DNA of 64,000 nucleotides from Sulfurovum sp. (GTDB taxonomy: Bacteria; Campylobacterota; Campylobacteria; Campylobacterales; Sulfurovaceae): contig NZ_WGDD01000042.1 of the NCBI RefSeq assembly GCF_015493435.1, positions 1-64,000 of the forward strand, given 5' to 3'. Shown here in pieces: positions 1-64,000 of this stretch. Positions within the stretch are counted from its first letter, which is position 1. Each line of letters starts with the position of its first letter. The notes beneath the pieces were generated by a model. That model saw only the letters and a list, made by a program, of their open reading frames with translations, ran no database searches and was not told the origin of the DNA. The translations under genes and the position numbers were made by a program.

Positions 1-858
1 GACTGGGCAGATAACAATGCGGGAGGATATGGCAGTCCAAACCTTGGCATAGATCAGCCAAATCCGGATAATGGCGGAACAAAACTTGAAGATGAGATCA
101 CAGGTAACAATGAAGCTGCCTACCGTGAGATCCTCTGCGGGAAAGCCCAGCGTGAACTGACACCTTTCCACTGGGTAGTGGTCAGTGTACCGTGCGACAC
201 GGGAAGTGCGACGATCTCCGATCTTTTCGGTGCGTCACTCGGAACCTACGGCGATAATGACAACTGGGTCATGTACAGACAGAACACGCAATATACCGGA
301 AGCAACAGCCACGATATGGAAGAGATGGCTGCGACCGATACAATGGTTCCAGGTAAAGGGTACTGGCTGATCGTGGATGACAGTAAAAAAGATGCAAATA
401 CGGGTAAAGTCACGATGAAACTCGATGAAACGGTTTCGGGTATCACCGGACAGACATCGATGGACCCCAAAGGTAATTTCAGCGGGGTTGGTACGAATGA
501 TGACGGTTTTGATAAAGTCATGGCATATCAGCTTCCCGGTTCACAGGCAGACCGAAAGACTAAAATAATGCTGGGAAATCCATTTGTCAGAAATATACAT
601 ATTGGACGTATCTACTATGATAACGATTCACTGTCAGACTATTTGCCCCTGACAGATACCGGATTGGACAGTTATGTGGAACGAACACTCTATGCCCATG
701 ATGATACAGATTTGACTTCTACAGGATACATCGGTCTTGATCCGAGTACGCCGGGCTTTGGAGATGCGGCAGACCCGATGCTGGGCTTTTGGATGCTGAT
801 AAAACAGGACGGTACGGCGCAGAGCAGTGTTATAATCACTTACCCGTTCGAGAAATAA
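1..858 (+). CDS. Secreted/surface protein, C-terminal part (5' truncated by window)
   Basis: The frame is open from base 1, so the GTG at 178 in the ORF track is not a real start; 285 residues of the C-terminus are visible. The sequence is rich in Asp, Asn, Gly and Thr, as in exported proteins. A stretch 'FHWVVVSVP' followed about 60 residues later by 'PGKGYWLIVDD' resembles the repeated module of large bacterial surface proteins in which a Trp-rich strand pairs with a GKGYW strand. An 'NPDNG' motif near the visible N-terminus also occurs in the repeats of the next gene. It ends four bases before the lipoprotein ORF, so the two are probably co-transcribed. No catalytic motif is seen; the function is unknown, and a cell-surface or adhesin-like role is inference. 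Confidence 0.75.
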   Translation, partial: DWADNNAGGYGSPNLGIDQPNPDNGGTKLEDEITGNNEAAYREILCGKAQRELTPFHWVVVSVPCDTGSATISDLFGASLGTYGDNDNWVMYRQNTQYTGSNSHDMEEMAATDTMVPGKGYWLIVDDSKKDANTGKVTMKLDETVSGITGQTSMDPKGNFSGVGTNDDGFDKVMAYQLPGSQADRKTKIMLGNPFVRNIHIGRIYYDNDSLSDYLPLTDTGLDSYVERTLYAHDDTDLTSTGYIGLDPSTPGFGDAADPMLGFWMLIKQDGTAQSSVIITYPFEK

Positions 859-868
859 GGAGATGAGA

Positions 869-1759
869 ATGAAAACAAAACTACTATTAAGCGGTTTGCT
901 TGCTGTGTTTTTGCTGGGCGGATGCCAGAGCGGAAGTACTGAAAAAAATTCGGCAAACCCAACACCGCCGCCATCTGCTTCGCACAACCCAGGCAATAAC
1001 AATCCGGATAAGGGTAACCCTGACAATGGAAACCCTGATGAAGGCAATCCTGACAATGGAAATCCGGACAATGGAAATCCGGCACCTGCACCGGTAACAC
1101 TACAGGCAGCAGGATGGTACATGCGTACTACGGTAGAGGCAACGGCTCCTGACGGGAAAGTATATGTACACAAAACCGCCGGTGTTTTCGGTGCGTTGAA
1201 AGACAGTGAAGCAGGCAAAGACAAACATGATATCAATGCTTTTGGCAAAGCAGCACTCTATGTGGTTTTTCCTCAGACAGACTGGGGTGAGAACAATGGA
1301 GACTACTTCTCCGACTACCGTGCCTATAATCCAAACAGTACAGAAAGACAGGTATGGACCTTCCAGGTCAAGAACAATGTGGTGCGTGACGGACAGGGGA
1401 ACCTCATAGATTTGCGTGATGCTACATTTAGACTTGCGCTTAAAGGCCCTTTCAAAGTGTATAAAAAGAAAGACGGCCTCGGGTACGATGAAGTGAAAGA
1501 CCCAAACAGTGCATTGAAAAACATGATCCATCTCGTCGATGTTGATAATGACAGAGAGTACGGCTATGGAGAGTTCCAGAATGAACACTTTTCTATGGAA
1601 AACAGGGTGGCACGTACTTTCAGATGGGTCATCGGAAGTGTGAACAGTGAAGACTACGAAGATCTTCCAACTTCGGCCAATGTTCAGGACATAGCGCCTG
1701 CAAGTGTCAAAGAAGAGGTGAAGCCGGCAGGCAAGTTCGGCCTGCCTCCTGCACCGTAA
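869..1759 (+). CDS. Lipoprotein with NPDxG tandem repeats
   Basis: The ORF track starts at ATG 863, but AAGGAG at 857-862 directly abuts that codon, while ATG 869 has a normal 6-nt spacing, so 869 is preferred. The N-terminus is a lipoprotein signal with lipobox LLGGC at about residues 16-20; the mature protein should be lipid-anchored. A low-complexity segment from residue 45 carries five copies of NPDxG, which looks like a flexible stalk. The C-terminal 220 residues contain many aromatic and charged residues and no motif I recognise. It follows the surface protein by 10 bases. Possible roles include surface display or partnering with the upstream protein; both are inference. Confidence 0.8.
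   Translation: MKTKLLLSGLLAVFLLGGCQSGSTEKNSANPTPPPSASHNPGNNNPDKGNPDNGNPDEGNPDNGNPDNGNPAPAPVTLQAAGWYMRTTVEATAPDGKVYVHKTAGVFGALKDSEAGKDKHDINAFGKAALYVVFPQTDWGENNGDYFSDYRAYNPNSTERQVWTFQVKNNVVRDGQGNLIDLRDATFRLALKGPFKVYKKKDGLGYDEVKDPNSALKNMIHLVDVDNDREYGYGEFQNEHFSMENRVARTFRWVIGSVNSEDYEDLPTSANVQDIAPASVKEEVKPAGKFGLPPAP
1001..1081 (+). repeat. 15-bp in-frame tandem repeat (NPDxG coding)
   Basis: Five consecutive 15-bp units (1001-1075) followed by a partial sixth encode NPDKG, NPDNG, NPDEG, NPDNG, NPDNG. The units differ at synonymous and charge-changing positions, so this is an imperfect minisatellite that keeps the reading frame whenever a unit is gained or lost. It lies just after the lipobox in the lipoprotein gene. 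Confidence 0.85.
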
Positions 1760-1767
1760 CCCCCCCC
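1760..1767 (+). repeat. Poly-C tract (C8) between lipoprotein stop and HprK-like gene
   Basis: Eight consecutive C residues follow directly after the TAA of the lipoprotein gene and lie 9 bases before the ATG of the next gene. Homopolymeric G/C tracts of this length are known contingency sites in host-associated Campylobacterota. Here the tract is intergenic, so slippage would change spacing or translational coupling rather than a reading frame. Confidence 0.6.
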
Positions 1768-1776
1768 AATACCGGT

Positions 1777-2679
1777 ATGATTCACGGGCATCGGTTCCTG
1801 TTTGCAGATGAAACAGGTTTGCAGCAGTCCTACGATGCTTTGTATGGGAGTGAAACAGAAGATGCTCCCCTCATTTCCGTTTCCCAGACGGCAGACCGCT
1901 CTTTTCTCACTGCCTTTCCCGAAAGATCGGTGTGGCTTCCCCTCTCCGGACAGGAAGGAAAGTACCTTAGTCCTGTTCCTTTTGACAAAATGGATGCAGA
2001 CTCTCCCTGGGCACTGGAGATCAAAAATGTGCTGACACTGCTCTGGGAGCCTGAAAAGGCAAACATTTCCTACCTCAAAGCAACTGGCTACACACCCCAA
2101 AGACTGCATTTCTGGATCTTGCACACTTTTTTTCCCATGGTACTGGAGCTGAACAGAACCTACCGCATGCTGCATGCAGGGGCCGTAGAAATAGCAGAAA
2201 AACCTGTACTCTTCTCGGCACCTTCTTTTGGCGGAAAGTCGACACTGACAGACTTTTTCGTCCGCAAAGGACATCCGCTGTATGCAGACGATTCGCTTGC
2301 CATAGAAAAGCAGGGCAGCCGCTACCTTGCCCTGCCTGCCTACCCGTACCACCGGCCCTACAGAGACCCCGAAGTCCTTGGCTATGAAGTACAAAACATG
2401 GCAAAAGCACACAGACCTGTCCATGCCTTGTTCCTGCTTGAAAAATGTGAGGCGAAGGAGAAAATAGCGATAACACAATGCAAAGGTATAGAAAAATTCC
2501 AAGCCTTCCATTATGCAAATTTCATTAACTTTTCTTTTCGAAAAAAAGAGCGCTTCGACTACTTTACGGAAATGGCAAAACATATACCGGTCTACAAAAT
2601 CACCATTCCCTGGGATAAAGAGAGATTAGCAGAAGTGTATGAGGCAATTGTCAAACATACTGAAAACGGTAGTATTTGA
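1777..2679 (+). CDS. HPr kinase/phosphorylase-like P-loop protein
   Basis: 300 residues. The C-terminal half has the features of the HprK C-terminal fold: a 'LHAGAV' strand near residue 130, a P-loop 'GGKST' at residues 152-156 and 'YADDSLAI' about 15 residues later. HprK family members phosphorylate a serine on a partner protein, but the N-terminal HPr-recognition domain of true HprK is not evident, so this belongs to the wider HprK-related kinase group often found beside peptide-modification or envelope genes. ATG 1777 has no clear Shine-Dalgarno, so it may depend on coupling to the lipoprotein gene 17 bases upstream. No HPr-like substrate gene is visible in the window. The substrate is unknown. 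Confidence 0.7.
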   Translation: MIHGHRFLFADETGLQQSYDALYGSETEDAPLISVSQTADRSFLTAFPERSVWLPLSGQEGKYLSPVPFDKMDADSPWALEIKNVLTLLWEPEKANISYLKATGYTPQRLHFWILHTFFPMVLELNRTYRMLHAGAVEIAEKPVLFSAPSFGGKSTLTDFFVRKGHPLYADDSLAIEKQGSRYLALPAYPYHRPYRDPEVLGYEVQNMAKAHRPVHALFLLEKCEAKEKIAITQCKGIEKFQAFHYANFINFSFRKKERFDYFTEMAKHIPVYKITIPWDKERLAEVYEAIVKHTENGSI

Positions 2680-2703
2680 AATATATCGTTCCCTTGTATT
2701 CAA

Positions 2704-2864
2704 CATTGGGATTTAGCGTTTGGTGGGACCAAACCTACGGAGACCGGTGATGTTTGCTGTAGGTTTGGCCGTGCCAAACGTTTGACAAAACGGGTATAAT
2801 TTGAATGTATTGTTTTCATTCGGAAAGCATTGGGATTTGATGTTTGGTGGGACCAAACCTACGG
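2704..2864. repeat. Duplicated palindromic intergenic element
   Basis: A 37-bp sequence at 2704-2740 recurs at 2828-2864 with three mismatches. Its core TTTGGTgggACCAAA is itself a palindrome. The first copy is also paired with an inverted arm: CCAAACCTAC (2729-2738) matches GTAGGTTTGG (2759-2768), and the second arm ends in another small palindrome GTTTGGCcgtGCCAAAC. The unit is therefore hairpin - CCTAC - spacer - GTAGG - hairpin, the same plan as the elements near 4.1, 20.8, 29.3 and 31.1 kb. Confidence 0.8.
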
Positions 2865-2887
2865 GGATCAAAAGGGGGAATGAAGCC

Positions 2888-4045
2888 TTGATAAAAAACA
2901 TTTTGGTACTCATCTTTCTTTCTGCAATCCTCTTTGCAGGAAAGATCATACCTGCGGCTGAACGACCTGAGCTGTACCTGCCTTTGTTGAAAGGAAAGAA
3001 TGTCGCCCTGGTTATCAACCACTCTTCAATGGTTGGTAAAATACATTTGGCTGACTACCTGTTGAAACATCATGTCAAGGTTAAAAAGATCTTCGCTCCA
3101 GAGCATGGTTTCAGGGGCAGGGCAGATGCGGGTGCCCACATAAGAAACAGTCGGGACAGCAAAACCGGCCTGCCCATCATTTCACTGTATGGAAAGCATA
3201 AAAAACCCACAAAAAAAGATCTGTCCGGGATTGATATGATCGTGTTCGACATTCAGGATGTGGGTGTGCGTTTCTACACCTACCTTTCGACACTGCATTA
3301 TGTCATGGAGGTGGGTGCCGAGCAGCATATTCCTGTCATGGTGCTGGACAGGCCCAACCCCAATGGACACTACATCGACGGTCCGGTGCTGAAAAAAAGA
3401 TACCGCAGCTTTGTCGGTCTTGACCCGGTTCCGGTCGTGTACGGTATGACCATCGGTGAGTATGCCCGGATGCTCAACGGGGAGGGGTGGCTGAAACATG
3501 GCGTCAAGGCAAAGCTGACCGTGATACCACTGGCGAACTATACCCATGACTCTTTCTACCCTCTGCCTGTCAAGCCTTCGCCCAACCTCCCCAATGACAA
3601 GGCGGTGATGCTTTACCCGTCGCTGGCATTCTTTGAGGGAACGGTCATCTCGGCCGGGAGAGGTACAACAAAACCTTTTCAGCTTTACGGCGCACCCAAA
3701 TACAGGATGAAAAAATTTTCATTCGTTCCAAGGTCAAGACCGGGAGCGACATATCCCAAGTACAGGGGAAAACGGTGTTATGGTGTCGACCTGAGCAGGG
3801 TAAACATTGAAAAAGAGCGCAGGAAGCGGAAGTTGAACCTTGGCTATCTTATGGATGCCTATACAAACTATGGGGATAAGAAGGCTTTTTTTCTCAGGAA
3901 CGGTTTCTTTGACAGGTTGGCGGGAACAGGTACCCTGAGAAAACAGATTGTTTCGGGAGCTTCGGAAGCGGAGATACGCAGAAGCTGGGAAAAAGACCTT
4001 TGGAAGTTCAGGAAAATTCGTAAAAAGTATCTGTTGTATCCTTAG
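2888..4045 (+). CDS. namZ: NamZ/YbbC-type exo-beta-N-acetylmuramidase (DUF1343)
   Basis: The family (DUF1343, B. subtilis YbbC/NamZ, GH171) removes terminal MurNAc from peptidoglycan fragments. Visible family features are 'VALVINHSS', 'APEHGFRG', 'DIQDVGVRFYTY' and 'DRPNPNG', spread over the N-terminal 180 residues, then 'LYPSLAFFEGT' in the C-terminal part. The ORF track begins at TTG 2801, but that extension runs through the repeat at 2828-2864. TTG 2888 is preferred because GGGGGAA lies 8 nt upstream and translation from there begins with a clean signal peptide ('MIKNILVLIFLSAILFAG'). This gives about 385 residues, exported. It converges on a GH20 hexosaminidase gene, which fits joint cell-wall turnover. 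The family call is firm; the start is probable. Confidence 0.85.
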   Translation: MIKNILVLIFLSAILFAGKIIPAAERPELYLPLLKGKNVALVINHSSMVGKIHLADYLLKHHVKVKKIFAPEHGFRGRADAGAHIRNSRDSKTGLPIISLYGKHKKPTKKDLSGIDMIVFDIQDVGVRFYTYLSTLHYVMEVGAEQHIPVMVLDRPNPNGHYIDGPVLKKRYRSFVGLDPVPVVYGMTIGEYARMLNGEGWLKHGVKAKLTVIPLANYTHDSFYPLPVKPSPNLPNDKAVMLYPSLAFFEGTVISAGRGTTKPFQLYGAPKYRMKKFSFVPRSRPGATYPKYRGKRCYGVDLSRVNIEKERRKRKLNLGYLMDAYTNYGDKKAFFLRNGFFDRLAGTGTLRKQIVSGASEAEIRRSWEKDLWKFRKIRKKYLLYP

Positions 4046-4061
4046 AGAATTTTGATGGAAC

Positions 4062-4139
4062 GGTGCCGTCGGGAGACAATACCCTACGCGGATGTATCAT
4101 GTTTGTAATGACTGTAGGGTGCTGTGCCCTCACAGCACC
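4062..4139. repeat. CCCTAC/GTAGGG interrupted palindrome between namZ and GH20 genes
   Basis: Arms at 4062-4086 (ending ACCCTAC) and 4114-4139 (starting GTAGGGTG) are imperfect inverted copies; the second arm is itself a strong hairpin, GGTGCTGTGccctCACAGCACC. It sits between the two convergent genes and could end transcription in both directions. Confidence 0.7.
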
Positions 4140-4156
4140 AAAATACCGATATACCA

Positions 4157-5788
4157 TTATGGCCGGTAATGGATCCCCTGTACTTTCAACCGTTCCACTC
4201 CCCATTTAGATACACGTTTCTCAAACTCTTTCCAGTAACGGTGTTTCTGCCCTGTCCACGCCACTTCAGAGAGTGCGAAGGTTCTCGGCGAGGCAAGGTA
4301 GTCTGCGATCTTTTCATTGAGCATAGTTTCCGACCAGAGGCAGGCGTGTACCCCTTTGAGGTAGGGTGAGTGTCCGGGGTTGAAACTGTAAGTCTTGTAC
4401 GTACTGACGGGTGGGGACCAGGCATGCCCGGGTTCTTTTTGGCTCCTGACATACTGCTGGTCGAAGTAAAGGTACTGTACCGGTGCCATGATGACATTGC
4501 GGTGTTTTTTGATGGCCTTAAATCCGGCTTTGGGGCTTTTCCATGCCATGAAGATATCGCTTTGTCTCAGTTTCGGTTTGCCTAAGAGAACCTCCTGCCA
4601 GGCGATCATCTTTCTGTGATGTCTGGCGAGTATGCGGTCCATTCGGGTAAAGAAGTAGTTCTGTACTTCTCTTCTGTTCTTCAAGCCTTTTTTCTGCATC
4701 AGTTCTTTCACCGCAGGCGATCTGCTCCAGGCCCCTTTGGGTACTTCGTCGCCTCCAAGATGAATGTAGCCGAAAGGGAAGAGCCCGGCTACTTCGGAAA
4801 GGACATTGTTTAGAAACGTGTAGCTACTCTCCATTCCCGGGTTGATCGTATTGTTGCTGACCTTCTGCACGGAGCGGTAACGGCTTTTGTCTTTGGAGTC
4901 CTGCAGCAATTCGGGATAGGCTGTGACGGCCGCTTTTGCATGGCCGGGCATGTCTATCTCAGGCAGTATCTCTATGGAGCGTGCCTTTGCGTAGGCGACG
5001 ACCTCTCTGATGTCATTTTGTGTGTAGTACCCGGTCTGTACTTTGTTCTTTGGCCCCCGCATAGCCGGGTAGACAGAGAAGGGCAGTTTGGTACCCGGCC
5101 CGCGTTTTGATCCTATTTTAGTAAGCAGAGGATAGCGTTTGATCTCTATGCGCCAGCCCTCGTCATCCGTGAGATGCCAGTGAAAACGGTTGAGCTTCTG
5201 CTGGGCCATTCTATCGATGAACTTTTTGACATAGGCTTTGGAGAAGAAGTTCCGTGAAACATCGAGCATCATGCCGCGCCATCGGTAGCGAGGATAGTCT
5301 TCTATGATACAGGAGGGGATGGCCCAGCTCTGCTGTTTTCGATGCGTTTTTTCACTCCAAATGGCCGGGTCCATCAGCTGCATCAGTGAAATGACAGCAT
5401 AGAAGAAACCGGCTTTGTCTCTCGCCTCTATGGTGATTCGTTCTTTGCCGATGTTGAGGATGTAAGCTTCGGACTTTCGGATCTTTTTGGGATCGTAGCG
5501 GAAGCGGATGCTGTTCGGTGCAGGACTTCTTCCTTGTTGCAGTACATATCCCGCATTTCGTTTCAGGTGCTCCTGCAGGTAGTGTATGGCATTGCCGGCA
5601 AGAGAGCTATCAGAAAGATAGCGCGTTTCCCTGTTCAGATGGAATGTACCGTGACCTTTGATGAGCTTCTGCGGTTTGGGAATGATGACATCGATGTCGT
5701 TTCCTGAAGCAAGCAGGGATGGTACAAGTATACTGAGCATCACGATGAAAGCCATTGCTGTAAAACGTTCTGTTCTGATGATGCTCAC
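4157..5788 (-). CDS. Exported family 20 beta-N-acetylhexosaminidase
   Basis: GH20 enzymes release terminal GlcNAc/GalNAc through a substrate-assisted Asp-Glu pair. That pair is seen as 'HLGGDEVPKG' with D347 and E348. Other family blocks are 'RWRGMMLDVSRNFF' (about 170-181), 'FHWHLTDDEGWR' (202-213) and 'ILPEIDMPGHA' (274-284). Residues 1-28 form a signal peptide, so the enzyme acts in the periplasm or outside. The GTG start at 5788 overlaps the stop of the upstream lipid-kinase gene by GTGA, implying translational coupling. The length of 543 residues is normal, with an N-terminal GH20b domain at about 35-155. A role in chitin or peptidoglycan GlcNAc removal is inferred, supported by the facing NamZ gene. 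Confidence 0.92.
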   Translation of the reverse strand: MSIIRTERFTAMAFIVMLSILVPSLLASGNDIDVIIPKPQKLIKGHGTFHLNRETRYLSDSSLAGNAIHYLQEHLKRNAGYVLQQGRSPAPNSIRFRYDPKKIRKSEAYILNIGKERITIEARDKAGFFYAVISLMQLMDPAIWSEKTHRKQQSWAIPSCIIEDYPRYRWRGMMLDVSRNFFSKAYVKKFIDRMAQQKLNRFHWHLTDDEGWRIEIKRYPLLTKIGSKRGPGTKLPFSVYPAMRGPKNKVQTGYYTQNDIREVVAYAKARSIEILPEIDMPGHAKAAVTAYPELLQDSKDKSRYRSVQKVSNNTINPGMESSYTFLNNVLSEVAGLFPFGYIHLGGDEVPKGAWSRSPAVKELMQKKGLKNRREVQNYFFTRMDRILARHHRKMIAWQEVLLGKPKLRQSDIFMAWKSPKAGFKAIKKHRNVIMAPVQYLYFDQQYVRSQKEPGHAWSPPVSTYKTYSFNPGHSPYLKGVHACLWSETMLNEKIADYLASPRTFALSEVAWTGQKHRYWKEFEKRVSKWGVERLKVQGIHYRP

Positions 5789-6468
5789 TGTTTTGTTACC
5801 ACCCTGACATTCCCTGCCTGTCTGATGCGAAGGTGTCTTCCTTTGACATTGACGATGTCGCCGTCGAGTTCTATCATGTTGTAGTCATTGTCCAGGTCGA
5901 GGTCGATCTCCCGGACTTCCCCGTAGAAACTTCCGAACTTTTTGATGAAACGCAGCGGGGTAAAAATGAAGAACCGTGTACTGCTCATCAGCATGAATGG
6001 GGTCATGATGACATGCACAGGGAAAAGAAAGATCAAGGCGAGGATGTATTTGAACATACCATGTTTCAGCCATCCGAAACGCAGGGTTTCAGAAAGGAAA
6101 ATATGCTGCAAATCTCCCATGTTCCCGGCAGAGAAGAGAAAGAGTTCCTCATTCATTTTAAACAAATGGTGTTTTTGTGTTCTCAGTCTTTCTCCCCTGC
6201 CGAGCCTGTCCAGTACCGTATTGATCTTCGGGGCCCGGTGTATTTTGGCGACTACATTGAACGAACCGGTAGGGTTGAGGATGAAGGTCGGCATAGTGTC
6301 CAGACTGTGCAGCTGGTTGAGGACACGCCTGACCGTTCCGTCACCGCCGTTGATGATGACGTAGTCGTACCGTTCAATATCGTGATGTTCCTTCAGGGAG
6401 GAGAGTGCAATGGAATCGATATTCAGATCTTTATGTTCAGTTTCTTTGCCGATAGAAAGGATACGCAT
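5785..6468 (-). CDS. Short diacylglycerol/lipid kinase-like protein
   Basis: The ORF track extends this frame to 7083 through the opposite-strand pqiA gene. The real start is ATG 6468, with AAGGAG five bases upstream, giving 227 residues. 'NGGDGTVRRVL' at residues 40-50 is the nucleotide-binding motif of the DAGK/YegS/sphingosine-kinase fold, and 'LNPTGSFNVVAK' is the usual second glycine-rich element. The protein is shorter than the usual 290-300 residues because the N-terminal strand region is reduced. A hydrophobic stretch at about 130-155 may dock on the membrane. It shares a 27-bp divergent promoter with pqiA and is coupled to the GH20 gene. The substrate is not predictable from sequence. 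Confidence 0.8.
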   Translation of the reverse strand: MRILSIGKETEHKDLNIDSIALSSLKEHHDIERYDYVIINGGDGTVRRVLNQLHSLDTMPTFILNPTGSFNVVAKIHRAPKINTVLDRLGRGERLRTQKHHLFKMNEELFLFSAGNMGDLQHIFLSETLRFGWLKHGMFKYILALIFLFPVHVIMTPFMLMSSTRFFIFTPLRFIKKFGSFYGEVREIDLDLDNDYNMIELDGDIVNVKGRHLRIRQAGNVRVVTKQ

Positions 6469-6480
6469 AGAACTCCTTAT

Positions 6481-6494
6481 GCTATAATTATAGC
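6481..6494. promoter_or_regulatory. Perfectly palindromic divergent -10 element (GCTATAATTATAGC)
   Basis: The 14-bp palindrome contains TATAAT on the plus strand (6483-6488) and TATAAT on the minus strand (6492-6487), overlapping by two bases. It lies in the 27-bp gap between the lipid-kinase ATG (6468, minus) and pqiA ATG (6496, plus). Plus-strand transcription would begin at about the pqiA ATG; minus-strand transcription would begin near 6480, just before the AAGGAG of the kinase gene. Confidence 0.65.
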
Positions 6495-6495
6495 C

Positions 6496-7152
6496 ATGAA
6501 AATTGAAAATGAAGATGCCCTCGATAATCTTGTCATTTGTCCCCAGTGCCACACCCTGCATCAGGAGATCCCCATAGAAGACGGAGCCAAAGCCTGCTGC
6601 TCTGAATGCAAAAGTATTATGTACCGCTATGACAGCCGGCTGGCAGAACACGGCCTGGCACTGAGTATCGCTGCACTGGTTTTTTTTGCCGTTGCCAACT
6701 TCTTTCCTCTGGTCAAAATAGAACTGCTCGGCAATGAACAGTTCATTACGATCCCCAAAACGGTAATGAGTCTTTTTGAGAACGGATTTTTTATCGTGGG
6801 AATGATTTGTGCTTTTTTGATCTTTATTTTTCCTCTCATGATCTTTGTGATCTATCTGCTGATCTTTGCTCTTTTGAAACTGAGAAAAGGCGAACAGTTC
6901 AGCAAGGAACTGCTGATACTGCTTTCCCGCCTCAAACCCTGGAGTATGAGTGACATTTTTCTCATCAGCATTCTCGTGGCCCTGGTGAAACTCATAGGCT
7001 ATGCCCAGATCCATATGGGAATCGCTTTCTGGGCCTTGATCGTTTTTGTGCTTTTGGATATTTATCTGACACGCAGTATTCATATTTCGGAAATATGGAT
7101 GCTTAGAAAACGGGTTTTTCTCCCCAAAGCAAAGCGGGAGAACGCTGTATGA
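6496..7152 (+). CDS. pqiA: PqiA family membrane protein, first copy
   Basis: 218 residues from ATG 6496; the long upstream extension in the ORF track is the reverse strand of the lipid-kinase gene. It begins with a zinc-ribbon-like segment with two CxxC pairs ('CPQCHTLH' and 'CCSECKS', about residues 14-36) and then four hydrophobic segments, with 'LKPWSMSDIFLI' between the third and fourth, as in PqiA/YebS half-proteins. Family members are inner-membrane partners of PqiB in moving lipids across the envelope. No Shine-Dalgarno is visible and TATAAT ends 7 nt upstream, so the mRNA may be leaderless. It overlaps the next gene by ATGA. E. coli PqiA has two such modules in one chain; here they are separate genes. 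Confidence 0.88.
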   Translation: MKIENEDALDNLVICPQCHTLHQEIPIEDGAKACCSECKSIMYRYDSRLAEHGLALSIAALVFFAVANFFPLVKIELLGNEQFITIPKTVMSLFENGFFIVGMICAFLIFIFPLMIFVIYLLIFALLKLRKGEQFSKELLILLSRLKPWSMSDIFLISILVALVKLIGYAQIHMGIAFWALIVFVLLDIYLTRSIHISEIWMLRKRVFLPKAKRENAV

Positions 7153-7748
7153 TAGAGGTAAAAGAAGAAGATCTGCTGCGCTGTCCCACCTGCGAAGCGG
7201 TCAACATAGACAAGGGCAGAGAAAATGTCTGCCGCCGCTGCGGCTCCCACATTTACAAGCATAAACGTTTCAAAACGGAGAAAAGCTGGGCATACCTGAT
7301 CACGGCGATGATCGCCTATGTACCTGCCAATCTGTATCCGATGCTGATAAGCAGCCAGTTCGGCAGTATAGAAAAAAGTACGATCATGGGAGGTGTCATA
7401 TTGCTGTGGGAACATGGATCGTACCCTATCGCAGCTATTATTTTCTTTGCTTCCATTGTGATACCTGTCCTGAAATTCCTTGTTTTGATTTATCTGTTAA
7501 TTAGTGTAAAATACCCCATAGGAAAAGACAGCAAGATCAACAAACATAAACTTTACTACATTACTGAAGCTGTGGGACCATGGTCGATGATCGATGTATT
7601 TGTGGTAGCGATATTGATGGCGCTGATCCATTTGGCCAACCTGGAGATCATTGCCGGGACAGCTGCAACCGCATTTGCCCTTTCTGTGTTCTTTACACTT
7701 TTGGCCGCCCATGCTTTTGATGAACGGCTGATCAGAGACAGAAGATAA
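7149..7748 (+). CDS. pqiA: PqiA family membrane protein, second copy
   Basis: 199 residues. It repeats the architecture of the preceding gene: an N-terminal zinc-ribbon with 'CPTCEAVN' and 'CRRCGSHIY' (about residues 13-35), then four membrane segments with 'GPWSMIDVFVVA' before the last. The two genes together match the two modules of the E. coli PqiA/YebS chain. The ATG at 7149 overlaps the upstream stop by four bases. PqiA proteins act with PqiB and PqiC in inner-to-outer membrane lipid transport; whether the two halves form a heterodimer here is inference. Confidence 0.88.
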   Translation: MIEVKEEDLLRCPTCEAVNIDKGRENVCRRCGSHIYKHKRFKTEKSWAYLITAMIAYVPANLYPMLISSQFGSIEKSTIMGGVILLWEHGSYPIAAIIFFASIVIPVLKFLVLIYLLISVKYPIGKDSKINKHKLYYITEAVGPWSMIDVFVVAILMALIHLANLEIIAGTAATAFALSVFFTLLAAHAFDERLIRDRR

Positions 7749-7774
7749 ATGCTGCATTCAAGGAGAAAAAAGAT

Positions 7775-9415
7775 ATGCCCGAACACTTACCTGAGATAGA
7801 GGAATCTACCAAATTCAACTTTTTTACCTCTATCTGGATCGTTCCGTTCATTGCAGTGCTGATTGCCGGATGGCTGGCATATCAGTACTATTCCGAACTC
7901 GGGCCGGAAATCAAAATCATTTTTCCCAGCAATGAAGGATTGAAAGCGGGACAGAGCCAGATCAAATATAAAGATGTACCCGTCGGCAAGGTTACGAAGA
8001 TCAAACTGCAGAAAAACGGTGACGGTGTTGTGGTCATCGCGCAGATGGATAAAGAAGCGGAGCCCTACCTGAACCAGAATACCAAATTCTGGATTGTCAA
8101 ACCGCAGCTGGATATTTCCGGTGTTTCGGGGCTTGAAACACTTATTTCGGGGAATTACATCGGTGTCTCCTCCAAAAAAGGCGGTACCTTCCAAAATACT
8201 TTTATCGGTCTTGAACATACTTTTCGAAGTGGGAAGAATGGAGAATACTATGTACTGAAAACATCCAGAGGGGACAGCTCTGTCAAACCGGGAACGCCGG
8301 TATATCTTAAAAATATCAGAGTGGGCCGTGTCGAGTATGTCATGCTGGACCTGAATGACATGTTTGTCGATGTCATCATCTTTATAGACAAGACCTATAC
8401 TTCTTACGTACATACCGATTCCAAATTCTGGGTGAGAAGTACCCTGGATGCGGAACTGGTCAACGGTGCACTGGATGTAACGGTGGCTCCGGTCACAGAT
8501 CTCCTTCAGGGAGCCATAGAGTTCTCCACAACAGGATTGGACCATAATCATACGGTTCCGGATACATTTACGTTTATGCTGTACAAAAATAAAAATGCTG
8601 TCAATACAAAGAAAATAGGACATACCAAAAAAGAGATGGAAATTTTTGAGCTGCATACACAAACATCGATCGCAAGACTCAAAATAGGCTCTCCCGTCAA
8701 ATATGACAAGTTCAAGATCGGCAATGTCATAGAAATTACACTCTCTTACGATAAACATACCCATAATATGAAGGGAAATGTACTGGTCGAAATTGACACT
8801 TCTGTCTTTGCTGACCCCAGTGATGCCAACGATACAGGAAAAGAAAACCTGTATGAGGCTGTCAGGGAGGGGCTGCGTGCGCAGATAGATTCTCTTGATC
8901 CTGTTACTGGACGGCAGTATGTCAATCTCATTTTTACGGACAAGGACGGCAACAAGAGTATTGTTTCGGCGAAAAAATATGCACTTATGCCGACAGTGAA
9001 AGCCCGAAACGGAGATATTATGACAGAGATAGGCGGCATTGTCCAAAAAATAAACCAGTTGCCGCTTGAAGCGCTGCTTGATTCTCTCAATAAAGTCATC
9101 AAAGAGAGTGCTGAACCGGTAGCTCATGCCAATGAAGTGCTCTTGGAGCTTAAAACAACCGTGAAAAACCTGAACAGGCTTACGGGTAAAAAATCATTTA
9201 AAAAAATGCCTGATGAGATAGAAAAAGCACTTCAGGCATTGACCCGTACGCTGAAAACGACGCAGAAAGTAGTAAAAGGATACGGCAGCAATTCCCTCCT
9301 GAGCCGTCAGATCGCCGATACCCTGAAGATCGTATCTCAGACATCGAAGGAGATGCAGCTCTTTCTCAAAATGCTTAACCGTAAACCAAATTCACTCATT
9401 TTCGGAGATCAATAA
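7775..9415 (+). CDS. pqiB: PqiB-type MCE-domain tunnel protein
   Basis: 546 residues, started by ATG 7775 with AAGGAG about 10 bases upstream. A single membrane anchor (about residues 20-37) is followed by three MCE/MlaD domains (about 45-135, 160-270, 285-390), seen as repeated 'GLKAGQSQIKYKDVPVGKV', 'PGTPVYLKNIRVGRVEYV' and 'IGSPVKYDKFKIGNVIEI' blocks. The C-terminal 120 residues are helical with spaced Leu, matching the long helical needle of PqiB that crosses the periplasm. It works with PqiA in the inner membrane and PqiC at the outer membrane. Its stop overlaps the start of the next gene as TAATG. Confidence 0.93.
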   Translation: MPEHLPEIEESTKFNFFTSIWIVPFIAVLIAGWLAYQYYSELGPEIKIIFPSNEGLKAGQSQIKYKDVPVGKVTKIKLQKNGDGVVVIAQMDKEAEPYLNQNTKFWIVKPQLDISGVSGLETLISGNYIGVSSKKGGTFQNTFIGLEHTFRSGKNGEYYVLKTSRGDSSVKPGTPVYLKNIRVGRVEYVMLDLNDMFVDVIIFIDKTYTSYVHTDSKFWVRSTLDAELVNGALDVTVAPVTDLLQGAIEFSTTGLDHNHTVPDTFTFMLYKNKNAVNTKKIGHTKKEMEIFELHTQTSIARLKIGSPVKYDKFKIGNVIEITLSYDKHTHNMKGNVLVEIDTSVFADPSDANDTGKENLYEAVREGLRAQIDSLDPVTGRQYVNLIFTDKDGNKSIVSAKKYALMPTVKARNGDIMTEIGGIVQKINQLPLEALLDSLNKVIKESAEPVAHANEVLLELKTTVKNLNRLTGKKSFKKMPDEIEKALQALTRTLKTTQKVVKGYGSNSLLSRQIADTLKIVSQTSKEMQLFLKMLNRKPNSLIFGDQ

Positions 9416-9978
9416 TGCTTAAAAGAAACTATATTGCAGTTCTACTGATGCTCACAGGATTGGCAGGCTGCGGTTCATCTTCCTATTATATTCTTTCAAC
9501 TGCACCGCAGCCTGCTACTGTATTTCGGCAGACTGGCGGAAGCATCGGTGTTGAAAAAGTGACCGTACCCAAATATCTTTTCAAACATCAGATCGCTGTA
9601 GCCAGGTCATCTTCCCAGGTAACATTCCTCAGCGGTGCAAGCTGGGCGGAAGATATGGATGAGGGGCTGACGCAGAGACTCATCGGCTTTTTACAGAAAA
9701 AATTCAATCAGCCGGAAGTCTACGGCTATCCATGGGATGTGGAGCAGCAGCCAAAAGTCAAAGTGAAAGTACAGATATCGCGTTTTATCGCACAGGGAGA
9801 CAGGGTGTATCTGGATGCATCCATTCAGCTGGAAAATATGAAAACCGGAAAACGCAAAGCAAGACTCTTCTCTGTTTCGGTACCTTCGGGGAGCAGTGCT
9901 TCCAGTATCGTGGCGGCCATGGACAAGGCGTTTTCCCGTCTTGAAGCGCAGGTTGCACTGGGAATCAGGAATTTGTAA
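9415..9978 (+). CDS. pqiC: PqiC-type outer-membrane lipoprotein
   Basis: 187 residues with a lipoprotein signal and lipobox LAGC at about residues 16-19. The mature part has the ABC-transport-auxiliary (PqiC/YmbA) pattern 'YYILSTAPQP', 'IGVEKVTVPKYL' and 'WAEDMDEGLTQRLIGFL'. PqiC anchors the PqiB needle to the outer membrane. The start codon shares a base with the pqiB stop, so the two are translated together. This closes a four-gene pqi operon from 6496 to 9978. Confidence 0.9.
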   Translation: MLKRNYIAVLLMLTGLAGCGSSSYYILSTAPQPATVFRQTGGSIGVEKVTVPKYLFKHQIAVARSSSQVTFLSGASWAEDMDEGLTQRLIGFLQKKFNQPEVYGYPWDVEQQPKVKVKVQISRFIAQGDRVYLDASIQLENMKTGKRKARLFSVSVPSGSSASSIVAAMDKAFSRLEAQVALGIRNL

Positions 9979-9997
9979 AAGGCGGTTTTCCTGATGT

Positions 9998-10033
9998 TTG
10001 ACAGGACTTCAGCAATGAATTTTATGCTACAAT
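9998..10033 (+). promoter_or_regulatory. Candidate promoter for the exported-protein/radical-SAM pair
   Basis: TTGACA at 9998-10003 and the extended AT element 'tatgctacaat' at 10023-10033 lie between pqiC and the next ORF. The spacing is 19 or 24 bp depending on the -10 chosen, so the assignment is tentative. Confidence 0.35.
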
Positions 10034-10060
10034 TCCTAACCAAGGCGGTGAAGGGGAAAA

Positions 10061-11113
10061 ATGTCCACGTTCAGTACAGTTAAAACAGGCGTATTGCTTC
10101 TATGTTTCGGTACATATTCGCTTTTTGCCTCGGCCGATACTTTTAAAAAGTACGAGGTGCAGTCCGGATCGGTTGTCTACAGCATTTCCGGGGAGGGGGT
10201 TTTGGCACCGGATTTGAACATCACGATCAGCGGTGAAGGCAAACTGCGCTTTAGGGACTGGGGAAAGATCGCACTGGCTGAAGAAAAGATTGAAGAAGAT
10301 ACGTACGGGGCATTTCTCGACAGAGAACAGATCTCTACCTGTGTCAAGCGTGACAGGAACCAGCAGTTCAGCGTCAACTATGACCGTAAAGTGATCATGC
10401 AAAGGTCTCTTCCCCAGGGAAAGAAGTCTGCCGATCTGTCCCATATGCATCGCAGTATGTCCCGGCAGGGTCAGGAAACGGTTGCAGGCAAAGTCTGTAC
10501 CGTCTGGGCGAAAAAAAATGTGCGTATGTGTTTCTACAAAGGTATTCCTCTTTTGATCGAAAAGGAGGCTGTGGGTATTCACTATGAAAAAAGAGCGGTC
10601 GAATTCAAAGAAAATGTCAAGGTTTCAACGGACAACTGTTCTATGCCGAATTTTCCTGTACAGAAATTCGCACTCTTTAAAACAACGATCAAACAGAAAA
10701 AAAGTGCAGATGGTTTTTTTCAACTTTTATCAGAGATCATTGACAAAACGTCAAAAATGAAAAGTACACAGGTGCAAAAACGCAAACAAATCTATTTGAA
10801 CCGGCTGGGTGAACATATCTTTGCAAAACAGAAAATACTGCTGCCCCAAATGCTTGACAGCATGAAACGTGCACGGGAATGTCTTCAGGGGGCCGATAAC
10901 AACCTTGAAGCCAATGACTGTATTGAAGAGATCAACGACTTCAGAAGCAAAATAGTCAAAGAGGATGAAAATACTATCGATACGTGGGACAAAAAGGCTA
11001 AGGACAGCATAGTTGATGAATTTGATGCGAATATCGCCAGACTCGAATCCCGTATGCCGTGTATCCGTGCTTCGAAAAACATTGCTGATCTTTCAGGCTG
11101 TATGTCAAAGTGA
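10061..11113 (+). CDS. Exported protein of unknown function
   Basis: 350 residues from ATG 10061, which has GAAGGGG about 7 bases upstream. Residues 1-25 form a signal peptide. Residues 30-200 are strand-rich and contain four Cys ('STCVKR', 'GKVCTVW', 'VRMCFYKG', 'DNCSMPNF') that could form disulfides. The last 120 residues are highly charged and helical with two more Cys-bearing stretches. I do not recognise a family. The gene ends in a GTGA overlap with a radical SAM gene, so the two products are made together; the Cys-rich periplasmic protein and the cytoplasmic enzyme may serve one pathway, but the link is only positional. Confidence 0.7.
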   Translation: MSTFSTVKTGVLLLCFGTYSLFASADTFKKYEVQSGSVVYSISGEGVLAPDLNITISGEGKLRFRDWGKIALAEEKIEEDTYGAFLDREQISTCVKRDRNQQFSVNYDRKVIMQRSLPQGKKSADLSHMHRSMSRQGQETVAGKVCTVWAKKNVRMCFYKGIPLLIEKEAVGIHYEKRAVEFKENVKVSTDNCSMPNFPVQKFALFKTTIKQKKSADGFFQLLSEIIDKTSKMKSTQVQKRKQIYLNRLGEHIFAKQKILLPQMLDSMKRARECLQGADNNLEANDCIEEINDFRSKIVKEDENTIDTWDKKAKDSIVDEFDANIARLESRMPCIRASKNIADLSGCMSK

Positions 11114-11982
11114 AATTTTACCGTGCCTATGTAGAGATCACCAATGTTTGCGGGCTCGCCTGCAGTTTCTGCCCAACCAAAGCCCTTCCCTCTACGCAGA
11201 TGGATCTATCCTTTTTCGAATCGGTTGTGGTACAGCTCAAACCCTATACCCGGGAGATCGCCTGCCATGTCGTGGGTGATCCTCTCACGCTTCCGAATCT
11301 TTCAGCGTATCTCGATATTATACATAAACACCGTATGAAGGCCCTCCTTACAACCAGCGGGTATTTTCTTAAAAAACACAGCTATGAAACCCTCTTTCAT
11401 CCCTGTGTCAAACAGATCAATGTTTCACTGAACAGTTACAACAAAAATGAGACAGCGCTGAGTTTTGAGCAGTATATCACCCCGATTTTGGATATGTGCC
11501 GTGCCAAACTTGAACGGAACAAGGAACTTTTCATCAATCTTCGCGTCTGGAACCTGGATGAAATGATGAGTGAGCGTACGTTCAATACTGTCCTTTTTGA
11601 CAAACTCTCCCGTACGTTCAGCTTACCGCTTGATCTGGAAAGTATTTACAGAGAAAGGCCAAAGTCAATCCGTCTGGAAAATAAAATTCTGGTACATTTC
11701 GATACTTATTTTGAATGGCCCTCTCTGAACAATAGCGTTTACGGTGACGGTACCTGTCAGGGATTGCAGTCGCATATTGCTATTTTGGCGGGAGGGAAAG
11801 TGGTACCGTGCTGTCTTGACTGTGACGGGATCATAGAACTGGGGGATTTGAAACACCATACACTCAAAGAGATACTTTCAAACAGCAGAACACAAAACAT
11901 GATAAAAGGATTCAATGAAGGCAAAGCCGTAGAAGCGCTTTGCCAGAAGTGCAGCTATAAAGAGCGCTTCAACACGCTTTAA
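11110..11982 (+). CDS. Radical SAM protein with SPASM-like C-terminus
   Basis: 290 residues, GTG start overlapping the upstream TGA. The radical SAM cluster motif CxxxCxxC is 'CGLACSFC' with C14, C18 and C21. The C-terminal part has Cys in 'GDGTCQG', 'VPCCLDCDG' and 'LCQKCSYKERF', the pattern of an auxiliary SPASM/twitch iron-sulfur domain found in peptide- or protein-modifying radical SAM enzymes. It is shorter than typical SPASM maturases (350-450). No short precursor peptide is evident nearby. The adjacent co-translated exported protein is a possible partner. The substrate is unknown. Confidence 0.85.
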   Translation: MKFYRAYVEITNVCGLACSFCPTKALPSTQMDLSFFESVVVQLKPYTREIACHVVGDPLTLPNLSAYLDIIHKHRMKALLTTSGYFLKKHSYETLFHPCVKQINVSLNSYNKNETALSFEQYITPILDMCRAKLERNKELFINLRVWNLDEMMSERTFNTVLFDKLSRTFSLPLDLESIYRERPKSIRLENKILVHFDTYFEWPSLNNSVYGDGTCQGLQSHIAILAGGKVVPCCLDCDGIIELGDLKHHTLKEILSNSRTQNMIKGFNEGKAVEALCQKCSYKERFNTL

Positions 11983-12539
11983 CGATTGATCTTTGTGAAC
12001 TTGGTACCTTCAAGATTGAGGTTGTACATTAAACCTTTTTCTCCAAAGACAAACGCATAAATGGGATTTTTATAGCTTATGGTACTGATATCGGTATTTG
12101 CACCCCATTTGGCAACGGTTATCGCACCATCCACACCGGCTTCCCAGCCGTTGCTTCTGATAAATTTGTCCAGGGCATCCTGGCTGACGAATGCAATGAT
12201 ATAGGATGCTTTCTGCGCACCCATCTGAAATCCTACCGAGCCTGCGGCGATACTGTAGTAGCCGACACTTTTGCCATTAATGCGCAATACACCCTCACCA
12301 TATTTTCCTCCAACGACAAATCCTGCTTTAACGACGGAAGGAAACACAAGATACCCCTTTACTTTCGATAAAAAAGCCTTGCCTCCCCTTACGTCTTTGT
12401 AGAACTGCTGAACAGCTGCGTTGGCATTGGCATCTATGATCTCTTTGGGTTCATTGATGAAATCTGCAGAAGAGAACGAGCTCAGAAGCAGCATGAGAAA
12501 TGCGACAAGTGTCATTTGTTTAAACCGGTTTACAAGCAT
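11979..12539 (-). CDS. SYLF/Ysc84-domain exported protein
   Basis: 186 residues with a signal peptide (about 1-25). The mature protein matches the SYLF lipid-binding domain: an N-terminal helix with 'NANAAVQQFYKD', then 'GYLVFPSVVKAGFVVGG', 'SVGFQMGAQ' and the C-terminal 'YAFVFGEKGLMYNLNLEG'. SYLF proteins in Gram-negative bacteria are periplasmic, membrane-associated and of unclear role. It converges on and overlaps the radical SAM gene by four bases, so their 3' ends are antisense to each other. Confidence 0.85.
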   Translation of the reverse strand: MLVNRFKQMTLVAFLMLLLSSFSSADFINEPKEIIDANANAAVQQFYKDVRGGKAFLSKVKGYLVFPSVVKAGFVVGGKYGEGVLRINGKSVGYYSIAAGSVGFQMGAQKASYIIAFVSQDALDKFIRSNGWEAGVDGAITVAKWGANTDISTISYKNPIYAFVFGEKGLMYNLNLEGTKFTKINR

Positions 12540-12634
12540 AAAAAAATCCTTTGGGTAAATTTGGAAATATTATATCAAAATAGTGTAAACTAAGTATTAA
12601 CTTTTAACAATAGAAAATGCTATAAAGGATCGAT

Positions 12635-12922
12635 ATGCCAAAAATGACACTGAAACAGTATGCGTTGAAACATAAAATGAGTATGTTCACTGTTGTCAAA
12701 CGTGTGAAAAACAATCAAGTCAAAAGTGAAACGGTTGAAGAGAACGGTAAAAGTGTTGTCTATATTCTTGAAGAGGACGAAGCAGCGGTATTGACAGAAA
12801 AGAAGACGGAAAGCCAGGAAAATCGGGATACCCATCCCAGGCTTTTGTCCCGTATGGCAGCACTGGAAAATGAAGTGGGATTACTCCATAAGGAGATTGA
12901 ATTACTGAAGAAGCGGCTATGA
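12635..12922 (+). CDS. Small HTH-like/coiled-coil protein
   Basis: 95 residues; ATG 12635 has AAAGGAT about 6 bases upstream. Residues 1-30 ('MTLKQYALKHKMSMFTVVKR') read like a helix-turn-helix of the MerR/excisionase-like type, followed by a short strand pair and a C-terminal leucine-heptad coiled coil (residues 68-95). This suggests a small DNA-binding or adaptor protein that oligomerises. The stop overlaps the start of the deacetylase gene by ATGA, so the two are coupled. The DNA-binding role is inference. Confidence 0.65.
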   Translation: MPKMTLKQYALKHKMSMFTVVKRVKNNQVKSETVEENGKSVVYILEEDEAAVLTEKKTESQENRDTHPRLLSRMAALENEVGLLHKEIELLKKRL

Positions 12923-13845
12923 AGAAGGTTGCCTATATCACCGATCCGGTTTACCTGATGCATGACACGGGGGCAGGCCATCCCGAATCGAAATTTCGTC
13001 TTGAAGCAATTGAAAAGGCAGTGGCTCCGCTGAAAAAGAGCCTGGTTGAAGTGTCACCCGCAGGCGTTTCCGAAGCCTTGCTCGCACTTGTCCATTCCCC
13101 CGGACAGATAGAACGCGTCATGCAGGCTTCTGCGCAGCATCAGGCGATCGATTCCGATACGATCTGCAGTGCGCACTCCTATGATGCTGCCAGGTTTGCA
13201 GCCGGTGCGGGTATCGCGGCAGTTGACGGTATCGGGCAGGGTGCCTTTGAACGCGCTTTCTGTGCGGTACGTCCTCCCGGGCATCATGCCACACCGGTAC
13301 AGTCTATGGGGTTCTGTCTTTTTAACAATATTGCGATCACAGCCCGTTATGCACAGCAGCAGGGCTACAGAAAGATCATGATCATTGATTTTGATGTGCA
13401 TCACGGGAATGGAACACAGGATACCTTTTATGAAGACGATACAGTGTTTTACTTCTCTTCCCATCAGGCATTCGCCTATCCCGGAACGGGACTGGAAAAA
13501 GAGCGCGGTGCATTCAAAGGAGAGGGATATACAGCCAATTATCCTATGATGCCTGACAGCGGCGATGCCGAAGTACTCGATATTTATACGCATGATCTTC
13601 CTGTACATGTTCAGGCATTCAACCCCGACCTGATACTGGTATCGGCAGGCTATGACCTGCACGAGAGCGATCCTCTGGCACAGCTCAACGTTACCACGGA
13701 GGGCATACGAAAGATCGTTCAAAATATTCTCAGAAGTGCAGATGTCCCCTTTGTTTTTTTTCTTGAGGGTGGCTATGATGAGGCTGCATTGGGCAGGAAT
13801 GTCAAAGCAACACTTGAAGAGATGTTAACTATAGATACAGTTTGA
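12919..13845 (+). CDS. Histone-deacetylase-superfamily amidohydrolase
   Basis: 308 residues. Zn-dependent deacetylase motifs are clear: 'RPPGHHATP' (118-126, catalytic His pair), 'DFDVHHGNGTQ' (157-167, Zn ligands D159 and H161), 'SAGYDLHESDPLA' with the third ligand Asp, and 'FLEGGYDEAALG' with the transition-state Tyr. Bacterial members include AcuC, acetylpolyamine amidohydrolases and HdaH; the sequence alone does not separate these. It is cytoplasmic. Co-translation with a small coiled-coil protein is unusual and may mean that the deacetylase has a dedicated partner. Confidence 0.9.
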   Translation: MKKVAYITDPVYLMHDTGAGHPESKFRLEAIEKAVAPLKKSLVEVSPAGVSEALLALVHSPGQIERVMQASAQHQAIDSDTICSAHSYDAARFAAGAGIAAVDGIGQGAFERAFCAVRPPGHHATPVQSMGFCLFNNIAITARYAQQQGYRKIMIIDFDVHHGNGTQDTFYEDDTVFYFSSHQAFAYPGTGLEKERGAFKGEGYTANYPMMPDSGDAEVLDIYTHDLPVHVQAFNPDLILVSAGYDLHESDPLAQLNVTTEGIRKIVQNILRSADVPFVFFLEGGYDEAALGRNVKATLEEMLTIDTV

Positions 13846-13897
13846 TACATTTGATCTTTTTTAATAAATAATATTTATATAATATCATTTTAAAAGA

Positions 13898-13903
13898 TAT
13901 AAT
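13898..13903 (+). promoter_or_regulatory. TATAAT immediately before the RND gene start
   Basis: TATAAT ends 6 nt before ATG 13910 and no Shine-Dalgarno is present, so this box would give a leaderless mRNA. A second TATAAT at 13878-13883 would give a leader of about 20 nt. Confidence 0.5.
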
Positions 13904-13909
13904 GTTTGT

Positions 13910-15625
13910 ATGGAAGTTTATAAGATCAAAAACATTGCAGGACACTTGTCAAAAGCTTTTTTGGGCAATCCGCTTACACCGATTTTGGCAATATCCATTT
14001 TATTGCTGGGTTTCATTGCACTCAATACGATGCCGAGAGAAGAAGACCCTCAGATAGAGGTCAGCGGAGGAGCGGTCGTTGTTGCACTGCCGGGTGCTTC
14101 TCCGCAGGAAGTACTCAATGTCGTCATCAAACCCCTTGAGCGTAAAATCAGGGAGATCAAGGGTGTGGAGCATGTCTACGGTACAGCGATGAACAACTTT
14201 GGCATGGTCAATGTACAGTACTACATCGGGGAGGACAGAGAATCGTCAAATCTGAAACTCTACGACAAAGTGATGCAAAATATGGACCAGTTGCCTCGGG
14301 GGACGATGCCGCCGCTGGTCAAGCCGTTCGATATCGATATAGACATTCCCATACTCACAGCAGCATTTTACCGTCTTCCGGGTACAAAAATGGATGTGGT
14401 CGGACTCTACAAGACCATTCGTGAACTTCAGACAGACATCAATGCGCTTGACAATGTGTCCAAAACAACGCTTAAAGGGGTGAAGCGCCCGCAGTACAAT
14501 GTCCTGATCGATCTGCATAAACTCTCTGCCTATCATATTTCACTCGGGCAGGTGGCACAGGCCATCAAAGCCATTTCAACCAATGCACCGCTGATCGATA
14601 CCATAGACAACCAGAAAAAACTGGTCGTTTTCGGTGTAGAAAACGCGATCGATACGATCGACGACCTTAAAGAATTGATCATTGCACAGTATATGGGATC
14701 ACCCATTTACCTGAAAAACATTGCCGATGTCAAATACAGTTACGATATTCAAAATTTCCAGAGTGCACTGATCAGTTACCAAAAAGGGATGGATGTACAT
14801 CCCGAAATCATACGTGACGGCGAGCCGGCTATTGCCGAAAGAGAAGAAGAGGGGAAGAACAAAGCGCAGAAACCGGCAGTGTTCATGCCGCTGGATTCCC
14901 AGATTACGATGACGGTATCAAAACTCAAAGGTACCAACGCCGTTTATATTGCAGAAGAGGCGATCGAAAAGATCGAAGCGTCCAGAGAGGCTCTCAACCG
15001 TGCGGGTGTCGGTTTTATCATTACCCGTAACTACGGTGAGCGGGCGAACGAGGCAGTCAATGAACTGGTGCATCATCTTGAGATCACGATTTTTATTATT
15101 ATGCTGATCCTCATTCCTTTCCTTGGCTGGCGTGAGTCGATGGTCGTAACCGTGGCAGTACCGATGATTTTGGCAACCACACTTTTCATTGCCCAGCTGA
15201 CGGACCAGACCATCAATCGTATTACCCTGTTCGCTTTTCTGCTTTCTCTGGGGCTCATTGTCGATGACGCCATCATTGTGATCGAAAATATTCACCGCCG
15301 TCTGCATCTGGACATTGACAAGAAGAGTGTCGATGAAATCATCATACAGGCGACAGACGAGATCGGACCTTCGACCAATATTGCAACCATCGCCATTATC
15401 CTGACAATGGTACCCATGGCTTTTGTCGGGGGAATGATGGGGCAGTTTATGAAACCCATTCCGCTCAATGTTCCGGTGGGACTGGCAGTTTCGCTTTTTG
15501 TCGCATATGTGTTCGCGCCGTTCCTGGCAAAAAAATGGCTGAACTTCAAAAAGATCAAAGCCGATGTCCTCAAACACAAAGCAGAGCATGAAGCGCAGGA
15601 AAATGCCGGAAAGGAAGAGGCATAA
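13910..15625 (+). CDS. RND efflux transporter, N-terminal half chain
   Basis: 571 residues matching the first half of AcrB/CusA-type pumps: TM1 (about 22-40), a periplasmic porter domain ('GASPQEVLNVVIKPLERKI') and TM2-TM6. The proton-relay pair is present in 'LGLIVDDAIIVIENIHRR'. The chain ends after TM6 with a charged tail. A normal RND subunit of 1000-1050 residues would continue directly into TM7, but here a stop (TAA) overlaps a new ATG as TAATG and the second half follows in another frame. The charged tail and the coupled restart suggest a genuine two-chain transporter rather than a frameshift. The substrate is unknown. Confidence 0.85.
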   Translation: MEVYKIKNIAGHLSKAFLGNPLTPILAISILLLGFIALNTMPREEDPQIEVSGGAVVVALPGASPQEVLNVVIKPLERKIREIKGVEHVYGTAMNNFGMVNVQYYIGEDRESSNLKLYDKVMQNMDQLPRGTMPPLVKPFDIDIDIPILTAAFYRLPGTKMDVVGLYKTIRELQTDINALDNVSKTTLKGVKRPQYNVLIDLHKLSAYHISLGQVAQAIKAISTNAPLIDTIDNQKKLVVFGVENAIDTIDDLKELIIAQYMGSPIYLKNIADVKYSYDIQNFQSALISYQKGMDVHPEIIRDGEPAIAEREEEGKNKAQKPAVFMPLDSQITMTVSKLKGTNAVYIAEEAIEKIEASREALNRAGVGFIITRNYGERANEAVNELVHHLEITIFIIMLILIPFLGWRESMVVTVAVPMILATTLFIAQLTDQTINRITLFAFLLSLGLIVDDAIIVIENIHRRLHLDIDKKSVDEIIIQATDEIGPSTNIATIAIILTMVPMAFVGGMMGQFMKPIPLNVPVGLAVSLFVAYVFAPFLAKKWLNFKKIKADVLKHKAEHEAQENAGKEEA

Positions 15626-17442
15626 TGGGAAAATTTGAAGCCTATCTTCTTGATATTCTAAGACACAAAAAAAAGAAGCGTATCGTCATACTCCTCGTCC
15701 TGCTTGCACTGATGGGTTCGATAGCGATGATCCCGACCAAGCTGGTCCTTGCCAAGATGCTGCCGGGGAAAAGTGCCGATACTTTCAGTATCTATATTGA
15801 TATGCCTACGAATGCGTCCATTCATGAAACACGGGAAATGGCCCAGTGTGTCGTCAGCCGGCTGCAAAAAGTAGCCGGTGTGACCGATATGGAAGTTTTT
15901 CTCGGGCAGGGAGCACCGCTCGACTATGCCGGACTTGTCAAAGGGAGTGCCTTCAAACGTTTTCAGAATCAGGCTGAGATCGTGGTGAACCTTACGGACA
16001 AGCATCACAGGGAAGAGCCTTCCTTTATGATGGTTCACCGCATACGGCCGCTCATTCAAAAACGGTGTGAACCGCTCAATCCGGGTACCAGTATCAAATT
16101 TATCGAAATGCCTTCAGGGCCTCCTACGCTTGCTACCATTGTTGTGGAAGTATACAGCAAATCGGAAAGTGCCTTGCGTCATATGTCCGAACGTGTCAGC
16201 AGCGTACTTAAAAAGACAGACGGCCTTGTCGATGTCGATGTGATGCTCGATGATATTTACACGACCTATATGCTGAGTCCGAACAAAGACAAGATCATTC
16301 AGAGCGGCCTGGGGGTCGACCAGGTCAATCAGATCATTTATCTGGCTTTCAAGGGGATGCCTGTTGCCGTGAAGAATACGAAGAACCAGCAGGACCAGAT
16401 CCCTATTTTTGTGCGTTTGGATGAACATTCAAGAAAAGTGCAGGGAGAAAGCAAAAGTGCACTGCACCACAAACTTTCCAATTTGCGGCTGATGAACAAA
16501 CGGGGAATGATGGTGCCGCTTATTGAAGTGGTCGATATCAAAGCGATGCCTTCCAGTCCGACCATTTTCAGAAAAGATCTTAAAAATATGGCGGTCATCA
16601 CAGCGGAATGTGATCTTGTTTCCCAGGTATATCCTCTTCTGGATGCCAGAGATACGATGCTCAAAGTACTGAAAAATGAATACAATATCACCAAAACACC
16701 GGGGATATCTACCTATATGTTCGATCTGAATGCCGTAGATAAAAAAACAGGGGAAAAAATACTGATCCGTTGGGATGGAGAGATGAAGGTATCACTCGAT
16801 ACCTTCAGGGATCTTGGAGGTGCTTTTATTGCAGCATTGGTGCTGATGTTCTTGCTGATGGTGGTTTACTACAAGTCTTTTGCACTCAGCGGGATCGTGC
16901 TTGCGGGAAGTTTCCTTTCCATCATAGGGGTTATTGTAGGCCACTGGATCACTGACAAGATCGCTCTGGCCATTACCGATGTCGATTTCTTTCTTACGGC
17001 AACATCTCTGATCGGCTTCATCTCACTGATGGGGATCAGTGCGCGGGGCTCACTGCTTCTAATAGATTTCTCCCGCGGATTGATCCGGGAAGGCATGGAA
17101 AAAAAGGAAGCGATCGCCAAGGCGACAGCGACACGTGCCAAACCGATTTTGATGACGGCAGTTGCGATTATTCTTGGATCCCTGCTGCTCTCTACAGACC
17201 CTATCTTCGGTGGACTCGGTATTGCATTGATCTTCGGATCCATTGCAGCGACAGCGGTGGCACTTTTTTTCATTCCTGTCCTGATGGATAATGCCAAAGC
17301 CATGGTTCCGGCAGAGGAGAAGATATGTGAAGAAGGTGACGGGACAGAAAAGGAGGGGAAAGACGTTTGGTGTATCCTGACGGATAATTTGAAAACGATC
17401 CTTTTCCCTAAAAAGAAATGTGACGACGATGAAGAGAAATAG
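15625..17442 (+). CDS. RND efflux transporter, C-terminal half chain
   Basis: 605 residues corresponding to TM7-TM12 and the second porter domain. TM7 lies at about residues 20-36; the porter domain includes 'VARVL'-type repeats replaced here by 'PSGPPTLATIVVEVYS'; TM8-TM12 start near residue 390, with 'LIGFISLMGISARGSLLLID' and 'RAKPILMTAVAIILGSLLL' typical of the family. A hydrophilic tail of about 50 residues rich in Lys and Glu follows TM12. The start shares a base with the stop of the N-terminal half, so the two chains are made together and must assemble as a pseudo-dimer within each protomer. Confidence 0.85.
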   Translation: MGKFEAYLLDILRHKKKKRIVILLVLLALMGSIAMIPTKLVLAKMLPGKSADTFSIYIDMPTNASIHETREMAQCVVSRLQKVAGVTDMEVFLGQGAPLDYAGLVKGSAFKRFQNQAEIVVNLTDKHHREEPSFMMVHRIRPLIQKRCEPLNPGTSIKFIEMPSGPPTLATIVVEVYSKSESALRHMSERVSSVLKKTDGLVDVDVMLDDIYTTYMLSPNKDKIIQSGLGVDQVNQIIYLAFKGMPVAVKNTKNQQDQIPIFVRLDEHSRKVQGESKSALHHKLSNLRLMNKRGMMVPLIEVVDIKAMPSSPTIFRKDLKNMAVITAECDLVSQVYPLLDARDTMLKVLKNEYNITKTPGISTYMFDLNAVDKKTGEKILIRWDGEMKVSLDTFRDLGGAFIAALVLMFLLMVVYYKSFALSGIVLAGSFLSIIGVIVGHWITDKIALAITDVDFFLTATSLIGFISLMGISARGSLLLIDFSRGLIREGMEKKEAIAKATATRAKPILMTAVAIILGSLLLSTDPIFGGLGIALIFGSIAATAVALFFIPVLMDNAKAMVPAEEKICEEGDGTEKEGKDVWCILTDNLKTILFPKKKCDDDEEK

Positions 17443-17444
17443 TA

Positions 17445-18287
17445 CTACTCTTCATTGATATCTTTAAATTGTGAAGGGTCATATTCGATGGTTATTTTGG
17501 TGTACATGCCGGGATAGATCTTTGGATTGCTGCGTTTGAAGGTAATGCGGATCTTAAATGTATGCGTCATCGGGTTGGCACTCGGAACGATGGACTTGAT
17601 ACGCCCGTGGCCGCGGTACCTGATGGATGGAATCCGGAAACGTACATAATCGCCTTCATTGATCTTGAGCAGGTCAGATTCGGATATCTGTGCTTCTATT
17701 TCGAGATCTTTGAGGTCAACAAGAACCATGACGGGCATACCGGGCATGACCATGTCCCCGACATGAAGATTTTTTTGGACAATGATCCCGTCGCTGGGTG
17801 CCTTGACTTCGAGATATTGTGAAATGACACTGATCTCTTTGGCTTTTTGTGATGCCTGCTTGACCAGGGTCTGCATGGACTTTAGCATGGCCTGTGCATT
17901 CTCTGCCATGATCTCGAGGTTTTCACTCCACTCTTCGTAATTGAATGACTTGCTGTCTGTCCTGCCGCGAAACAATGCTTTTTCACGGCGTATATCATCA
18001 AGTTTGGTCCGGTAGACATCAACCATTGCTTCTGTCTGTTCAAGTGCCAGGTTGGCCTGTTCTTTGAGAATGTCGAATTCTGCCGAATCCATTTTAAAAA
18101 GATCATCCTCTCTTCTAACTTTATCTCCGATCTTCACATAGACATCTTTGACATACCCCATATAACGTGCACCGATATATTTCTGGTTGTCAGATACTAC
18201 TGTACCGGTTACGGAAATCGTAGCGGCATAGAGTCCGGATGAGAGCAGAGAGGCAAAGAGCAGGGGGGTAAAAAGTCTTTTTTTCAT
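17445..18287 (-). CDS. RND periplasmic adaptor (HlyD/MFP family)
   Basis: 280 residues with a signal peptide (1-21). The first barrel/lipoyl half is 'YIGARYMGYVKDVYVKIGDKV' (38-58), a coiled hairpin covers about 65-145, and the second lipoyl half is 'VKAPSDGIIVQKNLHVGDMV'. The barrel part 'RIPSIRYRGHGRIKSIVP' follows. It is short because the membrane-proximal domain is reduced. The gene ends two bases from the pump operon and is transcribed toward it, an unusual arrangement for pump and adaptor; no TolC homologue is nearby. Confidence 0.85.
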   Translation of the reverse strand: MKKRLFTPLLFASLLSSGLYAATISVTGTVVSDNQKYIGARYMGYVKDVYVKIGDKVRREDDLFKMDSAEFDILKEQANLALEQTEAMVDVYRTKLDDIRREKALFRGRTDSKSFNYEEWSENLEIMAENAQAMLKSMQTLVKQASQKAKEISVISQYLEVKAPSDGIIVQKNLHVGDMVMPGMPVMVLVDLKDLEIEAQISESDLLKINEGDYVRFRIPSIRYRGHGRIKSIVPSANPMTHTFKIRITFKRSNPKIYPGMYTKITIEYDPSQFKDINEE

Positions 18288-18425
18288 AATACACCTTTAT
18301 TTATTAATTTGCTTTAATTAAATAAGTTATTTTTATATTCTACACTAAGGTACCTAAAAAGGAAAGTGTGGCGTCATATTTGAGGGCAGTTGGGAAAAAG
18401 TGGGTAAAAAAGAAAAGTTCTTTGA

Positions 18426-18443
18426 ACCAGACCGGAGTCTGGT
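18426..18443 (-). terminator. Terminator hairpin downstream of the FadL-like gene
   Basis: ACCAGAC-cgga-GTCTGGT forms a 7-bp stem with a 4-nt loop ten bases after the FadL-like stop; on the minus strand it is followed by a T-rich stretch. Confidence 0.55.
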
Positions 18444-18452
18444 ACAACAGGT

Positions 18453-19718
18453 TTAGAACTTATAGGTAAGCTGGAAAGAGAGTGAATTTTCACTGTGGTC
18501 AGTCGTGACAGAATCAAGTCCCATTTGGAGTGCACTTACATCAAATGTTTTTGTCGATACCGGTGCATAAACATACGCTGCATCGAGGGAGATCTGGTCA
18601 TTGAAGGCATACGTACCACCGATGGTATAGTGCTGTTCTTCCGTTGCCGGGAATCCAAGAAGATTGAACATGTTGATGGACGGATTCAGTGTTTCCGTTA
18701 CCGGTGTGGTCGCATAATTATATCCGAGTCTCAGTGCCCAGTTGTCCTGCGTAAATTCATAACCGAAAGCATATACATTCTGGTCTTCCCATCCAAAGTC
18801 CTGGTATCCTTTTGCCGAAGACCACTGGATCTGTTTGTAATCGAAAGCAAAAGTATGCTGCCCCATCGTATAGGCAATACCTACACCGGCTTCTGCGGGC
18901 TGCTCCAAATGGTCTCCGTCGGGCAATACGATACCAAACGGTCTTGTTGCAGTACTGAGCTGGTTCTTGTATTCCATATCGATCTTAGATTTGTAAACGG
19001 CACCGATGACCAGACCGTTCGAGAAATCATACGTGGCACCGATACTGTAGCCAAAACCGAAGTCCTGTGAGAGACCGGCACCTACAGAATTCAAATTAGG
19101 CGGCATGTTTCTGTCGGGCATGACATAATTGATGTCCAGGTTTCCGTACTGCAGAATAGGAGCAACAGCAATGCTCAGTCCTTCCATTTTATATGCCAGC
19201 GGTACGGCAAACTGCATCAGCTGAAGATTGGTGACCATATTGAAGTTGTTCAATTGGCCCGTGGTGAACATCGTATTTCTAATGTCGGCATCCTGACTGT
19301 AGTCCACACCCATTCCGGCAGTTCCCCACATACCGATACCTACATAAAAAGAATCATTGATCTTCATTGCCAGTGACACTTCCGGGATCATGTTCATATC
19401 GGCATCGCTGGTAAGCTTGTTTTGCGGCGGGAGCATAGATGGCGGTATATTGGGGTTTACATTCAACTGTGTTTTGATATCCGGCATGAAAACAGTTCCC
19501 CCAAAAGAAATTTCGGTGGACTGTACTTTGGTAATGAGAGCGGGGTTGTTCAGGGTAGATTCTGCACCGTGGCTCAGCGCAATCCCGACACCACCCATAC
19601 CGCGGGCTTTGGCACCGACAGAAATGAGGTGGTCTCCATTTGTAGCATGCAGCAGTGTTGAAGTCACAAGTGACAGGGCAATACCGGTTCCGAGCAGTTT
19701 GAGGTTACTTTTTTTCAT
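18453..19718 (-). CDS. FadL/TodX-family outer-membrane channel
   Basis: The track starts far upstream at 19841; ATG 19718 is preferred because AAGGA lies 5 bases upstream and the protein then opens with a standard signal peptide (MKKSNLKLLGTG...LLHA). The mature N-terminus 'VGAKARGMGGVGIALSHGAE' is the FadL plug/hatch signature, and the rest is beta-strand rich and ends in 'LTYKF' with a terminal Phe, as in outer-membrane barrels. About 421 residues. FadL proteins admit long-chain fatty acids or hydrophobic compounds; the substrate here is unknown. The gene stands alone with its own promoter and terminator. Confidence 0.9.
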   Translation of the reverse strand: MKKSNLKLLGTGIALSLVTSTLLHATNGDHLISVGAKARGMGGVGIALSHGAESTLNNPALITKVQSTEISFGGTVFMPDIKTQLNVNPNIPPSMLPPQNKLTSDADMNMIPEVSLAMKINDSFYVGIGMWGTAGMGVDYSQDADIRNTMFTTGQLNNFNMVTNLQLMQFAVPLAYKMEGLSIAVAPILQYGNLDINYVMPDRNMPPNLNSVGAGLSQDFGFGYSIGATYDFSNGLVIGAVYKSKIDMEYKNQLSTATRPFGIVLPDGDHLEQPAEAGVGIAYTMGQHTFAFDYKQIQWSSAKGYQDFGWEDQNVYAFGYEFTQDNWALRLGYNYATTPVTETLNPSINMFNLLGFPATEEQHYTIGGTYAFNDQISLDAAYVYAPVSTKTFDVSALQMGLDSVTTDHSENSLSFQLTYKF

Positions 19719-19751
19719 CATTATCCTTGAAGTGTTTTTTTGATTTCGAAT

Positions 19752-19757
19752 AGTATA
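19752..19757 (-). promoter_or_regulatory. Candidate -10 (TATACT) of the FadL-like gene
   Basis: TATACT on the minus strand lies about 35 bases before ATG 19718, in very AT-rich DNA; no -35 box is recognisable. Confidence 0.45.
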
Positions 19758-19899
19758 GTTGAATAATAAATTAATGTCAAGAATATCTATAGATTTTATT
19801 TTATTATAATATAGAAGTATAATACTTATTATTATGATCAATAAAAACAGAAGAAATATATGTAAATGTAAAGATTATGATAGTGTGTGAAAATAATAA

Positions 19900-19919
19900 G
19901 AGGCAGATGGTTCTGCCTC
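19900..19919 (-). terminator. Terminator hairpin after the 47-residue gene
   Basis: GAGGCAGA-tggt-TCTGCCTC is a perfect 8-bp stem with a 4-nt loop, 14 bases past the stop of the small gene; the minus-strand sequence after it is T-rich. Confidence 0.65.
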
Positions 19920-19933
19920 GGAGAAATGAACGC

Positions 19934-20077
19934 TTAAACGTCCGCTACGAGTTTTTTCAATTCAAAGTTGAGACATGAGGTCAATTCGATATATTCGAGT
20001 TTGGTAATACACCCCTCTTGATATCCTTTGTAATATTTGCACATTTCAACTTGAATGGTTTTGACTTTTTCTGCCAT
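19934..20077 (-). CDS. Small conserved-looking protein, 47 residues
   Basis: This ORF is too short for the ORF track. It starts at ATG 20077 with AAGGAT eight bases upstream and ends at a TAA followed by a clear hairpin terminator, so it has the full outline of a real gene. The product is Lys/Glu-rich with three Cys ('EMCKYYKGY', 'EGCITKLEYI', 'TSCLNFELKK') and no membrane segment. It could bind a metal or act as a small regulator, but no family is recognised. Its upstream neighbour adk has its own hairpin, so it is probably a separate transcript. Confidence 0.6.
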   Translation of the reverse strand: MAEKVKTIQVEMCKYYKGYQEGCITKLEYIELTSCLNFELKKLVADV

Positions 20078-20138
20078 GCCATATCCTTTCTACTTAAATT
20101 ATAAAAGAATTTTAACATGAAATTATATTTATTATAAG

Positions 20139-20172
20139 GGCATCTGGAAAATATTTATTTTTTCCAGATGCC
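20139..20172 (-). terminator. Strong hairpin downstream of adk
   Basis: GGCATCTGGAAAA and TTTTCCAGATGCC form a perfect 13-bp stem around an 8-nt AT loop, starting 18 bases after the adk stop. It probably ends the aspS-adk transcript. Confidence 0.7.
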
Positions 20173-20189
20173 AAGTCGGCAGCAAAGGT

Positions 20190-20783
20190 TTAGATTTTGC
20201 TCAGGACAAAAGCTTCCATTTCTGCAACCACTTCATCAAGTGTTCGCTCGCCGTTGATGATGGTAAGCAGGCCTTTGTCCGTGTAAAATCTCTGGATGGC
20301 TCCCAATGGTTCGGTGTAAATTTTCATTCTGTCGTTGAAAACCTCTTCACTGTCGTCGCTTCTTTCTTCTCCCGGGGCCGCTTCCGCTCTTCGTCCGAGG
20401 ATACGCTCTCTGGCTACTGCTTCGCTCACTCTTACTTCGATGACAGAGACAAGCTCGATGTCCTCTTCTTTGCTGACAAGTTCGTCAAAAGCGGTCATTT
20501 GCTCTTCGCTTCTCGGGTAACCGTCTATGAGAATAGTATCAACCGGTGCATTTTTGATGGCAGAAACAATAGTATCGATAATGATATTCAGAGGAACCAG
20601 TGCGCCTTTGGAAATGTAGCTCTCGATGGTTTTACCCAGTTCCGACCCGCTTGCGACTTCTTCTCTGAGCATATCGCCTGTAGAGTAGTGAACGATCCTG
20701 TCAGCATGTTTTTCCGCAATGATACTTGCATCCGTCGTTTTACCCGAACCCGGTGCCCCGATGATCAAAAATAATTTTTTCAT
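20190..20783 (-). CDS. adk: Adenylate kinase
   Basis: 197 residues from ATG 20783 (AAGGA 7 bases upstream); the ORF track runs on to 20870 through a repeat. It converts ATP + AMP to 2 ADP. The P-loop is 'GAPGSGKTT' (9-17), the AMP-binding segment 'YSTGDMLREEV' follows, and 'LIDGYPRSEEQ' and the lid region 'ILGRRAEAAPGEERSDDSEE' with a short, Cys-free lid are visible. Cytoplasmic. It lies downstream of aspS with a palindromic repeat between them. Confidence 0.97.
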   Translation of the reverse strand: MKKLFLIIGAPGSGKTTDASIIAEKHADRIVHYSTGDMLREEVASGSELGKTIESYISKGALVPLNIIIDTIVSAIKNAPVDTILIDGYPRSEEQMTAFDELVSKEEDIELVSVIEVRVSEAVARERILGRRAEAAPGEERSDDSEEVFNDRMKIYTEPLGAIQRFYTDKGLLTIINGERTLDEVVAEMEAFVLSKI

Positions 20784-20808
20784 GTAGTGTTCCTTTTTTA
20801 AATTTATT

Positions 20809-20884
20809 GTAGGGGTGCCCCTTGTGGGTACCCGAAACATTATGCTTTGTGCAATTATGGGCAACCACAAGGGATTGCCCCTAC
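20809..20884. repeat. GTAGGGG...CCCCTAC inverted repeat between aspS and adk
   Basis: Arm 1 (20809-20833, starting GTAGGGGTGCCCC) and arm 2 (20859-20884, ending TTGCCCCTAC) are imperfect inverted copies around a 25-bp spacer. The 25-bp arm 1 is identical, reverse-complemented, to 29296-29320, so this is a dispersed element. On the mRNA it would fold into a long hairpin between two essential genes. Confidence 0.85.
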
Positions 20885-20886
20885 AA

Positions 20887-22641
20887 TTATGCCGTCGGTG
20901 CAGCCTGTCTGAGTCTGATGCTCAGCTCTTTGAGCTGCTCATTGTCGACTTCGCTTGGTGCCTGGGTAAGCAGACACTGTGCTTTCTGTGTTTTTGGGAA
21001 GGCAATGACATCACGAATGCTGCTGGCACCTGTCATGATCATGATCATCCTGTCAAGGCCGAGTGCAAAACCGCCGTGCGGCGGTGCACCGAACTTGAGC
21101 GCGTCAAGCAGGAAGCCGAATTTACTCTGCGCTTCCTCTTCACTGATACCCAGAAGTTTGAAAACTTCTTCCTGTACATCCTCTTTATGGATACGGATAG
21201 ATCCGCCGCCCAGCTCCGTACCGTTGAGAACCACGTCATATGCGATAGATTCGATCTCTTCGATCTCATCATAGTCAAGCGATTTTGGCTGTGTGAACGG
21301 GTGGTGAAGTGCTTTGACCTTGCCGTCCTCGACTTCGAACATCGGGAAGTCCATGACCCAGAGGAACTCGAAACGGTCTTCGGGGATGATGTCCATGGTC
21401 TCTGCAAGGTAGATACGGAAACGGCCCATATAGTCCCAGACCAGTTTTTTCTCACCCGCACCGAAGAAGACGGCATCGCCCACTTCAAGTCCGCAGCGGT
21501 CGATGATCGCCTGGATGTCGTCTTCTGTGAAGAATTTGGTCAATGGGCCTTTGAGACCGTCCTCTTTCATCTGGAAATAGCCCAGACCCTGCGCGCCGAA
21601 TTTGCGTACATAGTCCTCAAAGCCTTTCATTTGGCGTTTGGAGAAGATCTCATCGCCTTTGGGTACCCTGAGCGCTTTGATACGGTTCTTTTTGGGCATT
21701 TTGGCGATACTTGAGAAGATCTCGTTGTCGCATCTCTCGAAAATATCAAGTACATCGACCATCGCAAGATCGTAACGCATGTCCGGTTTGTCCGAACCGT
21801 ATTTTTCCATCGCTTCTGCATGTGTCATACGGTTGAACTTTGTCGGTACGTCAAACCCGCATTTAATGAAAACATCGGAGATGAGTTTTTCGGCAACGGT
21901 AATGACATCTTCCTGGTCACAGAAAGACATTTCGACGTCTATCTGGGTAAATTCCGGCTGTCTGTCGGCTCTGAGGTCTTCGTCTCTGAAACATTTTGCG
22001 ATCTGGAAATAGCGGTCGAAACCACCCACCATCAGAAGCTGTTTGAAAAGCTGTGGAGATTGGGGAAGGGCATAGAACTCACCACCGTGTACACGGCTTG
22101 GTACCAGGTAGTCTCTTGCACCTTCCGGTGTTGATTTGGTCAAAATAGGTGTTTCCACTTCAAGGAAACCAAGTTCATCCAGTGCATTTCTTGTGGCGAT
22201 GGTTGCTTTGGAGCGCAGCTTGAAAGTGTTGTATGCTTTTTGTGTTCTGAGTTCAAGGTAGCGGTATTTGAGTTTGATCTCTTCGTTCACTTTTTCGTCA
22301 TTGAGCTCGAAAGGCATCGGTTTGGAGCGGTTTTCGATGGTCAGTGAATCTACTACCATTTCGACCTTGCCTGTTTTGAGGTTCGGGTTCTCAAGACCTT
22401 CGCCTCTTGCACGGATCTTGCCCGTAGCGATCAGGACGAACTGGTCTCTGATCTCTTCGGCTGTTTTGTGCGCCTCGGCATTGTCTGCCGGGTCACAGAC
22501 AAGCTGTACGACTTCGTCTTTGTCTCTGAGGTCGATAAAGATAACCCCGCCATGGTCTCTGCGGCTGGCTACCCAGCCGGCTACGGTGACTGTTTCACCG
22601 ATATGTTGTTCATTTACGTCAGCACAGTAATGTGTTCTCAT
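20887..22641 (-). CDS. aspS: Aspartyl-tRNA synthetase
   Basis: 584 residues. It charges tRNA(Asp) and, where no asparaginyl-tRNA synthetase exists, often tRNA(Asn). ATG 22641 with AGGAT upstream is preferred over the TTG at 22644. The N-terminal OB-fold includes '[13 protein letters not shown]' and '[14 protein letters not shown]'; class II motifs include '[20 protein letters not shown]', '[18 protein letters not shown]' and '[13 protein letters not shown]'. The bacterial-type GAD insertion domain lies between motifs 2 and 3. It precedes adk on the same strand. Confidence 0.97.
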
Positions 22642-22747
22642 CAAAAATCCTATCTAATTATAATGGTGCGATTATATCCAAAAAAGTTTAGGGTTGTTAC
22701 CCTGCATGCCGAACAGGAGACAGACAACAATGGTCATGAAGGCATCT

Positions 22748-23194
22748 TTAATGGAGCAGATAGTCTTTTTCCCAAAAAAATTCGATCCATTCATTTGTTT
22801 CATAGAGACTGAAATCGGGCTGTATTACAGCACTTTTTTTATAATAGATGGATCCTGACTTGAAAGTGGCATGTGTAAAACGCTTCCTGAGAAGGGAAAG
22901 TACTTCCTTCAGTGTTTCTCCGCTGTCTACAATGTCGTCAAGTACCAGTACTTTAGCGGCATTTTCCAGTGCCGGCACATTGAAAATCCTGCACCGTCTT
23001 CCTTTCTGGTCACCTTCATAGAGAATGGAGTTGATGCTCATGAGCTGACGGTTTCCCGTAGCGGAAGCATAGGCATGCCCCAGTGTCCATCCGCCTCTGG
23101 CAATGGCGACGATGGTATCGGGTCTGTAGGTGTCTGTAAGACGAACCAGTTTTTTGACATCTTCGACAAATTGTGTATAGGGATAATAGACCAT
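22748..23194 (-). CDS. Phosphoribosyltransferase (xanthine/guanine PRTase-like)
   Basis: 148 residues from ATG 23194, with TGGAG 7 bases upstream; ATG 23206 is an alternative. The PRPP-binding motif is 'VLVLDDIVDSGET', preceded by the flexible-loop region and 'TIVAIARGGWTLG', typical of the Gpt/COG2236 group that salvages purine bases with PRPP. The extension to 23491 in the ORF track overlaps the divergent gene and is not supported. It shares a divergent promoter region of about 70 bp with the VWA gene. Confidence 0.88.
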   Translation of the reverse strand: MVYYPYTQFVEDVKKLVRLTDTYRPDTIVAIARGGWTLGHAYASATGNRQLMSINSILYEGDQKGRRCRIFNVPALENAAKVLVLDDIVDSGETLKEVLSLLRKRFTHATFKSGSIYYKKSAVIQPDFSLYETNEWIEFFWEKDYLLH

Positions 23195-23251
23195 ATAGAG
23201 CTCCATCAGAAAATAATAAAACAGTGTAACATGATATAGAATAATCTTTGC

Positions 23252-23257
23252 TATAAT
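23252..23257 (+). promoter_or_regulatory. TATAAT 6 nt before the VWA gene start
   Basis: TATAAT is followed by CACTTT and then ATG 23264, with no Shine-Dalgarno, which predicts a leaderless transcript for the VWA-motor operon. Confidence 0.55.
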
Positions 23258-23263
23258 CACTTT

Positions 23264-24448
23264 ATGGATCCTATAGAAAAACTTGAAAAAGCCAAAGCGA
23301 AACTGATGTTGGAACATCCCTATATCGGATCGGTTTCCACCGTCCTGAAGCTGGATAACAACAGAGATACACTGACATTCAGCAGTGACGGTATACACTT
23401 GAAATACAATGATGAATATTTCGAGAAAGTACCTGTTGAAGAAATAGAGTTCGCTTTGGCGAACGGGGCAATGCATGCCGTACTCAGGCACAGTGAACGT
23501 GCAGAGGAGCGTGTCGGGCGTATTTGGCAGGCGGCGAGCGATCTTGTGGTCAACGCTATGCTGGTGAAGAACGGTTTTGAACTGCCGCCCTATGTCTATT
23601 ATGATGAGCGTTTTGAAGGAATGTACGCCGAAGAGATATACGATGTACTTAAAGATGAAATGATCACCAATGATGCCCGTGATGAAGCAGAGGCAGAAGA
23701 TGAAATGTCACAGGAACCCGGGGATCAGCAGCGCAAGAGTGAAGAGAGCCAGAACGGGAGTACCCGCGAGCGTGCGGTACAGCAGGCATCCATGGAAAAA
23801 AATGAAGCTGCACAGATAGAAGCGGAGGGGGAGGCGCTTCAGGAAATGTTCGAGCAGATATTTCAGAAGTATAAGAGACAGGGGGAACTGCCGAAAGAAT
23901 TGCAGCGGCTTGTACCGGAATATTTTTCACACCAAATAAACTGGCGTGAAATACTGTACCGGTATATTGCTTCCTATGCCAAAAACAGCTACTCCTTTAT
24001 GCCTCCAAACATGAAATATCTTTACCGTGGTATCTGTCTGCCCAGTCTGAGTTCAGACCTGCTGCGTGTTGTCATTGCTGTTGATACTTCCGGCTCTGTC
24101 GATGAAACCTTACTGGGAATTTTTCTGGGTGAAGTAAATACCGTGATGCAGCACTATCCCAACTATGAGATCGATCTGATCACGGCTGATGCCAAGATCC
24201 GGTCACACAGGGTCTATCTGCCCGGTGAATTTCTGGCCTATGAAGTAAGCGGAGGCGGAGGGACGGATTTTCGTCCGGTATTTGAATATATTGACAAGCA
24301 TATCGACTATCCGACACTGCTGCTGTACTTCACCGACGGGATGGGTACTTTTCCTTCGTATGCACCGGGGTATGACGTTCTGTGGGTGATGCCGGAAGAG
24401 AGAGAAGTGCCTTTTGGAGAGGTGCTTGTTTTGGAAGGCGGCAATTAA
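23264..24448 (+). CDS. DUF2201/VWA-domain protein with degenerate peptidase motif
   Basis: 394 residues. The N-terminal part resembles the putative metallopeptidase half of COG3864 proteins, but the HExxH site is replaced by N67-G68-A-M-H71 in 'LANGAMHAVLRHSER', so the catalytic Glu and one zinc ligand are missing. A charged, Gln/Glu-rich linker covers about 145-205. The C-terminal VWA-like domain has an intact MIDAS start 'VDTSGS' (D274) and a later 'FTDGMGTFP'. COG3864 proteins normally sit beside a MoxR-type AAA+ ATPase; none is present here. Instead the next genes encode a MotA-like channel and an OmpA-like stator, suggesting a regulator or scaffold for that complex. Confidence 0.8.
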   Translation: MDPIEKLEKAKAKLMLEHPYIGSVSTVLKLDNNRDTLTFSSDGIHLKYNDEYFEKVPVEEIEFALANGAMHAVLRHSERAEERVGRIWQAASDLVVNAMLVKNGFELPPYVYYDERFEGMYAEEIYDVLKDEMITNDARDEAEAEDEMSQEPGDQQRKSEESQNGSTRERAVQQASMEKNEAAQIEAEGEALQEMFEQIFQKYKRQGELPKELQRLVPEYFSHQINWREILYRYIASYAKNSYSFMPPNMKYLYRGICLPSLSSDLLRVVIAVDTSGSVDETLLGIFLGEVNTVMQHYPNYEIDLITADAKIRSHRVYLPGEFLAYEVSGGGGTDFRPVFEYIDKHIDYPTLLLYFTDGMGTFPSYAPGYDVLWVMPEEREVPFGEVLVLEGGN

Positions 24449-24504
24449 TATTTGGTTTAAAGAGTTTTGGTATACTTGATTGAATTTATAGTGAGGATAT
24501 TTTA

Positions 24505-25605
24505 ATGTTTGAAAATAACAGTTCCGGCTCCTGTTTTTCGCACTCCTTTGCGATTGTGCTGATTCCGCTGATTTTTATGGTCGGACTTGTGCTCGGCTAT
24601 GTCGGTGTGATCCCTTTGAAAGTGGAGCTTCATACACTGCTGATCATCATGTTCATTTTTATTGTGTTCCTCTTTTTTGTGCGTCACAATGCCAACTATG
24701 CGGTGTGTCATATGCGCGGAAGTTTTTCGAGGATGGAATCGGAACTTCAAAGTGCGTTGAGAGCCAATGCCCTGACCATTATGGGCAAAACCAAGTCGAC
24801 CCTCCACGTCAAAGATTTTATGGGGGATTACTATAAAGATATCAGGAATGACAACTTTGCGAAAGTGGCACCGTCCGTCTTCCCGATGCTCGGTATTTTG
24901 GGAACATTCATTGCCATTGCACTTTCAATGCCTGATTTCACAGTGAAAGATCTCAGTGCACTCGATAAAGAGATTTCGATACTGCTCTCCGGGATCGGAA
25001 CGGCATTTTACGCTTCGATCTACGGAATCATGCTTTCTCTTATCTGGACCTATTTTGAGAAGCGCGGGACGGCCAAAGTGGACAAATATATTTATGATCT
25101 CGAAAAACTCTACGATTCGCGTATCTGGAAAAAGTCCGAGTTGATCAAACATGAGCATATGCAGAGCGAACTCAAAGACCAGGAGATCGTCAAAACGCTC
25201 AAAGAGACTTTCAATATGGACTTTGTCAGAGAGTTGAACGAACAGTACCTGAAAAATTTCACGACGATCATGAGCGAAACTTCCCACAGTTTCAGCGAGT
25301 TGACAAAGCAGATGCAGAATGCTTCGGCAGAGCTGCGTATGACACTTGACAAAGTGCACCGCAGACAGGAAAGTGTCAATGCCGTCTCTACCATCAGGGA
25401 AAATATTGAAGGCTTTAACGAAAATGCCAAAAACCTGCAGCGTTCCATGGAACGTTTTGACGGTACGGTAGAGCATACGTTTGAGAAAATAGACAGTGAA
25501 GTCGGAGAGATCGTCGGGCAGCTTGGCAGTTTTGCACATTTGCTTTCCGAACAGAATAAGCTGATACTGAAAAATCTTGATATGCTCAATGAGGATAAAA
25601 AATAG
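24505..25605 (+). CDS. MotA/TolQ/ExbB-family proton channel with long C-terminal tail
   Basis: 366 residues. Four membrane segments are predicted at about 13-34, 43-60, 124-143 and 165-183; the last two carry the family signature region ('PMLGILGTFIAIALSMPDF' and 'GIGTAFYASIYGIMLSLIW'). After the channel comes a helical tail of about 170 residues. Such proteins form pentameric proton channels that drive partner dimers. The gene shares a base with the next one (TAGTG), whose product is the expected MotB/ExbD-like partner. The tail length is between that of flagellar MotA (short) and ZorA of Zorya defence (very long). The function of the motor is unknown. Confidence 0.88.
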   Translation: MFENNSSGSCFSHSFAIVLIPLIFMVGLVLGYVGVIPLKVELHTLLIIMFIFIVFLFFVRHNANYAVCHMRGSFSRMESELQSALRANALTIMGKTKSTLHVKDFMGDYYKDIRNDNFAKVAPSVFPMLGILGTFIAIALSMPDFTVKDLSALDKEISILLSGIGTAFYASIYGIMLSLIWTYFEKRGTAKVDKYIYDLEKLYDSRIWKKSELIKHEHMQSELKDQEIVKTLKETFNMDFVRELNEQYLKNFTTIMSETSHSFSELTKQMQNASAELRMTLDKVHRRQESVNAVSTIRENIEGFNENAKNLQRSMERFDGTVEHTFEKIDSEVGEIVGQLGSFAHLLSEQNKLILKNLDMLNEDKK

Positions 25606-26738
25606 TGTTCCGAAAAAAAGCGACAGACGAAGGGAGCAACTTCTGGATCTCCTATGCCGATCTTATGGCAGGTTTGCTGTTTGTGTTCATTCTGCTGATC
25701 GGTGCCATTGTTTCCAAGTCCATTATTCTTAAAAGCGATCTGCACAAGAAAGAAGACCGCCTTGCGCTGGTTTCGGATATGCTCAGGCACAAGGAGAAAA
25801 CGCTTGAAGCACTGAATGTGTCGCTTGAAAAGAAAAATGAAATACTCAAGGCACATGACAGGAAGATAGATGAACAGCTGCATACACTCAGTCTGAAAGA
25901 TGATGAGATCAAGAAGCTCAACCAGATGCTGCTTCAGGCCAATACACAAAAAGATTTGCTCAGCCACAAGATCGTACTGGTGCAGAATCTGCTGAACGAG
26001 AGCAACAGTACCCTGAACCAAACCAGGGTAAATCTGGCAGCACGCAACAAAATGCTTGAAAAATACAAAGGCCGGATCGTTGTTCTTTCCGACCAGCTCA
26101 GTGATGTGAACAGGACAGTCAAAGAAAAAGATGAAAAACTGCTTGCCCTGCTGAACGCGCTTGATGAAAAAGAGACGAAGTATGATGCCATGATCGCCAG
26201 TCTCCAAAAACAGAAGGCCAAGATCAGATCGTTGACAGGTATCAAGCTCAAAGTCATCGCGGCACTGAAGGAGGCGCTGGGCAACAAGATCGACATTGAC
26301 AAGAAAAGCGGATCGCTCAGACTCTCATCGAACATACTGTTCGATAAGGGAAGCGCTGTGCTGAAAGACGATGCCAAAGCAGAACTCAAACAGGCTTTTG
26401 AAGAATATATCGGTACGCTGGTGACCAATCCGAAAATAAGACCGCATCTTGACAAGATCATCATCGAAGGACATACAGACAGTGACGGAGGCTATCTCTA
26501 CAACCTCGATCTTTCGCAGCGGAGAGCTTTTGCTGTCATGAACTACCTCCTGACACTCGATTTTGCCAAGAAATACAACCTTCAGGCCCTCATGATCGCT
26601 TCGGGGCGCTCCTATCTGGATCCGGTCAAGGTGAATGGAGTAGAAGATAAAGAAGCTTCAAGGCGTATCGAGATCAAGTTCAGACTTAAAAATGAAGATG
26701 CCATGCATGAGATAGAGAAGGTACTCGATGCAAAATAA
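25605..26738 (+). CDS. MotB/OmpA-type stator protein with long coiled coil
   Basis: 377 residues, GTG start overlapping the upstream TAG. Residues 13-33 form one membrane segment with 'SYADLMAGLLFVF'; D19 corresponds to the proton-binding Asp of MotB. Residues 45-210 form a long heptad-rich coiled coil. The C-terminus (about 235-370) is an OmpA-like peptidoglycan-binding domain with 'IIEGHTDSDGGYLYNLDLSQ' and 'RRAFAVMNYLL'. With the MotA-like protein it should form a wall-anchored, ion-driven complex. The long coil is not usual in MotB or ZorB and would set the wall domain far from the membrane or fold back. Confidence 0.88.
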   Translation: MFRKKATDEGSNFWISYADLMAGLLFVFILLIGAIVSKSIILKSDLHKKEDRLALVSDMLRHKEKTLEALNVSLEKKNEILKAHDRKIDEQLHTLSLKDDEIKKLNQMLLQANTQKDLLSHKIVLVQNLLNESNSTLNQTRVNLAARNKMLEKYKGRIVVLSDQLSDVNRTVKEKDEKLLALLNALDEKETKYDAMIASLQKQKAKIRSLTGIKLKVIAALKEALGNKIDIDKKSGSLRLSSNILFDKGSAVLKDDAKAELKQAFEEYIGTLVTNPKIRPHLDKIIIEGHTDSDGGYLYNLDLSQRRAFAVMNYLLTLDFAKKYNLQALMIASGRSYLDPVKVNGVEDKEASRRIEIKFRLKNEDAMHEIEKVLDAK

Positions 26739-26892
26739 TTTTAAACCCAGGCAGACAGAAGCAGCGAAAAAGCGCCTTTCTGTTTATTTGAAAGAAGCGG
26801 AACAGACCCTTGAGGCAGAAAAGCAGCTCTATAAAAAGATTCGCAAACGCCATTCACTCGGATACAGGATATTGGCATTTTTTAAAAGATAG
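26728..26892 (+). CDS. Small basic protein, 54 residues, at end of the motor operon
   Basis: This ORF is absent from the track because of its length. ATG 26728 lies 11 bases inside the end of the OmpA-like gene in another frame, and the TAG at 26890 is directly in the stem of a hairpin terminator. The product is highly charged (many Lys, Arg, Glu), helical, and ends in 'GYRILAFFKR', an amphipathic end that could touch the membrane. Its position makes it a likely fourth member of the VWA-channel-stator operon. No family is recognised. Confidence 0.55.
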   Translation: MQNNFKPRQTEAAKKRLSVYLKEAEQTLEAEKQLYKKIRKRHSLGYRILAFFKR

Positions 26893-26919
26893 TCTCAGCT
26901 TTTTGCAGCGGAGGCTATC
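26888..26919. terminator. Hairpin between convergent motor operon and nitrate reductase genes
   Basis: GATAGTCTC and GAGGCTATC form a 9-bp stem with one G-U/mismatch position around a 14-nt loop, in the 67-bp gap between the 54-residue gene and the convergent nitrate reductase gene. Confidence 0.5.
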
Positions 26920-26959
26920 TCAAACTATGGCTTTTCTGTCTTGCACAAAGTGTTGCAAA

Positions 26960-29278
26960 TCACTGTGACCGGCTGTGTAGCGCTTTCTCTCCCTCTATAA
27001 CTTCGTCTTTATATACTTTTACCCCTTCGAGATATCCGCTGATCTCTACTTCTTCATAGGCAATGCCTTCGGGTACTGCTTCAGAGTGCAGTTGTACGGC
27101 GCACTGTTTGTAGTTCGGTTCGAAAGATTTCGGGTCGAATTCCGGGATGGTAATATTGTTGATGAGCTGTTCATTGAAGTGGAAAGGTACGAAGACATTC
27201 CCTTCCCGTACGGTTTCGCTCACTTTCACAATGACATCCTCTACTCGTCCCCTGTTTCCGGAAAGTGAGATGCGGTCTCCGCTTTTGACTTTGAGCTTTG
27301 CAGCATCTTTGGGGCTGAGGTCGACCCAGGCTTCCGGTGCCAGGTTGTCCAGTATGCCGATGGTTCCTGTTTTAGTACGAGTATGGAACTGTTCGACCGT
27401 TCGTCCCGTGTTGAGTATGAGAGGCAGTCCTTTGCATTGCATTTCACTCAGCGGTATCCAGTCTACAGGAAGAAGGTTCGCTGTGCCGTCAGCTGTAGGG
27501 CAGGGCATTTCCTCGGAGTAGAGGCGTTTGGTACCTTTGGGGGCTTTTTCATTGCAGGGCCACTGTATGCCTCCCAGTTCTTCGATAAGTTCGTAGCTCA
27601 TACCGCTGTAGTCGCAGAGCTGACCCTGGCTGACTCGTCTAATTTCATTAAAAACATCTCTTGGTGTCTGAAGGTCTTTGAAAAGCAGCTCGTGTTTGCC
27701 TTCAAAGTATTTGGAAAATTCTATGACGATGTCAAGATCGCTTTTGGTCGTTCCCAGAGGTTCTATGGCTTTTTTGGCATAGTTGCATCGTCGTTCGGAG
27801 TTGGTGTAGCATCCCTCTTTCTCACTCCATGTTGCTGCGGCAAAGACCACGTCGGCGATTTGTGCAGTGTCGGACATGAAGGCATCCTGTACGACAAGAA
27901 GGTCGAGTTTTTTAAGGGCTTCTCTCAATCCGTTCTGGTCCGGGTAGGAAACGAGCGGATTGGTCGCGACCACCCAGAGTGCTTTGATCTCCCCTCGATT
28001 GATCGCATCGATGATCTGCGGGTAGGCATAGCCTCTGGCCGAAGGGATAAGCGCTTCGGGTACATTGATGAGGGAAGCGAATTCTTTTCTGTCTGCTTCC
28101 GAAGCATAATTCCTATAGCCGGGGATAGAGGAAGTGAAGCCGAATTCTCTCGTTCCCATGGCGTTGCACTGCCCGGTAATGGACATGGGGGAGGATCCTT
28201 CTTTGCCGAGGTTCCCGGTAATAAGCGCCAGGTTGCAGATGGCTGAAACGGTATCGGTCCCGATACTGCTCTGGTTCACGCCCATGGTCCAGGCACTCAT
28301 GGCTCTGTCCGCCGTGGCATAGATCTTGGCCAGGTTGTAAAGTGCTTTGACATCGATACCCGTAATATGTGCTACTTCCTGCGGAGGATAGTTGTTCATA
28401 ATATGCTTTCTGAACGCTTTGTAGCCGTTGGTCCGCTCTTTGATGAACGTTTCATCTTCCCAGCCCTGTTCCATGATAATGTAGCAAAGTCCGTTAAGCA
28501 GTGCCAGGTCGGAACGCGGCGCAAGCGGTACGAAAATGTCTGCCATCTGGGATGTCTTTGACTTGCGCGGGTCGACAACAATGAGGGTCGGCTTTTTGCC
28601 TGTCTCTTTTTTGTTTTTGGCAATATGCAGTTTCAAAATAGGGTGGTTGTCTGCAATGTTCGCACCGATGAGCAGAATGACATCGGCTTTGGAGAAGTCT
28701 TCATAGCATCCGGTCGGGCCGTCCGAACCGAAGGTCTGCTTGTACCCCATGACGGCGGAAGCCATACAAAGCGTGGTATTGCCGTCGTAATTGTTGGTTT
28801 CAAGTCCAAGCTGGGTGAATTTACCCAAAGCGTAGAACTCTTCGGTCAGAAGCTGTCCGGTCGAGATGACGGAAACAGCGCCTTTGCCATGTTCCTTCTG
28901 TATGCGCTTGAATTCGTCGCTGACCTTTGTGAATGTCTCCTCCCAGCCTGCAGGGGTGAGTGTACCGTTCTTCCTGATCATCGGTGCAGGGACACGGCTG
29001 TCCGCGCGTACCATTTCGTGTTCGCTCAGGCCTTTGGGGCAGAGGGTACCCATGTTGACAGGGTGAAGCGGGTCGCCTTTGGAGTAGACCGCATTGCCGT
29101 CCTTGACGCCGATGTACATACCGCAGCCGACACCGCAGTAGCCGCAAGTGGTGCGTACCCACTTGTCAGGGGCTTTGGCTTTGGCCACTTTGCCGAAGAT
29201 GGGGTCGTCTACGAGGGCATATTTGTCTTCTTTGATATCGAAGCCGAGAAAGTTTTTTGCTTTGTCTATGAGACTCAT
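26960..29278 (-). CDS. nasA: Assimilatory-type nitrate reductase, molybdopterin catalytic subunit
   Basis: 772 residues from ATG 29278 with GGAG 7 bases upstream. It reduces nitrate to nitrite at a bis-MGD molybdenum centre. The N-terminal [4Fe-4S] motif is C45-x2-C48-x3-C52-x27-C80. 'NTTLCMASAV' carries the Cys expected to bind Mo, and 'GSDGPTGCYEDF' follows as in NarB/NapA enzymes. There is no twin-arginine signal, so the enzyme is cytoplasmic, unlike NapA. No reductase, FAD or ferredoxin domain is fused. The upstream gene in the same operon encodes a DmsB-DmsC-like fusion that may feed it electrons. The assimilatory assignment rests on the cytoplasmic location and the nitrite reductase in the operon. 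Confidence 0.9.
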   Translation of the reverse strand: MSLIDKAKNFLGFDIKEDKYALVDDPIFGKVAKAKAPDKWVRTTCGYCGVGCGMYIGVKDGNAVYSKGDPLHPVNMGTLCPKGLSEHEMVRADSRVPAPMIRKNGTLTPAGWEETFTKVSDEFKRIQKEHGKGAVSVISTGQLLTEEFYALGKFTQLGLETNNYDGNTTLCMASAVMGYKQTFGSDGPTGCYEDFSKADVILLIGANIADNHPILKLHIAKNKKETGKKPTLIVVDPRKSKTSQMADIFVPLAPRSDLALLNGLCYIIMEQGWEDETFIKERTNGYKAFRKHIMNNYPPQEVAHITGIDVKALYNLAKIYATADRAMSAWTMGVNQSSIGTDTVSAICNLALITGNLGKEGSSPMSITGQCNAMGTREFGFTSSIPGYRNYASEADRKEFASLINVPEALIPSARGYAYPQIIDAINRGEIKALWVVATNPLVSYPDQNGLREALKKLDLLVVQDAFMSDTAQIADVVFAAATWSEKEGCYTNSERRCNYAKKAIEPLGTTKSDLDIVIEFSKYFEGKHELLFKDLQTPRDVFNEIRRVSQGQLCDYSGMSYELIEELGGIQWPCNEKAPKGTKRLYSEEMPCPTADGTANLLPVDWIPLSEMQCKGLPLILNTGRTVEQFHTRTKTGTIGILDNLAPEAWVDLSPKDAAKLKVKSGDRISLSGNRGRVEDVIVKVSETVREGNVFVPFHFNEQLINNITIPEFDPKSFEPNYKQCAVQLHSEAVPEGIAYEEVEISGYLEGVKVYKDEVIEGEKALHSRSQ

Positions 29279-29290
29279 TGTATTCTCCAA

Positions 29291-29409
29291 GTCAAGGGTA
29301 CCCACAAGGGGCACCCCTACGGTATTTTATGTATTCATGTTTGTATGGGGGCATCCCTTCTGGGTGCCCACCATGTCAAGGGTACCCACAAGGGGCACCT
29401 CTACGGTAT
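29291..29409. repeat. Tandem palindromic repeat between nasA and dmsBC fusion
   Basis: A 35-bp unit at 29291-29325 recurs at 29375-29409 with one mismatch. The first copy pairs with an imperfect inverted arm at 29343-29369, so the block is arm - loop - inverse arm - arm. Its 25-bp core is the reverse complement of the element between aspS and adk. It occupies most of the intergenic space inside the nitrate operon. Confidence 0.85.
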
Positions 29410-29415
29410 CTCAAT

Positions 29416-31023
29416 TTAATGCCGCTGGTTCCCCGCAAAGAAATTCCCTGCCAGCCCCAAGGGTACTACCGTCCGGTAGAACAGGTAGCGTCCGGCCAGT
29501 TCGCTGGCGAAAGCTCCAAACGTTGCGATAAACAGTGTTGTGACAGCCAAGCCTGTCAGACCGCTGGCAGTAAAGAGGATGGCAAGCAGCGGCAGTGCCA
29601 GTGCGAATGCTGCGAGAGAATAAACCCTGAACTTCTTTACTTTGGCAAAATGTTCCTGAAGCAGGATACGGGTACGGTTGTACTGGTAGTAAAGCGGGTC
29701 TTCTTTGTCGAGGTGGCGGTAGAACATCACTTCTTCAAGAATGACCAGTGCCTGTCCCATACCTGCTACCAGTGTAATGGCAAGCAGGACCATGGCTCCC
29801 TGTGCGCCGTTGCTGATGAGCAGTACCAGTGCGATGAGCAAAAAGCCGACATAGCCTGAGCCGAAGAAGCGTTTGGTGGTGCTTTTTCGGTTCCAGCTCG
29901 GACGCGCTTTAATACGGTAGATCATCGACTGTGCATAAATACCGAAAAGGCCTATGGCCAGGGTAACCGCTTCGACCAGCAGCAGCAGAAAGCCTTTGAT
30001 ATCGAGAAAGTACATTCCTGCGACCAGGGTCGCCAATCCTGTATAGGCCCCCAGTGCAATGGCTTCTCGCGAAAGCCAGGAGGTTTTCCAGTTCTTCATG
30101 GCGGACATCGCTTTGGCAGGGCGTCCCAGGTGCAGAGCAGAAAGGGGCAGTCCAATGGCTGCAGGCAGAAAGGCCAGCATTGCCATTGCCAGATTGGGTT
30201 TGGGCAGATCGAAACCGAGAGAAAAGAGCATCTGTCCCAAAAAGAGTGCCAGAAAGGCACCGACGGAGACTTGCGTGAGCACCGTCATGAAAACAAGCGG
30301 CAGTTCAGGATGGGCAGGGTGCAGTAAATGTTCATCTGCCACACGTATCTTTTCACCTTCCGGGATATCAGGAAGTGTGTATCGTGTGGTCGGTTTGGTA
30401 ATGCCTATATCGGGCAGGTGGGGGGCGACACCCTCTTTGGCCATATCTTCATCAAGCCATTTGTCTACATTGACAGCCTCTATTTCGATGGCACCTCCCG
30501 GACAGGCCTGCACACAGGCTGGCGTTTGGCCTGCTTCGAGTTTGTCCACGCACATATGACATTTGGTGACGATGCCTCGGTCTGGGTTGAAAACAGGGAC
30601 TTCGTACGGACAGTTCCAGGTACAGTACTGGCAGCCGATACAGCTTGGGTCGTCATGCCAGACGATCCCGTTGTCCAGTTTGATATAGCTCTCTGTAGGA
30701 CAGCCCCTGAGACATTCCGGGTCGATACAGTGGTTACAGCTCATAGAGTTGAAGAGCTGCAGGGTGTCCGGAAATTCACCCATTTCCATCTCTCCTACAC
30801 GGCGCCATTTGATATCGGGACTGTTGCCGTTCTGTTCGTTACAGGCTACTTCGCAGCAGTGACAGCCTACACAGGCGGTAGCATCGAAATGAAAACGGTA
30901 CTGTTCGCCGGGCTTGAGTTCAGGGATATCTATGCTGTAGTTCCCGCACTGCATACCGGTCTCGTTCTTGTGATTGATGAAACTTTCCAATGGTGTATGT
31001 TTACTTAAGGGTTCCACTGCCAT
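29416..31023 (-). CDS. DmsB-DmsC fusion: four-cluster ferredoxin plus quinol-oxidising anchor
   Basis: 535 residues. The N-terminal part (about 45-215) has four Cys groups, CVGCHCCEVAC, CNHCIDPECLRGC, CIGCQYCTWNC and CHMC...CVQAC, matching the four [4Fe-4S] clusters of DmsB/NrfC-type subunits. The C-terminal part (about 240-535) has eight or so membrane segments like DmsC, including 'LPLSALHLGRPAKAM' near a predicted quinol site. In DMSO-reductase-family enzymes these are two separate proteins. Lying between nitrite and nitrate reductase genes on one strand, it probably passes electrons from menaquinol to the cytoplasmic nitrate reductase, which is inference. The Shine-Dalgarno is weak (AAAGAAG). 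Confidence 0.88.
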   Translation of the reverse strand: MAVEPLSKHTPLESFINHKNETGMQCGNYSIDIPELKPGEQYRFHFDATACVGCHCCEVACNEQNGNSPDIKWRRVGEMEMGEFPDTLQLFNSMSCNHCIDPECLRGCPTESYIKLDNGIVWHDDPSCIGCQYCTWNCPYEVPVFNPDRGIVTKCHMCVDKLEAGQTPACVQACPGGAIEIEAVNVDKWLDEDMAKEGVAPHLPDIGITKPTTRYTLPDIPEGEKIRVADEHLLHPAHPELPLVFMTVLTQVSVGAFLALFLGQMLFSLGFDLPKPNLAMAMLAFLPAAIGLPLSALHLGRPAKAMSAMKNWKTSWLSREAIALGAYTGLATLVAGMYFLDIKGFLLLLVEAVTLAIGLFGIYAQSMIYRIKARPSWNRKSTTKRFFGSGYVGFLLIALVLLISNGAQGAMVLLAITLVAGMGQALVILEEVMFYRHLDKEDPLYYQYNRTRILLQEHFAKVKKFRVYSLAAFALALPLLAILFTASGLTGLAVTTLFIATFGAFASELAGRYLFYRTVVPLGLAGNFFAGNQRH

Positions 31024-31046
31024 TTATACTTCTTTTTTTATGTGTA

Positions 31047-31124
31047 TTGTAGGGTGTTGTCCCATGGCAACACCTTTTGTTTGGGTGCATAACATTGGTG
31101 TTGCCATGGGACAACACCCTACAA
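31047..31124. repeat. Perfect 28-bp inverted repeat between nirA and dmsBC fusion
   Basis: Arms 31047-31074 and 31097-31124 are exact inverted copies (starting TTGTAGGGTGTTGTCCCATG) around a 22-bp loop. The RNA would form a very stable stem in the middle of the nitrate operon. The GTAGGG/CCCTAC ends place it in the same family as the other intergenic elements. Confidence 0.92.
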
Positions 31125-31145
31125 GTGATGCGTGATAAATCATAT

Positions 31146-31403
31146 CTATATTTCCTTAAGCGCTACTAATAATTCCGAGAATACCTGCGCACGTTCGCTT
31201 TTGTTCTCATGGGTCATGTTGTAGACCACTTCCGAGAGTTTTGGCGGTACTTTCGGGTTGAGCCGGCTGACTTCATCGCGTTTGATCTTTCTGGGTCTGA
31301 GCATATTGGGTGCCAGACCGTCTACCGCGTCAAAACGTTTTTCTCCGGTAAGCAGTTTGTAAAGCTGCAGACCGAAGGTAAAAAGTTCGTACTCTTCACG
31401 CCT
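31146..31403 (-). other. Pseudo-kinase C-lobe segment inside nirA
   Basis: Residues 555-639 of NirA. Block 1 'FGLQLYKLLTGEKRF' matches 'IGVTLYEAMTQKFPF' of the PP2C-kinase without gaps. After 24 residues (21 in the kinase), block 2 'NPKVPPKLSEVV...' aligns with 'NPKIPDWFESII...' for 34 residues without gaps, including the Arg that is invariant in kinase subdomain XI and a shared 'SE' eight bases-of-frame later (residues S28/E29 of the block). The catalytic HxD, DFG and the whole N-lobe are missing, so it cannot be an active kinase. Confidence 0.7.
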
Positions 31404-33065
31404 TCCGCTTTTGGGTTCTTTATTGAGATCGAAAAAGAGGCCAAGCCCCAGTTTTTCATTGAGGATATAGTTGATTTTGGTGTAAAAAGAGATCGCCTGG
31501 AAACTGTACTTTCTGCTGAGAAAGCGGTCATCAAATGCTTCATATGTTTCCGCTCTGTGTCTGTTGGCAGCATAAAGTTTCAGCAAATATTTCACATGGT
31601 GCCTTGCTTCATCGAGGGGCAGGGCTTTATGCAGAATGTGGGCCTCCCTGGCTTCACGGGTGATCTTTCCGCCCATGAAAAGGTGTACACCGTCAACCCT
31701 GTTGCCCTCTGCATCTTTGGCTTTGCAGCCTTCAAAGCCTATGTCTGCAATGCCGTGTACGCCGCAGCCTTTGGGGCAGGCAGACCAGTTCATGCGCACT
31801 ACCGCATGCTCCAGCGGTACTTCCGAATTCAAGAAGTGTGCCGTTTCAACGGCGTCCGGTTTGTTGGGAATGACACCGAAAGAACAAGTGTTGGTACCGG
31901 CACAGGCTATCATGTCCTGAAAGTACAGGTTATGAAAGGCTGCATATTTCGCTACAAGCGGGCTCTCTTCGAGCTGTGGCAGTTTTTCCTCCGGGATATT
32001 GACAAGAAAGAGGTTCTGGTCATAGGTAAGCCGTATATGTCCGCTGCCGTATGTCTGTGCGCTTTTGGCTGCTTCTATCATGTCCGTTCCGCTGAAAATA
32101 CCTGAAGGAACAATGACCTTGTAGGCATAGGTTCCGTCCTTAAGCAGTACTTTGTTGGCGCCGAGCGCGATATTCTGTGACTGCACCATGGTCACACCGG
32201 CTTTGGCGTATGTTTGGCCTGCTTCTTCTTCAACGGCTTCTATGAATGCGGAAATGCCCACATCATTCAGAAGGAAATGCAGACGGTTTTTGTTACGGTT
32301 GTCACGGTAGCCGTATCGTTTAAATACATTCAGAAGGGCTTCATAGAAGGGGAGTACCTCCTCGGCAGTAATGAAAAGATCGGCATCCTTCGCCTGTACA
32401 CCGACCCTTGCACCCAAATAAATATTGAAACCGAAGACCCCTTCTTTCTGAGCCAGTACAAAACAGCAGTCATGTCCGAAAATATTGCAGGAGTTGGAAA
32501 GCGAACCGAGGATACCTGTATTGAATTTCCGGGGCAGGGTAGAGATCCATTCAGGGTTTTCTATGAAATGTTTTTCCAGTCTGTCCACAATGGGTTTGCT
32601 TTCAATAATGTTATCGTAGGCAAGCCCGTCAAGCGGATCTGAAACGGTATTCCGTGTGTTGTCAACACCTGTCTGGAACGTGCTGAGTTCCACCTCTTTG
32701 AGCGCATGCAGCACTTTGGCGATATTCTCTATCTGGATATAGCGCAAAACCACCTGCATACGGGTGGAAAGATCAATGTAGTCATTGGCATAGGTCTGTG
32801 CGACTTCACCGATGCGAAGCGCCTGTTCATAGGTGAGCTGGCCCGCGGGAATACGTATCCTGAGCATAAAATCCTCACCTTTGTCAAAAAGACCGAAACA
32901 TTTCAGGAAGTAGGCAGAATCTTCTTTGGCCAATCCTTCATATCCTGCTGCCGCAATGGATTCAAGTTTTTCATAGACATCCATAGGCTTTTTCAGTGCT
33001 TTGGTAGTTTCTACTTTATTGACTTTTTTACTTCTTGCTTCTAATGCTTTTTGCAATATCTCCAT
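31146..33065 (-). CDS. nirA: Siroheme nitrite reductase with kinase-like C-terminal extension
   Basis: 639 residues from ATG 33065 (ATG 33077 abuts its GGAG and is less likely). The enzyme reduces nitrite to ammonia with six electrons. The siroheme/[4Fe-4S] Cys sets are 'CAGTNTC' (C-x5-C) and 'CPKGC' (C-x3-C). Both ferredoxin-like half domains and repeats are present over residues 1-500, matching the NirA length of 510-560. The last 120 residues are extra. Within them 'FGLQLYKLLTGEKRF' and 'NPKVPPKLSEVV' align with the end of the kinase domain of the nearby PP2C-kinase. The nitrite rather than sulfite assignment comes from the operon. Confidence 0.9.
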   Translation of the reverse strand: MEILQKALEARSKKVNKVETTKALKKPMDVYEKLESIAAAGYEGLAKEDSAYFLKCFGLFDKGEDFMLRIRIPAGQLTYEQALRIGEVAQTYANDYIDLSTRMQVVLRYIQIENIAKVLHALKEVELSTFQTGVDNTRNTVSDPLDGLAYDNIIESKPIVDRLEKHFIENPEWISTLPRKFNTGILGSLSNSCNIFGHDCCFVLAQKEGVFGFNIYLGARVGVQAKDADLFITAEEVLPFYEALLNVFKRYGYRDNRNKNRLHFLLNDVGISAFIEAVEEEAGQTYAKAGVTMVQSQNIALGANKVLLKDGTYAYKVIVPSGIFSGTDMIEAAKSAQTYGSGHIRLTYDQNLFLVNIPEEKLPQLEESPLVAKYAAFHNLYFQDMIACAGTNTCSFGVIPNKPDAVETAHFLNSEVPLEHAVVRMNWSACPKGCGVHGIADIGFEGCKAKDAEGNRVDGVHLFMGGKITREAREAHILHKALPLDEARHHVKYLLKLYAANRHRAETYEAFDDRFLSRKYSFQAISFYTKINYILNEKLGLGLFFDLNKEPKSGRREEYELFTFGLQLYKLLTGEKRFDAVDGLAPNMLRPRKIKRDEVSRLNPKVPPKLSEVVYNMTHENKSERAQVFSELLVALKEI

Positions 33066-33098
33066 AATAATGTACATCTCCGTGCTATAATTGGATTT

Positions 33099-33104
33099 AT
33101 TATA
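33099..33104 (-). promoter_or_regulatory. nirA -10 element
   Basis: TATAAT on the minus strand; the predicted start lies near 33092, about 27 bases before ATG 33065. It is separated by exactly 32 bp from the nearest dyad. Confidence 0.6.
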
Positions 33105-33136
33105 GCAAAGTTAGGTATTAGTTTGATGAGATTGAA

Positions 33137-33157
33137 TGATTAAAATTTAATCAATTG
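33137..33157. promoter_or_regulatory. Operator dyad 1 (nirA side)
   Basis: TGATTAAAATTTAATCA is a near-perfect dyad at 33137-33153; together with the following AATTG? flank it forms a 21-bp sequence that is repeated exactly in inverse at 33210-33230. Its centre is about 53 bp upstream of the predicted nirA transcription start, the usual position for an activator. Confidence 0.65.
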
Positions 33158-33209
33158 GATTTTTGTTCCGATAATTATATTGCAGTATACCCTTGTGACA
33201 GCACTTAAA

Positions 33210-33230
33210 CAATTGATTAAATTTTAATCA
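33210..33230. promoter_or_regulatory. Operator dyad 2 (narK side)
   Basis: This is the inverse copy of dyad 1, with core TGATTAAATTTTAATCA at 33214-33230. Its centre is about 53 bp upstream of the predicted narK start. The distance from its edge to the narK -10 is 32 bp, identical to the nirA side. Confidence 0.65.
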
Positions 33231-33262
33231 CTCAAAAAGTTATTATTGCTATAGCTTCAAGA

Positions 33263-33268
33263 TATAAT
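33263..33268 (+). promoter_or_regulatory. narK -10 element
   Basis: TATAAT, 30 bases before ATG 33299, with AAAAGGAAAAAAG as ribosome-binding site in between. Confidence 0.6.
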
Positions 33269-33298
33269 ACGTTTATCATTTATTTAAAAGGAAAAAAG

Positions 33299-34579
33299 AT
33301 GGCAGGATTCAAGGCACTCAAAGGACAGGGAGATGCAAAGACGCTCTTTGCGGCTTTTCTTTACTTCGATTTCAGTTTTATGGTGTGGACCATGCTCGGA
33401 CCACTCGCAACAGAGATAAGTGATTCTCTGGCTCAGCATGCGGAAGCTCTGACACAGGGGCAGATAGCGACACTGCTTTCCATCCCCATACTGGCAGGGG
33501 CACTGCTGCGTATCGTACTTGGTTTTTCTGTAGATAAAGCCGGTCCGAAAAAGACAGCGATCGGAGCACAGCTTATTGTGATTGCATCACTCTTTTATGC
33601 CTATACAAGGGGAGCGAGCATTACCTATAACGAGCTGCTTCTTGTGGCACTCGGGCTTGGTTTTGCCGGCGCTTCGTTTGCTGTAGCGCTTCCCCAGGCC
33701 GGACAATGGTATCCGCCTAAACTCCAGGGGATTGTGCTCGGTATCGCAGGAGCGGGTAACATCGGTGTGGTTATTGATTTCCTTTTCGCGCCGAAAATTG
33801 CAGAAATATGGGGATGGGAAGCTGTTTTCCTTGTCGGCGGCATACTCTCTTTCTTTGTACTCATAACCTATATTTTCATGGCAAAAGATGCACCGTCATC
33901 TGTCTATAAAGCAAGACCGAAAAAAGTAGGGGATTACTGGAAACTGCTTAAAGACAGGGACAGCTGGTGGTTTATGCTTTTTTATGCGGTAAGTTTCGGA
34001 GGTTTTGTAGGCTTTGCGAACTATATGAAGGTTTATCTTATGAATACCTATCAGGCAGATATGAGTGCCTTCGGTCTCAGTGTTTTCAATGAACCGAACG
34101 TCAAGGTCATTGCAGGTTACTTCGGAGCATTGACCATTTTTGCCGGTGCGGTACTCCGACCGGTAGGCGGCGGTGTAGCCGATAAAATGGGTGGTATCAA
34201 AGCACTCTATATCTTCTTCGGTGTCGTAGCGGCGCTTGTACTGCTGAGCGGTGCGGTGCATTTGCATTTCTGGGTAGCGATCGCGGTACTTTTCCTCATC
34301 ATGGCTGCTCTGGGAATGGCCAACGGTGCAGTCTTCCAGCTTGTACCGCAGCGTTTCGGAAAAGATATCGGTATCATGACCGGCCTTATCGGTGCAGCCG
34401 GTGGGATCGGCGGTACATTTCTTGTCAAAACACTCGGCTGGGCAAAAGGTACGTTCAATACCTACAGTATGGGATTCTTCATTTTTGCCGCTCTGGTTCT
34501 GCTTGCCATTGGTGCTATCTCACTGGTTAAAACCCGCTGGAGAACGACCTGGGGTGTCAATTCAGGGGGGATGATCTGA
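33299..34579 (+). CDS. narK: NarK/NasA-family nitrate/nitrite transporter
   Basis: 426 residues with about 12 membrane segments of the major facilitator type. Family blocks include 'FDFSFMVWTMLGPL' near the N-terminus, 'GIAGAGNIGVVIDFLFAPKI' and 'NGAVFQLVPQRF...GLIGAAGGIGG' in the second half, typical of nitrate/nitrite porters. It imports nitrate for the reductases encoded divergently. The intergenic region of 233 bp holds two inverse dyads and two -10 boxes, so both directions are probably switched on together. A perfect 10-bp hairpin follows the gene. Confidence 0.93.
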   Translation: MAGFKALKGQGDAKTLFAAFLYFDFSFMVWTMLGPLATEISDSLAQHAEALTQGQIATLLSIPILAGALLRIVLGFSVDKAGPKKTAIGAQLIVIASLFYAYTRGASITYNELLLVALGLGFAGASFAVALPQAGQWYPPKLQGIVLGIAGAGNIGVVIDFLFAPKIAEIWGWEAVFLVGGILSFFVLITYIFMAKDAPSSVYKARPKKVGDYWKLLKDRDSWWFMLFYAVSFGGFVGFANYMKVYLMNTYQADMSAFGLSVFNEPNVKVIAGYFGALTIFAGAVLRPVGGGVADKMGGIKALYIFFGVVAALVLLSGAVHLHFWVAIAVLFLIMAALGMANGAVFQLVPQRFGKDIGIMTGLIGAAGGIGGTFLVKTLGWAKGTFNTYSMGFFIFAALVLLAIGAISLVKTRWRTTWGVNSGGMI

Positions 34580-34623
34580 TCGTTTGAGTGCAGAAGGACG
34601 CAGGTATCTGACAGTCAGCTTTG

Positions 34624-34646
34624 AGCATGGACATTCTGTCCATGCT
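34624..34646 (+). terminator. Hairpin downstream of narK
   Basis: AGCATGGACA-ttc-TGTCCATGCT is a perfect 10-bp stem with a 3-nt loop, 45 bases after the narK stop, followed by TCTTCAT. It separates narK from the kinase gene, at least partly. Confidence 0.65.
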
Positions 34647-34740
34647 GTCTTCATATCAAACAGGCACTGAGAGTCGTTTATTTTAAATTATGTCATAATC
34701 CCTATTATCATATAGTTTAGAATACTACAAGGACAGCATC

Positions 34741-36375
34741 ATGTCAAAACAGAACATCGAAACCTCCGGTTTTACACTTGCCAAAGGTACCCAGCTCACA
34801 GGAGATGATTTCTTTGAAGTGAAAGTCATGGAGAACATTACCGTAGCTGTAGTGTGCGACGGGGTCGGGTCGGCAGCATACGGGGCTGAAGCAGCCAGGC
34901 GTACGACGCAGTTTCTGATACAGTCGCTTAAGAACCGTCCGAGAAGCTGGAGTATGGAAAAATCCATCAAACACTTCATCGAAAATATCAACCGTGTTCT
35001 TTATCTTGAATCAATGGAACAGTATGAACGTGAAGAACTGGTCACGACACTGACACTGGTGGTCATAGAAGGCGACAGACTGTATGGTGCCAATGTCGGT
35101 GACAGCCGCATTTATCTGGCACGTAACGGGCAGTTCGCACAGCTCTCTTTGGACCATGCCATGGACGAAGCGGGCATGGAGAATGTACTGACTGCCGCAA
35201 TCGGCCTTGAAGAGAGGGTAGAGCCGTACTATTTTGAAAACAACCTGCAAGCCCAGGACCGGATACTGCTCTGCAGCGACGGCCTTTACAATGAATTGAC
35301 CCAGGAAGAGCTCGCCGAAGGGCTGCCTATGGGGGCTTCCTACCTGGTCAAAAAAGCAAGCAAAAAACATGACGACAACCTGCCGGACGATACCACGGCC
35401 GTGGTGATAGAGATCAAAGAACTTGATCCGAGGCTGAAACTCAAACAGACTGACCTTATTGTCAGCGAAAATTATAAAAAGGACGAAGTGATCGACGGCT
35501 ACAGACTGCTTAAGCCGCTCATTCAGAACAACCGTACTTGGCTGTGTGAAAAGAAAGGGGTGCAGTATGTCATAAAGTTCGCCCCTTTCGAAGCTCTGGA
35601 AGATGAAGTGATGCTTGATCTCTTTGTAAAAGAGGTCTGGATGGCAAAACGTCTCAAAGCGGGTTTCTTTCCCAAAGCCGTCATACCGAAAAAACGTACG
35701 CACCGTTACTATATCATGAGTTTTGTCGAGGGTACATCGCTGAAAGAGTTTTGTGCCAAAAAGCCGCTTTCGGTTGACCTTGGCATTGAACTGTCCCGTT
35801 TTCTGCTGAAAATGTCCCAGTATCTTATCAAGCAGAACCTGGTGCATGGCGACATTAAACCTGAAAACATCATCGTTACCAAACGTAAAGAGAAACTGGT
35901 TTTCAAAATGGTCGATTTCGGGAGCATTACCGAAGCCTATTCGGATGTGACACGCGCAGGAACACCTTCTTACCTTGCCCCGGAGCGTTTTAACCAGGCC
36001 CCTGTAACGGAGCAGACAGAAATTTACGCCATTGGTGTTACCCTGTACGAAGCAATGACACAGAAATTTCCGTTCGGGGAGATCGAACCGTTCCAGAATC
36101 CGAGTTTCGACAAAAACCCGAAACATCCTGCCAAATACAACCCGAAAATACCCGACTGGTTTGAAAGTATAATACTTCGTGCCATTGAAAACGATACCAA
36201 CAAGCGGTACCATAACTATTCGGAAATGTTATTTGAAATAGACAATCCCTCTAAGGTTCAGCCTTACTTTGACAAAACGGCTTCTTTTATTGAGCGCCAT
36301 GAACTGATGGTATACAAAGTGGGCTTTATTACAATGTTCATTCTCAATATTGTACAGCTGCTTTTTTGGCATTAA
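34741..36375 (+). CDS. PP2C phosphatase - Ser/Thr protein kinase fusion with C-terminal membrane anchor
   Basis: 544 residues. The N-terminal PP2C domain (about 10-230) has the metal-binding Asp sites 'VCDGVGSA' (D40), 'LCSDGLYNEL' (D180) and 'DDTTAVVI' (D215-D216). A protein kinase domain follows (about 250-515), with catalytic loop 'HGDIKPEN' (369-376, D371), 'DFG' at 392-394 and 'APERF'. The glycine-rich loop is not evident. A single membrane segment (about 525-543) ends the chain. Fusions of this layout lie beside nitrate transporter and nitrite reductase genes in some Pseudomonas (PA1782 region), which supports a role in nitrogen control. Targets are unknown; the NirA tail is a candidate partner. 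Confidence 0.92.
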   Translation: MSKQNIETSGFTLAKGTQLTGDDFFEVKVMENITVAVVCDGVGSAAYGAEAARRTTQFLIQSLKNRPRSWSMEKSIKHFIENINRVLYLESMEQYEREELVTTLTLVVIEGDRLYGANVGDSRIYLARNGQFAQLSLDHAMDEAGMENVLTAAIGLEERVEPYYFENNLQAQDRILLCSDGLYNELTQEELAEGLPMGASYLVKKASKKHDDNLPDDTTAVVIEIKELDPRLKLKQTDLIVSENYKKDEVIDGYRLLKPLIQNNRTWLCEKKGVQYVIKFAPFEALEDEVMLDLFVKEVWMAKRLKAGFFPKAVIPKKRTHRYYIMSFVEGTSLKEFCAKKPLSVDLGIELSRFLLKMSQYLIKQNLVHGDIKPENIIVTKRKEKLVFKMVDFGSITEAYSDVTRAGTPSYLAPERFNQAPVTEQTEIYAIGVTLYEAMTQKFPFGEIEPFQNPSFDKNPKHPAKYNPKIPDWFESIILRAIENDTNKRYHNYSEMLFEIDNPSKVQPYFDKTASFIERHELMVYKVGFITMFILNIVQLLFWH

Positions 36376-36454
36376 CCCTGAGGCAAATGTAGTTTTCCGG
36401 ATTTCCGATCCTCAATGCTTACGTTCTGTGATCTCCGGGTTTTTGTGATACTGT

Positions 36455-37360
36455 TCAATCGATGGTCGTTCTTTTCTTTGCACCGACAAGCCAATATGCT
36501 ATAGCCAGGCCCACTATAACAGCGGCGATGATAAGCAGCTCTTCACCCTTCTCAGCCGAGAGCGAGTATATCAGTACTTTTCGTATCAGGGCGGCCATTG
36601 CCAACATGATAAAAGCACCTATCGCAAACCCTTTGCCCTGTAAATGGTTGATTTCCTCATGGATCAGCTCTATGGCCGCCCATAAGACCAGCAAGCTGCC
36701 CAAAACTGTCAGAATGCCTTTTTCTATGCCTATGTCTGAAAAGAACAGCAGATAAATATCGTATCCGAACAGTACAACAGCAAAAAATGCAACAAGAGCC
36801 AAGGCCCCGGCTAAAAAATAATTGATATATGAATTGAATTTTTTCAGACCGGTTAAAATACTTTTTTCTATTTTTGACAAAGATAGAAATTTGCTCAATT
36901 CTTCTTCTCTATAGGAACTTGTCAGTACATCAAGGTTCATATCGATAATTTTTTCAACAGCCTGAATCTCTTTTACATGCTGTTCTTTATTGCCAAAATT
37001 TTCTTCTATACTTTTCAGGACAAAAGTTCTTACAAATGTGAATGCCGAGTTGACATAGTGTGTCGGCAAACCTATTTTTACATGAACTTCACCGATTTTA
37101 TACAAATACATAAAATAGGGAAGGTCGTATTGTCCACAAAACAAATTGATAAACCATGCTTTGATTTTTGTACGGTGATATGCAATAATTTCTTTGTTTT
37201 TCAGGAACTGGGCAGTTTTTCCAAATCCCCAGATATAATTATAAAATTCATCTATAAAATCGTCTGCCAGCTTTTCCATCCGGGGTTGAAGTGCCTTTAG
37301 AATTTGAGCTTCTTCCTCCGTAAATTTATAATGTTCTTTTAGACTTTGATAATGTTGCAT
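36455..37360 (-). CDS. Protoglobin - PsiE fusion
   Basis: 301 residues. Residues 1-165 match the protoglobin/globin-sensor fold: 'YKIGEVHVKIGLPTHYV' holds the expected proximal haem His, H93. Residues 185-295 are four membrane segments with the PsiE-family block 'LVLWAAIELIHEEINH' and 'RKVLIYSL'. PsiE was named as a phosphate-starvation-inducible membrane protein in E. coli; its activity is unknown. A haem-bound gas (O2, NO or CO) sensor coupled directly to a PsiE membrane domain is the most direct reading, but signalling is inference. The gene is monocistronic and convergent with the PP2C-kinase gene. Confidence 0.85.
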   Translation of the reverse strand: MQHYQSLKEHYKFTEEEAQILKALQPRMEKLADDFIDEFYNYIWGFGKTAQFLKNKEIIAYHRTKIKAWFINLFCGQYDLPYFMYLYKIGEVHVKIGLPTHYVNSAFTFVRTFVLKSIEENFGNKEQHVKEIQAVEKIIDMNLDVLTSSYREEELSKFLSLSKIEKSILTGLKKFNSYINYFLAGALALVAFFAVVLFGYDIYLLFFSDIGIEKGILTVLGSLLVLWAAIELIHEEINHLQGKGFAIGAFIMLAMAALIRKVLIYSLSAEKGEELLIIAAVIVGLAIAYWLVGAKKRTTID

Positions 37361-37419
37361 CGATGCTCCCTTTCTATTGTAGTATAACGGTTTGTTATCA
37401 TTTTTGGTTCATTTAATTT

Positions 37420-37553
37420 TTGAAAGAATATATCTTCCAAATTTCTATAATGCCGTAAATCATCAGCGGCAAAAAGCAGAGCGAAGCGGTCCGAGTGTAT
37501 TTGCCTTATTATACGGCATTAGCTGGAATAATTGACTCAAAATATTCTTTCAA
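37420..37553. repeat. Concentric interrupted palindrome, attC-like, at the 3' end of the DUF488 gene
   Basis: Three nested inverted pairs share a centre near 37486: TTGAAAGAATAT/ATATTCTTTCAA (37420-37431, 37542-37553), TAATGCCGTA/TACGGCATTA (37448-37457, 37512-37521) and GGCAAAAA/TATTTGCC (37468-37475, 37498-37505, one mismatch). The inner two pairs resemble the R''/L''/L'/R' plan of integron attC sites, and the site lies at the 3' end of the gene, where an attC belongs. A related half-site (GTTATACGGC in minus orientation, 37894-37903) lies before the gene. No integrase is in the window. Confidence 0.5.
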
Positions 37554-37874
37554 AGCAACCGCATTGTTCAGCTTCTGTTCTTTTGAACTATAAAGAAACG
37601 TCACCGTCTCCGCCTGTATTATGGACAGTAGTTTTTCGACATTACTTTGGTTCGCATCCAGTTCTACGGCATATTTTTCCTTAAACTCTGACCACTTTCT
37701 TGGGTCATGTCCATACCAATGTCGCAGTTCATCGGAGGGAGAAATCTCTTTCATCCAGATATCTACCTGAGCCTTCTCACGAGACAATCCTCGCGGCCAC
37801 AAACGGTCAACGAGAACACGTTGGCCGTCTGCTTTACTTGGTTCTTCGTAGACACGTTTAATCTGAATTGTCAT
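37509..37874 (-). CDS. DUF488 family protein
   Basis: 121 residues, ATG 37874. The DUF488/YeaO pattern is clear: 'RVLVDRLWPRGLSREKA' (19-35), 'WMKEISPSDELRHWYGHDP' and 'VTFLYSSKEQKLNNA' near the C-terminus. The biochemical function is unknown. The last codons (NAV, stop) lie inside a long interrupted palindrome that resembles an attC site, and a related sequence lies just upstream of the start, so the gene may be a captured integron-type cassette. Its base composition is nearer to the AT-rich gene that follows than to the envelope genes. Confidence 0.85.
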   Translation of the reverse strand: MTIQIKRVYEEPSKADGQRVLVDRLWPRGLSREKAQVDIWMKEISPSDELRHWYGHDPRKWSEFKEKYAVELDANQSNVEKLLSIIQAETVTFLYSSKEQKLNNAVALKEYFESIIPANAV

Positions 37875-38314
37875 TTATTTTCCGTTAATGCTAGCCGTAT
37901 AACTATTTATTAGGGGAACCTTTTGGCCCACTATTGCTTTATTTTTCATAGCAGTAGTATATCAAAAATGTCTTGCTATTTATAAAAATATGTAAATTTA
38001 CTATATTTTGATAGTTTTTTATAAAAAATCATCTAATCATAAAAATTGCTTATAAAAAAGCAAAAAAAAGGGAGACATGGGTTATGAGAGTGAAAATTTG
38101 GTTTGAGAAATGGAAGAGCGTGGTCATTGTTACAAGCCTCCTATATCATGGTTAGAGATACAAAGAGGAGTAGTTGCGCACATGGCCATCGGAAAAAACA
38201 TATGAAAATATCGGTAGAATTAGAAAGTTATAATGGATAGTTTTGTCTAGAATAGATTTTTGAGGATTGACTATACATAGTGATTTAATTTAGTTAGATA
38301 GAAAGTATATACAA
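37875..38314. other. 440-bp AT-rich intergenic stretch
   Basis: This stretch holds an attC-like half-site at 37886-37903 and long A/T runs. A 31-codon frame beginning 'MEERGHCYKPPISWLEIQRG' (about 38113-38208) reads like protein but lacks a clear Shine-Dalgarno and may be a fragment of a lost gene. I see no tRNA, no complete gene and no promoter better than the general AT background. Confidence 0.5.
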
Positions 38315-40027
38315 ATGAAATTTATAATATTGATATTGTTGTTTTTATGTAATATTATTATGGCAGATGAATTATCAGATAGAAATAAAATCATTAGTGA
38401 AGTGAAAGCCTTGTTTTTAAACAGCGATTTCAAAAAATTAACACAGATACCTAAAGATTATATTGAAAATGAAAGTCGTACCTCTAGCGGTAAGTGGAAG
38501 TTAGATTTGTTTTATGCAGGAATAAGAAAAAGTGTCAAAAATACAGATTTTTCTACACTCGAAAAAATTGCTTTAGAATGGATAAAAGCATATCCAAAAT
38601 CAAAAGTGGCACATATTAGTTATGCAGAAATTCTAGTACAAAAAGGATGGTATAGCAGAGGGGAAGACAGTGCCAGCTATACATCTAAAGAACAATGGAA
38701 GAATTTAAAATTTTATATGAAACGCGCAAGAGATTATTTGAATAAATACAAAAAAACCCTTTCTGATAATCCCGGATGGTACACAGTAATGTTAGATATA
38801 GCTAAAGGTGAAAATTGGGATAAAAAAAGATTCTTTGAATTACTTGATGAAGCCATTGAAAAACATCCCTACTATAATCCAATTTACTATAGTGCATTGT
38901 ATCGTATGCAACCAAAATGGGGATCTTTTGATAAAAAAGAGATAGAAAATGTTGCACAAAAAGCACTTGTTGCAACACACAAAAAAGCTGGAAATAGTAG
39001 ATATGCTAGATTTTACTGGGTTGCCTCACAGTTAATATACAAAGATGACTTATTTACAAAATCAGATGTCAATTGGTCGATTATGAGTAAAGGTATTGAT
39101 GATGTATTGAAAGAGTTTCCGTCTCGGTGGAATCTTAATTATTTTGCTTATTTTAGTTGTATGGCAGGAGATAAAGATAAAACCAAATACCTTTTATCTC
39201 AAATACAAAATAACCTAAACAAATACCCGTGGATCAATAGGAAAAATTCTTATAATAAATGTTTAACTTGGGTAAATAATCCAGAAGACAATGAGGATAT
39301 TAAGTATGTACAAGAGATTCCAGTTGAAAAATTAGAGAAATATATTGCTAAAAAGACTATGGATAAACCAGCTTATATACATTTTTCAACATACAAAAAA
39401 GGTTGTGTTAATTGTGATATCAAGATGTTAGATGCTATTGCAAAAAAATATCATGAAAAGGTAAATTTTATTTCTGTAAATATGTCCAATAGTAGTGACA
39501 GCATGAAATTAGAGTTATATAGAAAATATTTAATGAAAAGAGATCCTTTTTCTATGATTGTACATAAAGGAAAAGTGATAGAAAGAAGAAATAATGATTT
39601 GTTTTTTATGGGACAATCACTTTCTCGATATAGAGCAGAGCGAGTGAAAGCAATCCTTGAAAGTTACTTGAGTGAACCTAAAAATGCTGCTTATTTTAAT
39701 CAATATAAAAGAACGATTATTGATAATGCTAGTTTTTTTAACTCTGAAGAGAATATTAGACTTGATATGTCTGATTACTTAAAAGCCAATACTGGATATA
39801 AAGCAACCGCTACTGCTGCAAGTTTTTACGATGATCGTTGGGCTTATGGGAGGTCAATAGGAAAGAAAACACAGATTAAAGCAATTAAAGAAGCACTAAT
39901 TGATTGTAAAAAAAATAGGAAAAAATTCAAAGTAAAAGAAAAATGTAGACTGCATATGATAGGGAACATATATGTTTATGAAAAATCTAAAGATAAAATA
40001 AAGAAAATAATGAATACGATTAAATGA
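38315..40027 (+). CDS. AT-rich exported protein: DUF4034/TPR-like plus thioredoxin-like domains
   Basis: 570 residues. A signal peptide (1-17, ending 'IIMADE') is followed by helical repeats over about 25-330 resembling DUF4034 ('SSGKWKLDLFYAGIRK', 'EIAL'-type helices with 'YPKSKVAHISYAEILVQKGW'). Residues 345-460 look like a thioredoxin fold with C364-V-N-C367 after 'HFSTYKKG'. The last 90 residues ('AIKEALIDCKKNRKKFKVKE') resemble small C-terminal domains with a Cys pair. The gene uses many AAA/AAT/ATA codons and is much more AT-rich than its neighbours, so recent acquisition is likely. Function unknown; periplasmic redox or scaffold activity is inference. Confidence 0.7.
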   Translation: MKFIILILLFLCNIIMADELSDRNKIISEVKALFLNSDFKKLTQIPKDYIENESRTSSGKWKLDLFYAGIRKSVKNTDFSTLEKIALEWIKAYPKSKVAHISYAEILVQKGWYSRGEDSASYTSKEQWKNLKFYMKRARDYLNKYKKTLSDNPGWYTVMLDIAKGENWDKKRFFELLDEAIEKHPYYNPIYYSALYRMQPKWGSFDKKEIENVAQKALVATHKKAGNSRYARFYWVASQLIYKDDLFTKSDVNWSIMSKGIDDVLKEFPSRWNLNYFAYFSCMAGDKDKTKYLLSQIQNNLNKYPWINRKNSYNKCLTWVNNPEDNEDIKYVQEIPVEKLEKYIAKKTMDKPAYIHFSTYKKGCVNCDIKMLDAIAKKYHEKVNFISVNMSNSSDSMKLELYRKYLMKRDPFSMIVHKGKVIERRNNDLFFMGQSLSRYRAERVKAILESYLSEPKNAAYFNQYKRTIIDNASFFNSEENIRLDMSDYLKANTGYKATATAASFYDDRWAYGRSIGKKTQIKAIKEALIDCKKNRKKFKVKEKCRLHMIGNIYVYEKSKDKIKKIMNTIK

Positions 40028-40317
40028 CATCTATATTAAACTGATTATAGTCTAGGTCCGTATCTTCTAAGCATGAAAAATTTTGGATTCTCTCTGTTTC
40101 ATATGTATTCTCGGATCAAGAGATCAGGGAAAAGAGGAAAAAGGGGTCTATGTGACTGTGACAACTCATTTTCAGCCCTCTTCACCACCCCTATAGAGTC
40201 TGTTGTGATATACCTCATACTTTTAGCAGTCATATGCTGAGAATAGCCTTGCGCTCGATGGCTTGGGATATTACTTTGTTTCTCTGTCTGATATCTGTGG
40301 CAGAATAGCGACGTTTC
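40028..40317. other. 290-bp stretch between AT-rich gene and mltG
   Basis: A 55-codon ORF (40073-40240) ends in a hydrophobic tail but has no ribosome-binding site and no recognisable relatives; it is probably not a gene. Nothing else convincing is seen; the composition shifts back from AT-rich to the average of the window across this stretch. Confidence 0.4.
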
Positions 40318-41289
40318 CTATTTTTTCTTTCCGGCTTTCCGGACATTTTTCCTGTGGGCCCGGAAGCTGTCGGAAAAATTGTGGGTGCCTTCTGTGTTCT
40401 TCATGAAGTACAGGTGTTTCGTTTTTGCCGGCCTGATGGCTGCACGTATGGCAGCGAGGCTGACCGAGCCGATGGGTGAGGGCGGCAAGCCTTTGTGTTT
40501 GTAGGTATTGAAGATGCTTTCATCATTCTTGATGCGTTCCGGTGTGACTTTGACATGGGAGTATTTGCCGTAGTTGAGTGTTCCGTCCATTTGCAGGCGC
40601 ATTCCTTTTTTCAGACGGTTGTAAATGACAGAGGAGACCAGAGGCATCTCTTTTTGGTTGGCTGCCTCTTTCTGGATGATCGAGGCGATCACCAGTACCT
40701 TTTGCCACTGTTTGGTGTTATATGTTCCGTAAATCTTCTCCGAAAGCGCTTTATACTTCTTTTCGGATTCACGTACAAGGAAATGCATCAAATGTTTTTC
40801 CTTGATACCGTAGGGAACATAATACGTGTCGGCATAGATCCCTGCTTCGGGGTAGGGCGAGAATTCATGGTAATATTTATACAGTTTTTTAGGGTCCAGT
40901 TTCAACTCTTTTGCCAGTGTATCGAAAAAAATTTCGGATGTCTCTCCGGGGATCAGCGTAACCTTGTTGATCATTGCTTTGGAGGAAGTGAGCTTATGGA
41001 GAAAATCGATACGGTTGAGTTTATTGTTCCCTATAAATATCCAACCTGTCTGAGGACTTCCCATGGCGCGCAAAATAAAGCTGTCTATCACAGATACAGC
41101 GTACCCTTTTTTAGCGAGCTGTGATATAATAGTATTAATAGAGCCTTGGGGAATGAAGAGCGTCTGCGTCGTTCTAACAGGTATTGTAGTGTAAAAGGCA
41201 AACGCAATGATCAAAACAACGGCAATGTTCTCTGCCCATACTATCCATCTTTTCCATGTTGTTCTGCGTGATACACTCATTTTTCTCAT
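40318..41289 (-). CDS. mltG: Endolytic murein transglycosylase MltG, copy 1
   Basis: About 323 residues from ATG 41289, or 320 from ATG 41280; the Shine-Dalgarno (AAGGA) is too close to the first and slightly far from the second. MltG cuts nascent glycan strands in the inner membrane. The YceG-like catalytic region has 'IASIIQKEAANQKEMPLVSS' with the catalytic Glu, 'MRLQMDGTLNYGKYSH' and 'TYKHKGLPPSPIGSVSL'. One N-terminal membrane segment (about residues 15-35). Its 5' end overlaps, in antisense, the 5' end of the divergent AsmA-like gene. A paralogue is encoded at 54494-55531. Confidence 0.92.
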   Translation of the reverse strand: MRKMSVSRRTTWKRWIVWAENIAVVLIIAFAFYTTIPVRTTQTLFIPQGSINTIISQLAKKGYAVSVIDSFILRAMGSPQTGWIFIGNNKLNRIDFLHKLTSSKAMINKVTLIPGETSEIFFDTLAKELKLDPKKLYKYYHEFSPYPEAGIYADTYYVPYGIKEKHLMHFLVRESEKKYKALSEKIYGTYNTKQWQKVLVIASIIQKEAANQKEMPLVSSVIYNRLKKGMRLQMDGTLNYGKYSHVKVTPERIKNDESIFNTYKHKGLPPSPIGSVSLAAIRAAIRPAKTKHLYFMKNTEGTHNFSDSFRAHRKNVRKAGKKK

Positions 41290-43867
41290 TATCCTTTTTG
41301 CAGCACTTTTTGTCTGGCTGAAGTCGGGTATCCACATCGATCATCTCAGTTTTGACCATTATGAAGCAAATGGATTATACATCAAACTCGATAAAAAGCT
41401 GACCCTGACGGCAAAGAGCATCGTGATACCGAAAGTAAAGAAAAAACCCAGTTTTGACACGATTGACGAAGCGCTTGACCGGGTCAAATATCTTTTGACT
41501 TTTTTTCACTATATTGAGCTGGAAAAGGTCAACTTCAAAGACAACCATTACAAAGTGATCTATACGGACAATATTCTCTACATCAGCAGTGATGATTATG
41601 AAATTGCGGGTAATGTCTGGCGCAAAGGCAGTGTGCTGATCGCAGACATTTCTCTTTTCTATATTAAAAAAGAGAAGATCAATATGGTTGCCAAACTCAA
41701 TTATGATCTTCACAGTGACAAGCTGATCCTTGAAGGGAACTACGATGCATATCATATCAGCGGAAAGTTCAAAGTGATCAAGCAGGAACATAATGTAGAC
41801 TTTATATTCAACAGCGATACTTTTACCGATTTGAAAACGGTGATGGACAAAATACCGATGCCAAGGACAGTGAAGCGGTGGATCACGGAAAAAATACAGG
41901 CAAAAAAATACAGGCTTTATGCTCTGAGCGGAAAAGGAACAGTCTACGATACCCGTTTCACACCGGATCTTGAGTCACTCAAAGGCAATGCTGTGCTTCA
42001 GGATGCTACTATAGATTTTAAAGAAGGACTGGCTCCTGTCAAAACTGAAAAGATAGTATTACGTTATGACAGGAACTGCCTCTTCTTTGATATGACAGAC
42101 CCCGCCTATCTGAACAGGGAGATCAATGCCAGTACGGTTTCCATTACCAATATGAAAAAAGGCAGTATACCGCGTCTCAATCTGGATATGCAGTTCCATA
42201 CCAGGATCGATGATGTCGTCCAAAAAATACTTAAAGCCTATAAGCTTACGATTCCTGTGATACAAAAAAAGGGTATGTCGGATATACGGGTAAAACTGGG
42301 AATTCCTTTAAAAAAGATGCCGAAGGGAAAGATCGACGTCTATGTGAAAGCACATTTGGGGAAGGGCAGTCTCTATGTGAAAAAAGTGAAACTTCCCGTG
42401 CAAAGCGGAGACATTACCTATAACCGGCATGTAATACGGCTTAAAGATATCAAACTCAAAGACCAGTGGTATGAAGGTACGCTTAACGGCAAAGTACATA
42501 CGACAGAAAAAAAAGCAGACTTGCGTTTCTATGCACAAAAAATTGCAGCAGGACCAGGGAAAGAGAAGTATTTTGTTTTATCCGGCAAGGAAATTCCTTT
42601 TACCCTCTATTATGGTAAAAAACTGCGTATTCTGCTGCCTCTTTTTAAGATAAAGATAGAGCAGAGTGAAAGAACAGCGAAAATAAGCATCAATGATATT
42701 GCCAAACTCAAACCGTTCATTAGAAATTTCTCTATTGAGTTTGACGGAGGCAGAATGGATATCTGGACCAAAGATTTCAAAACGTATACGTTCAAGGGAA
42801 ATCTGATCAGGAAATCCTGTTTTATCTACAGTAACAAAGTATGCTATACCCGTGTACCCTGTTCCGGTTCTTTCGGAAAAAAAGGTATTGTCTTTTATGC
42901 TTTTGACAAACGACTATACTACAATAATGCAAAGTCTCTTATAACGTTGAAAAATCTCAACATAGATCTGCAAAAATTCCTGCAGTCAAAAGCGCGTATA
43001 AAACGGGGAAAACGCCAAACAAAAAAAACAGGGAAGCTGCATATAAAAGGGACTAAAAGCAATCTCAGGTATGGCAAGTATACTTTGGTTACAGACAGTT
43101 ACAATGCTTATATTTCTTTCGCAAACAACACGATAAAGGCAAAAGGAAAACTGGGATCGGATGTAGTGAGTTTCGTTAAAAAAGGTAAGTATATCTCGAT
43201 CGAAGCATTACGCATACACGATAGAATGCTGCATCCGCTTATTCATTTTGACGGTCTTCAGAAAGGACGTTATACGATCAGACTTTCAGGGATACCGGAT
43301 CAAAAGATGAAAGGCGAAATTTTCCTTGACGGAGGGGTGCTCAAAAGTTTCAAAGCCTATAGCAAGACACGTAATTTCATTAGGAGCAATCCGCAGCTCT
43401 CCAAGATAGAAGACCCCGGATTTACGGCGACAGGTTTCAAGATCACGGAAGGGAAGATCCTATATCACATTGTGAAAGAAAAGGTGATCTTTGATTCTGT
43501 CTATATCAAGGGAGGGACTGCAACGATCGTGGGCAAAGGAGAGTTGAACCTCAAAACCAAAAAGCTCAATATCAGGCTGGCTATTCAGACCGTACGCAAA
43601 CTGGGCAAGATCGTCGGCAGCGTACCGGTCCTGGGATACATTCTCATGGGAGAAGACAACAGTATTACTTTCGGATTGAAAATTACAGGGTCGCTCGATA
43701 ACCCCAAAATAGAAACGTCTGCGGCAAAAGAGATATTGATGCTTCCTTTTGATCTGATCAAGCGTACGCTTCAATCTCCGGCACACATTCTTAACAACAA
43801 GAAACAAAAAACAAACGTTACTGCAAATAAAGCAGCTGCTGCTCCCAAAAACAGGGTGGCCCCATAG
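41207..43867 (+). CDS. AsmA/YhdP-like (DUF3971) envelope protein
   Basis: 886 residues. After one N-terminal membrane segment ('LIFLIILFAALFVWLKSG', about 24-41) the protein is a long repetitive beta-rich chain of the AsmA/TamB/YhdP group, which bridge inner and outer membrane and move phospholipids. The C-terminal block 'GSVPVLGYILMGEDNSITFG' and 'GSLDNPKIETSAAKEILMLP' is typical of YhdP/DUF3971 ends. AAAGG lies 8 bases before ATG 41207. The only start codons upstream of the membrane segment lie inside the divergent mltG gene, so the two genes overlap head to head by 74-83 bases. Confidence 0.85.
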   Translation: MIKTTAMFSAHTIHLFHVVLRDTLIFLIILFAALFVWLKSGIHIDHLSFDHYEANGLYIKLDKKLTLTAKSIVIPKVKKKPSFDTIDEALDRVKYLLTFFHYIELEKVNFKDNHYKVIYTDNILYISSDDYEIAGNVWRKGSVLIADISLFYIKKEKINMVAKLNYDLHSDKLILEGNYDAYHISGKFKVIKQEHNVDFIFNSDTFTDLKTVMDKIPMPRTVKRWITEKIQAKKYRLYALSGKGTVYDTRFTPDLESLKGNAVLQDATIDFKEGLAPVKTEKIVLRYDRNCLFFDMTDPAYLNREINASTVSITNMKKGSIPRLNLDMQFHTRIDDVVQKILKAYKLTIPVIQKKGMSDIRVKLGIPLKKMPKGKIDVYVKAHLGKGSLYVKKVKLPVQSGDITYNRHVIRLKDIKLKDQWYEGTLNGKVHTTEKKADLRFYAQKIAAGPGKEKYFVLSGKEIPFTLYYGKKLRILLPLFKIKIEQSERTAKISINDIAKLKPFIRNFSIEFDGGRMDIWTKDFKTYTFKGNLIRKSCFIYSNKVCYTRVPCSGSFGKKGIVFYAFDKRLYYNNAKSLITLKNLNIDLQKFLQSKARIKRGKRQTKKTGKLHIKGTKSNLRYGKYTLVTDSYNAYISFANNTIKAKGKLGSDVVSFVKKGKYISIEALRIHDRMLHPLIHFDGLQKGRYTIRLSGIPDQKMKGEIFLDGGVLKSFKAYSKTRNFIRSNPQLSKIEDPGFTATGFKITEGKILYHIVKEKVIFDSVYIKGGTATIVGKGELNLKTKKLNIRLAIQTVRKLGKIVGSVPVLGYILMGEDNSITFGLKITGSLDNPKIETSAAKEILMLPFDLIKRTLQSPAHILNNKKQKTNVTANKAAAAPKNRVAP

Positions 43868-43870
43868 AAA

Positions 43871-45097
43871 CTATTCGTTTCTCAGTACAGTCAGCGGATC
43901 GGTCTGTGCCGCTTTTTTTGCAGGGTAGAGGGAAGAAAGCAGAATAATGACCACTGTACCGAGTAGAATGAACCCAAAATCACTCCACAGAAGGTCAACG
44001 GGCAGCCTGCTTGTGCCGTAGACATCTTTGGGGATAGAGATGATGTCAAATGTTTTCAGTGCCCAGATACCCAGAGCACCGATGAGTGTCCCTGCGATGA
44101 TCCCTGCAAGGCCTATGATGATACCGAGTCTGAAGAAGATGGCACGTATTTCTCTTTTGGTGGCACCAAGGGTCCTCATCAGAGCGATCTCGGATCTTCT
44201 GCTCATTACGGTCATCAGGAGGGAAGAGATGATATTGAGCGAAGCGACAAGAATAATAAGCAGCAGTACAAGGAAAAGTGCTTTCTTTTCCATTGCCATT
44301 GCGGCAAAGAAGTTGCCGTTTTGCTGCCACCATCCCTCGATGACCACAGTGGGGGGCAGTATTTCCCGGATACGGTTGATCTCTTTGAGCGGCTCCTTGC
44401 AGTAAATATGCAATCCGTCATAAAAACCGTCCTTGCGTTTCAGCAGCTTTTCAAAGGCTTCGAGAGTCGTATACATAATGGCTTTGTCATAGGCTTTAAG
44501 ACCGGATTTGAATACCCCGTCCACAACAAAACGTTTCTGAAGCGGCATGGTGCCGAAACCGGCAGCCGTCTGTTCTGAAAAGTAGAGTGTGACCTTGTCG
44601 CCTTTCATGGCATTCATTTCAAAAGAGAGTCCTTCTCCTATGACGACTTTGAATTTGCTCTTGGTGCTGCCTCTGGCCTTTTTAAAAATAGCATTGAGCC
44701 GGCTTTCTTTGTCATAGTCGACACCGTAAAGCAGGGAGCCCTGTACGGCCCCGTCATTTTTGGTAATGACCTGTGTGGTGTAATACGGGCTGAATTTTAG
44801 CTGAGGGAAATTTTCGGACAGCTTTTTTATCAGTTGATCGTTGACGGCATCCTCTTCTACAGGAAGAACAGTAAGAGGATAGTTCATGACAAACAGTTTT
44901 TTGGTAAATTCCTCCTGGGTCCCGTTCATGATACCCATAGCGATCATCAGAACCATGACGCCGGCGGCAATACCGAGAAAAGCAAGCAGTGCAGAGATGA
45001 AAATAAAAGGATTCTCTTTATCGTATTTGAGATAGTGTGTAATGATATGCCCAACGAACTTTTTGTTGGGCACTCTATTTCGGATGGGTACGGACAT
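43871..45097 (-). CDS. LolC/LolE-family lipoprotein-releasing permease
   Basis: 408 residues. The chain has the FtsX/LolE layout: TM1 at about 33-58 ('FIFISALLAFLGIAAGVMV'), a large periplasmic domain (about 60-265), then three membrane segments with 'SRRSEIALMRTLGATKREI' between TM2 and TM3. LolCDE extracts lipoproteins from the inner membrane for LolA. A single LolC/E-type (LolF-like) permease probably forms a homodimer here since no second one is next to it. The gene starts one base after the secA stop and is likely translated with it. lolA lies just beyond secA in the opposite direction. Confidence 0.9.
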   Translation of the reverse strand: MSVPIRNRVPNKKFVGHIITHYLKYDKENPFIFISALLAFLGIAAGVMVLMIAMGIMNGTQEEFTKKLFVMNYPLTVLPVEEDAVNDQLIKKLSENFPQLKFSPYYTTQVITKNDGAVQGSLLYGVDYDKESRLNAIFKKARGSTKSKFKVVIGEGLSFEMNAMKGDKVTLYFSEQTAAGFGTMPLQKRFVVDGVFKSGLKAYDKAIMYTTLEAFEKLLKRKDGFYDGLHIYCKEPLKEINRIREILPPTVVIEGWWQQNGNFFAAMAMEKKALFLVLLLIILVASLNIISSLLMTVMSRRSEIALMRTLGATKREIRAIFFRLGIIIGLAGIIAGTLIGALGIWALKTFDIISIPKDVYGTSRLPVDLLWSDFGFILLGTVVIILLSSLYPAKKAAQTDPLTVLRNE

Positions 45098-47737
45098 TTA
45101 AGCCAACAGACCTTTTTTGGGTCCGCTCTGTCCGCAGCAGTTTTTATATTTTTTACCTGAACCGCAGGGGCACGGTTCGTTTCTTTTGGGTTTTTTGGTT
45201 CCTGTGATCGGCTTGAGTTCAGCCGAATCTTCTGCGATCACTCCTTCTTCAAAGGACTGGTTGAGTGTAGCATCTGCTACTTCGCTTTCCAACTCTTCCC
45301 TGATCTGCTCTATCGCTTCTTCTTCCTCTTCAGGAGACTGGAAGTCAAACTGGACCAGGTGCAGTACTTTGACCGCTTCAAGCTTGATACGCTCTACAAG
45401 ATCCATAAAGAGTTTATAGCTGTCCTGCTTGTATTCTGTCAGCGGATCTTTCTGGTTGTAGCCTCTCAGCCCGATACCGGTCTTGAGTACGTCCATCTCA
45501 TACAGGTGGTCTCTCCATTGAGGGTCAAGGACCTGGAGATAGAGGATACGTTCGATCTCTTTGCGCTGTTCGGGTTCGAGCTGTGACATCTTCTCTTCAT
45601 AAATGTTTTCCATCATTTCCGTGATCATCGCTTCAAGCTCTTCGATCTCTTTGTCGGCGAAATACTGGGGGTCCACTTCTATGAGAAGTTCTTCTTTTAT
45701 GAGTGCTCCGAGTTTTTCAACATCGTAATCTTCTTTCGGCATGCCGGCAAAGATTTCGGCTTCGCCGATCAAATGTTTAATGTATTCTGTACGGTTTTCT
45801 TTGATCTTTGCATCGATATCGAATTCAGGGTCAAGCAGCTGGTTTCTGAATGCATAGATCGCTTTTCTCTGATGGTTGGCAACATCATCGTATTCAAGAA
45901 TGTTCTTACGTGATTCATAATGTTGGTTCTCCACCTTTTTCTGTGCTTTTTCCACAGAACGGGTGACGATCTTAGAGTCAATATATTCGCCGTCTTCCAC
46001 GCCGAGACGGTTCATGATGTTTCTGATCTTTTCTCCGCCGAAAATACGGAGCAGGTTGTCATCGAGACTGAGGAAGAACTGGCTTTCTCCCGGGTCGCCC
46101 TGACGTCCAGAACGTCCTCTGAGCTGGTTGTCTATACGACGGGATTCATGTCTTTCGGTTCCAAGAATAGCCAAGCCTCCAAGACTTCTGACTTCATCAT
46201 CTATTTTGATGTCGACCCCGCGTCCTGCCATATTGGTTGCGACGGTCACCGCACCTTTCTGGCCTGCATTTTTAATGATCTCTGCTTCCTGGGCATGGTT
46301 CTTTGCATTCAGGATGTTATGGGGTATCTTCTCTTTTTTAAGTCTATCGTGGATCATTTCGGATTTTTCAATGGAAGCGGTACCGATGAGAACAGGCTGC
46401 CCCTTGCTATGGTATTCACGTATTTTGCGTACGGCTGCATCGAGTTTTTCTCTTTCTGTATTGTAAATAAGGTCGTTTCTGTCAATGCGTTCCACGGGAA
46501 CATTTGTCGGGATCGAAATAACATCCAGACCGTATATCTGGGAGAACTCGGTTGCTTCTGTCTGTGCTGTACCGGTCATCCCGGCAAGTTTTTCGTACAG
46601 TCTGAAGTAGTTCTGGTAAGTAATTTCTGCAAGGGTCTGTGACTCTTCCTGAATCTCTACACCTTCTTTGGCTTCAAGCGCCTGGTGAAGACCTTCAGAA
46701 TATCTTCGTCCTTCAGAGAGTCTTCCTGTGAATTCGTCTACAATGATGATCTCATTGTTCTGTACAACATAATCGACATCTTTTTCAAAAATATTGTGTG
46801 CCTTGAGTGCCTGGTCAAGGTGGTGGGAGAGTACGGCATTTTCAAGAGAGTAGAGGTTGTCCACTTCAAAAAGGTCCTGGGCTTTCTGCAGGCCCTGTTC
46901 CGTCATGACAATAGTCCGGTTTTTTTCATCTACGATAAAATCGCCGGTGGTTTTTTCATCTTCTCCGGCCTTGGTCTCTATCTTTTTTCCGCGTTCCATC
47001 TGTTTTGCAATGGCATCGGCTCTGGCATAATGGTTCTGGTCCCTCTGAGTCGGACCGGAGATAATAAGCGGGGTACGTGCCTCATCGATGAGAATGGAGT
47101 CCACTTCATCCACAATGGCGTAATGATGTTCTCTCTGTACTTTTTCTTCGAGACGGACCTTCATGTTGTCACGCAGGTAGTCAAAACCGTACTCGTTGTT
47201 CGTACCGTACGTGATGTCGGCATCATATTGTGCTTTTCTGCTCATGTCATCCTGAATATCCGCTGTGATACAGCCAATACTGTAACCGAGGAACCTGTAA
47301 AGCTCACCCATTTCGCTGGAGTCCCTTTTGGCCAGATAGTCGTTGACGGTGACCACATGTACGCCCCTGCCTGTCATAGCGTTGAGTATCACGGCGAGTG
47401 TTGCAACAAGCGTTTTACCTTCACCGGTCTTCATCTCTGCGATATTGCCGTCATGCAGTACCATTCCTCCGACCATCTGCACATCGTAATGTCTCAGTCC
47501 CAGTACACGCTTACTCGCTTCACGTGTGATGGCAAATGAATCATACAGGGCATCCTCCAGACTTTTTTCACCGTTATTTACCGATGTTCTGAGTGTATTG
47601 AATGCTGCCTGCAATTCCTCATCGCTCATAGGTTCGTATGTTGATTCCAGTGCATTGATGTTTTCTACTCTTTTGAGATAGTTTTTGACGATCCTGTCGT
47701 TCTGTGTGCCGAAGATTTTTAATACAGATTTGATCAT
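45098..47737 (-). CDS. secA: Preprotein translocase ATPase SecA
   Basis: 879 residues, full length. SecA drives protein export through SecYEG. Walker A is within '[14 protein letters not shown]', the DEAD-like Walker B is '[15 protein letters not shown]', and '[15 protein letters not shown]', '[12 protein letters not shown]' and '[13 protein letters not shown]' complete the motor domains. The C-terminal zinc-binding tail '[16 protein letters not shown]' is present, as in SecB-interacting forms. It shares a short divergent region with lolA and is followed directly by the LolC/E-type gene, which groups export functions. Confidence 0.98.
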
Positions 47738-47908
47738 GTTTAGACTTGCCTTTTAATAAAAGTGGATCAATTTTACCCAAAAACTGATTAATAAATCGTT
47801 ATGGCAATGATAAGCCCACAACCCTTTCACAATTTTATGACAATATGACAGATATTACCCCTTAGAAAGTGATATTTTGGTATATTCCGGAGTAGAAAAG
47901 GACAAGAA

Positions 47909-48433
47909 TTGAGAAGCGTACTAATAAGTATTACAGCGGCAGTTTCACTGTATGGATCCGGGATCACACTTCCGGACCATTTCAAAGCGGACTTTATGCA
48001 GAAGATCACAAATACCAGAAAAAAAGCCATCAGTTACAGCGGAAAAGTCTATTTTTCCAGTCCGGGCCTGATGAAATGGATGTATGTTAAACCAACGAAA
48101 AAAGAAGTCTGTACCGATGGAAAAGCATTAACCGTCGTAGACCATGATCTTGAACAGGTATCTACCTATCGCATGGCCGAAGGATTCAATCTGAAAGAGA
48201 TCATTGACAGTGCGAAAGTACACAGTAAAAACATTTATGTGGCACAGTACCGGGGTAAAAGCTACACGATACAAACGGACAACAGGGGTCGTTTGCAGAG
48301 TGTGGCATATTATGACGAACTTGACAATAAGGTACAGATCGTATTTAAAAATATTCACTATGGCAAAGGGGCACTGGGTATGCAGAATATGATTTGCTCC
48401 TATCCCAAAGACTATGATGAGATAAGAGGGTAG
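47909..48433 (+). CDS. lolA: Outer-membrane lipoprotein carrier protein LolA
   Basis: 174 residues, TTG start at 47909 with AAAAGGA 7 bases upstream and a signal peptide from residue 1 to about 18. LolA ferries lipoproteins across the periplasm from LolCDE to the outer membrane. The open-barrel pattern is 'FKADFMQKITN', 'ISYSGKVYFSSPGLMKWMYV', 'VCTDGKALTVVDHDLEQVS' and the C-terminal 'VQIVFKNIHYGKG'. It is a little shorter than E. coli LolA. It is divergent from secA-lolC/E and is followed two bases later by rmuC. Confidence 0.88.
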   Translation: MRSVLISITAAVSLYGSGITLPDHFKADFMQKITNTRKKAISYSGKVYFSSPGLMKWMYVKPTKKEVCTDGKALTVVDHDLEQVSTYRMAEGFNLKEIIDSAKVHSKNIYVAQYRGKSYTIQTDNRGRLQSVAYYDELDNKVQIVFKNIHYGKGALGMQNMICSYPKDYDEIRG

Positions 48434-48434
48434 C

Positions 48435-49982
48435 ATGCAGGAAATTTTTCAGACAGTTCAGAATGATTCGACACTGATGCTGATCGCAGGGATCGCGGCA
48501 GTGGTGCTGCTGATCATTGTTTTGGTGGTAGTGGTGTTCTCAACCAAAGCAAAAACGCTGAGTGACAGACTGGCAGAGAGCCAGGCTCTTGACAAAGTAA
48601 AAAACAGCAAAATAGAAACCCTGGAGAAAGTACTCCAGGAAACGAAGATCAGCAACGCAGCCCAGCTTCAGGAACTGCAGCATTTTGCACAGGTTAAAAA
48701 AGAGCTTGCTGACAAAACAGAACTGATCGGAACCCTGCAGAGTGCAAACGGCATTCTGGAAAAAGAGTTGAGTCAGACCCAGACGAAACTGGAAAACCTT
48801 GAAAACCTTTATAAAAACCTTTCAGAAGAACATAAAACACTGCAGGAGCATTTTACGCATCTTCAGGAAGACAACCACAGGTATCAGGTGAACAATGCAA
48901 GACTGCTGATGAAACTTGAAACGGAAAGCAGGCATGCTTCCAGCAAACTTGAAATGATGCAGGAGCATAAAAAAGAGCTGAAAACCGAGTTTGAACGCCT
49001 GGCAAAACAGATCTTTGACGGCAATTCCGAAAAATTTGCAGAATTTTCCAAACAAAATATCGACAGTATGATCAAACCGCTTCAGACACAGATAGAACAG
49101 TTTAAAAAACAGGTATCCGACACGTACAACACAGAAAGCCAGGACAGAGCGGTTCTCAAAAACGAGATCCGGTCTCTTAAAGAACTCAACGAAAAGATCA
49201 GCAAAGATGCCATTAATCTGACCAATGCACTCAAGGGAGAAAGCAAGCAGCAGGGTGTCTGGGGTGAAATGGTACTGGAACATGTGCTTGAAGCTTCCGG
49301 TCTGCGTAAAGGTTTCGAGTTTGAGCGTGAAGTGAACCTTCAGACAGATGAAGGGGAAGTTCTGCGTCCCGATGTGATCGTTCATCTGCCGGACAACCGT
49401 GACCTGATCATCGATGCAAAAACGTCACTTCTCTCGTACGAACGCTATGTCAATGCAGAAGATGAAGATAATAAGGCCACCTACCTTACCGCCCACCTGA
49501 ACTCTATTAAAATGCATATTGAAACACTGGCGAACAAAAATTACGAACGGCTGAAAGAAGTCAATACGCTGGATTTCATCTTTATGTTCATGCCCATAGA
49601 GGGGGCATTGGCTGTTGCTCTGGAGCATGAAAGCAGTATTTATGACAATGCGTTTAAAAAGAAGATCCTTCTGGTGGGACCGACCACACTTCTGGTCGCT
49701 ATGAGAGCCGTTGAAAATGTCTGGAAATATGAACGGCAGAACCAGAATGCCCAGGAAATTGCACGAAGAGCAGGGGCTATGTATGACAAGTTTGTACGTT
49801 TTTCAGAAGATCTTATTAAGATTTCCAAACAGATAGATGCTGTTCAAAGCAGTTTTTCCGCAGCAAAGAACAAACTCAGTGACGGAAAGGGAAACCTTGT
49901 CCGGCAGGTACAGCAGCTGAAAGAGCTTGGTGCACAGACAAGCAAACAAATGCCAAAAGAGCTTAAGGGTGAAGAAGAGTAA
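48435..49982 (+). CDS. rmuC: DNA recombination protein RmuC
   Basis: 515 residues: one N-terminal membrane segment (about 15-37), a long coiled coil (about 45-260) and the conserved RmuC nuclease-like domain with 'QQGVWGEMVLEHVLEASGLR', 'RPDVIVHLPDNRDLIIDAK' and 'FIFMFMPIEGALAVAL'. RmuC limits inversion at short repeats; its exact enzymatic role is not settled. The gene is joined to lolA with one base between stop and start. Confidence 0.93.
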   Translation: MQEIFQTVQNDSTLMLIAGIAAVVLLIIVLVVVVFSTKAKTLSDRLAESQALDKVKNSKIETLEKVLQETKISNAAQLQELQHFAQVKKELADKTELIGTLQSANGILEKELSQTQTKLENLENLYKNLSEEHKTLQEHFTHLQEDNHRYQVNNARLLMKLETESRHASSKLEMMQEHKKELKTEFERLAKQIFDGNSEKFAEFSKQNIDSMIKPLQTQIEQFKKQVSDTYNTESQDRAVLKNEIRSLKELNEKISKDAINLTNALKGESKQQGVWGEMVLEHVLEASGLRKGFEFEREVNLQTDEGEVLRPDVIVHLPDNRDLIIDAKTSLLSYERYVNAEDEDNKATYLTAHLNSIKMHIETLANKNYERLKEVNTLDFIFMFMPIEGALAVALEHESSIYDNAFKKKILLVGPTTLLVAMRAVENVWKYERQNQNAQEIARRAGAMYDKFVRFSEDLIKISKQIDAVQSSFSAAKNKLSDGKGNLVRQVQQLKELGAQTSKQMPKELKGEEE

Positions 49983-50048
49983 TAGAAAATTATACGTTTT
50001 TTTCACCATTGATATTTATTAAAGAGGAAAAGTGTATAATAAATATAT

Positions 50049-50071
50049 ATGATTTTTTTGTATAAAATCAT
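50049..50071. terminator. Possible hairpin after rmuC
   Basis: ATGATTTT and AAAATCAT form an 8-bp stem with a T-rich 7-nt loop, 67 bases after rmuC. It is AT-rich and could equally be an operator before the GGDEF/EAL gene. Confidence 0.3.
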
Positions 50072-50118
50072 AATCGGGTGTCAAGGGTTGGCCAGATGAA
50101 AGGAATGATTTCTATACT

Positions 50119-52431
50119 ATGAATAGTGCTTTGAATGAACGAGTGGCCTATGACAAGCTGAGTTTTTTCTATCTTTCATTGCCTATTATTCTGGTTGGCC
50201 AGCTGTTGGGAGCACTTCTTTTAAGTGCTATGGAAATGACGATTGTAGACTTGTATCCGATCGGTGTCTGGCTGCTGTTGAACATTATAATGTTTCTTTA
50301 TCGTTTCTATCACTACAGTCTGTTTAAAAAAAAGAGTGAAAAGAAAAAACACGGCAATGCAAAACTGTGGCTTGACCGCTACTATACCAATGTTCTGCTC
50401 AGCGGGATTATCTGGGGGAGCAGTGCGTTGCTCTTATTCCCGGCATCCAATCTTTTGGGACAAATGATTCTGCTCCTTTTCCTCTTTGCTGTAGGTTTTT
50501 CTTCTCTGGGCGTATTGGCGACAAAAAAAGATTTGCTTCTAAGCTATGTATTTGTGATGTACGGGCCGATCATATGGCGACTTTTCTTTTTATCAGGTGA
50601 GCTATATCTGAATATTGCCTATGCTGTACTTTCCCTGGTTCTGCTTATGATCCTTGTAGCGAACTATTATGGCAAGGTCATTAATAAATCGCTGGAAGAT
50701 CGCCAGCAGTTCATCGATATAAAAATATCCCATGAAAAGCTGAGAGAACGTTTTTTCTCTCTATTCGAACGTGCTCCTGTAGGTATCTACTACTATAATA
50801 GATCATTGGTACTGCAGGATGTGAACCGTCAGTTCCGCAAGATGAGTGGTATAGAAAACAAAGAACAGCTTATAGGTATCTCTCTGTATCAAAATATTGA
50901 AGATGCCAAGATTCTCGAAATCCATGAAAATGTTTTTAAACATCAGTCAGGCAATTATCGTGGTCCATTTCTTATGGCAAACAGCCATGCAAAAGAAGAT
51001 CTTTATGTCGATCTCTCAACGATACCGATGCTTAATAATGATGGAGATATTACCGGCGGTATAGCAATTGTAAATAATATTACAAATGAAGTGACAGCCC
51101 AGGAAAAGATGATGCGGGATGCCTATTATGATATGCTTACGAACATTCCCAACCGTACACTGCTGATGGATAAACTCAAAAATCTTGCAGAGGTTAAAAA
51201 ATCTACCAAAGACTATGGTGCACTGCTTTTCCTTGATATAGACAATTTTAAAAAGATCAATACGACCTTTGGCCAGGATATCGGCGATAAAGTCATTAAA
51301 CAGGTCGCTCACAGGATTGAAGCATTTATCGGCAGTCATGAAACATTGGCAAGGATGGCTGGTGATAAATTTGTTATTTTAATTCCCACTATCGGTAAAG
51401 ATGAAAATACAGCCAAGGAAGCAGCTTCCCAATATGTTGTAAAGTTCAATCAGTACTTTGTACAACCGATCCAAGTGGTAGGGAAAGACCATCATGTGAG
51501 TTTTTCCATCGGTGCTATTTTGTTTGCCGATACGGATGCAACAGCCTTTGATCTCCTCAAACGTGCGGAAACCGCTATGTATGAAGCAAAAAAGAGCACA
51601 CGTGGCAGTATGAAGTTTTATCAGGACAGTATGAGTACACAGGTCGAGGAACAGCTTATGCTTGAAAATGACATACATAAAGCGATTAAAGATAATGAAT
51701 TCGAAATGTACTATCAGCCACAGCTCAATGTCAAGAGCAACAAAATCATTGGTGCAGAGGCATTGATCCGATGGCATCATCCTGAAAGAGGGCTTATTCT
51801 TCCCACTGCATTCATTCCGCTTGCCGAAGAGAGCGGGATCATTATCAAGCTGGAAGAATGGATATTTGACAGGATATTTAAAGACGTCAAAGAAATGAAC
51901 CGAGATATGGGAAAATTCAGTTTGCATCATATCTCAATCAATATCAGTACTGTACACTTTCTGGAACCGCATTTTGTAGAAAAAATGATGCTGCTTGTTA
52001 AAAAGCACAGGGTGAAACCGGAATGGTTTGAACTGGAGATCACGGAAAGCGGTATCATACGAAATATTGATGATGCCATAAGAAAGATCAAGGAACTGAA
52101 GGGTTTTGGGTTTGCTTTCTCCATTGATGATTTCGGGACAGGATATTCCTCCTTGTCGCATCTTAAAGAACTGCCGGTCGATGTTATAAAGATCGATCAG
52201 TCATTCATACGCAACATGAACACGGATGATGAAATGATTGTAGAGGCTGTTGTGGCCATAGGACAAAAGTTTCACTTGGGTATTGTGGCTGAAGGGGTTG
52301 AAAACAAAGATACACTGAAATATCTTCAACATGTGAACTGTGATACCTACCAGGGATACCTCGCCTCTACAGCTGTTCCTCTTAAAGATTTTGAAGCACT
52401 GTTGAAATTTGAAAAAAAAGTAAAGGAATAA
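50119..52431 (+). CDS. Membrane PAS-GGDEF-EAL protein with degenerate GGDEF
   Basis: 770 residues. The first 190 residues contain about six or seven membrane segments. A PAS domain lies at about 205-325 ('FFSLFERAPVGIYYYNRSL'), then a GGDEF domain (about 330-490) and an EAL domain (about 505-765). The cyclase signature is A414-G-D-K-F instead of GG[DE]EF, so cyclase activity is unlikely. The EAL domain keeps E547-A-L and 'DDFGTGYSSL', so it probably degrades c-di-GMP, perhaps with the GGDEF domain as GTP sensor. Predicted to sit in the inner membrane. The ArsC-like gene follows after 4 bases. Confidence 0.93.
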   Translation: MNSALNERVAYDKLSFFYLSLPIILVGQLLGALLLSAMEMTIVDLYPIGVWLLLNIIMFLYRFYHYSLFKKKSEKKKHGNAKLWLDRYYTNVLLSGIIWGSSALLLFPASNLLGQMILLLFLFAVGFSSLGVLATKKDLLLSYVFVMYGPIIWRLFFLSGELYLNIAYAVLSLVLLMILVANYYGKVINKSLEDRQQFIDIKISHEKLRERFFSLFERAPVGIYYYNRSLVLQDVNRQFRKMSGIENKEQLIGISLYQNIEDAKILEIHENVFKHQSGNYRGPFLMANSHAKEDLYVDLSTIPMLNNDGDITGGIAIVNNITNEVTAQEKMMRDAYYDMLTNIPNRTLLMDKLKNLAEVKKSTKDYGALLFLDIDNFKKINTTFGQDIGDKVIKQVAHRIEAFIGSHETLARMAGDKFVILIPTIGKDENTAKEAASQYVVKFNQYFVQPIQVVGKDHHVSFSIGAILFADTDATAFDLLKRAETAMYEAKKSTRGSMKFYQDSMSTQVEEQLMLENDIHKAIKDNEFEMYYQPQLNVKSNKIIGAEALIRWHHPERGLILPTAFIPLAEESGIIIKLEEWIFDRIFKDVKEMNRDMGKFSLHHISINISTVHFLEPHFVEKMMLLVKKHRVKPEWFELEITESGIIRNIDDAIRKIKELKGFGFAFSIDDFGTGYSSLSHLKELPVDVIKIDQSFIRNMNTDDEMIVEAVVAIGQKFHLGIVAEGVENKDTLKYLQHVNCDTYQGYLASTAVPLKDFEALLKFEKKVKE

Positions 52432-52435
52432 TAGA

Positions 52436-52789
52436 ATGAGTAAAATAACTATCTGGCATAACCCAAGATGCAGTAAATCGAGAAATGCGGCAGCATTGCT
52501 GGAAGAGAAAGGTATAGAGGCAGAAGTCGTGAAATATCTTGATACGCCGCCGACGAAAGAAGAGATCAAATCGGTGTTGGAAATGCTCGGAATTTCAGCG
52601 CGAGAACTGATGAGAACCAAAGAATCTGTCTATAAAGAACTTGGTCTTAAAGAAGTTGAGGATGAGGAGAAACTTATTGAAGCGATGGCAGAACATCCGA
52701 AGCTGATTGAACGCCCCATAGTCATAAAAGGCAGTAAAGCTGCCATTGGAAGACCGATAGAAAAGATCGTTGAATTGCTGGATGCGTGA
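52436..52789 (+). CDS. arsC: ArsC-family (glutaredoxin-dependent arsenate-reductase-like) protein
   Basis: 117 residues. 'HNPRCSKSR' gives the catalytic Cys (C12), and 'RPIVIKGSKAAIGRP' near 93-107 is the ArsC signature. True arsenate reductases turn arsenate into arsenite with glutathione/glutaredoxin; YffB/ArsC-like relatives have other roles. No arsenite pump or ArsR is next to it, so the arsenate role is not proven. It is four bases downstream of the c-di-GMP gene and was probably transcribed with it. Confidence 0.85.
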   Translation: MSKITIWHNPRCSKSRNAAALLEEKGIEAEVVKYLDTPPTKEEIKSVLEMLGISARELMRTKESVYKELGLKEVEDEEKLIEAMAEHPKLIERPIVIKGSKAAIGRPIEKIVELLDA

Positions 52790-52865
52790 AGCAGTAGGAA
52801 TTTCTTTCAATACATTATGATAGAATGCCATCCGTATATGACAGAACGATAATAAGGATACCCAT

Positions 52866-54461
52866 TTGCTAAGTACAGTCAATTTAACACAACGCTACGG
52901 AAAGAGAGTACTTTTCGACAAGATCAATATTACCCTGGACGTAGGAAAACGATATGGTCTTATTGGTGCCAACGGTGCCGGAAAATCTACCTTTATGAAA
53001 ATTCTGGCAGGTGAAATGGAGCCGAGTGACGGTGAAGTTCAGCTTCAACCCGGCCTGAAGCTCGGTATGCTCAGCCAGAACCAGTATGCTTTCGAGGATT
53101 TTACGCTCAAAGATGCCGTACTTTACGGAAACAAAAAGCTTTATGAGGCACAAAAAGAGAAAGAGAAGCTTTACATGGAAGGCGATTTTGAGAGTGATGA
53201 GGTGAATAACCGGCTGGCAGAACTCGAAATGATCTGTGCCGATGAGGACCCGACCTATGAAAGTGACGTCAAAATAGAAAAATTGCTCACAACACTGGGC
53301 TTTCCGGTAGAGCAGCATGACGACCTTATGAGTTCGCTGACCGGAGGGGACAAGTTCAAGATCCTCCTGGCACAGGTGCTCTTCCTCAAGCCTGATGTTC
53401 TGCTGCTCGACGAGCCTACCAACAACCTCGATATGGAGACGATTGCCTGGCTGGAGCAGGAACTGAAACGCCATGAAGGAACGCTGCTTGTCATTTCACA
53501 CGACAGGCACTTTCTCAATGGTGTCGTCACACACATTCTGGATCTTGACTTCCAGAATATCCGTGAATTCACAGGTAACTACGATGAGTGGTACATTGCG
53601 GCGAACCTTCTGTCAAAGCAGGCACAGACAGATAGAAGCAAGGCACTTAAAGAAAAAGAGGAACTGGAGAAGTTCATCGCGCGATTTTCGGCGAATGCTT
53701 CCAAGGCCAAGCAGGCGACTTCGCGTCAGAAGCAGCTGGACAAACTCGACGTACAGGAGATCAAACTCTCAAGCAGAAGAGACCCGTCCATTATGTTCAA
53801 GCCGCACCGGGACATTGGAAACGAAGTGCTTGAAGTAGAGAACCTTTCCAAAAGCTACGGGAATGAGAACGTCTTTGAAGGCTTGAGTTTCAAGGTGAAT
53901 AAAGGTGACAAGATAGCGCTTATAGGAACGAACGGTGTGGGAAAGACCACGCTGCTTGAAATCCTTATGGGCAATCTTGAGCCTGACAGCGGAAAATTCA
54001 ACTGGGGGCAGACGATCACCACGACCTACTTCCCGCAGAATACAACGGATGTTGTGGTCGGTGATGAAGAACTGCCGCAGTGGATACAGGGCTTTGACCC
54101 CAAATGGCACATCGATGACATCAGGAAAACACTGGGGCGTATGCTCTTCTCCGGTGAAGAACAGAAAAAGAAGATCGATGCCTGTTCGGGTGGAGAGAAA
54201 CACCGTGTCATGCTTTCAAAAATGATGATGGATTCTGCCAATTTCCTGGTATTGGATGAACCTGACAACCACCTCGACCTCGAAGCCATCGTCGCACTGG
54301 GTGAAGCGCTGCACAACTATCAGGGTGGTGTGATTTGTGTCTCACATGACCGGGAACTCATCGATGCATTCGCGAACCGTATCATCAAGCTCAATGAAGA
54401 CGGTTCTATGATCGATTTTGAAGGAAATTACGAAGCATTCGCGGAGCAGCATGAAAATTAA
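52866..54461 (+). CDS. ybiT: ABC-F ATPase, YbiT-like
   Basis: 531 residues with a TTG start (AAGGA 7 bases upstream). Two ATP-binding domains without membrane segments are typical of ABC-F proteins, which act on the ribosome. Domain 1: Walker A 'GANGAGKST', signature 'SLTGGDKFKILLAQ' and Walker B 'LLLDEPTNNLD'. Domain 2: 'GTNGVGKTT', 'CSGGEKHRVMLSK' and 'LVLDEPDNHLD'. The linker between them is charged ('FIARFSANASKAKQATSRQK'). The overall pattern and length are those of YbiT. Stands between arsC and a convergent mltG. Confidence 0.93.
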   Translation: MLSTVNLTQRYGKRVLFDKINITLDVGKRYGLIGANGAGKSTFMKILAGEMEPSDGEVQLQPGLKLGMLSQNQYAFEDFTLKDAVLYGNKKLYEAQKEKEKLYMEGDFESDEVNNRLAELEMICADEDPTYESDVKIEKLLTTLGFPVEQHDDLMSSLTGGDKFKILLAQVLFLKPDVLLLDEPTNNLDMETIAWLEQELKRHEGTLLVISHDRHFLNGVVTHILDLDFQNIREFTGNYDEWYIAANLLSKQAQTDRSKALKEKEELEKFIARFSANASKAKQATSRQKQLDKLDVQEIKLSSRRDPSIMFKPHRDIGNEVLEVENLSKSYGNENVFEGLSFKVNKGDKIALIGTNGVGKTTLLEILMGNLEPDSGKFNWGQTITTTYFPQNTTDVVVGDEELPQWIQGFDPKWHIDDIRKTLGRMLFSGEEQKKKIDACSGGEKHRVMLSKMMMDSANFLVLDEPDNHLDLEAIVALGEALHNYQGGVICVSHDRELIDAFANRIIKLNEDGSMIDFEGNYEAFAEQHEN

Positions 54462-54493
54462 AAGGGAGAACGAACACAAAGATATTTTGATCC

Positions 54494-55531
54494 CTATGGC
54501 TTTGTTGCATTGGTTTCCACACAGACGGTCTGGTTTGTTTCTCTCTCTTTCAGGGTCTTCTTTTTTCTCAGATATTCTCTGAAGGCCCTGATATTCTTTA
54601 AATGTTCTTCGTAAGTAACTGCGAAGTTGTGTGATCCGCCCGGGGTGAGCATAAAGAAAAGGTACTTGCTCTCCGACGGCATCATCGCCGCCCTGAGTGC
54701 ATCGATGGTAACTGTTCCCAGCGGCTGTGGCGGCAGACCTTTGTGCCGGTAGGTATTGAAATAGGTATTGTCCGTCCTGATGCGTTCCGGGGTGACGATG
54801 ACATGGGAGTATTTGCCATAATTCAGCGTACAGTCCATCTGCAGTTTCATCTTTTTATCCAGTCGGTTGTAAATGACTGAGGAGATCAGTGGCATCTCTT
54901 TGATCGAATTGCTTTCTTTCTGGATGATGGAAGCTATGGTCAGCAGTATTCTCATGGTTGAAAGTTTCGGTTTTTGTGTGAAATACTCTTTTTCGAATGC
55001 TGCCAGTTCATTATTCGACAGGTCAAAAAGGTACTGCATTGCGGCAAAGGCATCTGCATTCCTGGCGATGCTATAATGCTGTGCAAAAATATCTGCCTCC
55101 TTGAAGCGGGAACGTGCTTCATACTCCTCAAATAGATTTTTCTCGTCAAGCTTCATGTCATTCGCCAGGCGGTAGCAGAGTTCTTTAGCTGTTTCCCCGG
55201 CATACACCACGACCTGCATGACATCGGCATTTTTCTCATACAGGGAAGAAAAGAAGTCATACCGGCTTTTTTTCGTATCTTTGACATGGTACCATCCCTC
55301 TTTGGGAAGTGTCCCGAGATGCATGAAGATCTGATCGATGAAGGTAACGGTATAGCCGTATTTCTCCAATTCATGGGCTATCTCTTTGCTACTTGAACCG
55401 GAAAGGTAAAAGGTTTTATGCTCTGAGGCAGGGGAGATGAAATTATAGATCGCAGCAATGACAACAATGACGATGAGAATTTCAATGTAACGTACGATAC
55501 GCTTGTATTCCTGGGTGAACAACTCTTTCAT
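54494..55531 (-). CDS. mltG: Endolytic murein transglycosylase MltG, copy 2
   Basis: 345 residues with one membrane segment (about 16-34). 'IASIIQKESNSIKEMPLISS' has the catalytic Glu, followed by 'MKLQMDCTLNYGKYSH' and 'TYRHKGLPPQPLGTVTI', matching copy 1 closely over the catalytic domain while the N-terminal LysM-like part is quite different. It has a Lys-rich C-terminal extension of about 20 residues. No Shine-Dalgarno is seen and TATAAT lies 8 nt before the ATG. Two mltG copies so close together are uncommon; they may act in different stages of wall synthesis. Confidence 0.9.
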   Translation of the reverse strand: MKELFTQEYKRIVRYIEILIVIVVIAAIYNFISPASEHKTFYLSGSSSKEIAHELEKYGYTVTFIDQIFMHLGTLPKEGWYHVKDTKKSRYDFFSSLYEKNADVMQVVVYAGETAKELCYRLANDMKLDEKNLFEEYEARSRFKEADIFAQHYSIARNADAFAAMQYLFDLSNNELAAFEKEYFTQKPKLSTMRILLTIASIIQKESNSIKEMPLISSVIYNRLDKKMKLQMDCTLNYGKYSHVIVTPERIRTDNTYFNTYRHKGLPPQPLGTVTIDALRAAMMPSESKYLFFMLTPGGSHNFAVTYEEHLKNIRAFREYLRKKKTLKERETNQTVCVETNATKP

Positions 55532-55539
55532 GATGAATG

Positions 55540-55545
55540 ATTATA
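55540..55545 (-). promoter_or_regulatory. TATAAT 8 nt before mltG copy 2
   Basis: TATAAT on the minus strand followed by eight bases and the ATG, without ribosome-binding site; another candidate leaderless start. Confidence 0.5.
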
Positions 55546-55618
55546 ACATATATTAATGAGGTAATTATACTAAAAAATGTTATACTCCGGAATATTTCCC
55601 AAAAGGTGAACGACTCAC

Positions 55619-56620
55619 ATGCTGCGACGCTTTTCTCTCTTTTTCCTGCTTTTCTCTGTGTCGATGTATGGGCAGGGGTTAAAATACCAGCTGGGCCAGG
55701 GTGTACAGTTGGGAAACCTTCCTCTGTATATGGGTGGATATTTTTCTCTTGAATACAGCCAGTTTCAGGGAGGTCCCCGTACGCTTACACTGGATGAGCT
55801 GGCCCTCATGCTTTACGGTGAAACAGACACATTTTCCTACCTGATGGAAGTGGAAGCTGACAATGTCTACAGTGAAGTATTCGGTGATGAAGCGAGTGAT
55901 GTAAAGCAGGAAGATTTCCATATTGAGCGGATGTATGTCAATAAAGAGTTCAATGAGCACTATGCACTGATGCTGGGGAAATACAATTCGCCCATCGGCT
56001 TCTGGAACCGTATTCCTATCAACGTACTGCGTGATACCAGTTCCAATCCTGTACTTACGCACATTCTTTTCCCGAATTTTACGACGGGTGCGGATCTGCA
56101 TTATCAGTCCGGGAACAGTTATGATGCCGCTTTTGACCTGATGCTGCAGGGAACAGAGGATCTCGACAAACTTTTCTATGATGACCCCTATAACAATTTC
56201 GATATCGACGCGCAGGCAGGTGCAGGACTTTCTTTCCGGAAGGATGCAGTGAAATATCAGTTCAATGCAGGCTATTTTCATCTTGTTTCCGATGAAGAGT
56301 ACTATTATCTTCTGGGTGCCTTTCAATATGAAACGGAAGCGTTCAAAGTGCAGGCTTCTTTGGGAACACAGTTCAATGGAGATGGAAGCACGGTTCCCTA
56401 CGTGGGATATCTGCAGGGAAGCTACCTGATAGCAGAAGAACATGAAGCGATCCTGAGGGTGGAAGCCTATGATGACAGGCTTCAACATACCAAAGACAGC
56501 TTTGTGGTCATGGGATATACCTACAGGCCGCTGTTTCCGGTTGCCTTCAAGGCCGAATACCAGTGGCATTCCAAAGAGGACGAGAACCGTTTTCTTCTCT
56601 CGGTCTCGGCACTGTTCTAA
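55619..56620 (+). CDS. Outer-membrane porin-like protein
   Basis: 333 residues with a signal peptide (1-18). The mature chain is strand-rich with many Tyr/Phe and acidic residues, e.g. 'YMGGYFSLEYSQF', 'NKEFNEHYALMLGKYNSPIG', and ends in 'LSVSALF' with a terminal Phe, typical of barrels. It resembles phosphate-selective or DUF-type porins of epsilonproteobacteria in general pattern. The next gene (PstS-like) begins directly after the stop, and a sensor kinase follows, so the porin may belong to a sensing or uptake unit. Confidence 0.78.
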   Translation: MLRRFSLFFLLFSVSMYGQGLKYQLGQGVQLGNLPLYMGGYFSLEYSQFQGGPRTLTLDELALMLYGETDTFSYLMEVEADNVYSEVFGDEASDVKQEDFHIERMYVNKEFNEHYALMLGKYNSPIGFWNRIPINVLRDTSSNPVLTHILFPNFTTGADLHYQSGNSYDAAFDLMLQGTEDLDKLFYDDPYNNFDIDAQAGAGLSFRKDAVKYQFNAGYFHLVSDEEYYYLLGAFQYETEAFKVQASLGTQFNGDGSTVPYVGYLQGSYLIAEEHEAILRVEAYDDRLQHTKDSFVVMGYTYRPLFPVAFKAEYQWHSKEDENRFLLSVSALF

Positions 56621-57043
56621 ATGAGTTCCATGTTACGGGCTGTATCTCTTTTTTTGCTGCTTGGCCTGTACCTTTATGCCGGGAAGCTTGTCGTAGTGAC
56701 CAATGCAGAGAGCCCCATAGACAGGCTTACGCAGTCACAGGTACGTACGCTCTATCTGAAAAAAAAGCGTTTCTGGGGCGATACCAGGCTTGTCGTACTG
56801 AACCTGCCGCCGCAAAATGCGCTGAGACAGCGCTTTGAACATGACATACTGAAAATGGATGCCGAAGAATGGGAAGCCTACTGGGCAAAACAGCACTACA
56901 TGGGGCATCGCCCGCCCTATAGGGTGGAGTCGGTCAGAAGTATGCTGCTTTTCATCAAAAAGGTGAAAGGTGCGGTAGGCTATCTGCCGAAGAACAGGGT
57001 CGGTACCGGGATGAAGATCATCTATGAAGGGCCCTCATCATGA
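56621..57043 (+). CDS. Small PstS-like periplasmic binding protein
   Basis: 140 residues with a signal peptide (about 1-20). 'VVVTNAESPIDRLTQSQVRT' and 'LYLKKKRFWGDTRLVVLNLP' match the opening of PstS/PBP-like domains, and 'GAVGYLPKNRVGTGMKII' the end; the chain is only half the size of a full binding protein. It starts right after the porin stop and overlaps the kinase start by ATGA, so it probably supplies ligand to, or partners with, the sensor kinase. Phosphate as ligand is a guess from family only. Confidence 0.75.
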   Translation: MSSMLRAVSLFLLLGLYLYAGKLVVVTNAESPIDRLTQSQVRTLYLKKKRFWGDTRLVVLNLPPQNALRQRFEHDILKMDAEEWEAYWAKQHYMGHRPPYRVESVRSMLLFIKKVKGAVGYLPKNRVGTGMKIIYEGPSS

Positions 57044-59130
57044 AGCGGATAGAGAAGATCCTGCCCAAAACACTCAGGGCGAAACTGCAGATCGCGCTTT
57101 TCGCCATCGGTTTCCTTCCTTTTCTTGTCATGCTGGTCTACATCCACAACCTGGGTGAAAAAAGGCTTTTGGACAATGCGCTCGAGACCTACCATATACA
57201 GATACACGAAACCCGACAGCGCATAGGGGAAGAATTGCTCTCTTTGGGAAAAGAGATCCATTTCCTTGCTTCTCTGGATATTATGGATGATATGATCGTC
57301 GGCGATGTGGACAAACGTATCCGGCAGATACTGCTGCAAAAAGAGAAAGACCTCTCTCTGGATATGCAGATACTTGCCCTGGATACTGAGGGGAAAGTGA
57401 TCGCATCGACAGCAGACACTGCCATAAACGGTGCCAGTATGATCGACAGCATCAGAGAGGCAAAGGAACACGATAAAAGCTACTTCATGACGAAAAAGCA
57501 TATCGTGATGTTCGCTCCCGTCCGTTCAAAACTGAAGGAGGGCACGCTGCTGGGGTATCTCTGTATGGCCTATTCGTTCTCGAACCTTCAACGTTTTACC
57601 GTAAACGGCAAAGGGGGCCGCTCCATGCTCTACGATCCGGTGGGTGGCGTGAAAATAGGGCAGATATACGATGACAGGCTGCTGTCACATATCGCTGAAG
57701 AGGGCAAAGATTATGTGGGGGAATCGTACCTGGTCCTGCATGAGAAACTTCAGGGAATGCTGTCGCAATGGATACTGGTCTATACCGTTCCCAAGGCAGT
57801 GGCACTGACCTTTCTCGATACCTTCCTTCTCTTTCTCTGGGGGCTGTTCATTCTGGGTATCTTCGTGATCGCGATCCTCTCCTTATGGGTAAGCCGCCGT
57901 ATCCTGGAACCGATAGCCACGCTTTCACAGGCGACGCAGTCTATCATATCGACACGGGACTATACGACACAGGTGGCTATAGCTTCCGAAGGTGAGATCG
58001 GCGAACTGGCACATGATTTCAATGTCCTGATCAGCGAAACGAACCGTGCTTTCGGTGTACTCGAAGAAGAGAACAGGCTGCGCGTGCTGCGTTTTGTGCA
58101 GCTCATCGATATGCTGAACCACCTGATCAAGACAGAGAAGGAAGAAGAATGTATCCGTGTGGCCATCGAAGAGCTTCAGACCTTCATGCCGCACCAGACC
58201 TTCTCTTTTTCGACGGAGTATCCGAAAGAGAGTACCGGAGAGGATGATCTGCGGCATACGATGCTGCTGTATACCAAAGATTTCGACAGACGGACAGAGT
58301 CGTTCTACGGTGTGATATACTCAAACTCCGAGAGGGAAGGGAACGATCCCTACGAAGCGGAATTCTATCGTTCCATCGCTACCATGATCATGCTGCAGCT
58401 CGATCACATACGTCTGATCGAGCAGACCAGGGAAGTTTCCCGGGCAAAATCGACCTTCATCTCCCTGATGTCGCATGAACTCCGTACCCCGCTGCACACT
58501 ATCCTAAGTTCGGCCCAGTATCTCATCGGCTACGAAACACTTTCACCCACACAGCAGGAAAAGGTAGCGACGATGGAATCCTCCGCCCATCATCTTCTGG
58601 GTATGATCAACGATATTCTCGATCTGGCTCAGATCGAAGCGGGCAAGGTACAGGCAAATCCCGAAGCGCAAAGCAGTGAAGAGATCGAGGTACTTGTAGC
58701 CGGGATAGTAGATATGCTCGGCGTTCTGGCAGAGCAGAAAGGCATAGAGATGACATTTGAGAACCGCTTGCCCGAACCGGTACAGCTCATTGCCGATACG
58801 CGTCTGCTCAAACAGATCGTCATCAATCTTCTCTCCAACGCGATAAAGTTCACAGAAGAGGGATCGATCGCACTGTCTCTGCAGGCGTGCGGGGAAGATA
58901 TCTGTATCGAAATAGCGGACAGCGGGATCGGCATCGACGCAGAAGATCTGGAACGGCTCTTCGAAGACTTCACACAGGTGAACAGGCTTGCCGACAGGGA
59001 AGAGAAGGGCAATGGGCTCGGGCTGGCGATCAGCCGGAAACTCGCGCAGCTTTTCGATGCCGATGTCATGTTGAGAAGCGGGGGTGAAGGCCTGGGGACA
59101 ACGGCGGTGATCAGACTCAAAAAAAGCTAA
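57040..59130 (+). CDS. Membrane sensor histidine kinase
   Basis: 696 residues: TM1 (about 18-37), a periplasmic Cache-like domain (about 40-245), TM2 (about 260-285), HAMP (about 286-340), a coiled/GAF-like region, then HisKA with 'MSHELRTPLHTIL' (phosphoacceptor H479) and HATPase with 'NLLSNAIKFTEEGS', 'DSGIGIDAEDLERLF' and 'GNGLGLAISRKLA'. The matching OmpR-type regulator is encoded convergently right after it. The co-translated PstS-like protein points to a small-molecule signal in the periplasm. Confidence 0.92.
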   Translation: MKRIEKILPKTLRAKLQIALFAIGFLPFLVMLVYIHNLGEKRLLDNALETYHIQIHETRQRIGEELLSLGKEIHFLASLDIMDDMIVGDVDKRIRQILLQKEKDLSLDMQILALDTEGKVIASTADTAINGASMIDSIREAKEHDKSYFMTKKHIVMFAPVRSKLKEGTLLGYLCMAYSFSNLQRFTVNGKGGRSMLYDPVGGVKIGQIYDDRLLSHIAEEGKDYVGESYLVLHEKLQGMLSQWILVYTVPKAVALTFLDTFLLFLWGLFILGIFVIAILSLWVSRRILEPIATLSQATQSIISTRDYTTQVAIASEGEIGELAHDFNVLISETNRAFGVLEEENRLRVLRFVQLIDMLNHLIKTEKEEECIRVAIEELQTFMPHQTFSFSTEYPKESTGEDDLRHTMLLYTKDFDRRTESFYGVIYSNSEREGNDPYEAEFYRSIATMIMLQLDHIRLIEQTREVSRAKSTFISLMSHELRTPLHTILSSAQYLIGYETLSPTQQEKVATMESSAHHLLGMINDILDLAQIEAGKVQANPEAQSSEEIEVLVAGIVDMLGVLAEQKGIEMTFENRLPEPVQLIADTRLLKQIVINLLSNAIKFTEEGSIALSLQACGEDICIEIADSGIGIDAEDLERLFEDFTQVNRLADREEKGNGLGLAISRKLAQLFDADVMLRSGGEGLGTTAVIRLKKS

Positions 59131-59219
59131 GTATTTTGGAGCAGCGACTTCAGTCGCTGATATGCGACTGAAGTCGCATCCCCGAGACATGCTAAAGAAA
59201 AAGCTAAGGATTTTGGAGC
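59121..59219. repeat. Palindrome flanked by 22-bp direct repeats between kinase and regulator
   Basis: GCGACTTCAGTCGC and GCGACTGAAGTCGC (14-bp perfect inverted repeat around TGATAT, about 59143-59176) lie between two direct copies of a 22-bp sequence (59121-59142 and 59198-59219, one mismatch). The first copy includes the last codons and stop of the kinase. This is the picture expected if a palindromic unit was inserted with duplication of the gene end. Confidence 0.8.
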
Positions 59220-59225
59220 TGCCCT

Positions 59226-59894
59226 TTAGTTGGAATCCTTGATCGTATACCCGACACCGCGTACCGTCGTGATGAAATCATCGAGGGCTATCTTTTTCCG
59301 AAGGTTCTTGATATGTACATCCACAAGATTGCTCTGTTTGATCCCGCTGTAGTCCCGGCACAGATGGTCGTTCAGCTGGTAACGCGTCAGGACGATATTC
59401 TTGTTCTGCAGGAGTATCTCCAGAAGGTCGAACTCCGAAAGACTGAGTTTGACAGGTGTTCCGCTCAGAAGCACTTCCCGGCTTTTGGTATCGAGGGTTA
59501 GCGGACCGATGCAGAGCCGGGTACTCTTCTGGGGTGTTTCACGGCGCAGCAGCGCTCTGATACGGGCAAGCAGTTCGATGTTCGAATAGGGTTTGCAGAG
59601 ATAGTCATCTCCGCCGGCATCCAGTACGGTGACACGGTCATCTATCTCCGTGTTGGCCGAGAGCATCAATACGGGAGTGGCAACGGACTCTTCGCGCATC
59701 AATGAGAGCAGGGAGAGTCCGTCCCCGTCGGGAAGGTTCCAGTCGAGCAGCACAAGGTCGAAACGTTTTTCGTCGATCAGATCGAGCGCCTCTCTGTAAT
59801 TGTAAGCGACCTCGCAGCGGTACAGTTCCTGTTCGAGCAGCTCTTTCAACTGGTCGGCGACAGCCTTTTCATCTTCAACGATAAGCAGATACAT
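59226..59894 (-). CDS. OmpR/PhoB-family response regulator
   Basis: 222 residues; ATG 59894 with AAAGGA 7-8 bases upstream. The receiver domain has acidic 'EDEK' at 7-10, phosphoacceptor D51 in 'LVLLDWNLPDGDG', and Thr/Ser and Lys of the active site in 'VLMLSANT' and 'YLCKPYS'. The C-terminal winged helix (about 125-220) includes 'LSLSEFDLLEILLQNKNIVL' and 'VDVHIKNLRKKI'. It faces the histidine kinase tail to tail, an unusual but not unique arrangement for a cognate pair. Confidence 0.93.
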   Translation of the reverse strand: MYLLIVEDEKAVADQLKELLEQELYRCEVAYNYREALDLIDEKRFDLVLLDWNLPDGDGLSLLSLMREESVATPVLMLSANTEIDDRVTVLDAGGDDYLCKPYSNIELLARIRALLRRETPQKSTRLCIGPLTLDTKSREVLLSGTPVKLSLSEFDLLEILLQNKNIVLTRYQLNDHLCRDYSGIKQSNLVDVHIKNLRKKIALDDFITTVRGVGYTIKDSN

Positions 59895-59997
59895 GCATTT
59901 TCCTTTGGCTACTATTATCCTGGTGCTGTACTATTATAAATTCTGTACCTTAAAAGGGCTGAATTGCCTCTTCATCAAATCTTCATTTTTCTGTTTT

Positions 59998-60003
59998 ATA
60001 CTG
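59998..60003 (+). promoter_or_regulatory. Candidate -10 (TATACT) of the 60036 operon
   Basis: TATACT about 33 bases before ATG 60036 in the divergent region with the response regulator; no -35 recognised. Confidence 0.45.
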
Positions 60004-60035
60004 TGCCAACAAAATCGAAAGGCATGTAAAGAAAA

Positions 60036-61058
60036 ATGAATCATTTGCTTAAGACCCGGATCACCCAACTGGCATTTCTCTTCCTCTTTGCCGCTGAATT
60101 CACTTTTTATCTTTTGATCCTGCAGACGGGTGTGGTAGAGTACCATCATTCCGTCCTGACGGAGATATGGATGGTCCCCGCGGGAGGCATGGCCGGTATT
60201 CTGGTATCGGTCTTCTACTACAGGGAACGCGGATGGCTGATCTCTCTTCTCCTCTTTTTACAGCTGCTGCTCTCGTTCCAGTATGCTGTTGCCAATCCGG
60301 CAGAACTATTTCTTTTCGGCCTGATCAGCGGATTGACCGCACCGATGCTCATTGCACGCATCGACCGTTTTGGCGTAGTGGTGGTCGCTCTGGCACTCTC
60401 CTATATGTATGGTACCTCGTATTTTGACGTAGCTGCGGTACAAAGAACGGACATCGCCCTCTTTCTGTCGGCAGTCGCCCTGTTCGCCTCCTTTTTTGCC
60501 AACATGGCGCAGAGAAGGGAAGCGCGGGGGAGTATTTCATACTACAGTGCCGGCAGCATCTTCCTCTGGCTGCTTCTGGATGCCGCGCTGTTCGAAACGC
60601 TTTCGCGTGACAGTGTCATGCATCTGTGGGGGAGCAGCGCCTTTACCTGGAACATCGTGTTCTTTCACTGCATCGGCCTTGCAGCCGCCTATAAACTGAA
60701 AGACTGGAAGTATAATGATGGTGTGCTTCTTGCCCTTTTCACGCTGACGTACCTCCTCTATGCCTCCGGGTCCAGGGAAATGCTTAGCCTGGTCTACCCT
60801 TTTGTGATCTCCTATTACAATGTCATCATACTGCGCCGACTGACGAGACTGCCTTACAGGATGCTGGCCGTTATGGCACTGAGCCTGTGGGCGGCATCCG
60901 GCATGGGACTGCTCATCGCACTCTCGCATACCTTCGTTCCCGCATGGATCGCACTCTTGATGCTCGCCGGCATCTACCTGTATAGATCATTGCAACCGAA
61001 ACTGTACCGGGTGCTGTACCTCATGGGCCTGACTCCTGCGGAAAGGGGTCTGCCGTAA
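60036..61058 (+). CDS. Polytopic membrane protein of unknown function
   Basis: 340 residues with about ten hydrophobic segments, starting with 'LAFLFLFAAEFTFYLLILQ' (about 11-29) and ending near 'FVPAWIALLMLAGIYLYRSL'. Two charged loops ('RREARGS', 'YKLKDWKYNDG') separate groups of segments. I do not recognise the family. It heads a same-strand run with YceI, an ABC permease/ATPase pair and a haem-copper-oxidase-like protein and is divergent from the response regulator, so it may be in that regulator's control. Confidence 0.7.
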   Translation: MNHLLKTRITQLAFLFLFAAEFTFYLLILQTGVVEYHHSVLTEIWMVPAGGMAGILVSVFYYRERGWLISLLLFLQLLLSFQYAVANPAELFLFGLISGLTAPMLIARIDRFGVVVVALALSYMYGTSYFDVAAVQRTDIALFLSAVALFASFFANMAQRREARGSISYYSAGSIFLWLLLDAALFETLSRDSVMHLWGSSAFTWNIVFFHCIGLAAAYKLKDWKYNDGVLLALFTLTYLLYASGSREMLSLVYPFVISYYNVIILRRLTRLPYRMLAVMALSLWAASGMGLLIALSHTFVPAWIALLMLAGIYLYRSLQPKLYRVLYLMGLTPAERGLP

Positions 61059-61127
61059 TAGGTTGACAGCAAACTGTGCTCCGCAGTCGGGCTCATTTCA
61101 AACAAATCAAACCAAAAGGATACACAC

Positions 61128-61655
61128 ATGAAAACTGCTTTATTACTTTCACTTTTCGCTGCTTCTGCACTGATGGGCGGCAATCTGGCTGTCACGAAGG
61201 GCAGCGTCAGGGTACATACCGAAGTGCTCGTCGATTCCCACATCGATCCGGTCACGACCAAACTGGTCTCGCATCTTTCTATGCCTTCAGGCATAGAGTC
61301 CATCCGTGGAAGCGTGGATGTTTCGCTCAAAGACCTTAAGAGCGACAAGGCGGACAGGGATGAACATATGGAGGAAGCCATTGAAAGTGCCAAATTCCCT
61401 ATGGCGACCTATACTTTCAGCTCCGTCACGAAACAGGGGAACGGCTACACGATAGACGGTGTTCTGAAATTTCACAATGTCAGCAAACCGCTGAAGATCA
61501 AGGCGAATATCAGGGAGAAGGACGGCAAAGTCCACCTGAACGGAAAGACTTCGTTCAAGATGTCGAGCTACGGGGTGCAGCCTCCCAAACTGCTTTTACT
61601 GACCGTGCGTGACCGTGTGGACCTCGCGATAGACGTCAACTTCACCGAACGTTAA
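61128..61655 (+). CDS. YceI-family periplasmic protein
   Basis: 175 residues with a signal peptide (1-18). The YceI lipocalin-like fold is seen in 'IRGSVDVSLKDLKSDKADRD', 'EEAIESAKFPMATYTF' and 'KFHNVSKPLKIKANI'. YceI proteins bind isoprenoid lipids such as quinone precursors in the periplasm. Its position beside a haem-copper-oxidase-like gene is in line with a role near the quinone pool; that link is inference. AAAAGGA lies 8 bases before the ATG. Confidence 0.9.
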   Translation: MKTALLLSLFAASALMGGNLAVTKGSVRVHTEVLVDSHIDPVTTKLVSHLSMPSGIESIRGSVDVSLKDLKSDKADRDEHMEEAIESAKFPMATYTFSSVTKQGNGYTIDGVLKFHNVSKPLKIKANIREKDGKVHLNGKTSFKMSSYGVQPPKLLLLTVRDRVDLAIDVNFTER

Positions 61656-61664
61656 GAGAGTCTG

Positions 61665-62738
61665 ATGTTCAAATCATTTTTGCGTTACAAGTACAAGACC
61701 GTACTTATTCTCATTTCCGCCACGGCCGCCATTGCTTCCATTTTCCTCATTACGGCACTGGGGAACGGCATCATCTCCATGTACGCCTCCATGCTGAAGA
61801 CGGACGGCGACATCATTGTCATGCAGAAAGGGGTGGCCGACACCTTTTTCAGCGATATCAACCGCTCCCTTCTGGCACCGATATCGAAAATAAACGGTGT
61901 CCGCTCGGCCCAGGGCGTGATCGTCGGTGCGGGTGCCATCGATACGGTGCCTATCGCGGGGATCTATGGAGTGACCCGGAACCGTTTTGGGAACTACCGG
62001 CTCCAGGAGGGAAGGTATCCGGAAAAGAGCGGTGAGGTCATTGTTGGGGAAAGTATCGCTTCGATCCTGCATGACCCCGAAAAGATCACACTGATGGGAA
62101 AACCCTTTCGTGTCTCGGGGATATACAGAAGCGATATCGGGTTTGAGAACGGCGGCGTGGTCATTGCCATATCGGATGCGGAATCCCTTTTTCACAAAAG
62201 CGCTTCTTTTCTTCTGGTTTCCCTGCAGGATATCGACGGAGACAGCGTGCGTGTCATCGACGCGATCAAAGCACTCGATCCCGATATAGACGTCAAGTCC
62301 ACTACGGAATTCATAGATAATTACAACCAGTTCAAGATCATACGCATTTCCAGCAATGTCATCGCCTCCATCTCATTTTTCATGGGATTCCTTGCGATCG
62401 TGAGCCTGATGAGTATGATGGTCAACGACAGACGGTATGAGTTCGGTATCAAGCGGGCCATGGGTATTTCCCAGGTGACCATCGTCTTTCATATCCTTGT
62501 CGAAGTCACAGTGCTGATCCTGATCGCTTTTGCCCTGGCGTACGGCATCAGCGTACTGCTTCTGGACCAGCTGCAGCATATAGAGAAGTTCCAGGGCTAC
62601 CTGAGCGGCGAGATCGATGCCGGGCTCTTCTTCCGCCTGCTTGCGGGTACGGTACTCATGGCGATGATCGGTGCCCTTATACCGGCTCTGATCGCGGCAC
62701 GTATCGACCCGATCATACTGATAAACAGGGGGCAATAA
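61665..62738 (+). CDS. FtsX/MacB-type ABC transporter permease
   Basis: 357 residues: TM1 (about 12-35), a periplasmic domain (about 40-225) and three C-terminal membrane segments with 'RRYEFGIKRAMGISQVTIV' between the first two of these. This is the MacB/LolC/FtsX permease plan. The ATPase follows directly. Such pairs move lipoproteins, peptides or envelope signals; being next to YceI and an oxidase-like gene, it may help to assemble or deliver a cofactor or lipoprotein, which cannot be told from sequence. Confidence 0.9.
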   Translation: MFKSFLRYKYKTVLILISATAAIASIFLITALGNGIISMYASMLKTDGDIIVMQKGVADTFFSDINRSLLAPISKINGVRSAQGVIVGAGAIDTVPIAGIYGVTRNRFGNYRLQEGRYPEKSGEVIVGESIASILHDPEKITLMGKPFRVSGIYRSDIGFENGGVVIAISDAESLFHKSASFLLVSLQDIDGDSVRVIDAIKALDPDIDVKSTTEFIDNYNQFKIIRISSNVIASISFFMGFLAIVSLMSMMVNDRRYEFGIKRAMGISQVTIVFHILVEVTVLILIAFALAYGISVLLLDQLQHIEKFQGYLSGEIDAGLFFRLLAGTVLMAMIGALIPALIAARIDPIILINRGQ

Positions 62739-63350
62739 GTGCTGCGTCTGGAACATATTTCACATTTTTACGGGCAGGAGGGTATCCTGCATGACATCAG
62801 CCTGGAGATAGAGGAGGGTTCGTTCACGGTGATCACGGGGGAGAGCGGCAGCGGCAAGTCCACGCTGCTCTCCATCGTTTCGACGCTGCTGAAACCTACC
62901 GAAGGAAAACTCTATTTCGATGGCCTGGAAAGCAGAGATATCAGGCATCTCAACAGATTCAGAAAAGAAGAGATCGGTTTCGTTTTCCAGTTCCATTACC
63001 TGATCAGCCATCTGACCGTGTATGAGAACATCGCCATGGCCAGCAATAGAACACGTCAGGAGATAGAAGCGCTGCTGACATCGCTCGATATTGCCGAACT
63101 GTCCGGAAAATATCCTGACGAGATATCGGGCGGCCAGCGGCAAAGGGCGGCGATCGCGCGTGCCATGATCAACGAACCGAAATACATTTTTGCCGATGAG
63201 CCCACGGGGAACCTCGATTCCGGGAATTCCCAGATCGTTTTCGACCTGCTGCGCGGTCTCGACGCGACCGTGATCGTCGCGAGCCATGACCATTCCAAAA
63301 TAAAACCCACCGACAGGGTCATCACACTCAAGGACGGACGCCTATGCTGA
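62739..63350 (+). CDS. LolD/MacB-type ABC transporter ATPase
   Basis: 203 residues, GTG start directly after the permease stop, with AGGGGG upstream. Walker A 'GESGSGKST', Q-loop 'FVFQFHYLI', signature 'EISGGQRQRAAIARAM' and Walker B 'YIFADEPTGNLDS' are intact, followed by the H-loop 'VASHDHS'. It pairs with the preceding permease; it is a LolD-like sequence but its neighbour differs from the LolC/E-type gene at 43871. Its stop overlaps the start of the next gene. Confidence 0.94.
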   Translation: MLRLEHISHFYGQEGILHDISLEIEEGSFTVITGESGSGKSTLLSIVSTLLKPTEGKLYFDGLESRDIRHLNRFRKEEIGFVFQFHYLISHLTVYENIAMASNRTRQEIEALLTSLDIAELSGKYPDEISGGQRQRAAIARAMINEPKYIFADEPTGNLDSGNSQIVFDLLRGLDATVIVASHDHSKIKPTDRVITLKDGRLC

Positions 63351-64000
63351 AAGAAAAACTCCTTCCCCACATCTACTTTGCCTACACCTTCCTGATCCTA
63401 GCGGCGGCGTTCGGCCTGCTCTATGCGCTGCAGCTGCTGGATATCGGCACGGGGCTGATCCGTCCCGACCTGGTACGTTCTCTGCACATTTCACTGATGC
63501 TGTACGGTTTCGTACCGCTGATGCTGACACTGCTTCCTTTTGCACTGTTCGACAAAGAGCATGTAATGACCCCGCAGAGCATTTGGTATCTGGAACGGTT
63601 CCTCTATCTGTGGTATATCTTTCTTCTGTTCATGGTATTCTCCCTGCTGGCAGGCGATACCCGCGGTCTTCCTTTTTACGATTTTCCCTATGAACTGAAC
63701 GGTATTCTTGCCCTGGCGGGCCTTTTCTATATCATCGCGATCTTCAAGTCCATCAGGAACTACGAGGTCAAACCGCTCTGGGTGCGTGTTTCTCTAGTAC
63801 TGGTCATCGTCAGCCCCTTCGCGCTGCTGCTCCTGATGAACCCCGACTACGGTCAGGTGGAAAAGATGCTTATGGGCCCGCACGGGGATAATACTCTGGG
63901 GATGAGTTTTGCACTGGTCGCTATCTATTACCTGGCGATCAAACTGGCTTCGGAGAAAGTCTCTTTTGTGACACGCTGGCATATACTGTGGCAGATACCG
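63344..64000 (+). CDS. Haem-copper-oxidase subunit I-like membrane protein (3' truncated)
   Basis: 219 residues before the window end, not in the ORF track because it runs off. ATG 63344 overlaps the ATPase stop. At least five membrane segments are visible. 'VRSLHISLMLYGFVPLML' with H48 resembles the first haem-ligand His region of oxidase/NO-reductase subunit I proteins. The rest of the expected His ligands lie beyond the window, so the enzyme class is not certain: a cbb3/NorB-like relative is my best reading, a non-catalytic relative is possible. Confidence 0.6.
   Translation, partial: MLKEKLLPHIYFAYTFLILAAAFGLLYALQLLDIGTGLIRPDLVRSLHISLMLYGFVPLMLTLLPFALFDKEHVMTPQSIWYLERFLYLWYIFLLFMVFSLLAGDTRGLPFYDFPYELNGILALAGLFYIIAIFKSIRNYEVKPLWVRVSLVLVIVSPFALLLLMNPDYGQVEKMLMGPHGDNTLGMSFALVAIYYLAIKLASEKVSFVTRWHILWQIP

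Follow-up and report, generated by a model that had tools for sequence, protein, structure and literature searches.

A protein kinase C-lobe fragment at the C terminus of siroheme nitrite reductase in Sulfurovum and other Campylobacterota

The window, i.e., the whole stretch of 64,000 nucleotides of Sulfurovum sp. DNA that was analysed, carries a nitrate assimilation island at about 27-36 kb. A molybdopterin nitrate reductase of the assimilatory, Nas/Nar-like type (26960..29314, minus strand; Pfam Molybdopterin, 1.3e-68) is followed by a ferredoxin-DmsC-like membrane subunit, a DmsB/DmsC fusion (29416..31023, minus strand; Pfam Fer4_11, 9.4e-22; DmsC, 2.5e-21), and by nirA (31146..33077, minus strand), which encodes a siroheme/4Fe-4S nitrite reductase with a C-terminal extension. 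Divergently from nirA run the genes of a NarK-type MFS nitrate/nitrite transporter (33299..34579, plus strand; Pfam MFS_1, 2.6e-33) and, downstream of it, of a PP2C phosphatase fused to a Ser/Thr kinase, with a hydrophobic segment at the C terminus (PP2C-kinase; 34741..36375, plus strand; Pfam PP2C_2, 3.4e-20; Pkinase, 9.2e-25). The place of the DmsB/DmsC-like gene between nitrate reductase and nirA suggests quinol-linked electron supply to the assimilatory nitrate reductase. The closest loci found with NirA as the query belong to Sulfurovum. A fusion of a Protoglobin domain and a PsiE-type membrane domain adjoins the island (36455-37360, minus strand; Pfam Protoglobin, 3.7e-27; PsiE, 3.6e-22) and is possibly a membrane NO/O2 sensor. 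Two kinds of repeat were also seen: a perfect inverted repeat of 25 bp, TAGGGTGTTGTCCCATGGCAACACC, in the spacer that separates nirA from the iron-sulfur/DmsC gene (31050-31074 / 31097-31121), and an interspersed repeat, GGGTACCCACAAGGGGCACC, with three copies in the window (20814-20833, 29296-29315, 29380-29399) and five in the genome when up to one mismatch is allowed; some ORFs have the latter at their 5' end and can be spuriously lengthened by it.

NirA is 643 amino acids long from the first ATG and 639 from the in-frame ATG at 33065, which is the likely start. Its catalytic core (residues about 5-518; 31524..33065, minus strand) has two stretches each of the Pfam families NIR_SIR (2.4e-38) and NIR_SIR_ferr (2.3e-32), and the protein matches the NCBIfam ferredoxin--nitrite reductase model at 3.7e-104. 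The cluster/siroheme cysteines C388, C394, C430, and C434 (C-X5-C ... C-X3-C, in the motifs CAGxxxC and C(P)KGC) are invariant in 46 sequences, and the AF2 model of full-length NirA superimposes on tobacco NiR (3b0l/3b0g) over 509 columns at an rmsd of 2.5, with tobacco and spinach NiR as the nearest folds. From sequence and model, NirA is apparently a siroheme nitrite reductase with an ordinary, intact core, sharing core, Pfam domain pairs, cysteines, and fold with the ferredoxin-type enzymes (NirA/Nii; spinach 2akj, tobacco 3b0g, Mycobacterium tuberculosis NirA 1zj8). It differs from these in about 120 additional C-terminal residues that include the kinase C-lobe fragment described below; the ferredoxin--nitrite reductase model (513 positions) stops before this tail, and no Pfam-A family claims it. 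An earlier note on this DNA had put NirA at about 639 residues, roughly 100 above its family. The length is borne out, and the excess is about 110-120 residues because the tailless relatives have 516-532.

The extension consists of a linker with a 17-residue helix (NirA residues 519-560 of 643; 31398..31523, minus strand; AF2 helix 522-538 in the 639 numbering) and a kinase C-lobe fragment running from alphaF to alphaI (residues 561-643 of 643; 31149..31397, minus strand), recognized by hhalign, PDB profile, Foldseek, and NCBIfam searches; 31146-31403, the segment that the earlier note had called kinase-like, coincides with it. A single tail searched against Pfam Pkinase (PF00069) scores 12.1 bits (E 0.12), which is below the gathering score of 31.7, so that profiles are needed, and this sub-threshold score is what speaks for a chance resemblance or a non-kinase helical domain. 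We regard that alternative as practically negligible in view of the other evidence. Profile-profile comparison of the tail with the PP2C-kinase family (hhalign) gives E 3.4e-12 over 83 columns, a profile of 11 diverse tails matches PknB/Stk1 kinase chains in the PDB at 2.7e-6, and even a single tail reaches 5.6e-5 against the NCBIfam PknB model. The matches are reciprocal: after the NirA tails themselves, the next matches of a tail profile across whole genomes are PP2C-kinase C-lobes, down to 1e-13, and the kinase as query finds NirA tails of other genomes at 2.0e-7 and 6.5e-7. The two tail blocks quoted in the earlier note were found again, and each can be aligned with the kinase encoded at 34741-36375. 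Local alignment of tail and kinase gives a score of 68, compared with a mean of 34.9 (sd 5.4) and a maximum of 64 in 5000 shuffles; the ungapped 36-residue block around NPKVPPKLSEVV/NPKIPDWFESII reaches 48, whereas no stretch of that length in the NirA core exceeds 23; and the alphaF-alphaI profile score is 79.6 against a shuffled maximum of 22.1. The Arg of subdomain XI, likewise pointed out before, is conserved in 93% of tails and 100% of kinases. Structure prediction agrees: the AlphaFold model of the tail alone has a mean pLDDT of 88.8 and a pTM of 0.83, and its best PDB matches by Foldseek are PknB-type kinases (probability 1.00, 80-90 columns), with E-values (9.9e-4) and TM-scores that are modest because the tail is a fragment. 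For full-length NirA, the first fold matches outside the sulfite/nitrite reductase families are kinases as well. The NirA tail is homologous to alphaF-alphaI of the protein kinase C-lobe.

What the tail lacks is equally clear. The alignment to the PP2C-kinase begins only at kinase residue 419, beyond the HGD at 369 and the DFG at 392, and no N-lobe, ATP-binding Lys, HRD/HGD, DFG, or APE was found in the tail; since the ATP-binding N-lobe, the catalytic loop, and the activation segment are absent, it cannot phosphorylate anything. Only about 83 residues are kinase-like, and the two-lobed kinase fold is not present. The earlier note had let the extension begin at helix E with a decayed HGD loop. 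This candidate was rejected: the proposed remnant before alphaF, FYTKINYILNEKL, has a profile score of 13.1, no better than chance (shuffled-column mean 11.0; 31/200 as high), and its best profile match in the kinase lies elsewhere than helix E. Linker residues 519-560 score within the shuffled range against the kinase domain profile, and a kinase origin is not demonstrable for them; some long Foldseek alignments take in the helix preceding alphaF, and these offer the remnant no rescue because their rmsd is near 10. Of the pseudokinase half-lobe that had been proposed, a non-catalytic C-lobe fragment thus stands, and the part from helix E with a lost HGD, whose score is within the shuffled range, falls away. 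Among solved structures, the PASTA kinases PknB/Stk1/StkP (2fum, 4eqm, 9ymt, 9ru3) match best, both in fold and in profile searches; they are complete and active, and only about 80-95 of their residues correspond to the tail. With pseudokinases and kinase-like scaffolds the tail has in common that it is kinase-derived, non-catalytic, and conserved; pseudokinases, however, keep both lobes, whereas the tail is only part of the C-lobe.

The comparison with the transporter-linked bifunctional PP2C phosphatase/Ser-Thr kinases is of a different kind, i.e., one of kinship. Their alphaF-alphaI is homologous to the tail, which has no PP2C domain, N-lobe, catalytic loop, DFG, APE, or membrane segment and is, in contrast to them, fused to an enzyme. 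In a tree of alphaF-alphaI, to be read with care as it has 95 columns and does not include PknB-type kinases, the tails form one clade (100/100), and tails together with NarK-linked kinases are split from divergent PP2C-kinases (99/96). The canonical Asp of alphaF is replaced by Glu in 100% of the tails and 100% of the NarK-linked kinases, a change common to the tail and the Campylobacterota branch of the transporter-linked PP2C-kinases, whereas all eight divergent PP2C-kinases in the alignment keep the Asp; the G278 sequence, a ninth one entered there as divergent, turned out to be an orthologue of the NarK-linked kinases. Scores with the tail profile are 37-54 bits for NarK-linked kinases and 16 for the single alphaproteobacterial kinase reported. 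Judged from the profile-profile match, the tree, and the common alphaF Glu, the PP2C-kinase family of the same island is closer kin to the tail than any other kinase compared, as had been proposed.

How widely the tail occurs was followed in 298 Campylobacteria genomes of good completeness, 51 of which have this NirA. A clear tail is present in 41/51, and on inspection three more proved to have a tail that is diverged or cut by a contig end (G050, G269, G327), so that overall 41-44/51 (about 80-86%) of the NirA-bearing Campylobacterota genomes sampled have it. In a tree of the NirA core only, seven truly tailless proteins group together in one clade (99); elsewhere in the tree are a distant tailless protein and L203, whose tail is truncated, and three changes are needed. 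Across 397 genomes of the phylum, the ORFs that match the tail strongly are NirA-sized and carry the match at their end; apart from one bare relic of a NirA tail (L219, G029:C27, about 21644-21937), in a genome in which no intact NirA was found, the remaining matches fall in ORFs of kinase size or in very large kinase ORFs. On plasmids of other phyla the NirA query covers, among the matches listed, only the core (about residues 10-540). The single tail clade, the shared rare Asp-to-Glu change, and purifying selection (see below) together argue for one ancient fusion of a kinase-family fragment, and the tail is best read, from these comparisons, as the product of that fusion in an ancestor of the Campylobacterota NirA family.

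It could be argued that the tail is a non-functional leftover of this fusion; its loss or truncation in some lineages (L203 and the tailless clade of seven) and the bare relic in G029 would fit. We consider this very improbable because the tail is constrained: it is kept in most NirA genomes of the class sample, its dN/dS is about 0.1 (0.04-0.18, vs 0.05-0.15 for the core, in pairs with finite dS), which rules out a decaying relic, and its structural residues are invariant. Conservation across tails falls on residues that hold the kinase fold, and no further conserved surface was found. By these measures the tail is under purifying selection, with the fold kept. A case of tail swapping by selection seemed to be offered by G081 and G083, in which a different tail (72% identical) is joined to a near-identical core and kinase. 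The nucleotide-identity scan shows a single transferred island (L216 5600-13900 vs L217), mostly 94-99% identical with flanks of 60-80%; this is a recent island transfer with a recombination edge inside the nirA tail.

The earlier note took the tail to be a site on which the kinase or phosphatase docks, or a means of setting NirA near the membrane kinase. In one form of the docking idea, the tail would be the docking site for a PP2C-kinase whose substrate is NirA, and nitrite reductase would be switched by (de)phosphorylation. The catalytic motifs of the adjacent kinase are intact (K279, E298, HGDIK, and DFG are conserved in 25 orthologues), nirA and the kinase gene are usually within a few kb of each other, and a contact between two kinase C-lobes has a parallel in PknB, which forms asymmetric front-to-front dimers leading to trans-phosphorylation (PMC3601408). 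The distribution of the kinase gene, however, points elsewhere. Among 55 genomes tested for a close PP2C-kinase and a close NarK, the kinase is present in exactly the 42 with a close NarK (42/42) and absent from the other 13, with a kinase-NarK gap below 250 bp in 30/41 measurable (shared-contig) cases. Of these 42 genomes, two do not have this NirA, and in three it is tailless or truncated (the kinase without a tailed NirA: G040, G263, G278, G333, G334). Seven tail-bearing genomes have no close NarK. Divergent PP2C-kinases adjoin NirC-type transporters in G238 and G296; on plasmids of Azospirillum and Acinetobacter, PP2C-kinases stand beside NarK- or NirC-type transporters, and on a Methylocystis plasmid one stands beside an MFS transporter with NirBD. 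At these plasmid loci the nitrite reductase, if present, is NirBD, and the kinases are annotated "bifunctional protein-serine/threonine kinase/phosphatase" or "protein kinase". Because of the complete co-presence with NarK and of the divergent kinases beside NarK/NirC-type transporters, the kinase is best regarded as belonging to the transporter, which suggests that it regulates NarK rather than nitrite reductase. Further points stand against NirA as the substrate, i.e., tails without a kinase exist, we know of no phosphosite in NirA, and co-divergence, which favors neither side decisively, gives the tail a low partial correlation with the kinase C-lobe (0.13) and a higher one with the kinase N-part (0.48). 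We therefore find this form of kinase docking quite improbable, and the docking idea as a whole is weakened, since the kinase tracks NarK and tail and kinase each persist alone.

The same exceptions bear on whether the tail needs the kinase at all. Tail and PP2C-kinase occur together in 39/41 clear cases, a figure inflated by shared ancestry, and an obligate pairing can be dismissed with exceptions in both directions. The earlier note proposed to check whether the tail is always accompanied by a PP2C-kinase gene and would have given up its reading if tails turned up without one nearby. No PP2C-kinase was found in the tail-bearing G246, G293, and G269, two of these being drafts of 160-210 contigs, and nirA lies outside any nitrate island in G246 and G293; universal co-occurrence is thus lost, and the objection that the earlier note had named against its own reading applies in a small minority of genomes. 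Because of such exceptions a structural explanation stays alive, in which the tail is an ordinary part of NirA (fold stability, dimer contact, or electron-donor docking) and the association with the kinase is only operon history. Besides persisting without a kinase, the tail coexists with divergent kinases (G238, G330, G296, G173), its conserved positions are the fold-holding ones, the identical core in G081/G083 tolerated a different tail, and AF2 models full-length NirA at a pTM of 0.85. On the other hand, the tailless clade consists of close relatives that keep the conserved NirA core, so that the tail is dispensable for the enzyme, and the coexistence with the PP2C-kinase, inflated as it is, also speaks against this explanation. 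On balance, a purely structural role, the main rival of the reading that follows, seems to us somewhat unlikely.

The explanation we favor, tentatively, is that of a dead binding module: the tail would bring NirA to the membrane site of the transporter and its kinase. The alphaG/alphaH face of kinases such as PKR and PknB is commonly used for protein contacts. On the reading of its origin given above, NirA once gained a C-terminal alphaF-alphaI copy from the PP2C-kinase that accompanies NarK. The alphaG/alphaH face of this fragment may serve as the binding module, and NirA could then take the place of the kinase C-lobe in one of its normal contacts, with the transporter or with the PP2C-kinase itself. 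Given the perfect link between kinase and NarK, a contact with the transporter is no less plausible than one with the kinase. Nitrite reductase would in this way be held at the membrane site of nitrite entry or production and be coupled to transporter control, and the tail would be dispensable for the kinase and for the transporter. Against this reading stand the three tail-bearing genomes in which no PP2C-kinase was found, the seven that have no close NarK, the conservation of the fold-holding residues with no further conserved surface found, and the different tail on the G081/G083 core. A more specific version is rather unlikely in our estimate: the docking face borne by NirA would be that of the transporter's kinase, NirA and this kinase would meet at NarK/NirC as competitors or as partners, and nitrite entry would thereby be coupled to reduction. 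If this version is true, enzyme and regulator use one borrowed binding surface, and a dead part-lobe has come to target a metabolic enzyme.

Enzyme and kinase family are both known already; the fusion of part of a kinase C-lobe with a siroheme reductase seems to be undescribed. In agreement with the earlier note, we found, in a full-text search of 5.39 million open papers, no description of a kinase tail on a siroheme nitrite reductase and, with the terms tried, none of a PP2C-kinase in nitrate assimilation in the open literature; the genome paper of Arcobacter butzleri does not mention nirA. The fusion appears to be old and single and is kept in most NirA-bearing Campylobacterota sampled, including chemosynthetic vent bacteria, and so is not a curiosity of one genome. 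As the tail sits on a soluble, assayable enzyme, it offers a handle on the role and the partners of the widespread transporter-linked PP2C-kinases of nitrate assimilation.
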